The notes beneath the pieces were generated by a model. The model had not been told where the DNA came from, searched no databases, and saw only the letters and a program-made list of their open reading frames with translations. Position numbers and translations under genes: made by a program. A stretch of 39,282 bases of DNA from contig SHBL01000004.1 in NCBI GenBank assembly GCA_004321845.1, forward strand, positions 1-39,282, read 5' to 3'. Each line of letters opens with the position of its first letter. Position 1 is the first letter of the stretch. This DNA is from SAR86 cluster bacterium (GTDB taxonomy: Bacteria > Pseudomonadota > Gammaproteobacteria > Magnimaribacterales > TMED112). Of the stretch, positions 1-39,282 are shown piece after piece.

Positions 1-2
1 AG

Positions 3-1217
3 AGCAATGAATCTTTAATGAATTCTGAGTTTGGTAAGGATCTGGATGATGAGATGAGAATCGTCATAAATTCCTTAAGAAATACTTTCGTTCAAGCATT
101 AAAGAAAGAAAATTTAGTGACAACAAAAGGAAAAATTACATTAGAGAGCATCGAAGAGATGGACTTGGATGCTTTATTAAAGCTCAAAGTTAAAAACAAA
201 AAAGTTTCAGACCTGCAAAAAAATATTGCAGATCAATTCAAAAAGTATCAGTCAGAAAATAAAGAAAAAATGGCTATCTTTAAGAAGAAAATGGATGGTG
301 GAAATGATCTTGCGCCTGGTGTCTTATCTGTGATGAAAGTGTATTTAGCTGTTAAGAGAAAGATACAAGCAGGTGACAAGCTAGCTGGAAGACATGGTAA
401 TAAAGGTGTTATTTCAAGCATAGTCCCAGTAGAAGATATGCCATATGATGAACATGGCCATCCTGTTGACGTAGTTTTAAACCCTCTAGGAGTTCCTTCT
501 AGAATGAACGTTGGTCAAATACTTGAAACACATTTAGGTTTAGCTGCCAAAGGTCTTGGTGACAAGATTGATGGCATGATTAAATCAAAAGAGAAGATAG
601 AGAGTGTTAAAAAAGTGCTCAATGACATCTATTCATTTGGGCCTCATGAAAAAGATGATATTAATAGTTTGAAAGATAATGAAGTTAAAGAATTAGCTGA
701 CAACTTAAGAGATGGTGTTCCATTTGCTACACCAGTATTTGATGGAGCTAATGAGCACCAAATCAAAGAATTATTAAAATATGCAGATCTTCCTGCTAGC
801 GGACAATTTGATTTATTTGATGGAAGGACAGGCGAAAAATTTGATAGACCAGTAACAGTTGGATACATGTATATGCTTAAACTGAATCATCTAGTTGATG
901 ATAAGATGCATGCAAGATCAACAGGGTCTTATAGTCTTGTTACCCAGCAACCATTAGGCGGTAAAGCTCAGTTTGGTGGGCAAAGATTTGGTGAGATGGA
1001 AGTGTGGGCACTTGAAGCTTACGGAGCTTCTTACACACTACAAGAAATGCTCACAGTTAAATCAGATGATATAGCTGGAAGATCAAAAGTTTATAAAAAT
1101 ATTGTAGACGGAAATTATGAAGTTGAATCAGGTGTACCAGAGTCATTTAATGTTCTCAGTAAAGAGATTAAAGCACTTGGTATTAACTTGGAATTAGAGG
1201 ACTCAAAAGAGAAATAA
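3..1217 (+). CDS. rpoB: DNA-directed RNA polymerase subunit beta, C-terminal part (5' truncated by window edge)
   Basis: ORF 399 aa with [25 protein letters not shown] and [24 protein letters not shown] motifs; open reading continues to the window edge; rpoC follows. Confidence 0.98.
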
Positions 1218-1218
1218 T

Positions 1219-4200
1219 ATGCAAGATATCATTAAAAACATTAACCGTAGTTCAAAAAGAAATTTTGATTTAATTTCTTGCGGGCTAGCATCTCCACAAA
1301 TGATTAGATCATGGTCATGGGGGGAAGTAAAAAAGCCTGAAACTATAAACTACAGAACTTTTAAACCCGAGAGAGATGGTTTATTTTGCGCAAGAATTTT
1401 TGGTCCTATTAAAGATTTTGAATGTCTATGTGGAAAGTACAAAAGAAGAAAGCATAGAGGAGTAATATGTGAAAAATGTGGTGTTGAAGTCACAGCTACT
1501 AAAGTAAGAAGAGAAAGAATGGGCCATATTGAATTGGCATCACCTGTAGCTCATATTTGGTTTCTAAAATCATTGCCTTCAAGAATAGGACTCTTCTTAG
1601 ATATGACTCTAAGAGAAATTGAAAGAGTTCTCTATTATGAAAGTTTTGTAGTAGTAGAAGCAGGAATAACTGATCTCAAGAAAGGACAATTACTTACAGA
1701 AGATGAGTACTATGAAGCTCTCGATGAGTATGATGATGATTTTACAGCAATGATGGGTGCTGAAGCTGTTCAGATTCTTCTTTCGGGCGTTGATATAGAG
1801 AGAGAAACTCAGCAGATTAGAGAAGAATTAAGTACTAGTAACTCCGAGACTAAGATTAAAAAGCTTCAAAAAAGATTAAAACTAATGGAAGCTTTCAGAG
1901 AGAGTGGTCAAAAACCAGAGTGGATGATTATGAATGTTCTGCCTGTATTACCACCAGATCTGAGACCATTGGTTCCATTAGATGGTGGTAGATTTGCCAC
2001 ATCAGACTTAAATGATCTCTACAGAAGAGTAATTAATAGAAATAACAGGCTAAAAAGACTATTGGAGCTTGGAGCCCCTGAGATAATCGTTAGAAATGAA
2101 AAAAGAATGCTTCAAGAATCAGTTGACGCACTTTTAGATAATGGTCGAAGAGGAAGAGCTATTCTTGGTACAAATAAAAGACCTTTAAAATCACTTGCCG
2201 ATATGATCAAAGGCAAACAGGGAAGATTTAGACAAAACTTATTAGGAAAAAGGGTAGATTACTCAGGTAGGTCAGTGGTTGTATCTGGACCAACTTTAAA
2301 ATTACATCAATGTGGATTACCTAAAAAAATGGCTTTAGAACTATTTAAACCATTCATATTCAATAAACTTGAACAGAAAGGTATAACCATAACAATTAAG
2401 GCTGCAAAACAACTCGTTGAAGAAGAAACGCCTGAAGTATGGGATTGCTTAGATGAAGTTATAAGAGAGCATCCAGTTATGCTTAATAGAGCACCTACTT
2501 TGCATAGACTAGGGATACAAGCCTTCGAACCAGTATTGATAGAAGGTAAAGCCATACAACTTCATCCGTTAGTATGTACAGCATTTAATGCAGATTTTGA
2601 TGGTGACCAGATGGCAGTTCATGTGCCGCTTTCAATAGAAGCGCAATTAGAAGCAAGAACTTTAATGATGTCTACAAATAATATTCTCTCACCAGCAAGT
2701 GGTGAACCTATAATTCAACCAAACCAAGATGTTGTTCTGGGAATTTATTATCTAACAAAGGAAGATTTTAACCTTCCAGGAGAAGGTAGAACTTTCGTTG
2801 ATGTGCACGAAGTTAAAAGAGCATTTCTAGAAAAACAAGTCAGCCTTCATACAAGAATCAAAGTTAGAGTAAATGAAGTTGATTGTAAGAAGCTTTATGA
2901 GACAACTGTCGGAAGATGCTTGATGTATGAAATTGTTCCAAAAGGCTTACCATTTGAAAAGGTAAACAAAATACTAAAAAAGAGAGATCTTTTAGATTTA
3001 ATAGCAACTGTATATAAAGATTTTGGATTAAAGGAGTCTGTTTTATTTGCAGACAACTTAATGTATTTGGGTTTTGAATACTCCACTTCATCAGGAGCTT
3101 CAATAGGTGTTAATGACTTTGAAATACCTGATGATAAGACAACAATTATTACAAATGCAGAGAATGAAGTTCAAAATATAGAACAACAATTTGAATCAGG
3201 CTTATTAACCAAAGGCGAAAAATATAACAAGATAATTGATATTTGGTCTAGAACAAATGAAAAAGTTGCTAGCTCTATGATGGGCGCTTTAGGCGATAAA
3301 ATTGATATAGACAAAGATGGTAAAGAAACCATAACACCTTCTTTTAATAGTGTATTTATGTATGCTGATTCAGGTGCAAGAGGCTCACCTGCTCAAATTA
3401 GGCAATTAGCAGGAATGAGGGGTTTAATGTCAAAGCCAGACGGAAGCATTATTGAAAGTGCTATCACTTCTAATTTCAGAGAAGGTTTATCCATGCTTGA
3501 ATATTTCACTTCTACTCATGGAGCTCGAAAAGGTCTTGCTGATACAGCTCTAAAGACAGCAAACTCAGGATATTTAACTAGAAGGCTTGTAGATGTTTCA
3601 CAAGACGTGGTCATTACATCTGATGATTGTGGTACTGAAGAAGGTATTACTGTAGAAGCAATCATTGATGGAGCTTCAGTTATTCAAACTGTTTCAGAGA
3701 GAATCTTAGGAAGAGTTTTGCAAGAGGATATAAAGAAAGACGGAAAAGTGTTATTTGAAAAAGGTCATCTATTCAATGAAGAAACAGCCATTGAAGCTCA
3801 AAACTCAGGCGTTAAGAAAATAAAAATTAGATCTCCAATAACTTGTGAAGCAAGCCATGGCTTATGTGCTAAATGTTATGGAAGAGATTTAGCCAGAGGA
3901 CATCTTGTTCACATAGGTGAAGCTGTTGGTGTTGTTGCTGCTCAATCAATTGGTGAACCAGGAACTCAGCTAACTATGAGAACCTTCCATATTGGCGGAG
4001 CCGCATCAGGAACTGCTGAAGATGATTCAGTTACTACACTAAGAGGCGGAAATATTGAATTTGATTCATCTTTAAAAACTGTTGAGAAAAAGAATGGTGA
4101 ATTAGTGGTTGTATCTAGAAATGCTCATTTCACAATACAAGATGACGAAGAAAATCTTCTTGAAAAATATTCAATACCATACGGAGCTGAGATTTTATAT

Positions 4201-5337
4201 GGCAATAAATCAAAAGTTGAACCGGGAACTCTGATAGCAAAATGGGACCCACTTACATTACCAATTATTTCAGAGGTTGAAGGAACAATCTCATTTAATG
4301 ATTTAACTGAAGATGTAACAATGAAGGTTGAAGTAGATGATTTGACAGGTTCTACCACAAGAGAAGTTATAGATGCTAATGATCGACCTGTAAAAGGTAA
4401 AGGTATGACACCATCCATAACAGTCTTAGATGGTAAGAAGAAAATTATTGCTTCTTATTCACTCCCTTCAAAATCCATCCTCATGAAAAATAATGGAAAC
4501 AAAGTTTCTACTGGTGAGTTTATAGCTAGGGTGCCGGTTGAAGGAACAAAGACTAAAGATATTACAGGTGGACTTCCAAGGGTTGCAGACTTATTTGAAG
4601 CAAGAAAACCAAAAGATGGTTCCATATATGCAGAAGCCACAGGGACTCTTTCATACGGGAAAGAAACTAAAGGTAGAAAGAGGTTAGTCATTACTCCTGA
4701 GAAAGGTGAGCCTGTAGAAATGATGATACAGAAACATAGGGCTGTAGCATTTCTTGAAGGAGATCAAATTGAAAGAGGAGACATTCTCTGTCATGGGCCT
4801 GTTGATACGCATGCTTTACTTGCAATGCACGGAGTTGAAGAGCTTGCCAAACATTTAATTGCAGAGGTTCAGGACGTTTATAGGCTTCAGGGTGTTGTGA
4901 TAAATGATAAGCATATCGAAGCTATAAGCAGACAAATGATGAAAAAAGTAACCATCACTGAACAAGGCGATAGTGAATATTTAGAAGGAGACATAGTTGA
5001 GCTAACTAAGGTTAGAGCATCAAACAAGAATCTTTTAGCCTCAGATAAAAAGCCAGCTGTATTTGATAGAATGCTTTTAGGTATCACCAAGGCAGCTCTA
5101 TCTACAGATTCATTTGTCTCAGCAGCATCTTTCCAAGAAACTACTAGGGTTCTTACTGAAGCAGCAGTTACAAGCAAAAAAGATACCTTAAGAGGGTTAA
5201 AAGAAAATGTCGTTGTGGGAAGACTGATTCCAGCTGGAACAGGTTTTGCAGCGAATCAAAAAGCAAGTGTATCTTCAGAAGAAATTCAAGATATTGAAGA
5301 AGCATTGAAAAAAGAATTATTGGAAAGCTTTCAGTAA
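1219..5337 (+). CDS. rpoC: DNA-directed RNA polymerase subunit beta'
   Basis: 1372 aa; [16 protein letters not shown] catalytic motif; both zinc-binding Cys clusters (CLCG...CEKCG; CGT...[13 protein letters not shown]). Confidence 0.99.
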
Positions 5338-5340
5338 ACA

Positions 5341-5369
5341 TTGACCCATGATTAGCACTGCTTTATTAT
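5341..5369 (+). promoter_or_regulatory. Candidate sigma70 promoter of the str operon: TTGACC-17 bp-TATTAT
   Basis: -35 TTGACC 5341-5346, -10 TATTAT 5364-5369, 17 bp spacer, in the rpoC-rpsL intergenic gap. Confidence 0.55.
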
Positions 5370-5383
5370 TCAGTTTTTAAAAA

Positions 5384-5755
5384 ATGGCAACTATAAATCA
5401 ATTAGTAAGGAAACCACGTAGAACAAAAGCTACGAAGAGTGATGTTCCTGCATTAAAAAACTGCCCTCAAAGAAGAGGTGTCTGCACTCGTGTGTACACA
5501 ACAACGCCAAAAAAACCAAACTCAGCTCTAAGAAAAGTCTGCAGAGTGAAACTTACTTCTGGTTTTGAAGTAACTTCTTACATTGGTGGTGAAGGCCATA
5601 ATTTACAAGAACACTCAGTTGTCTTAATAAGAGGCGGCAGAGTAAAAGATTTGCCTGGTGTTAGATACCACACCGTTAGAGGAGCATTAGATACTTCTGG
5701 AGTATCAGATAGAAAACAAGGAAGATCCAAATATGGTGCAAAAAGAGGTAAATAA
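5384..5755 (+). CDS. rpsL: 30S ribosomal protein S12
   Basis: 123 aa; [14 protein letters not shown] and [13 protein letters not shown] motifs. Confidence 0.99.
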
Positions 5756-6225
5756 TGAGAAGAAGAGCTGCACCTAAAAGAAAAATTATTCCAGATTCGA
5801 AATACGAAAGTGAAATTATCGCTAAGTTCATGAACCAACTAATGGTTGATGGTAAGAAATCAATTGCAGAAAACATTGTGTATGGCGCATTTGAACAATT
5901 AGAAAAAGACAGCAAAGGGGAAGATTTAGTAGAAGTATTCAAAAGGATTTTGGATAAGGTTGCACCAGTGGTAGAGGTAAGATCTAGAAGAATTGGCGGA
6001 GCAACTTACCAGGTCCCTGTTGAAGTTAGGGCAAAAAGAAGAACTGCTTTAGCTATGAGATGGCTTGTAGAGGCCGCAAGAAATAGAAAAGAGAAATCTA
6101 TGCCAGCAAGGTTAGCTGCAGAGCTCAAAGAAGCTAAAGATGGAAAAGGATCGGCAGTTAAGAAAAAAGAGGATATGCATAGAATGGCAGAAGCTAATAA
6201 AGCTTTCGCTCATTTTAGGTTTTAA
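5755..6225 (+). CDS. rpsG: 30S ribosomal protein S7
   Basis: 156 aa; MRRRAAPKR start and S7 core; overlaps rpsL stop (TAATG). Confidence 0.99.
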
Positions 6226-6227
6226 TC

Positions 6228-8315
6228 ATGGCTAGAAAGACACCACTTAACAGATACAGAAATATTGGTATATGTGCACACGTTGATGCAGGTAAAACTA
6301 CAACTACAGAAAGAGTGCTCTTTTACACTGGAATCTCTCATAAAATTGGTGAAGTTCATGACGGTGCAGCTGTTATGGATTGGATGGAACAAGAACAAGA
6401 GAGAGGTATAACTATTACTTCTGCTGCAACAACTTGCTTTTGGCAAGGTATGGAGCAACAGTTTGAAGAACATAGAGTTAATATTATCGATACTCCTGGC
6501 CACGTTGATTTTACAATTGAAGTTGAAAGATCTCTAAGAGTTCTAGATGGTGCTGTTGTAGTATTTTGTGGTTCATCAGGCGTGCAACCACAATCAGAAA
6601 CTGTCTGGAGACAAGCAAATAGATATGAAGTTCCGAGAATTGTTTTTGTTAATAAAATGGACAGAGCTGGTGCAGATTTTGAAAGAGTTGTAGATCAAAT
6701 TAGAGATAGGCTTGGTGCAACAGTAGTTCCTATACAGTACAACATTGGTGCTGAAGACGACTTTAAAGGTGTCATCGACCTTATCAAAATGAAAACAATT
6801 ACATGGAATGAAGCTGATAAGGGTTCAACATTTGAATATACAGATATACCTGAAGAGCTGGTTTCTAAGTGTGAAGCACTTAGAGAAGATCTTGTTGAGG
6901 CAGCTGCGGAAGCTAACGAAGAACTTATGGAAAAATATCTTGATTCAGGCGACTTAACTGAATTAGAAATTAAAAAAGGGCTTAGACATCGAGTTCTAGA
7001 AAATGAAATAACTTTAGCTCTGTGTGGTTCTGCCTTCAAGAATAAAGGTGTGCAAGCTGTCTTAGATGCTGTTATAGAATTTCTACCTGCACCTGATGAA
7101 GTAAAAGCAATTGAAGGAATACATCCTAAAACAGAAGCGCCAGCTTCTAGAAGTTCAAGTGATGAAGAACCTTTCTCTGCACTAGCATTCAAGATTGCTA
7201 CTGATCCATTTGTTGGAAACCTAACGTTTGTTAGAGTCTATTCCGGTGTTTTATCTCAAGGTGATGGCGTAATAAATACCGTCAAGGATGATAAAGAAAG
7301 AATTGGAAGAATGGTTCAGATGCATTCAAATAATAGGGAAGAGATTAAAGAAGTTAGAGCTGGTGATATTGCAGCTTGTATTGGTTTAAAGAATGTAACA
7401 ACTGGAGATACACTATCTGATGCAAAAGATTTAGTGGTTTTAGAAAGAATGGAATTCCCTGAGCCTGTTATATCACTTGCAGTAGAACCTAGATCTAAAC
7501 CCGACCAAGAAAAAATGTCTATTGCACTGGGTAAACTTGCACAAGAAGATCCTTCATTTAGAGTAAGCTCTGATGAAGAATCAGGCCAAACAATTATCTC
7601 AGGTATGGGTGAATTACACCTTGAAGTGCTTGTTGAAAGAATGAAAAGAGAGTTTAGTGTTGAAGCTAATGTTGGTAAGCCTCAAGTAGCATATAGAGAA
7701 GCAATCAAATCTCATGTAGAAGTAGAACATAAATATGCAAAACAATCTGGTGGTAAAGGCCAGTATGGTCACGTATTGCTAAGAATGGAACCATGTGAAG
7801 AAGAGTTTGAGTTTGTAGATGAAATTAAAGGTGGGTCTGTGCCAAAAGAATACATTCCAGCTGTATCGAAAGGTGTAAGAGAACAATTACAAAATGGTGT
7901 TGTTGCAGGTTATCCATTACAAGGTGTGAAAGTAACACTATATGATGGTTCATATCACGAGGTCGATTCAAGTGAAATGGCATTCAAACTTGCTGGATCA
8001 ATGGCAGCAAAAGACGGAGCATTAAAAGCGAACCCAGTTCTACTAGAACCAATGATGGACGTAGAAGTTGTTACTCCTGAAGACTACATGGGAGATGTTG
8101 TCGGTGACCTAAATAGAAGAAGAGGACAAGTCCAAAATATGGAGGATATCCCCTCAGGAAAGGCTATTACGGCATTAGTTCCCCTCTCTGAAATGTTTGG
8201 ATATGCAACAGATTTAAGGTCAGCAACTCAAGGCAGAGCTACTTACACCATGGAGTTTGAAAAATACCTAGAAGTTCCATCAAATCTAACAGAAGAAATT
8301 ATCAATAAGAATTAG
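6228..8315 (+). CDS. fusA: Elongation factor G
   Basis: 695 aa; [14 protein letters not shown]-loop, [18 protein letters not shown]. Confidence 0.99.
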
Positions 8316-8324
8316 ATAAATCCT

Positions 8325-8353
8325 TTGACACTCCCTATTTAAAGCCTTAAAAT
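8325..8353 (+). promoter_or_regulatory. Candidate strong sigma70 promoter of the S10 operon: TTGACA-17 bp-TAAAAT
   Basis: -35 TTGACA 8325-8330, -10 TAAAAT 8348-8353, 17 bp spacer, about 29 nt before the rpsJ ATG. Confidence 0.7.
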
Positions 8354-8381
8354 CGTGGTCTTTCTAATCTAAACGGCGATT

Positions 8382-8693
8382 ATGGAACAACAAAAAATTA
8401 GAATTAAACTTAAGGCTTTCGATCATAAGTTGGTAGATAAATCAACGAAAGAAATACTTGAGACAGTCACAAAAACCGGCGCAAAAGTTGTTGGCCCTAT
8501 TCCTCTGCCTGTAAAAAAAGAAAAGATTACAATTCTTACATCACCACATGTAGATAAAAAAGCTCGTGATCAATACGAGACTAGGACACATAAAAGATTG
8601 TTCGACATTATTAACCCTACTGAGCAGACTGTAGATGCTCTTATGCGTTTAGATATTGCTGCTGGAGTGGATGTAAAAATAACCCTTAATTAA
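8382..8693 (+). CDS. rpsJ: 30S ribosomal protein S10
   Basis: 103 aa; [43 protein letters not shown]. Confidence 0.99.
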
Positions 8694-8694
8694 A

Positions 8695-9603
8695 ATGCTA
8701 GGAGTGATTGGAACAAAAGTTGGGATGACGCGTGTCTTCAAAGACAACGGAACTTCTGTACCTGTAACCGTAATATCAGTAGCACATAGCAAAATAGTGC
8801 AAAGAAAGACTGCAGAAAAAGATGGCTATTACGCTGTTCAAGTAAATTATGGTTCAAAAAAGAAAGTCTCAAAAAGTTTAGAAAAAAAATTCACAGATAA
8901 TGGTGCTGAAAAAGGGTATTTAACAGAATTTAATTTATCTGAAGAAGAATTCAACTATCTAGTTGATGCAAAAGAAATAACACTTCACCCATTCAATGGA
9001 ACGGAAAAGGTAGATGTAGCTGGAGTATCAAAGGGAAAAGGCTTTGCTGGTGTAGTTAAGAGGCATAACTTCAAAACCCAAGATGCAACTCATGGTAACT
9101 CTTTAGCGCATAGGGCTCCTGGTTCTATAGGCCAATGTCAGTTTCCTGGCAGAGTTTTTAAAGGTAAAAAAATGGCTGGACATATGGGAGACAGAAATAC
9201 AACAGTTCAAAATCTTGAGATAGAAAGAATTGATATGGATGAGAATGTGCTTTTGGTAAAGGGTGCAGTCCCTGGATCAATAGGATCGTTTGTTAAGGTA
9301 ACCCCATCGATTAAAGATGGTGCAAAACTTTCATTAGAACCAATAGTTGAAGAAGCTACAGATACAGCAACTGAAACAGAAGAGGTTGTTGAAAATATTG
9401 CCGAAGTTGCAACTCCTGAAGCACCAAAGGAAGAAAGCCAAAATGCTGAAGCAAAAGAGACTGTAGATGCTAATGCTGGCACTGAAGATATAAAGGAAGA
9501 AACAAAAGAAGCTGAAGCTGCACCTGCAGATGGTGCACCAAAGGAAGAAACAAATGTTGCAGAAGGACAAAACAAAACAAAGAAAGAGGATGAGAAGGAG
9601 TAA
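8695..9603 (+). CDS. rplC: 50S ribosomal protein L3 with long acidic C-terminal extension
   Basis: 302 aa; LGVIGTKVGMTRVF, GSIGQCQFPGRVFKGKKMAGHMG core, then about 86 aa of Glu/Ala-rich tail. Confidence 0.97.
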   Translation: MLGVIGTKVGMTRVFKDNGTSVPVTVISVAHSKIVQRKTAEKDGYYAVQVNYGSKKKVSKSLEKKFTDNGAEKGYLTEFNLSEEEFNYLVDAKEITLHPFNGTEKVDVAGVSKGKGFAGVVKRHNFKTQDATHGNSLAHRAPGSIGQCQFPGRVFKGKKMAGHMGDRNTTVQNLEIERIDMDENVLLVKGAVPGSIGSFVKVTPSIKDGAKLSLEPIVEEATDTATETEEVVENIAEVATPEAPKEESQNAEAKETVDANAGTEDIKEETKEAEAAPADGAPKEETNVAEGQNKTKKEDEKE

Positions 9604-10238
9604 TGGCAGAGGCTAAAGAAACAAAAAAAGCAGCTAAACCAGAAACAAAAAAAGCAGCTAAACCTAAACTTCCAAGCGAAGTTTTTGCAGTTGATTTTAA
9701 TGAATCTTTGGTTCATCAGGCTCTAACAAGTTATATGTCTAGCGAGAGACAGGGCTCTGTTATGCTAAAAAATAGATCTGCTGTTAGAGGTGGAGGCAAA
9801 AAACCATTTAAACAAAAAGGAACAGGTCGAGCTAGAGCAGGCACAATCAGAAGTCCACTTTGGGTAGGCGGTGGCGTCACTTTTGCAAATACAAAAAATT
9901 ACACAAAGAAGATCAACAAAAAGATGGCAAAAAAAGCATTAGCATCAATACTGTCTAAGTTCAAAGCTGAAAAAAGATTAGATCTAGTAGATGACATTAA
10001 GTTAAAAGAACCAAAAACAAAATTAGCTCAAGAATATTTCAAAAAGAGTGGGCAAGAATCAGCTCTCCTAATAGCATCTGATTTAGACCAAAACACGATG
10101 CTTGCAATGAGAAATCTGAAGCACTTTAATTTCTTGGATGCTAAAGATGTAAATCCTTATGATTTGCTTAAGGCAAAACATATATTACTAACACACTCAG
10201 CAGTACCAGTGCTAAAGGAGGCCTTAAATGTTAAATGA
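9603..10238 (+). CDS. rplD: 50S ribosomal protein L4 with Lys/Ala-rich N-terminus
   Basis: 211 aa; GGGKKPFKQKGTGRARAGTIRSPLWVGGGVTFA L4 signature. Confidence 0.97.
   Translation: MAEAKETKKAAKPETKKAAKPKLPSEVFAVDFNESLVHQALTSYMSSERQGSVMLKNRSAVRGGGKKPFKQKGTGRARAGTIRSPLWVGGGVTFANTKNYTKKINKKMAKKALASILSKFKAEKRLDLVDDIKLKEPKTKLAQEYFKKSGQESALLIASDLDQNTMLAMRNLKHFNFLDAKDVNPYDLLKAKHILLTHSAVPVLKEALNVK
9618..9665 (+). repeat. Two tandem copies of a 24-nt repeat encoding ETKKAAKP in the L4 N-terminus
   Basis: gaaacaaaaaaagcagctaaacc(a/t) at 9618-9641 and 9642-9665. Confidence 0.9.
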
Positions 10239-10527
10239 AAAAATTTATACAACGATTAAGAGTCCTGTGATAAGTGAAAAGGCTGCTATAGAAAAAAGCA
10301 CTTCAAATACTTACGTATTTAAAGTGGCAAAAGAAGCAACAAAAGATGAAATAAAGAATTCAATAGAAGAAATTTTCGGAGTTAAGGTTGAGTCTGTAAG
10401 AGTTCTTAACACAAAATTCAAAAATAAAAGAACAAGACTTGGTAAATACAAAACTAACACATATAAGAAAGCTTACATAAAGCTTGCAGAAGGCAAGGAA
10501 ATTAATATGGAGAACCCTTTTAAATAA
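10228..10527 (+). CDS. rplW: 50S ribosomal protein L23
   Basis: 99 aa; [36 protein letters not shown]. Confidence 0.98.
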
Positions 10528-10528
10528 A

Positions 10529-11350
10529 ATGGCTATTATCAAAGCAAAACCTACATCTCCAGGAAGAAGGTTTAGAGTCCAGATTAGGGAGGATCTACAC
10601 AAAGGTAGACCAGAAAAAACTTTAGTAGAGTCTAAAAGACGAATATCTGGTAGAAATAACAATGGTCACATTACAGTTAGACATAAAGGTGGTGGTCATA
10701 AGAGGCTTTATAGGATTATAGATTTCAAAAGGCAAAAGCTTGATATTGAGGGAACCGTACAAAGAATTGAATATGATCCAAATAGATCAGCGAATATCGC
10801 TTTAATAGAATACAAGGATGGTGAAAAAGCATACATCATTGCTCCTAAAGACCTCAAAGAAAAATCTAAAGTATTTTCAGGCGATAAAGCGCCTATAAAA
10901 GCAGGTAATTGCTTACCATTAAGTGAGATTCCTCAAGGTACTGAAGTCCATTGCGTAGAGATGAGACCAGGCAAAGGAGCGCAATTAATACGTTCAGCAG
11001 GAACTACTGCCCGGTTGGTTGCTAAAGAAGGTAAGTATGCAACTTTGAGACTTAGTTCTGGAGAAATGAGAAAAATTCTATTAACTTGTAGAGCCACAAT
11101 TGGTGTTATTTCAAACCAACAACATAATCTTAAATCGCTGGGTAAAGCTGGAGCAAAAAGATGGAGAGGAGTAAGACCTACAGTAAGAGGTGTTGCTATG
11201 AACCCTGTTGACCACCCTCATGGTGGCGGTGAGGGTAAAACTTCTGGTGGTAGAAACCCGGTATCACCATGGGGTACCCCAACTAAAGGATATAGAACAA
11301 GGAAACCAAAGGCCAGTGATAAATTAATTGTGAAAAGGAGATATAAGTAA
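10529..11350 (+). CDS. rplB: 50S ribosomal protein L2
   Basis: start set at [14 protein letters not shown] (internal Met of the listed ORF); [16 protein letters not shown] signature. Confidence 0.98.
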
Positions 11351-11625
11351 TGGCTAGATCAAGTAAAAAAGGACCATTTGTAGATTCATCACTTGAAAAA
11401 AAAGTAGCAAATGCAAAAGCAGCGAATGATAGAAAGCCAATCAAGACTTGGTCAAGAAGTTCAATGATTACTCCTGATATGGTCAACCTCACAATTGCTG
11501 TACACAATGGCAGACAACATATTCCAGTTTTCGTTAAAGAAGATATGGTTGGTCAAAAGCTTGGAGAGTTTTCAATAACAAGAACTTTTAAAATGCATGC
11601 TGGAGATAGGAAGGTGAAGAAATAA
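11350..11625 (+). CDS. rpsS: 30S ribosomal protein S19
   Basis: 91 aa; [27 protein letters not shown]. Confidence 0.99.
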
Positions 11626-11987
11626 TGGAAGTTAGAGCTTATTTAAAAGGTGCAAGACTATCTCCTCAAAAAGCATGCTTGGTTGCAGATATGGTTAGAG
11701 GTCTTGATGTAGGAAAAGCACTAGATATTTTGAATTTTTCTAAACAAAAAGGTGCGCAACTAATAAAGAAATTATTAGATTCTGCGATTTCTAATGCAGA
11801 AAATAATGAAAATGCTGATATTGATGATCTTAAGATTAAATCAATTATTGTGAACAAAGGACTGGTAATGAAAAGAATAAAAATAAGAGCTAGAGGTAGA
11901 GCAGATAGAATAAAAAAACCTATGTGTCATATAGAAATAAAATTATCAGATAACAAAGAGGAGGTCGAAAATGGGACAGAAAGTTAA
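11625..11987 (+). CDS. rplV: 50S ribosomal protein L22
   Basis: 120 aa; [31 protein letters not shown]. Confidence 0.98.
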
Positions 11988-12606
11988 TCCTGTAGGATTT
12001 AGATTAGGCACATCTAGAGATCATGACTCTGTTTGGTTTGCAAAAGCTAAAGATTATTCAAAGCTTGTTTTAGAAGATATAAAAGTAAGAGATAGGGTGC
12101 GTGAGATATTACCAAATGCACCAATCAGCGCTGTGATTATTAAAAGAACAATGGAAGAAGTAGTGGTAGACATAAAGACTTCGAGGCCCGGTGTTGTTAT
12201 CGGAAAAAAAGGTGAAGAAATAGAAAAAATAAAAAAAGCATTGAAAAAGATCATTAATCAAGACGTAAAAATTAATGTTGTAGAAGTAAAACAACCAGAT
12301 CTTGATGCTCAGCTAGTTGCTACTTCTGTAACTCAACAGCTAGAAAAAAGAATCATGTTCAGGAAAGCAATGAAAAGGGCAGTTCAAAATACAATGCGTC
12401 AAGGAGCTAAAGGTATAAGAATATCTGTAGCTGGCAGACTAAATGGAGCTGAGATAGCTAGATCTGAGTGGTATAGAGAAGGACGAGTACCTCTTCATAC
12501 TTTGAAAGCAGATATAGATTATGCAACGAGCGAAGCCTTGACAACTTATGGAATCATAGGGGTAAAAGTCTGGATATATAGAGGAGATAAAGGTGCTTCA
12601 ACCTAA
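11971..12606 (+). CDS. rpsC: 30S ribosomal protein S3
   Basis: 211 aa; [15 protein letters not shown]-domain [16 protein letters not shown]. Confidence 0.99.
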
Positions 12607-13009
12607 GAAAACAAAATATAGAAAACAAATGAAAGGCAGAAATAATGGATTTGCTTCTGCTGGTTCTTCTGTGTCATTTGGAGATTTTGGCCTCAAGGCA
12701 ACTACACATGGAATGTTAACTTCAAGACAATTAGAGGCAGCTAGAAGAGCTCTTGTTAGATACATTAAAAGAGGAGGAAAAGTTTGGATTAGAGTTTTCC
12801 CAGATAAGCCAATTACAAAAAAACCCCTAGAGACAAGACAAGGTAAAGGAAAAGGTAACGTTGAATATTGGGCAAGCCCAATAAAGCCTGGAAAAATACT
12901 TTATGAAGTTGCTGGCGTTAGTGAAGAAGATGCTAAAAGAGCATTTCAATTAGCTGGTGCAAAACTTCCTATGAATACCACCTTTGTGAAGAGAGGTACA
13001 AATGGCTAA
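12593..13009 (+). CDS. rplP: 50S ribosomal protein L16 (GTG start)
   Basis: 138 aa; [17 protein letters not shown]; start codon GTG at 12593. Confidence 0.98.
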
Positions 13010-13202
13010 GAAAAAGATAAAAGATTTTAAGACCATGAAATTAGAAGATTTAAAAACAGAATTAATGGCTAATAGAAAACTATTGTTTGAAAGTAATTTC
13101 AAACATAAAATGGGCCAACTTAAAGAAAGTCATAGCTTAAAAGAGGCAAGAAGAAACATAGCAAGAATTAAAACGGAGATTAATACAAAAAATGGCAGCT
13201 AG
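13002..13202 (+). CDS. rpmC: 50S ribosomal protein L29
   Basis: 66 aa; L29 coiled-coil and position between L16 and S17. Confidence 0.95.
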
Positions 13203-13443
13203 AACATTACAAGGGACAGTAACAAGTCAAAAAATGAATAAGACAATTACTGTTGTGGTCGACAGACGAAAGAAACATCCCAAATATGGTAAGTACATTA
13301 GCTTGTCTACTAAATATCATGTGCATGATGAAAAAGAAATTTCAAATGAAGGGGACATAGTTAGAATTCAAGAGTGCAAGCCTATCTCTAAGACAAAGAA
13401 TTGGATGCTAATAGATGTTGTAAAAAAAGGAGAATCAGAGTGA
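13192..13443 (+). CDS. rpsQ: 30S ribosomal protein S17
   Basis: 83 aa; [28 protein letters not shown]. Confidence 0.98.
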
Positions 13444-13808
13444 TTCAGACACAAAGCATGTTAAGTGTTGCTGATAATAGCGGCGCAAGAAGAGTTATGT
13501 GTATTAAAGTTTTAGGCGGCTCCAAAAGGAGAACAGCCAATATTGGCGATGTGATCAAAGTGGCTGTTAAAGAAGCCCTACCACAAAGCAAAATTAAAAA
13601 AGGATCTGTCATGAATGCTTTGATTGTAAGAAGTAAATCAGGCGTTCGAAGACAAGATGGATCAAAAATTGGGTTTGATGAGAATGCTGTAGTATTGCTC
13701 AATACAAATAAGGATCCAGTTGCAACAAGAATTTTTGGCCCAGTAACCAGAGAACTAAGAACAGCAAAATTTATGAAAATTGTTTCACTAGCCCCGGAGG
13801 TACTTTAA
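13440..13808 (+). CDS. rplN: 50S ribosomal protein L14 (GTG start)
   Basis: start GTG at 13440 gives (M)[26 protein letters not shown]; the listed ORF is over-extended upstream. Confidence 0.97.
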
Positions 13809-14128
13809 TGAAATTAAAGAACACAAAACTCAGAGAAGGTGATGAAGTGATAGTTATTTCCGGAAGAGAAAAAGGCAAAAGAGGAAATATTAAAAAAATT
13901 GTTGGAAATAAATGCGTGGTAAATGATTTGAACCTTGCTAAAAAACACACAAGACCAAATCCTCAACTTGGTATAACAGGCGGCATTGTTGAAAAAGAGA
14001 TGCCAATCAACCTTTCAAATGTGATGATTTGGAATAGTTCAACAAAAAAACAAGATAAATTGAGTTTCAAAGAAGAGAAAGGCAAAAAAATTAGAGTTTT
14101 TAGATCAACAGGTAAGAGTGTTAAATAA
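13808..14128 (+). CDS. rplX: 50S ribosomal protein L24
   Basis: 106 aa; KOW motif [24 protein letters not shown]. Confidence 0.98.
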
Positions 14129-14673
14129 TGAAGCTTAAAGATAAATATACAAAAGAAATTGTACCAGTTCTTAAAGAGAAGCTTGGGTATAAATCTGTCA
14201 TGCAAGTGCCAAAATTACAAAAGATAACCATCAATATGGGTGTTGGAGAAGCATCTAAAGATAAAAAAGTGCTAGATCATGCTGTTGCAGATCTAGAAGC
14301 TATTGCTGGGCAAAAAGTGGTTGTTACTAAAGCTAAAAAAGCAGTAGCGACATTTAAGATCCGGGAAGAGTACCCAATAGGTTGCAAAGTAACCTTACGA
14401 GGAGAGCAGATGTATGACTTCTTTGAGAGGCTTATAGATCTTGCAATTCCTAGAGAAAAAGATTTCAGAGGTTTAAGTGAAAAATCGTTTGATGGCAGAG
14501 GAAATTACAACATGGGAATAAAGGAGCAAATTATTTTTCCTGAAATTGATTATGACAAAGTTGACAAGTTAAGAGGCATGGATATTGCTATAACAACTAC
14601 AGCTTCGAAAGATAGCGATGCAAAAGAACTGCTTAAGTGTTTTAATTTCCCATTTAGAGGTAAAAATGGCTAG
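14128..14673 (+). CDS. rplE: 50S ribosomal protein L5
   Basis: 181 aa; [34 protein letters not shown]. Confidence 0.99.
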
Positions 14674-14968
14674 AAAATCAATAATTGAAAGAGAAAAAAA
14701 GAAGATTAAACTTGTTGAAAAGTTTTCTCATAAGCGTATTGCTTTAAAAGAAGAACAAAGAAAAGCTGCGACTTTTGAAGAAAAAATGGAAATACAAAGA
14801 AAGCTTCAAAAATTGCCAAGAAGCTCTAACCCATCAAGGGTTGTACGGAGGTGTGCACTAACAGGAAGGCCTAAGGGTGTATACAGAAAATTTGGCTTAA
14901 GTAGAACTAAATTAAGGGAATTAGCAATGTCAGGTAAGTTGCCTGGTATTAAAAAATCAAGTTGGTAA
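14666..14968 (+). CDS. rpsN: 30S ribosomal protein S14
   Basis: start set at [41 protein letters not shown]-minus type. Confidence 0.97.
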
Positions 14969-14972
14969 GAAT

Positions 14973-15359
14973 ATGACAGATCCGATAGCAGATTTATTAA
15001 CAAGAATTAGGAACGCACTAATGCGTAGCAAAGAAACAGTGAATGCGCCGTATTCTAAGCTTAAGCACGAGCTAGCAAAACTTTTAGTAAAAGAAGGTTT
15101 TCTTCATAGTGTGAAGAAAGTAAAGAAAGATTTCGATGAGTTAGAGATAACATTAAAGTATTTCAAAGAAGAGCCAGTAATTAAGGAATTGGTCAGAGAA
15201 TCTAAACCAGGTTTAAGAAAATATTTGAGTTATAAAGAAATTAAGCCTCATAAGGGTGGACTTGGTCTAAAAATCTTAACAACTAGTAAAGGACTTATGA
15301 CTGACAGAGAAGCAATAAAAAAACAATTAGGTGGCGAAGTAATTTGCAGGGTATTTTAA
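14973..15359 (+). CDS. rpsH: 30S ribosomal protein S8
   Basis: 128 aa; MTDPIADLLTRIRNAL; TSKGLMTDREA. Confidence 0.99.
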   Translation: MTDPIADLLTRIRNALMRSKETVNAPYSKLKHELAKLLVKEGFLHSVKKVKKDFDELEITLKYFKEEPVIKELVRESKPGLRKYLSYKEIKPHKGGLGLKILTTSKGLMTDREAIKKQLGGEVICRVF

Positions 15360-15898
15360 TGTCAAGAATAGCTAAAGATCCAGTCAATATTCCAGAATCT
15401 GTGAATTTAACTACAGAGGGTAAGACTGTTAATTTTAAAGGACCTAAAGGCGAAATGAGTCTTAATATACACGAAAGTATAGATTTTTCTATTGAAGATA
15501 ATATGTTCCAAGTAAAGTGGAGCCAAGATGAAGAAAGAGCAATGGCTGGCACAATGCGAGCACTTGTAAATAATTATGTTAAGGGTGTAAGTGAAGGATT
15601 TGAAAAGAAAGTAAAACTTAATGGTGTTGGGTATCGAGCAAAAGTACAGGGCAAAAAAATCACCTTTACACTTGGTTTTTCACACCCTGTTGAATATGAA
15701 TTGCCTGAAACTATAGCGGCAGCACAAGATAGTCAAACAGAGCTCACAATTTCTTCATGCAATAAACAGTTATTGGGACAAGTTTGTGCGGAAATTAGAT
15801 CATTCAGACCACCAGAACCTTATAAAGGCAAAGGGATCTTTATAGATGGTGAACACATTGCAAGAAAGGAAAGAAAGAAAGCAGCAGCAGCAGGATAA
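15359..15898 (+). CDS. rplF: 50S ribosomal protein L6
   Basis: start set at MSRIAKDPVNIP; RSFRPPEPYKGKGI. Confidence 0.98.
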   Translation: MSRIAKDPVNIPESVNLTTEGKTVNFKGPKGEMSLNIHESIDFSIEDNMFQVKWSQDEERAMAGTMRALVNNYVKGVSEGFEKKVKLNGVGYRAKVQGKKITFTLGFSHPVEYELPETIAAAQDSQTELTISSCNKQLLGQVCAEIRSFRPPEPYKGKGIFIDGEHIARKERKKAAAAG

Positions 15899-15901
15899 TA
15901 T

Positions 15902-16249
15902 ATGAGTAAAGAGTTAGCTAGAGTAAGAAGATCAAAAAAATTAAGAGCAAAATTACAGAAAGTTCAGACAATGAGAGTTTGTGTTTCAAGATCTCTTAAA
16001 AATATAACTGCCCAACTTATTGATTCTTCAAATGGAAAAGTTCTTGCAACTATTTCAACCCAACAAAAAGAATTTAAAGGCAAAAGTGGCGGCAATATTG
16101 AAGCTGCTTCTAAAATTGGTGCTGAGATTGCAAAAAAAGCAATTGATTTAGGACATAAGAAAGTTACTTTTGATAGATCAGGGTATAAGTATCATGGCAG
16201 GGTTAAAGCTTTAGCTGATGGTGCAAGAGATGGAGGTTTAGAGTTTTAA
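15902..16249 (+). CDS. rplR: 50S ribosomal protein L18
   Basis: 115 aa; [34 protein letters not shown]. Confidence 0.98.
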
Positions 16250-16734
16250 TGGAAAAGTTACAAGCACAAAATATGGGACAAGACACATTAGTTGAAAAGC
16301 TAGTTCAAGTTAATAGGGTTGCAAAAACTGTTAAAGGCGGAAGAGTAATGTCATTCACAGCACTTACTGTAGTAGGAGATGGAAATGGAAAAGTTGGTTA
16401 CGGAAGAGGTAAAGCAAAAGAAGTGCCAGTTGCTATTCAGAAAGCACTCGATGAAGCAAAGAGAAGTCTTGTGAATGTTGAGCTTAATGGTAATACGCTT
16501 TGGTATCCAATAAACCAAAAAAGCTCAGCAACAAAGGTTTATATGCAGCCTGCTTCAGAAGGTACTGGTATTATTGCTGGAGGCGCAATGAGAGCTGTAT
16601 TAGAGCTTGTAGGCATCAAAAATGTTCTTGCTAAGTGTTATGGCTCTACAAATCCAATTAATGTTGTCAGAGCTACTGTAGAAGGACTAGCTAAGATGGA
16701 ATCGCCTGAAAAGGTTAAAGAGAGAAGAAAATAA
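16249..16734 (+). CDS. rpsE: 30S ribosomal protein S5
   Basis: 161 aa; [23 protein letters not shown]. Confidence 0.98.
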
Positions 16735-16916
16735 TGGCAAAACTCAAGGTCACACAACTCAAAAGCCTTATTGGTAGGAAAAAGAACCACAGACTATCTG
16801 TAAAAGGTCTAGGGTTAAGAGGTATTGGAGATTCTAGTGTCTTGGAAGATTCACCATCAGTCAGAGGTATGATAAATCAAGTAAATTATCTTATCTCAGT
16901 AGAAGAGGTTAAATAA
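16734..16916 (+). CDS. rpmD: 50S ribosomal protein L30
   Basis: 60 aa; [25 protein letters not shown]. Confidence 0.97.
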
Positions 16917-16917
16917 T

Positions 16918-17322
16918 ATGGAAAAATTAACTTTAAATAATATCGGAGATCCTAAATCTAGATCTGAAAGAAAAAGAGTAGGAAGAGGAGCTGGTTCTGG
17001 TGTTGGAAAAACAGCAGGCAGAGGGCATAAAGGACAAAAAGCAAGATCAGGTGGAAGTGTAAGACCTGGATTTGAAGGTGGTCAGATGCCACTTCAAATG
17101 AGGTTGCCAAAATTTGGTTTTACTTCAAGAGTATCAAGAGTCTCAGAAAGCATTAATGTCAAAAACTTAGCAGGGGTCAAGAAGATAAGTATCGAAAACC
17201 TTAAAAAGTTAGGCCTCATAAAAAAATCAACACTTAAAGTAAAAATCTTTGGTGAAGGCAAATTAGCCGAGAAACCAACGGATGAGAATATTAGAATTTC
17301 AAAGGGAGTAAAAGTTGGATAA
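16918..17322 (+). CDS. rplO: 50S ribosomal protein L15
   Basis: 134 aa; [27 protein letters not shown]. Confidence 0.98.
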
Positions 17323-18613
17323 TTCAATGTCTGAATTATGGAGAAGGTTAGGTTTCCTAGCTTTTGCACTTCTTGTTTATAGAATTGGAACTCATATTCC
17401 AATTCCGGGCATCAACCCAGAACAAGTTGCAGCTCTCTTCCAACAAAGCCAAGGTACAATTCTTCAGTATTTCAACTTATTTTCAGGTGGTGCTCTTGAA
17501 AGAATGAGTATTTTTGCACTTAGTGTTGTTCCTTATATATCAGCAGCAATCGTAATGCAGTTATTCTCAAACTCATTGCCATACTTACAAGAACTAAAAA
17601 AAGATGGTCAAGCTGGCAGAAATAAAATTACACAATACACAAGATACGGCACTGTAGTATTTGCTCTTATTCAATCAACTGCTTTAACAGTTACTTTACA
17701 AACAGCTGGACTAATTGAATCAAGCAGTATATTCGGTGCAGTTGTTGCTGTGTTATCAATTGTTACAGGTACAGTTTTCTTAATGTGGCTTGGTGAGCAA
17801 ATTTCTGAAAGAGGTATTGGTAACGGCATATCTCTAATTATCGCTACAAGTATCATCACAGGAGTACCAAGAGCATTTGGACAAGCATTAGAGCAAACTC
17901 AACAAGGTGATCTAAATTACTTAATTCTGATTGTCCTTGGCCTCTTAACACTAGTTGTTGTTGCTTTAGTGGTATTTGTTGAAAATGCACAAAGAAAAAT
18001 TACCGTTAATTATGCACAAAGACATCAAGTTAGAGGCATGGTTCAGGCACCATCAAGTTTTCTGCCCTTGAAATTGAATATGTCAGGTGTAATTCCAGCA
18101 ATTTTTGCTAGTACATTTTTATTATTTCCAGCAACATTATCATCGTGGTTTGGTAATATTGATGGATTAAGCGGTTTACAAGAATTTGCACTTTATCTTA
18201 ACCCTGGTCAACCGCTATACATTCTTTTATTTGTGATTCTGATAGTTTCATTTTGCTACATTTGGTTAGCACTAACTTTTAGTTCTAACGATATGGCTGA
18301 TAACTTAAAAAGGAGCGGAGGTTATATACCCGGTATAAGACCTGGAGAACAAACAGCCACATTTATAGACACAATTCTTTCAAGGTTAACAGTATTTGGA
18401 GCCTTTTATTTATCACTGGTTTGTATACTTCCATTACTGTTAATTAATAGTTTCGGTATATCTTTTTATCTTGGAGGGACATCAGTCCTTATCGTTGTAG
18501 TTGTGATGTTAGATTTACAAAGACAAATACAGTCATATGTTATGAGCCAACAATATGCATCTATCTTAAAAAATGCTAATATCTCCGGCTCAAAAAAGAG
18601 TAGAAGAAGATGA
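17315..18613 (+). CDS. secY: Protein translocase subunit SecY (TTG start at 17315, or ATG at 17327)
   Basis: about 432 aa multi-TM protein; [41 protein letters not shown]. Confidence 0.98.
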
Positions 18614-18723
18614 AAGTAAGATCGTCAATTAAAAGAATTTGCAAAGATTGCAAAGTAGTAAAAAGATCAGGCACATTGTTTGTGATCTGTAAAAATAAGA
18701 GGCATAAGCAGAGACAAGGATAA
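18610..18723 (+). CDS. rpmJ: 50S ribosomal protein L36, zinc-binding type (not in the ORF track)
   Basis: hand translation [37 protein letters not shown] (37 aa); CxxC...C...H retained. Confidence 0.97.
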
Positions 18724-18725
18724 TC

Positions 18726-19082
18726 ATGGCAAGAGTAGGCGGAATAAACATACCTGACAATAAGCATATAGATGTTTCACTAACACATATTTATGGCATT
18801 GGTCGTAAAACTGCACAAGATATTTGCGATAAGCTTAATATTAAATATTCAAAAAAAGTATCTGAGCTAACAGAAGATCAGCTAGATAAGATAAGGGATG
18901 AATTAAAAACATTTCAAATAGAAGGTGATTTAAGACGAGATATTAACTTCAATATTAAGAGATTAATGGACTTGGGCTGTTATAGAGGCATTAGACACAG
19001 AAGAAGTCTGCCACTTAGAGGCCAAAGAACTAAGACAAACGCTAGAACTAGAAAAGGGCCTAGGAAACCGATAAAAGCATAA
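18726..19082 (+). CDS. rpsM: 30S ribosomal protein S13
   Basis: 118 aa; [42 protein letters not shown]. Confidence 0.99.
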
Positions 19083-19456
19083 TGGCTGGAAAGAAAAAAA
19101 CAAAAAGAATAGTAACCGACGGTATTGCTCACGTAAAAGCATCCTTCAATAATACAATAGTTATGATCACTGATATGGGTGGAAATGCACTATGCTGGGC
19201 AACATCAGGAGGTGCCGGCTTTAAAGGTTCAAGAAAGAGCACACCTTTTGCTGCACAAATAGCAGCTGAAAGAGCAGGAAATATGGCTAAAGAATTGGGA
19301 ATGGTTAACTTGGAAGTTAGAGTTAAAGGACCAGGAGCAGGGCGTGAATCATCTATAAGAGCTTTAAATGGTTGTGGTCTTAGAATTAACAAAATTACGG
19401 ATGTTACCCCGCTACCACATAATGGTTGCAGGCCTCCTAAGAAGAGAAGAGTATAA
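19082..19456 (+). CDS. rpsK: 30S ribosomal protein S11
   Basis: 124 aa; [34 protein letters not shown]. Confidence 0.99.
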
Positions 19457-20073
19457 TGGCAAGATATAGAGGACCAAGATTAAGACTTTCTAGAAGAGAA
19501 GGCACAGATTTAATGCTTACTTCTGGTACTAGAGCAGTTGAATCAAAATGTAAGTTTGACAAAAAACCTGGCAATTCAATGTCCAGAGGTAGACTCTCTG
19601 ATTATGGAACACAATTAAGAGAAAAGCAGAAAGTAAAAAGAATGTATGGGTTATTGGAAAGACAATTCAGAAACTATTACTTAAAAGCAGCAAAATCTCA
19701 GGGTAACACAGGAGAGAATCTACTTAATCTCTTAGAAACAAGGCTTGATAATGTTGTATATAGAATGGGATTTGGTGTAACTAGAGCAGAAGCGAGACAA
19801 ATAGTTGCACACAAATCAATTAATGTTAATGGTAAAGTTGTGAATATACCTTCATACAATATTAAGCCTGATGATGAAGTATCAGTAACAGTTAAATGTA
19901 AAGAGCACTTAAGAATCAAAGCCGCTATAGAGCTTGCAAAATCAAAAGATAAAGCAAGCTGGCTAGATGTAAATTTTGATGAAATGACGGGTAAATTCTT
20001 AAATTACCCAGATCGAAGTGAACTAAGTTCTGAAATCAATGAGAACTTAATTATTGAGTTGTACTCAAAATAA
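19456..20073 (+). CDS. rpsD: 30S ribosomal protein S4
   Basis: 205 aa; [22 protein letters not shown]4 domain [15 protein letters not shown]. Confidence 0.99.
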
Positions 20074-20084
20074 TAGAGGAAATT

Positions 20085-21038
20085 ATGGAAGATAAATTAA
20101 ATGTTTTAGCGCCTGAAGTTGCAAAAGTAGATGAAATTGATAAGAACAACTTGAAAGTTGTTTTAGAGCCATTTGAAAGAGGTTTTGGTTATACAATTGG
20201 CCACAGCTTAAGAAGGATTATGCTTTCTTACATGCCAGGGGCTGCTGTAACAGAAGTCAAGATTGATGGAGTTTCACATGAATATGGAACAATTGAAGGT
20301 ATTAAAGAAGATATTCTTGATGTATTGCTAAATTTAAAAGATATGGCAATTAAATTAGATGGTCCCTCTGAAGCCGAAATTAAATTAAATGTTAAGTCTC
20401 CCAAAACCATAACTGCTTCAGACCTTGAGTTGCCTGCAGGAGTTGAAGTAATGGATCCAGAGCACGTTATTGCTACTCTTGTTGAACCTAAAAAAGTTTC
20501 AATGACTATGAAGGTTAAAACAGGTATTGGTTATGTTCCTGCTGAGCAAACTAATGATAAAAGTATTGATTCTCTACATCTTGATGCAATTTTCTCTCCT
20601 GTTAAAAGAGTTAATTATAAAGTTGAAAATACAAGAGTTGAGAACAGAACAGACTTAGATAAATTAATCCTTGATCTAGAAACAGATGGAACAATAGACG
20701 CTAAACAAGCTGTTAAATATGCAGCTACTATAATGCAACATCAATTAGCAGTATTTGTCGATGAAGAATTGGTTTCAAGAAAAGAAAAGCGCAAAGATAA
20801 ATACGATTTTGACCCACTGCTCTTAAGATCAATTGAAGAGTTAGAGCTAACTGTCAGATCAACAAACTGTTTAAAAGCAGAGAATATTTTCTTAATTGGA
20901 GACCTTATCCAGAGAAGCGAAATGGATTTATTGAAAACTCCAAATTTAGGTAAAAAATCTTTAAATGAAATAAAGGATGAACTTGCTTCAAGAGGACTAT
21001 CAATGGGAACAGTCCTTAAGAACTGGCCACCAATGTAA
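20085..21038 (+). CDS. rpoA: DNA-directed RNA polymerase subunit alpha
   Basis: 317 aa; [39 protein letters not shown]; upstream agagga Shine-Dalgarno. Confidence 0.99.
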
Positions 21039-21040
21039 AA

Positions 21041-21688
21041 ATGAGACATAGAAAACTTAGTAGAAGATTCAGTAGAACATCATCACATAGAATGGCTATG
21101 ATGAGAAACCTTGCTGCGTCTCTAATTGAGCATGAAGTAGTAAAGACAACAGTTGAAAAAGGCAAAGAGTTAAGAAGATTTATCGAACCTTTAATCACTA
21201 GAGCTAAAGAGGATACACTTCATAATAGGAGACAAGTTATTTCAGAATTGCACTCTAAAAGTGCAGCATCCAAGCTATTTTCTGATTTAGGACCAAGGTT
21301 TAGTGAAACCAAGGGGGGTTATCTCAGAGTGATTAAAGCAGGTTTCAGAGAGGGTGATAAAGCGGATATATGTTTTATAGAGCTAACTATTAGAGATGAG
21401 TCTGAAAGTTTAGATCAAGTAACTGAATCTGAAAATATAACAAAAGAAGAATCTAATGTTTTAGAAGATGCATTAGTTGAAACTGCAGTTGAAGAAACAA
21501 AAGAAGATAAACCTAAGAAAGCTGCTGCAAAGAAAACTGAAACAAAAGAAGATAAACCTAAGAAAGCTGCTGCAAAGAAAACTGAAACAAAAGAAGATAA
21601 ACCTAAGAAAGCTGCTGCAAATAAAGCCAAAACAAAACCTAAGAAAGAAGAAGAAAAGAAAAGCTGGTGGTCTAGGTTTAAAATTTAG
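21041..21688 (+). CDS. rplQ: 50S ribosomal protein L17 with repeat-containing C-terminal extension
   Basis: 215 aa; MRHRKLSRRFSRTSSHRMAMMRNLAASLI; core followed by about 90 aa of tail. Confidence 0.97.
   Translation: MRHRKLSRRFSRTSSHRMAMMRNLAASLIEHEVVKTTVEKGKELRRFIEPLITRAKEDTLHNRRQVISELHSKSAASKLFSDLGPRFSETKGGYLRVIKAGFREGDKADICFIELTIRDESESLDQVTESENITKEESNVLEDALVETAVEETKEDKPKKAAAKKTETKEDKPKKAAAKKTETKEDKPKKAAANKAKTKPKKEEEKKSWWSRFKI
21494..21628 (+). repeat. Three tandem 45-nt repeats in rplQ, each encoding ETKEDKPKKAAAKKT (third copy diverges at its 3' end)
   Basis: gaaacaaaagaagataaacctaagaaagctgctgcaaagaaaact at 21494, 21539 and 21584. Confidence 0.95.
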
Positions 21689-21696
21689 GTCTAAGT

Positions 21697-24489
21697 CTAA
21701 GTAACTTTCAACATTTTTCCTGTAAAAGATTTTTTATTCTTTCTTATTTCTTTAATATCACCCTCTGCAACAACATTGCCTCCTCCATCGCCGCCCTCTG
21801 GTCCAAGATCAATTATCCAATCCGCCAATTTTATTACATCTAAATTATGTTCTATTACAATCACACTGTTGCCTTTATTTACAAGTTTATTTAGAACATC
21901 CATTAACATTTGAATATCATAAAAATGAAGTCCAGTAGTTGGCTCATCAAGTATATAAAGTGTATTACCAGTATCTCTTTTAGATAATTCTTTCGAAAGT
22001 TTAACCCTCTGAGCCTCGCCTCCAGAAAGAGTATTCGCAGCTTGACCTAATTTTATATATGAAAGTCCAACTTCTTTGAGAGTTGTAAGTTTCTTAAATA
22101 TTTGTGGTATCGATTTGAAGAAATCTAAACCTTCTTCAACAGTCATTTCTAGAATTTCATGAATATTTTTATCTTTAAATTTGATCTCAAGGGTATCGTC
22201 TCTAAATCTCTTCCCTTTACATACATCACATTCAACATATAAATCTGGCAAAAAATGCATTTCTACTTTCACCCAACCTTCTCCTCTACAATTCTCACAT
22301 CTACCCCCTTCCACATTAAAACTAAATCTGCCTGGTTTATATCCTCTTGCTTTTGATTCAGGGACATTAGCAAAAATCTCTCTTATGTGGGTGAATAAAC
22401 CAGTGTAAGTAGCTGGGTTAGATCTTGGTGTCTTGCCTATTGGACTTTGATCTATTGAGATCAACTTGTCTATATTCTCTTCGCCAATAATTTTTTTAAA
22501 TTCTGTTTTTTCTGGAATCTTTGAATTATTTAATTTTGAATTTACACCAGGTATTAAAGTGTGATTAATCAAAGATGATTTCCCTGACCCTGAAACACCA
22601 GTAATTGCTACTAACTTGTTCAAAGGAATATCAATATTTATATCATTAAGGTTATTTGTTTTTGCTCCTGAAATATAAATAGAATTATGGCTCTCTTTCC
22701 TTTCAATATTCTCTAGAGATATAACTTTCTCTTTTCTTAGATATTGTGCTGTTATAGATTGTTTTGATGTTGATATAGCTTCTAGATTTCCTTCTGCAAC
22801 AATTGACCCACCATGAATACCAGCGCCTATGCCTAAATCAATGATATGGTCAGCAGAACGTATCATTTCTTCGTCATGCTCTACAACAATTACAGTATTT
22901 CCTAAATCCCTCAATTTTATTAGAGTACTTATTAATTTTTGATTGTCTCTTTGATGGAGTCCAATAGAAGGCTCATCTAGGACATATATAACCCCTACTA
23001 ATCCTGATCCAATTTGGCTTGCCAATCTAATTCTTTGTGCTTCGCCCCCTGAAAGTGTGTTAGCTCCTCTTGAAAGATTTAAATAATCTAGCCCTACATC
23101 AACTAGGAAAGATAAACGAGTTGAAATTTCTCTGCTTATTTTTTCGGCAATCTCAGATTTATTTCCATCTAAGTTTAGGTTAAGGATTATTTCATTAGCA
23201 TCATTAATTTTTAGCGAACTAATTTCAGGCAGACTCATTCCATCAACAAATACATTTCTAGCAACTTCATTAAGTCTTTGCCCGTTACAGGATGTACATG
23301 TTTTTTCTGATACAAATGAACTAATCTTTTCTCTTATGAAGTAGGAATCTGTTCTTTCAAGCTGTCTTTTAAGAGATGGTATTACACCCTCAAATTTCTC
23401 TTTAATTATTTTATTTGTTGTTAAATCCTTAAAAGGTATTTCTTTATCTGAGCCCCACAAAATTATATCTTTTGTTTCTTTCTTAAGATTCTGCCAAGAT
23501 TTAGTTAAATCCTCATTAAGTACATCTAATAGACCTATAAGCTTACTTTGGTAATAGGGAGTATTCCAAGGCTCAATACATCCCTGTGCAATACTTAGAT
23601 TCTTATATTTAATTATTTTATCTTCGTCAAAGTAGCTATTTACTCCTAGCCCATCACATTCAGGGCATGCCCCACTCGGATTGTTGAAAGAGAATATTTT
23701 TGGCTCTAGCTCTTGGACTGAAAAATCACATTTTGGACATGAATGTTTATTTGATAATCTATATTCATTTTCATTTGATGCTATATCAACGCTTCCCTGT
23801 GAAAATCTCAATGCAGTTTCTATTGATTCTGTAAGTCTTTGCCTACAGTCCTTTGTTTTATCAATAATTAATTGATCTACCAGTACAGAGATATTATGTT
23901 TTTTATTTTTTTCTAAAAGCGGGACTTTATTTATTGCATAAATTTCATCATCAACCCTAACTTTTGAAAATCCCTCTGCCATAAGTTGGCTTAATAATTC
24001 AATATGTTCTCCTTTTCCATCCATGATTATTGGTGAGAATACTGATATTTTTTCACCCATTTCTTTGTTCACTGTTTCAGCAACCATGGTCACAACTGGT
24101 TTAGCTTCGAGCTCAATATGATGTTCAGGACATTTTGGCACACCTACTCTGGCAAAAAGTAATCTCAAGTAGTCATGTACTTCAGTTATTGTTCCAACTG
24201 TTGAGCGAGGATTATGGGAAGTAGATTTTTGTTGAATAGATATAGATGGTGACAAACCTTCTATCGACTCCAAGTCTGCCTTGTCCATTACTGACAAGAA
24301 TTGCCTGGCATAGGTAGAAAGTGATTCAACATATCTTCTTTGACCTTCGGCATAAATAGTATCGAAAGCTAATGAAGATTTACCCGATCCAGAAAGCCCA
24401 GTTATAACAGTAAGCTTCTCTCTGGGAATCTTAAGAGAGATATTTTTTAAATTGTGTGCTTTTGCACCTTTGATTTCAATAAACTTCAA
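21697..24489 (-). CDS. uvrA: Excinuclease ABC subunit A (TTG start)
   Basis: 930 aa; two Walker A motifs GLSGSGKSS and GVSGSGKSS; CxxC zinc modules; LSGGEAQRIRLASQIGSGL. Confidence 0.99.
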   Translation of the reverse strand: MKFIEIKGAKAHNLKNISLKIPREKLTVITGLSGSGKSSLAFDTIYAEGQRRYVESLSTYARQFLSVMDKADLESIEGLSPSISIQQKSTSHNPRSTVGTITEVHDYLRLLFARVGVPKCPEHHIELEAKPVVTMVAETVNKEMGEKISVFSPIIMDGKGEHIELLSQLMAEGFSKVRVDDEIYAINKVPLLEKNKKHNISVLVDQLIIDKTKDCRQRLTESIETALRFSQGSVDIASNENEYRLSNKHSCPKCDFSVQELEPKIFSFNNPSGACPECDGLGVNSYFDEDKIIKYKNLSIAQGCIEPWNTPYYQSKLIGLLDVLNEDLTKSWQNLKKETKDIILWGSDKEIPFKDLTTNKIIKEKFEGVIPSLKRQLERTDSYFIREKISSFVSEKTCTSCNGQRLNEVARNVFVDGMSLPEISSLKINDANEIILNLNLDGNKSEIAEKISREISTRLSFLVDVGLDYLNLSRGANTLSGGEAQRIRLASQIGSGLVGVIYVLDEPSIGLHQRDNQKLISTLIKLRDLGNTVIVVEHDEEMIRSADHIIDLGIGAGIHGGSIVAEGNLEAISTSKQSITAQYLRKEKVISLENIERKESHNSIYISGAKTNNLNDINIDIPLNKLVAITGVSGSGKSSLINHTLIPGVNSKLNNSKIPEKTEFKKIIGEENIDKLISIDQSPIGKTPRSNPATYTGLFTHIREIFANVPESKARGYKPGRFSFNVEGGRCENCRGEGWVKVEMHFLPDLYVECDVCKGKRFRDDTLEIKFKDKNIHEILEMTVEEGLDFFKSIPQIFKKLTTLKEVGLSYIKLGQAANTLSGGEAQRVKLSKELSKRDTGNTLYILDEPTTGLHFYDIQMLMDVLNKLVNKGNSVIVIEHNLDVIKLADWIIDLGPEGGDGGGNVVAEGDIKEIRKNKKSFTGKMLKVT

Positions 24490-24490
24490 A

Positions 24491-24520
24491 TTGATAACAT
24501 GAAATGGAAAAAAGTATTAT
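24491..24520 (+). promoter_or_regulatory. Candidate sigma70 promoter of ssb: TTGATA-18 bp-TATTAT, almost leaderless
   Basis: -35 TTGATA 24491-24496; -10 TATTAT 24515-24520; ssb ATG at 24532. Confidence 0.45.
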
Positions 24521-24531
24521 AGAATATATAT

Positions 24532-24951
24532 ATGTCAAACGGCTTAAATAAAGTGCTAATTATTGGAAATCTGGGAGCAGATCCTGAAATTAAATATACT
24601 CAGGCAGGAAGTCCTGTTGCTAACCTTTCAATTGCAACTTCAGAAAGATGGAAAGATAAAACCACAGGAGAGCAAAAAGAACAGGTCGAGTGGCATAGGG
24701 TAGTAATTTTTGGAAGACTCGCTGAGATTGCTGAGCAATATCTTAAGAAGGGGTCTAAAATTTTTGTTGAGGGAAAATTACAAACACGTGACTGGGAAGA
24801 TTCTGAAGGAAAAAAGAGGTATACAACAGAAGTAATTGCTAGAGAAATGACAATGCTTGATTCAAGAGGCGATTCTGATGCAGGCTCTCAAGCAAATAGT
24901 TCTAAACCTAAACAAGATAATGATAAATTTGAAGAAGATATTCCTTTTTAA
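24532..24951 (+). CDS. ssb: Single-stranded DNA-binding protein
   Basis: 139 aa; MSNGLNKVLIIGNLGADPEIKYTQAGSPVANLSIATSE; EEDIPF acidic tip. Confidence 0.99.
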   Translation: MSNGLNKVLIIGNLGADPEIKYTQAGSPVANLSIATSERWKDKTTGEQKEQVEWHRVVIFGRLAEIAEQYLKKGSKIFVEGKLQTRDWEDSEGKKRYTTEVIAREMTMLDSRGDSDAGSQANSSKPKQDNDKFEEDIPF

Positions 24952-26147
24952 GCCCTTCTTATAATTATCGATCCGTTTGTTCCACCAAATCCAAAAGAAT
25001 TTGAAAGGAAACAATCTATTTTCTTATTGATATTTTCTTTTAGAATTGGAAAATCTTGAGCAGCTGGATCTAGATCTTTTATATTGTGGCTGCCACAGAG
25101 GAATTCATTCTCCATCATCAAAATAGAGTATATGACTTCATGTACTCCAGCTGCGCCTAAAGCATGGCCAGTCAAAGATTTTGTAGAAGATATAGGAGGT
25201 ACATTATCTTTAAAAACTTCTTTAATGGCATTAAGTTCTGTTATGTCTCCTACAGGTGTCCCTGTCCCATGTGTGTTTATATATTCAACCTCATGAAGAT
25301 GTTTTAAACCTTGCATACACCTACTAGCACCTTCTCCAGATGGACTTACTAATGAATGCCCATCAGATGTTTCAAAACATGATATTACCTCACCATAAAT
25401 ATGGGCTCCTCTTTCTTTAGCTGACTCATATTCTTCTAAAATTACTATTCCACCACCTCCAGATGGTATAAACCCATCTCTATTAAGATCATAGGGTTTT
25501 GAAGAGCTAGTTGGATTTTCATTACTTTTTGTGCTCAAAGCTCCCATAGCATCAAACATCATAGCGCCTGTCCAATGATCATCTTCAGCACCACCTGCAA
25601 TAACAATTTTTTGCCTTCCATTTTTAATTAGATCATAACCATATGAAATACAATGCAGGCTTGTTGAGCAAGCAGAAGCTATTGAGAAAGAAACTCCCTT
25701 AGTTTGAAAAAAAGTAGATATTGCAGCAGATGTTGTATTACCCATCGTTCTTGTTACTGCATATGGTCCAATACGTTTAATGCCTTTTTCTCTTGCTGTA
25801 TCTACAACGTTTTTTAGCTCCCTACTTGATCCAGTGCCAGAGCCAACTATAACACCTACATCATTATTACTTATCTGTTCAGCACTCAATCCTGAGTCTT
25901 CAATAGCCTCTTTTGTAGATAAGAAAGCATAGGCAGAGGTTTCACTCATAAACCGCAGCATTTTCCTATCAATCGTTGTTAAATCTGCATTAACTTGGCC
26001 CGATACATGACATCTCATTCCATTATCGACATAGTCTTGATTTATTGACAGACCAGACTTGCTTGCTCTAAGAGAGCTTAGAACCTCACTGCGATCATTG
26101 CCTAAACAAGATATGACCCCAAGTCCAGTTATTACTACTCTATTCAT
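24948..26147 (-). CDS. fabB: Beta-ketoacyl-ACP synthase I-like (FabB type)
   Basis: 399 aa; SIASACSTSLHCI active site Cys; NTHGTGTPVGD; N-terminus resembles FabB (VITGLGVISCLGNDRSEVLSSLRASKSG). Confidence 0.88.
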   Translation of the reverse strand: MNRVVITGLGVISCLGNDRSEVLSSLRASKSGLSINQDYVDNGMRCHVSGQVNADLTTIDRKMLRFMSETSAYAFLSTKEAIEDSGLSAEQISNNDVGVIVGSGTGSSRELKNVVDTAREKGIKRIGPYAVTRTMGNTTSAAISTFFQTKGVSFSIASACSTSLHCISYGYDLIKNGRQKIVIAGGAEDDHWTGAMMFDAMGALSTKSNENPTSSSKPYDLNRDGFIPSGGGGIVILEEYESAKERGAHIYGEVISCFETSDGHSLVSPSGEGASRCMQGLKHLHEVEYINTHGTGTPVGDITELNAIKEVFKDNVPPISSTKSLTGHALGAAGVHEVIYSILMMENEFLCGSHNIKDLDPAAQDFPILKENINKKIDCFLSNSFGFGGTNGSIIIRRA

Positions 26148-27091
26148 GCAACTAAAGTTTCTTTTAAAAATACCCTTAAATTATCTAGCTTATCTAGTTT
26201 AATAAATCTTTCAGTGTATTCAATGCAATTACTAATAGCTTTTTCTCTCTCTATACGTGCTTTTTTAAAGCAATCAGAATCTATTATTTTCTTTTTTATA
26301 GTTTCATATTCTCCAGATTGAATTAAGCTAAAAATCTGATCTTGCTGATTAGAATTTGAATCTTCAAAGAGCAAAATTACTGGCAGAGTTAATTTCCCTT
26401 CACTTAAATCCTTAAATTCAGCCTTTCCTGTTATTTCTGATGTGTTGAAATCACTTAGATCATCATTAATCTGAAATGCCCTGCCAAAAGAAAGACCAAG
26501 TTGTTTCAATAGTTCCAAATCATGGGTATCTAATTTCTTTTCAATACCAATACATTTAAGTATCCCAGAGAATAAAACTGCAGTCTTTTTCTCAATGACA
26601 TCGTAATATTGTTCAATACAGACAGTATTATTATTTCTAATTTCTATTTGATTAAACTCACCATCTATAAGGTTTTCAGCACATTTTATGAGCTCATTTG
26701 ATATTGCAATATTCTCAAGTGAATTAAGAGCTTGAAATGTCTTGGTATACAAAAAATCACCGTAGAGTATTGCTTTTTTTATACCCCATTTATTTACTAC
26801 TGTTGGTTTATTACGTCTAATGTCTGCTTCATCAATAATGTCATCATGCACTAACGTAGATAAATGTATTAATTCTGCTGCTGAGGCAAGTTCAATTAAT
26901 TTAGGTTTTTTTACACCAATTTCACTTCCATATAGGAAAATAATCTTAGATCTTATAAATTTTCCTGTATTACTGAGAATATACGAAGTAATTTCATTTA
27001 TTGCTTCATTCTCAGATAATGTGATATTAGCCATTTTCGCCTTTACTTCCAGCAAAAATTCAGTTAAATTTTGTTCCTCAATATTAGACAT
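26144..27091 (-). CDS. ispB: Polyprenyl (octaprenyl) diphosphate synthase
   Basis: 315 aa; first Asp-rich motif LVHDDIIDEADIRR, second INDDLSDF; divergent to rplU. Confidence 0.9.
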   Translation of the reverse strand: MSNIEEQNLTEFLLEVKAKMANITLSENEAINEITSYILSNTGKFIRSKIIFLYGSEIGVKKPKLIELASAAELIHLSTLVHDDIIDEADIRRNKPTVVNKWGIKKAILYGDFLYTKTFQALNSLENIAISNELIKCAENLIDGEFNQIEIRNNNTVCIEQYYDVIEKKTAVLFSGILKCIGIEKKLDTHDLELLKQLGLSFGRAFQINDDLSDFNTSEITGKAEFKDLSEGKLTLPVILLFEDSNSNQQDQIFSLIQSGEYETIKKKIIDSDCFKKARIEREKAISNCIEYTERFIKLDKLDNLRVFLKETLVA

Positions 27092-27107
27092 ATTTATATT
27101 TTAAGAA

Positions 27108-27428
27108 ATGTACGCAATTATAGACACAGGTAATCAACAAGAAAAGGTTGAAGTTGGCACAGTAATTGAAGTTGATTACATAGCTGACGCAAAAAAAGGT
27201 GATAAGGTTAAATTTGATAAGGTATTGCTTTTATCTGATGGAAAAGATCCATTAGTCGGCCAACCACATGTTGTAAAAGCTTACGTATCAGGAAAAGTAG
27301 TAAGCCAAGATAAAAAAGATAAGGTTTATGCAATACAATTTAGAAGAAGGAAAGATTCAAAAAGAATTGTTGGTCACAGAAGGAAAGTAACCACAATCAA
27401 CATAGAAGAGATAAAAAATGGCGCATAA
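27108..27428 (+). CDS. rplU: 50S ribosomal protein L21
   Basis: 106 aa; [31 protein letters not shown]. Confidence 0.98.
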
Positions 27429-27678
27429 GAAAGCTGGTGGCTCAAGTAAAAACGGTAGAGATTCGAATCCTAATTTTCTAGGAGTAAAAAGATTTGGCGG
27501 CCAACAAGTAAGTGCTGGTGAAATTCTTGTTAGACAAAGAGGAACTAAATTTCATGCAGGTCTAAATGTCGGCAAAGGAAGAGATGATACTTTATTTGCT
27601 TTAAAAACAGGCGAAGTCCAATTTAAAGTAAAAGGAGTCAATAAAAGAAAATTCGTAAATATTAACCCCTCTAAATAA
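27418..27678 (+). CDS. rpmA: 50S ribosomal protein L27
   Basis: 86 aa; [43 protein letters not shown]. Confidence 0.99.
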
Positions 27679-27683
27679 AAAAC

Positions 27684-28673
27684 ATGGCTTTTTTCGATGA
27701 AGCCAGAATTCAAGCAATATCTGGAAAAGGCGGCAATGGTTGTCTTAGCTTTAGGCGTGAAAAATATATCCCTCGCGGAGGGCCAGATGGTGGTGATGGG
27801 GGAGATGGCGGCAATGTAATTGTTAGTTTAGATTCCAACCTTAATTCTTTAAATCATTTAAAAGGAAAAAAAGTTTTTGCTGCAAAATCTGGGAGCTCAG
27901 GCAGCGGTAAAAATATGAGAGGAGAATCAGGAGATAACCTAGTTATTCCTGTACCCAATGGAACCTTAATACATGCTTTAGAAACTGGTGAGTATGTTGG
28001 GGAAATAAACCTTGAAACTCAAAGCATCATAATTGCCAAAGGCGGAAAAGGAGGTTTGGGAAATGCAAGATTTAAATCATCAACAAATCAATCCCCTAGA
28101 AAGACTACAAATGGTGAGGAATCTGATAAAAGAGAAATAATGTTAGAACTAAGGTTAATTGCAGACGTCGGGCTTCTTGGTCTGCCAAATGCTGGTAAAT
28201 CAACATTAATTAGCAATATTACAAACTCAAAATCAAAAATAGGAGCTTACGCTTTTACAACTTTAGATCCAGAGCTAGGAGTAATGGAGAATGCAAGACA
28301 AAAAATTACAATAGCTGATTTACCTGGAATTATTGAAGGGGCTTCAAAAGGGTTGGGTCTCGGCACTAAATTTCTTAGACATGCTTACAGAACAAAATTT
28401 TTATTACATCTAGTTGATGGAACTCAAGATCCTGAAGAAGCATTAGAATCTTTTAATGTAATAGAAAAAGAACTTGAAGATTTTCATCTAGATTTCTCTG
28501 ATCAACAAAGATGGATTTGTATAACTAAGATAGATTTGATTAAAGATAATGATCTTTCTAATTTAATTAACAAGTTTCAAAGCAAATTTCCTAAGACAGC
28601 AATTTACCCTATCTCATCAATTACAAGGGATGGTATAGATATACTTACTGATGAGTTATTTAAGCAGACTTAA
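27684..28673 (+). CDS. obgE: Obg/CgtA GTPase
   Basis: 329 aa; glycine-rich Obg fold; GLPNAGKSTLIS P-loop; DLPGIIEGAS. Confidence 0.98.
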   Translation: MAFFDEARIQAISGKGGNGCLSFRREKYIPRGGPDGGDGGDGGNVIVSLDSNLNSLNHLKGKKVFAAKSGSSGSGKNMRGESGDNLVIPVPNGTLIHALETGEYVGEINLETQSIIIAKGGKGGLGNARFKSSTNQSPRKTTNGEESDKREIMLELRLIADVGLLGLPNAGKSTLISNITNSKSKIGAYAFTTLDPELGVMENARQKITIADLPGIIEGASKGLGLGTKFLRHAYRTKFLLHLVDGTQDPEEALESFNVIEKELEDFHLDFSDQQRWICITKIDLIKDNDLSNLINKFQSKFPKTAIYPISSITRDGIDILTDELFKQT

Positions 28674-28917
28674 CTTGTTTATTCATTCTGCTTTTTATTC
28701 TAGCAGCTTTATTTTTGTGGATAACACCTTTGCTTGCTAACTTATCAACGGTTGACTGAGCGGTTTTTAATACTTCAGAAGCTTTTTTATCTTTTTCTTC
28801 AACTGCTTTTATAGTAGCTTTAACTGCAGTTCTAACCATAGATCTTTGGGCATGCTTTAGTTCATACCTTTTTTTATTTTGTCTGGCTCTTTTATCAGCC
28901 GATTTTGAATTTGCCAT
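28660..28917 (-). CDS. rpsT: 30S ribosomal protein S20
   Basis: 85 aa; MANSKSADKRARQNKKRYELKHAQRSMVRT; GVIHKNKAARIKSRMNK. Confidence 0.98.
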   Translation of the reverse strand: MANSKSADKRARQNKKRYELKHAQRSMVRTAVKATIKAVEEKDKKASEVLKTAQSTVDKLASKGVIHKNKAARIKSRMNKQVKSA

Positions 28918-28935
28918 TATTATTTTCCTTTTGCT

Positions 28936-29281
28936 TGGTGGAGGCGGCGGGATTCGAACCCACGTCCGTCATCACTTTCCCCTAGCTTCTACATATTTAG
29001 ATTCATCAATTAATTTCATCTTTAGTATAGCCTGATGATCAAGACATACTAAGCATAGTCCAAAAATTTCACCTTATAGATGGACAAACTATAAAGCTAC
29101 TCCTACAAAATGACTACTATCAAATGTTGTAGGTCACAAATGATAGCAGGTTGGCATTAAGCTGCCAATCTATAGTTGTAGTTATCTGCAACTAAATTTT
29201 TAAACAAAATTTTTCGAGTTATGTTTATGCTCGATATGCGCGTTGGGTTCTGCGTCAGACGTCAAAGCCTAATACGCCCCC
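28936..29281 (-). ncRNA. ssrA: One-piece transfer-messenger RNA; tag peptide (A)DNYNYRLAA
   Basis: 5' GGGGGCG pairs with 3' CGCCTCC(A)CCA (one G-U); T-arm GTGGGTTCGAATCCCGC; tag ORF GCA GAT AAC TAC AAC TAT AGA TTG GCA GCT TAA (29189-29157, minus) after TAGTTGCA; smpB adjacent. Confidence 0.96.
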
Positions 29282-29300
29282 GGACCGGCAATAATAAAGC

Positions 29301-29756
29301 TTATTTATAGTTTTTTAAAGCCCTTTCTTGATCTCTTTCGATGTCAGCAATTTTTTTAGTTTGCTTCTTATCAATATTCTTCTTGCCTTTTGCTAATGCT
29401 ATCTCTAATTTTGCGAGGTGTCCTTTCCAAAAAAGTTTAACTGGCACGCAAGTTTGACCTTTAGCAGAAATTGCAAAAAGAATTTTCTCTACTTCTCTCT
29501 TGTTCAATAATAGCTTTCTAAAACGACCAGGCTCTATTAGTTCTTTTTGGTTAATATAGTGAGCTGGATCTATTCTTGCGCCAACTAAGAAGAGCTCGCC
29601 TTTTATATCTTTTATGTAGGCTTCCTTGATATTAAGCTTGCCTTCTCTAAGAGACTTTACTTCCCAACCCTCAAGCAATAAACCAGCCACAAAGGTTTCT
29701 TCTAGAAAAAAATCAAATCTGGCTTTCTTATTAGAGGCTACAGTTTTACTATTCAT
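29301..29756 (-). CDS. smpB: SsrA-binding protein SmpB
   Basis: 151 aa; NKKARFDFFLEETFVAGLLLEGWEVKSLREGKLNIKEAYI. Confidence 0.98.
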   Translation of the reverse strand: MNSKTVASNKKARFDFFLEETFVAGLLLEGWEVKSLREGKLNIKEAYIKDIKGELFLVGARIDPAHYINQKELIEPGRFRKLLLNKREVEKILFAISAKGQTCVPVKLFWKGHLAKLEIALAKGKKNIDKKQTKKIADIERDQERALKNYK

Positions 29757-29760
29757 ATAT

Positions 29761-30201
29761 ATGATTCTACAAGATAAGGTGAAAACATTTTGTTATTTAG
29801 GCCTCATGCCATTTATTTTTGTTCCCATCATATCTTGGGTTTCTCCAAAAATAGCTTTCGATTATCAGCTTATATTTTTATTTTTTTCTTGGTCATTAAT
29901 GATGGGTGTATTCATGGCTGGGACACTATGGAGCATGTCTCTCGAACAAAAAAAATCAATTATTCCCTCGGTGGCAATCTTTTCTTTATTGCTTATGACA
30001 TTAACTTTGAATACGTATGGGGAAAGTAAACTTTCTATTTTCATTATTTTTCTTCTTCTTTTTGCGTATGAGGCAATCCATAGACTAGAAAAGAAGTTGG
30101 TCTTAGATCTCAAATGGTACGTAGAATTAAGATTCCACCTTACTTTCTCTATTAGGATTTGCCATTTGTTAATGATTGCGTTTATATTTACATACCAATA
30201 A
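29761..30201 (+). CDS. Small multi-TM protein, probably DUF3429 family
   Basis: start set at MILQDKVKTFCYLGLMPF (listed ORF over-extends into smpB); about 4 hydrophobic segments; WYVELRFHLTF near the C-terminus resembles DUF3429. Confidence 0.6.
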   Translation: MILQDKVKTFCYLGLMPFIFVPIISWVSPKIAFDYQLIFLFFSWSLMMGVFMAGTLWSMSLEQKKSIIPSVAIFSLLLMTLTLNTYGESKLSIFIIFLLLFAYEAIHRLEKKLVLDLKWYVELRFHLTFSIRICHLLMIAFIFTYQ

Positions 30202-30208
30202 AAAAAAT

Positions 30209-31573
30209 ATGGCATCACAATCAAGTCAATGGAATAACAATACAGCCTTTTTGCTTGCAGCTACAGGATCAGCTGTTGGTCTAGGTAATATTTGGGGCTT
30301 TCCGTATAAAGCAGGTGAAAATGGTGGAGGATTATTTGTTCTTCTCTATATTTTCTTTGTAATTACATTAGGTTTGCCTGTTTTTATGGCTGAAGTGTTT
30401 ATAGGAAAGAAAGGAAAAAGCAATCCAGTATCATCAATAGAAACATTAGCTAAAAGTTCAAATTCCTCCTCAAAATGGAGCATTGTGGGTTATGGCGGGA
30501 TACTTGCAAGTTTAATTATTGCAGGTTACTACGCAGTAATAGCAGGTTTTGTAATTAATTATGGGTTTATCTCAGCCTCAGGCGTAGAAGCAGGAGCTGC
30601 TGCAGCCGTTTACGAAGCAGAAAAGGCTAATTTTTGGGAAATGACCTTCTGGTTTTCTCTATTTTTGTTCTCATCAGGTTTTGTAGTAGCAAATGGTATT
30701 GATAAAGGTATTGATAAGGCAATGCGGTTCTTATTGCCAATGTTATTTGTATTAGTAATAGCTATGGTTGGGTATGGAGCAGTAGCAGGTGATTTTGTAA
30801 AGGGTCTAGATTATTTGTTCTCTTGGAAAGCTGACGATTTTTCAGCAGGAACAATACAAGCAGCAATAGGACAAGCCTTCTTCTCCATGAGTATTGGTAT
30901 GGGAACCTTAATGGCATTTGGGTCGTATATGCCTTCTAACCAGAAAGTTTCTAAAGCTTCTGCAGTTGTTGTTACAGCTGATACAGGTGTGGCACTACTT
31001 GCAGGACTTGCAATATTCCCACTTGCACTAGGTTTAGGTTTTTCACCAAATGCTGGAGATACTTTGGTATTTGTGACTATGACAGAAGTATTTGCTCAAT
31101 TGGGAGCAATAGGCCAATTCATTGGACCATTATTTTTCTTCTTGCTAGCAGTTGCAGCTTTTAGCTCTATGATTTCTATACTTGAGCCAAGTGTTGCTTT
31201 TTTATCTCAAAAACATTCAATGACCAGAATGAAGGCAACTTCTTATGTTGTTGCATTTTGCTTCTTATTATCTCTTGTTAGTGTTGCTGGTCATAATGTT
31301 TGGAATACATTATCTGTTGGAGCTCTAGACAATCCTTTTGAAGCTATGAAGTATTTTGCCGACGACTTCTTATTACTACTAGTTGGTACAGGAATGTCAA
31401 TCTTTGTTGGATGGAGATTAGAAAAAGTTATTGATGCAGATATTATGGGTATTCAAAATAAATTTTTTATGAACTTATGGGTCTTCATTCTTAAATGGGT
31501 CAGTCCTATTTTTCTAATGGTTATATGGACTCTAGGTAACTTACAGATTCTATTTGGTATCAGATTTTTCTAA
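30209..31573 (+). CDS. Sodium-dependent SNF-family (neurotransmitter/amino-acid) transporter
   Basis: start set at MASQSSQWNN; LLAATGSAVGLGNIWGFPYKAGENGGG is the SNF TM1 signature. Confidence 0.93.
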   Translation: MASQSSQWNNNTAFLLAATGSAVGLGNIWGFPYKAGENGGGLFVLLYIFFVITLGLPVFMAEVFIGKKGKSNPVSSIETLAKSSNSSSKWSIVGYGGILASLIIAGYYAVIAGFVINYGFISASGVEAGAAAAVYEAEKANFWEMTFWFSLFLFSSGFVVANGIDKGIDKAMRFLLPMLFVLVIAMVGYGAVAGDFVKGLDYLFSWKADDFSAGTIQAAIGQAFFSMSIGMGTLMAFGSYMPSNQKVSKASAVVVTADTGVALLAGLAIFPLALGLGFSPNAGDTLVFVTMTEVFAQLGAIGQFIGPLFFFLLAVAAFSSMISILEPSVAFLSQKHSMTRMKATSYVVAFCFLLSLVSVAGHNVWNTLSVGALDNPFEAMKYFADDFLLLLVGTGMSIFVGWRLEKVIDADIMGIQNKFFMNLWVFILKWVSPIFLMVIWTLGNLQILFGIRFF

Positions 31574-31574
31574 A

Positions 31575-31886
31575 CTAAATTTTTATAATAACTACTTCGC
31601 TAAGTAAATTTTGATTATCAAAAATTAGCTTTACTTTCTTTTCAATATCCACTTCATTGCCTGTAGTGATTTTGTAAATATAATTCCAAACATTTTTTTC
31701 AAAATAATTTTCAAAGGATGGTTGGCCCATCACAAAATTTACTTGGTCCTTACTCATGCCTATTTCAAGCTTATCCAGATCTTCTTGGTTAAAAACTGTG
31801 CCTTGTGTAATTGTTACTTTATATAGACCTGTATTCGAGCAAGAAAATATTAATAGAGATATAATAATGATCAGTAATTTTTTCAT
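31575..31886 (-). CDS. bamE: Outer membrane assembly lipoprotein BamE (SmpA/OmlA)
   Basis: start set at MKKLLIIIISLLIFSCS (lipobox); LEIGMSKDQVNFVMGQPSFENYFEKNVWNYIY; divergent to fur. Confidence 0.9.
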   Translation of the reverse strand: MKKLLIIIISLLIFSCSNTGLYKVTITQGTVFNQEDLDKLEIGMSKDQVNFVMGQPSFENYFEKNVWNYIYKITTGNEVDIEKKVKLIFDNQNLLSEVVIIKI

Positions 31887-31905
31887 TTGAGATAGAATAA
31901 ATGTT

Positions 31906-32325
31906 ATGAGTGATAAAACCAACACAAATTTAAAAGAAGCAGGCCTTAAAGCAACATTGCCTAGAATTAAAATTCTTGAGATTTTGCAAAGAACCTCTGG
32001 CACAGAGGACCATTTTACAGCAGAAGAAATATACAAAGAATTAGTTTTAAATAATTATGATGTTGGTTTAGCAACAGTTTATAGGGTGCTTACTCAGTTT
32101 GAAAATGCACGAATTGTGGTCAAACATCAATTTGAATCAAATAAATCAGTTTATGAATTAAATGATCCCTTAAACCATGATCATATGGTATGTGTAGATA
32201 CTGGTGAAACAACAGAGTTTTATGATGAAGAGATTAAGAACAAACAAAGAGAAATAGCGTCTAAACATGGTTATGAGCTATTAGATCAAAGTATAGTACT
32301 GTACGTGAAAAAAATAAAAAAATAA
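31906..32325 (+). CDS. fur: Ferric uptake regulator
   Basis: 139 aa; LKEAGLKATLPRIKILEIL; ATVYRVLTQFE; HDHMVC; QREIASKHGY. Confidence 0.95.
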   Translation: MSDKTNTNLKEAGLKATLPRIKILEILQRTSGTEDHFTAEEIYKELVLNNYDVGLATVYRVLTQFENARIVVKHQFESNKSVYELNDPLNHDHMVCVDTGETTEFYDEEIKNKQREIASKHGYELLDQSIVLYVKKIKK

Positions 32326-32327
32326 AA

Positions 32328-32870
32328 ATGTCAGAGAAAGAGATTAAAAAAGAAGAAAAAGAGTTAGAAGAAAACAGTACTCAAGATGAAGCTCAAGATC
32401 CTGAAAGTAAAGATGACTTAAATAGTTTGACCTATGAAGAACTTCTTGAACAAGTAGATAAGCAAAAAGAGGAGACTCTTAGGGCTGTAGCAGAGTTAGA
32501 AAATTATCGAAAAAGATCTTCTAATGAGATCACTAATGCTCTTAAATATGCAAATTCAGAATTATTGTTATCTATCATTCCTTTAGTAACGTCATTAGAA
32601 AAATCTGTAGAAGGTTCAGAAGACGCTGAAAAAATTGACAAAGAGGGCATTTTGTTAATTTTAAATTCTTTTGAAAAAACTCTTGAGAATTTTAATATTG
32701 TTCCCATTAATCCTTCAGGGCAAGAGTTTGACCCAGAGAAACATGAAGCTGTTTCAACGGTCAATAACCCAGGGGAGAAAGACAATTTTGTCACAAATAC
32801 TCTTGAGAGAGGGTGGACGCTCAATGAAAGAGTCGTCAAACCTGCTCTTGTCGTGGTGAATAAAAAGTAA
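32328..32870 (+). CDS. grpE: Nucleotide exchange factor GrpE
   Basis: 180 aa; AELENYRKRS; FDPEKHEAVS; LERGWTLNERVVKPALVVV. Confidence 0.97.
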   Translation: MSEKEIKKEEKELEENSTQDEAQDPESKDDLNSLTYEELLEQVDKQKEETLRAVAELENYRKRSSNEITNALKYANSELLLSIIPLVTSLEKSVEGSEDAEKIDKEGILLILNSFEKTLENFNIVPINPSGQEFDPEKHEAVSTVNNPGEKDNFVTNTLERGWTLNERVVKPALVVVNKK

Positions 32871-32912
32871 ATTACTTTTAATTCACATATTTAAAACAAT
32901 AAAGGAAAAAAA

Positions 32913-34826
32913 ATGGGAAAAGTTATAGGTATAGATCTAGGAACAACAAATTCATGTGTCTCTGTAATGGAGGGCTCAGAACCAGTTGTTATATCAAATG
33001 CTGAGGGGAGTAGAACTACTCCTTCTGTTGTAGCATATTCATCAGATAAACAAGTACTAGTTGGTCAAGCAGCAAAACGTCAAGCTGTCACAAATCCAGA
33101 AAAAACATTATTTGCTGTTAAAAGACTTATAGGAAGAAAGTTTGATGACGAATACATACAAGAAGATATGAAATCAGCTCCTTATGGAATAGTTAAAGCT
33201 GAAAATGGAGATGCATGGGTCGAAGTAGATGGAAATAAAATGGCTCCTCCACAAATATCAGCAGAAATTCTTAAGAAAATGAAGAAAACTGCTGAAGACT
33301 ATCTTGGAACAAAAGTGGATGGTGCTGTTGTTACAGTGCCAGCATATTTTAACGACTCACAAAGACAGGCTACAAAAGCTGCTGGAAAAATAGCTGGCTT
33401 AGAAGTAAAAAGAATTATCAATGAACCTACAGCTGCAGCATTAGCCTTTGGTTTAGATAAGTTAAAGAAAGATGGTGTTATAGCTGTTTACGATCTTGGT
33501 GGAGGAACTTTTGATATCTCTATAATTGAAATGACTAATGTAGATGGCGAATACCAGTTTGAAGTTCTTTCAACCTCTGGTGATACCCATCTTGGTGGTG
33601 AAGATTTCGATTCAATACTTATGAACCACTTTATTGGTGAATTCAAAAATGAATCAGGTTTCGACTTAAATACAGATCCAATGGCATTGCAAAGACTAAA
33701 AGAAGCAGCAGAAAAAGCAAAAATAGAATTATCTACAACAGAACAAACAGAAGTAAATCTTCCGTATATCACTGCTGATGCAAGTGGACCAAAGCATTTT
33801 GTTCACAAGATAACTAGAGCAAAATTAGAGTCGCTTGTAGGGGATTTAGTAAAAAGGAGTCTAGAACCATTAAAAACAGCCTTAAAAGATGCCAAATTCT
33901 CACCAAAAGATATAGATGAAGTAATTCTTGTAGGAGGACAAACAAGAATGCCTATGGTTCAAAAAGCTGTTACAGAATTCTTTGGAAAAGAAGCAAGAAA
34001 AGATATTAATCCAGATGAAGCTGTAGCTTTAGGAGCAGCAACTCAAGGCGCAGTACTAAGCGGAGATAGATCAGATGTTTTATTACTTGATGTTACCCCA
34101 CTTACACTTGGTATCGAGACTCTTGGCGGTGTTCTAACACCAATGATAGAAAAAAATACAACTATCCCAACGAATAAGTCTCAAGTCTATTCAACAGCAG
34201 AAGATAATCAGACAGCAGTTACTGTCCATGTGCTACAAGGAGAGAGAAAAAAAGCCTCTGATAATAAATCTTTAGGTCAATTCAATCTTACTGATATACC
34301 AGCAGCACCTAGAGGTACACCTCAGATTGAAGTTACATTTGATATTGATGCAAATGGCATAATTAATGTTTCTGCCAAAGATAAATCAACAAATGTAGAA
34401 CAGTCTATTACTATCCAGGGTGGAAGTGGTTTATCAGATGAGGAAATCGAAAAAATGGTCAAAGATGCTGAATTAAATGCAGAGGAAGATAAAAAATTCG
34501 AAGAATTGATTGCCTCAAGAAATATGGCTGATGGTCTAGCAAGCTCAACTAAGAAAGCTATGGAAGAGAACAAAGATGAGTTAACTGAAGATGAATCAAA
34601 ATCATTAGGTGAAGCTATTTCAAATGTAGAAGAAGCATGTAAATCAGAAAGTAAGGAAGACATCGATAAAGCGGTTGAAGAGTTATCAAAAATTGCCCAA
34701 CCTTTATCAGATAAGCTTTTTAAAAAGGAAGCTCCTGAACAAACAACAGAAGAAAGTTCAGATAATAAGCCTGAAGATGCTGTTGATGCAGAGTTCAAAG
34801 AAGTTGATGACGAAAAAGATAAGTAA
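32913..34826 (+). CDS. dnaK: Chaperone DnaK (Hsp70)
   Basis: 637 aa; [42 protein letters not shown]; upstream aaagga SD. Confidence 0.99.
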
Positions 34827-34828
34827 TT

Positions 34829-35749
34829 GTGAAAAGAGACTACTATGAGATTCTTGGAGTTGACAGAAATGTCTCAGCTCCAGATCTTAAGAAAGCCTTT
34901 AAGAGATTAGCAATAAAATATCATCCTGATAAAAATCCTGGAAATTCTGAAGCTGAAAATAAATTTAAAGAAGCTGCTGAAGCTTATGAAGTACTGAGTG
35001 ACCAAGCTAAAAGACAAACCTATGATCAATTTGGTCATCAAGGAGTTAATAGTAATTTTGGTCAATCAGGATTTCAAAATGTAGATATAAATGACATTTT
35101 TAGCAATATTTTTGGCGGAGATGAAATTTTTGGAGATATTTTTGGTGATATCTTTGGTAGGGCTGGAAGCAGAAGACCACCACGAGGAAGAAATATTCAG
35201 ATGGCATTTGAAATGTCATTAGAGGAAGCTGTTTATGGAAAAGATGTTGAAATCAGACTTCCAAATTCAAATAAGAAAGTTTCTGTAAATATCCCAGCAG
35301 GCGTTGATACCGGTAATAAAATTAGGCTATCAGGTGAAGGAGAAGCAAGCCAGTATGGTGGAGAGCACGGTGATTTATTCATTGTTGTCCAAGTTCAAAA
35401 GCATGATTTTCTTGAACGAGAAGGTAATCATTTGTATTGTGAGGTGCCCATCAGAGTTGACCAAGCAATTCTTGGAGCAGAGATAGAAATACCTACTTTA
35501 TCTAAGAAAGTATTGCTTAAGATTCCATCTGAGACACAAACTGGCAAAATATTTAAATTGCGTGATTTAGGTGCAGGCTCTTTGCGTGGTAAAACAACTG
35601 GCGATCTGTTTGTAAGGGTCGTTGTAGAAACCCCCTCAAAACTTTCCTCTAAACAAAAAACTGCAATTGAATCCGCTTTTTCAGGCATTAAAAAAAATTT
35701 CTACGAAGCTGATAGCTTCACATCAAAAATAAATAAAAAATTTAAATGA
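34829..35749 (+). CDS. dnaJ: Chaperone DnaJ lacking the Cys-rich zinc-finger domain (GTG start)
   Basis: 306 aa; J domain with HPD; G/F region; DnaJ C-terminal domains ([44 protein letters not shown]); no CxxCxGxG motif. Confidence 0.95.
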
Positions 35750-36474
35750 TTAATATAGCTTTAGTAGGCGCATCAGGAAAAATGGGCCAAGCTGTTATTA
35801 GAGAATCCTTAAATGATGAAACAGTTCAGGTAACAAATTATTTAGTTAGCGATGAATCAAAATTTTTAGGTACTGATGTTGGAGAGCATCATTTTTCTCA
35901 ACCATCTGGTAAATATTTTAGTAAAACTATTGGTGAACCTTTCGATTGCATTATAGATTTTGCTACTCGGGAAAATCTTGATGCCAGACTATGCTATTAC
36001 GAAGAACTAGGCAAACCATTACTATTTTGCACAACAGGTTTAAGTCAAAAGCAAAAGGAAAAGTTAAAAGCTCTTTCGAATGAATTTCCTATTTTCATCG
36101 CTCCTAATACATCTGTTTTAGCTGCTTTAATGGTGAATTTTCTAGCTAATATTAAAAAAATTGAAGGTAGCTATGAAATTAGAATTTCAGAAAAACATCA
36201 CAAATCTAAAATAGATAGCCCTTCGGCAACAGCAATTTCTTTAGCAAATGCTGCAAATATTGATGAAAAAAAGATAGAAAGTTTAAGAGAAGGTGATCAT
36301 GGTAACTGGCATAAAGCCAAGATTTATAGTGAATTTGAAGAATTGCAGATCGAACATTCGACTACAAACAGAAGTATTTATGCACAAGGTGCACTAAATA
36401 TTGTTAAATGGTTTTACCAGAAGCCTAAAAACCTTTATCATATGCAGACCTTAATCGAAGACTTATATGAGTAA
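35746..36474 (+). CDS. dapB: 4-hydroxy-tetrahydrodipicolinate reductase (short, divergent)
   Basis: 242 aa; [47 protein letters not shown]; position after dnaJ. Confidence 0.88.
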
Positions 36475-37459
36475 AGTAAACATTAGCATAGAGCAATTAT
36501 TTGAACTTGGCGCTCACTTTGGGCACAGGAAAAGATTCTGGAACCCTCACATGGAGGATTACATCTTCTGTGAAAAAAATAATATACATATTATTGACCT
36601 ATATAAAACCCAAGAGAAAATTATTGAGTTATATGAAATATTCAGAAAGCTTTCCTCTGTAGGAAATAAAGTAATGATTGTTGGCACCAAGAGAGTTGCA
36701 TCTAGTTATGTTTCTGAGTTTGGTGAAAAAACTGGTATGCCATATATTTCACACAGATGGTTGGGAGGAATGTTAACTAATTGGAAAACGATCAAAGTTC
36801 CTATAAATAAACTGCTTGAATATCAAGAAAATAAGGCATCTGGAGAATTACAATCAATGATCAAAAAAGAAGCTGTGATGTTAGAGAAAGAAATGAAAAA
36901 GCTTTCACTAGTATTTGATGGTGTGAAAGATATGAAAGGATTGCCTGATGCACTTTTTGTTATTGATGTTGAAAATGAAAAAATAGCAGTTCAAGAAGCA
37001 CTAAAAATGGGTATACCTGTTTATGGTCTAGTAGACACTAATAGCAACCCTAGCAATCTAACAAATTTTGTTCCAATAAATGATGATTCTTCAAAAACGA
37101 TTAAATTTGTCTTAGATTTGCTATCAGAAGCAGTACTTGAAGGGCAAGATTCAGCAAGAAAACAAGGTTTAGTGCAAAAACTTGATGGAGATAAAGGGCC
37201 AAAAGTATTCTCAATGAATACTGCAACAAAAGTTATTTCAGTGAAAGCTGAAGAAAAGTCAGAAGCAGCTATCGAAGCAAAAGCTGAAGAAAAAATTGAA
37301 GCTCAAAAAGACGAAAAAACAACCACTAAGAAGCCAGCAGCTAAAAAAGCTACAGCAGCTAAGAAGCCAGCAGCTAAAAAAGCTACAGCAGCTAAGAAGC
37401 CAGCAGCTAAAAAAGCTACAGCAGCTAAGAAGCCAGCAGCTAAAAAAGCAGATAAATAA
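36467..37459 (+). CDS. rpsB: 30S ribosomal protein S2 with Lys/Ala/Pro repeat C-terminal extension
   Basis: 330 aa; LFELGAHFGHRKRFWNPHMEDYIF; HRWLGGMLTNWKTI; followed by tsf. Confidence 0.98.
   Translation: MSKVNISIEQLFELGAHFGHRKRFWNPHMEDYIFCEKNNIHIIDLYKTQEKIIELYEIFRKLSSVGNKVMIVGTKRVASSYVSEFGEKTGMPYISHRWLGGMLTNWKTIKVPINKLLEYQENKASGELQSMIKKEAVMLEKEMKKLSLVFDGVKDMKGLPDALFVIDVENEKIAVQEALKMGIPVYGLVDTNSNPSNLTNFVPINDDSSKTIKFVLDLLSEAVLEGQDSARKQGLVQKLDGDKGPKVFSMNTATKVISVKAEEKSEAAIEAKAEEKIEAQKDEKTTTKKPAAKKATAAKKPAAKKATAAKKPAAKKATAAKKPAAKKADK
37328..37459 (+). repeat. 33-nt tandem repeat in rpsB (3 identical copies plus a degenerate terminal copy), each encoding KKPAAKKATAA
   Basis: aagaagccagcagctaaaaaagctacagcagct at 37328, 37361 and 37394; terminal copy 37427-37459. 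Confidence 0.95.
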
Positions 37460-38247
37460 TGGTTACAGCTCAACTAGTCAAAGAACTTAGAGACAGAACA
37501 GGTATATCAATGATGGATTGTAAATCTGCGTTGATGGAATCTGAGGGTGATATAGATAAAGCTATAGAGGTTCTTAGAAAAAAAAGTGTCTTAAAAGCTG
37601 AAAAAAAATCAGGCAGAGCAACTAATGAAGGAGCTATTATACTGGGTTCTTCAGATAATACAGATTTCATTGTTGAAGTTGATACTGAGACAGACTTTGC
37701 TGCAAAAGACGCAAGTTTTCAAACTTTCTTAAATGAGCTATCAGATTATTGTGCTGAAAATGATCCTAAAGACCTGCAAGATCTTAATACCAAATACAAA
37801 GATCAACTCTTAAGCATCATCCAAAAAATTGGTGAGAATATTAAAGTCTCATATTATGAAAAAATATCTAAAGAAGGTGGTGTAGTTGCTTCTTATAAAC
37901 ATTCTGATAATAAATTAGCAGCAATTGTAAAAATTGATTCTGGTGATGAGATTGTTGGCAGGGATATTGCTATGCAAGTTGCAGCTAATAATCCAATGGC
38001 AATTTATCCTGAAGATATCGATACAGCGATATTAAATAAAGAAAAAGAAATTGCATTAGCAACTCTCGAAAATGAGAACAAGCCTGAAGAAATTAAAGAA
38101 AAAATTATAATGGGCAAATTGAATAAATTTAAAATGGAAAACTCTTTAGTTGAGCAACCATTTATCAAAGATCCTGATAAGAAAATTAAAGACTTATTAG
38201 GCGATTCTAAAATTATTGGCTTTTTGAGAAAAAAGGTTGGTGAGTGA
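37459..38247 (+). CDS. tsf: Elongation factor Ts
   Basis: 262 aa; [39 protein letters not shown]. Confidence 0.98.
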
Positions 38248-38966
38248 TCGCACCCGAACCTCTAAAAAAAATACTTCTTAAATATAGTGGTGAAGCAGTT
38301 GCTGGTATAGCTGGCCAAGGCATTGATCCTAAAATCCTTCATTTCATGTCTAGAGAAATAAAAAGTGTTGTTGAACAAAATGTTGCAGTTGGTTTGGTTA
38401 TCGGTGGTGGAAACTTATTTAGAGGACAAGAGTTAAATCAAGATGGAATAGATAGAGTCGCTGGTGATCATATGGGGATGCTAGCTACTGTTATGAATGG
38501 AATTGCATTGAGAGATTCACTAGAGAGAAATGGAATCAAGACCAGAGTAATGTCAGCAATACCGATGCCTGGTCTTGTTGAGCATTATGACAGAAGAAGA
38601 GCAATACATTTGCTGGATGAAGGCTTTGTTGTCATATTCACGGCGGGAACTGGAAACCCATTCTTTACTACAGATACTGCTGCTTGCTTAAGAGGGATAG
38701 AAATAAATGCAGATTTGATGCTAAAAGCAACCAAAGTAGATGGTGTATATTCTGATGATCCAAAGAAAAACTCTGAAGCAACATTATTCAATTCCTTAAC
38801 TTTTGATGAAGCTATACAAAAAAATCTTAAAGTCATGGATACAACAGCTCTGACACTTGCAAGAGATAATGAGATGAATATTAAAGTATTTAATTATGAG
38901 TCAGAGGGAGCATTACTTGGTATAGTAAAAGGTAAGGAAATAGGTACATTAATATCAAATGGCTAG
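38244..38966 (+). CDS. pyrH: Uridylate kinase (GTG start, GTGA overlap with tsf)
   Basis: 240 aa; [37 protein letters not shown]. Confidence 0.98.
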
Positions 38967-39282
38967 TTACGAAGAAATCTTAGAATCATGTACAAATAGG
39001 ATGCAATCATCCCTTAATAGTTTTAATGATAATCTTAAAAAAATTAGAACAGGTAGAGCAAACCCAGCAATGCTTGATGGAATTCAAGTTGATTACTATG
39101 GCACTATGACTCCACTGAACCAGTGCTGTTCAATAACAGTAGAAGATTCAAAAACACTTAGCTTAACTCCTTGGGACAAAGGCTTAGTTCAAGAGATAGA
39201 TAGAGCAATTCAAAAATCAGATTTAGGCATAAACCCAACAGTAACTGGTGATGTAATAAGAATAATAATGCCCCCACTAACT
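38959..39282 (+). CDS. frr: Ribosome recycling factor, N-terminal part (truncated by window edge; not in ORF track)
   Basis: hand translation [55 protein letters not shown]...; RTGRANP signature; follows pyrH. Confidence 0.96.

Follow-up and report, generated by a model that had tools for sequence, protein, structure and literature searches.

The locus described here raises the question of what a ribosomal protein might do with a long, repeat-containing C-terminal extension that ends in a short aromatic and basic tip. The window, that is, the whole stretch of 39,282 nucleotides of SAR86 DNA that was analysed, belongs to an assembly of 657 kb that is 72% complete, and carries at 21041..21688 on the forward strand the gene rplQ for a ribosomal protein bL17 of 215 aa with a C-terminal extension, identified by matches to TIGR00059 (130.5 bits; cut-off, 70.05) and PF01196 (115.2 bits; cut-off, 27). 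This gene is the final one of the rpoA ribosomal protein operon and is followed by a convergent uvrA. The conserved core, residues 1-117 (21041..21391, forward strand), amounts to nearly the whole of an E. coli-type bL17 and aligned with solved bL17 chains over residues 1-120; it is followed by a flexible linker, residues 118-208 (21392..21664, forward strand), composed of an acidic stretch and then K/E/A/P-rich repeats, containing no aromatic residues and predicted by AlphaFold with pLDDT 33-42 over most of its length in a model of low confidence overall. Tandem Repeats Finder located within the linker 3.2 copies of a 45-nt unit (ETKEDKPKKAAAKKT; 21494..21637, forward strand), and these precede the C-terminal tip WWSRFKI, residues 209-215 (21665..21685, forward strand), for which the genus consensus is WW[S/K]RFFK. 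The initial annotation had placed an aromatic and basic tip after the repeats, as was found, and its C-terminal letters (KTKPKKEEEKKSWWSRFKI) were exact, with residues 197-215 at 21629-21685 and the stop codon at 21686-21688. A PDB sequence search using the L17 tail gave no match.

Within the SAR86 genus of the window, the tail is conserved at its tip and nowhere else. The L17 core was obtained from 19 of the 21 genus genomes, and conservation of the tip among relatives, named in the initial annotation as a check, was confirmed, since WW[S/K]RF ends all 16 fully readable tails. These include the tails of G003, G019, and G020, in which a real absence was considered and rejected because contig breaks are responsible and the tips were found at other contig ends; G014, whose contig breaks within the tail, and G004, whose assembly contains no L17, lie outside the count. 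Thirteen tails end in WWSRF (usually WWSRFFK) and three in WWKRFVKNPF[R/K], a form confined to one subclade of the genus, and the tip of the window is an outlier with final KI where the genus rule is FK. In seven lineages, mean pairwise identity was 33% for the linkers versus 87% for six tip residues. Linkers range from 74 to 131 residues where whole, from -12 (G006) to +8 in net charge (positive in most species), and from TETKEDKPKKAAAKK to EEKKPAPKKEAA, EEPKAE, and EKPVA in their units, with the K-rich part swapped for acidic KEAEP/EEPKAE units in some species; F, W, Y, C, and H are absent from every linker in the genus. The tip Arg codons (AGG, AGA, and CGT) and Phe codons (TTT and TTC) vary only synonymously across the genus, so that the protein sequence rather than the DNA is kept. 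Taken together, these comparisons indicate purifying selection on the tip and not on the linker, as expected of a functional element carried at the end of a spacer. Tethers are usually built in this way, from a freely composed spacer and a fixed tip.

The long L17 tail is restricted to this one genus. L17 was obtained from 177 of the 199 genomes of the order; the L17 open frames listed from beyond the genus do not exceed 163 aa, counting codons upstream of the start, the L17 of the other SAR86 families is short, and none of the L17 tails read from those families has an aromatic tip. Three genus members are tail-less, namely G002 (134 aa) and G010 and G011 (137 aa), each with a clean early stop and an intact uvrA behind it. 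A frameshift was rejected as the cause, because no tail remnant was present in any frame past the stop. In a tree of RpoA and the L17 core, G002 was nested beside the species of the window, so its missing tail is a loss, and G010 and G011 formed a clade whose place is not settled.

Among the WW.RF DNA-pattern matches read in the genus, which are the part of the WW.RF list having WWSRF codons or lying at selected loci, a C-terminal tip was found on L17 only, and the others were internal to proteins or in non-coding frames. A general C-terminal sorting tag is disfavoured, as the non-L17 matches read were never C-terminal. No tip was found on another ribosomal protein of tail-less SAR86 among the operon stretches listed for f1, f2, f3, and f4; in the ribosomal protein operon of G009 (L192, G009:C1:146000-160000) about 14 kb reads N, so that the upstream ribosomal proteins were left out. 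Low-complexity extensions were also observed on other ribosomal proteins of the window. L3 (8695-9603) has an acidic low-complexity C-terminal tail without an aromatic tip, and L3 tails differ strongly among relatives; L4 (9603-10238) has an N-terminal ETKKAAKP repeat and no aromatic tip at its end; and S2 (36467-37459) has a C-terminal tail with four PAAKKATA units (repeat, 37326-37449) and no aromatic tip.

The initial annotation had likened the tip to a short amphipathic anchor. The helical hydrophobic moments of SWWSRFFK, NWWSRFFK, and SWWKRFVK were 0.82-0.89, a level reached by about 4-5% of the permutations of each peptide, and in a helical arrangement two Trp and two Phe of the consensus tip would share one face; these moments are comparable with those of FtsY membrane-targeting segments, that of E. 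coli included. The likeness thus held for the hydrophobic-face pattern of the consensus but not for the variant in the window, SWWSRFKI, whose moment was 0.42, with 55% of permutations as high. The AlphaFold model, low in confidence throughout, leaves the linker disordered and makes the four residues 209-212 a helix, in a block of pLDDT 53-59, and a tip of 7-8 residues is short for a stable membrane helix.

The signal recognition particle (SRP) is the usual machinery that takes ribosomes to the membrane. The likeness of the tip to the membrane-targeting helix of FtsY prompted a search for that protein, and matches above the cut-off of TIGR00064 were found in 0 of 21 genus genomes and in 14 of 14 controls. 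A search for the SRP54 GTPase domain PF00448, common to Ffh and FtsY, gave a match in 1 of 199 genomes of the order and in none of the 40 with a completeness of 90% or more. The lone match (G102) was rejected as a SAR86 gene because its contig is archaeal, with prefoldin on one side of the gene and a Ski2-like helicase on the other, and is contamination. This archaeal contig in a SAR86 assembly (L138 / L174, G102:C34) carries genes for prefoldin, FtsY, a Ski2-like helicase, and UPP synthase. The small SRP RNA (RF00169) was detected in 0 of 199 genomes of the order and, with lax filters, in 0 of 20 SAR86 genomes versus 11 of 11 SRP-positive gammaproteobacteria. The entire SAR86 order thus appears to be without the SRP pathway (Ffh, FtsY, and SRP RNA). 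Most assemblies are incomplete, so that single absences carry little weight, and the argument is based on the 40 near-complete genomes together with the concordance of protein and RNA searches. SRP has been called conserved in all living organisms (PMC7844537) and nearly ubiquitous (PMC7987157), and in a literature search, with most subscription papers outside its scope, SAR86 was nowhere reported to have lost SRP.

At the level of the class, SRP GTPases were found in 108 of 114 genomes, usually in two or three copies, the exceptions being two SAR86 genomes and G201, G204, G236, and G243. The latter four are 94-98% complete, are also without SRP RNA, and were not grouped with SAR86 in a weakly resolved tree, and SRP may therefore have been lost multiple times. 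The remaining three SAR86 families, comprising about 180 genomes, are without SRP, yet have a short L17, and the tail-less G002, G010, and G011 are also without SRP. The loss of SRP predates the L17 tail and exceeds it in spread. Because SRP-less relatives manage without the tail, life without SRP does not depend on it, and the tip, neither indispensable nor obligatory as a substitute for SRP, is at most one solution added to an SRP-independent way of life that is older.

A second case was found in G201, an unrelated SRP-less gammaproteobacterium of another order (97% complete), whose L17 (163 aa) ends in PPTTAPAKKKWWKNIFSRNK (tail end also given as KKKWWKNIFSRNK and APAKKKWWKNIFSRNK) with the tip WWKNIFSRNK. 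Among the L17 proteins examined outside the genus, only that of G201 has WW or three aromatic residues within its last 15 residues. None of the SRP-positive genomes examined, the long-tailed G244, G303, and G297 included, has an aromatic L17 end; the tip was also absent from the sole other sampled genome of the order of G201 and from three of the four SRP-less genomes outside SAR86. As a single case, G201 makes an association between tip and SRP loss suggestive.

The most probable reading of these results, with a likelihood a little below even, is that the L17 tail is an exit-tunnel tether to the membrane or the translocon that partly replaces FtsY. The charged, aromatic-free flexible linker, of about 75-130 residues, would emerge at the tunnel rim, where the polypeptide exits, and bear at its end the short aromatic and basic tip WW[S/K]RFFK. 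This tip would insert in the inner-membrane surface, with Trp and Phe on one face and Lys and Arg toward the lipid headgroups, or alternatively would bind a membrane-bound translocon component, and would thereby hold translating ribosomes near SecYEG/YidC, acting like the FtsY membrane-targeting helix or the mitoribosome tethers in a bacterium without SRP. Both the binding to membrane or translocon and the targeting role of the tip are what we infer. In ribosomes other than those of SAR86, bL17 is located at the tunnel vestibule, in contact with trigger factor (PMC12752688), and mitochondria evolved several unrelated tunnel-exit tethers after SRP loss (PMC8321541, PMC8998825). Because neither SRP nor FtsY was detectable in the organism, a ribosome-membrane tether becomes far more plausible, and the suggestion of the initial annotation that the tip could tether ribosomes to membrane, translocon, or a processing factor is partly supported. 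The C-termini of YidC read ...VLIMSRAQSESG in G009, ...GRVVGSDGSGGGG in G013, and ...MHGPKK in G023, and no long basic ribosome-binding tail was present in the YidC of two complete genus genomes or in the other YidC read, so that ribosome docking of the Oxa1 style is not in evidence. A wider claim, that SAR86 bacteria gave up the SRP pathway entirely, that one genus built receptor-free targeting into its ribosome, the bL17 of each ribosome carrying its own membrane-targeting peptide and so biasing translation to the membrane, and that a similar L17 tip arose independently in another SRP-less gammaproteobacterium, is possible although rather unlikely.

After the tether, the reading ranked next, itself unlikely although worth weighing, is that the tip serves to dock a soluble tunnel-exit factor and does not anchor the ribosome in the membrane, the linker fishing for trigger factor, SecA, peptide deformylase, methionine aminopeptidase, or an unnamed SAR86 factor. 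The reported contact of trigger factor with bL17 near the vestibule (PMC12752688) would suit such a role, and an invariant WW.RF with a Ser/Lys position and final residues that vary is as compatible with a short linear motif as with a lipid anchor; moreover, the variant in the window keeps WWSRF without the second Phe, a residue that would matter more to a lipid anchor than to a docking motif. Lipid binding is, however, the better fit to G201, where WWKNIFSRNK keeps the aromatic and basic character but not WW.RF.

Two readings in which the tail tethers nothing were judged less probable still. The linker and tip might fold back and bind rRNA or neighbouring ribosomal proteins, stabilising the subunit or shielding the exit; long basic extensions of ribosomal proteins commonly bind rRNA, and in most species the overall charge of the linker is positive. 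A tail folding back in this way would be expected to tolerate less spacer variation than is observed, since linker length, sequence, and charge vary freely and acidic KEAEP/EEPKAE units replace the K-rich part in some species, and this arrangement is accordingly improbable. Least probable, and to be considered very doubtful, is a near-neutral low-complexity tail produced by repeat slippage, with the tip an old frame end kept by common descent. The repeats clearly expand and contract, three relatives are tail-less, and low-complexity tails occur on other ribosomal proteins of the window, all of which would be expected of such an ornament, but a neutral end would drift as its linker does, whereas the tip is invariant despite synonymous codons beside linkers at 33% identity. 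The tether therefore stands first in the ranking, followed in order by soluble-factor docking, fold-back, and neutral ornament.

An order of abundant free-living marine bacteria without SRP raises the question of how membrane proteins are targeted, and for one genus the L17 tip offers a concrete, testable candidate that might supply part of the answer. If the tether reading is true, the tip would constitute a bacterial parallel to the mitoribosome tethers evolved after SRP loss. The tip would also be a portable peptide, with which it could be asked whether a tunnel-exit anchor relieves SRP depletion.

Compared with bL17 in general (TIGR00059 / PF01196), for which solved homologues exist in many ribosomes, the core of the window protein (residues 1-117) is ordinary and ends the rpoA operon, and the difference lies in about 98 extra residues with a conserved aromatic and basic tip, solved gammaproteobacterial chains being typically about 120-130 aa. 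The bL17 sunset-domain variant NF051448 is likewise an L17 with a long C-terminal extension, but the window protein is not a member, scoring 114.4 bits against a cut-off of 280 in a match that ends at residue 191 (profile position 186 of 229), with the sunset domain not recognised. The membrane-targeting sequence of FtsY has been described, in Parlitz 2007 as cited in PMC8082313 and PMC7987157, as an autonomous membrane-binding amphipathic helix. It shares with the L17 tip a short length, an aromatic and basic composition, in the L17 consensus putatively amphipathic, and a position where a charged low-complexity region terminates, as seen in the archaeal FtsY segment EEEPKKKGFFAKLKEKF and the L17 segment KKEEKKSWWSRFFK; the L17 tip is shorter and C-terminal on a ribosomal protein, with no NG GTPase after it, and no profile match to the SRP54-type NG GTPase domain was found in the window L17. 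In the archaeal FtsY (L138, frame 463-2100), a membrane-segment-like motif KKKGFFxxxKEK was observed twice, with a long charged linker between the copies. The mitoribosome tethers (Mba1, mL45, mL119, and the Oxa1 C-terminal tail), which keep ribosomes at the membrane, share with the L17 tip the tunnel-exit site and a setting in systems that lost SRP (PMC8321541, PMC8998825); they are not homologous to it, being folded proteins or the tail of an insertase, whereas in the SAR86 genus the corresponding element is a linear tip on bL17.
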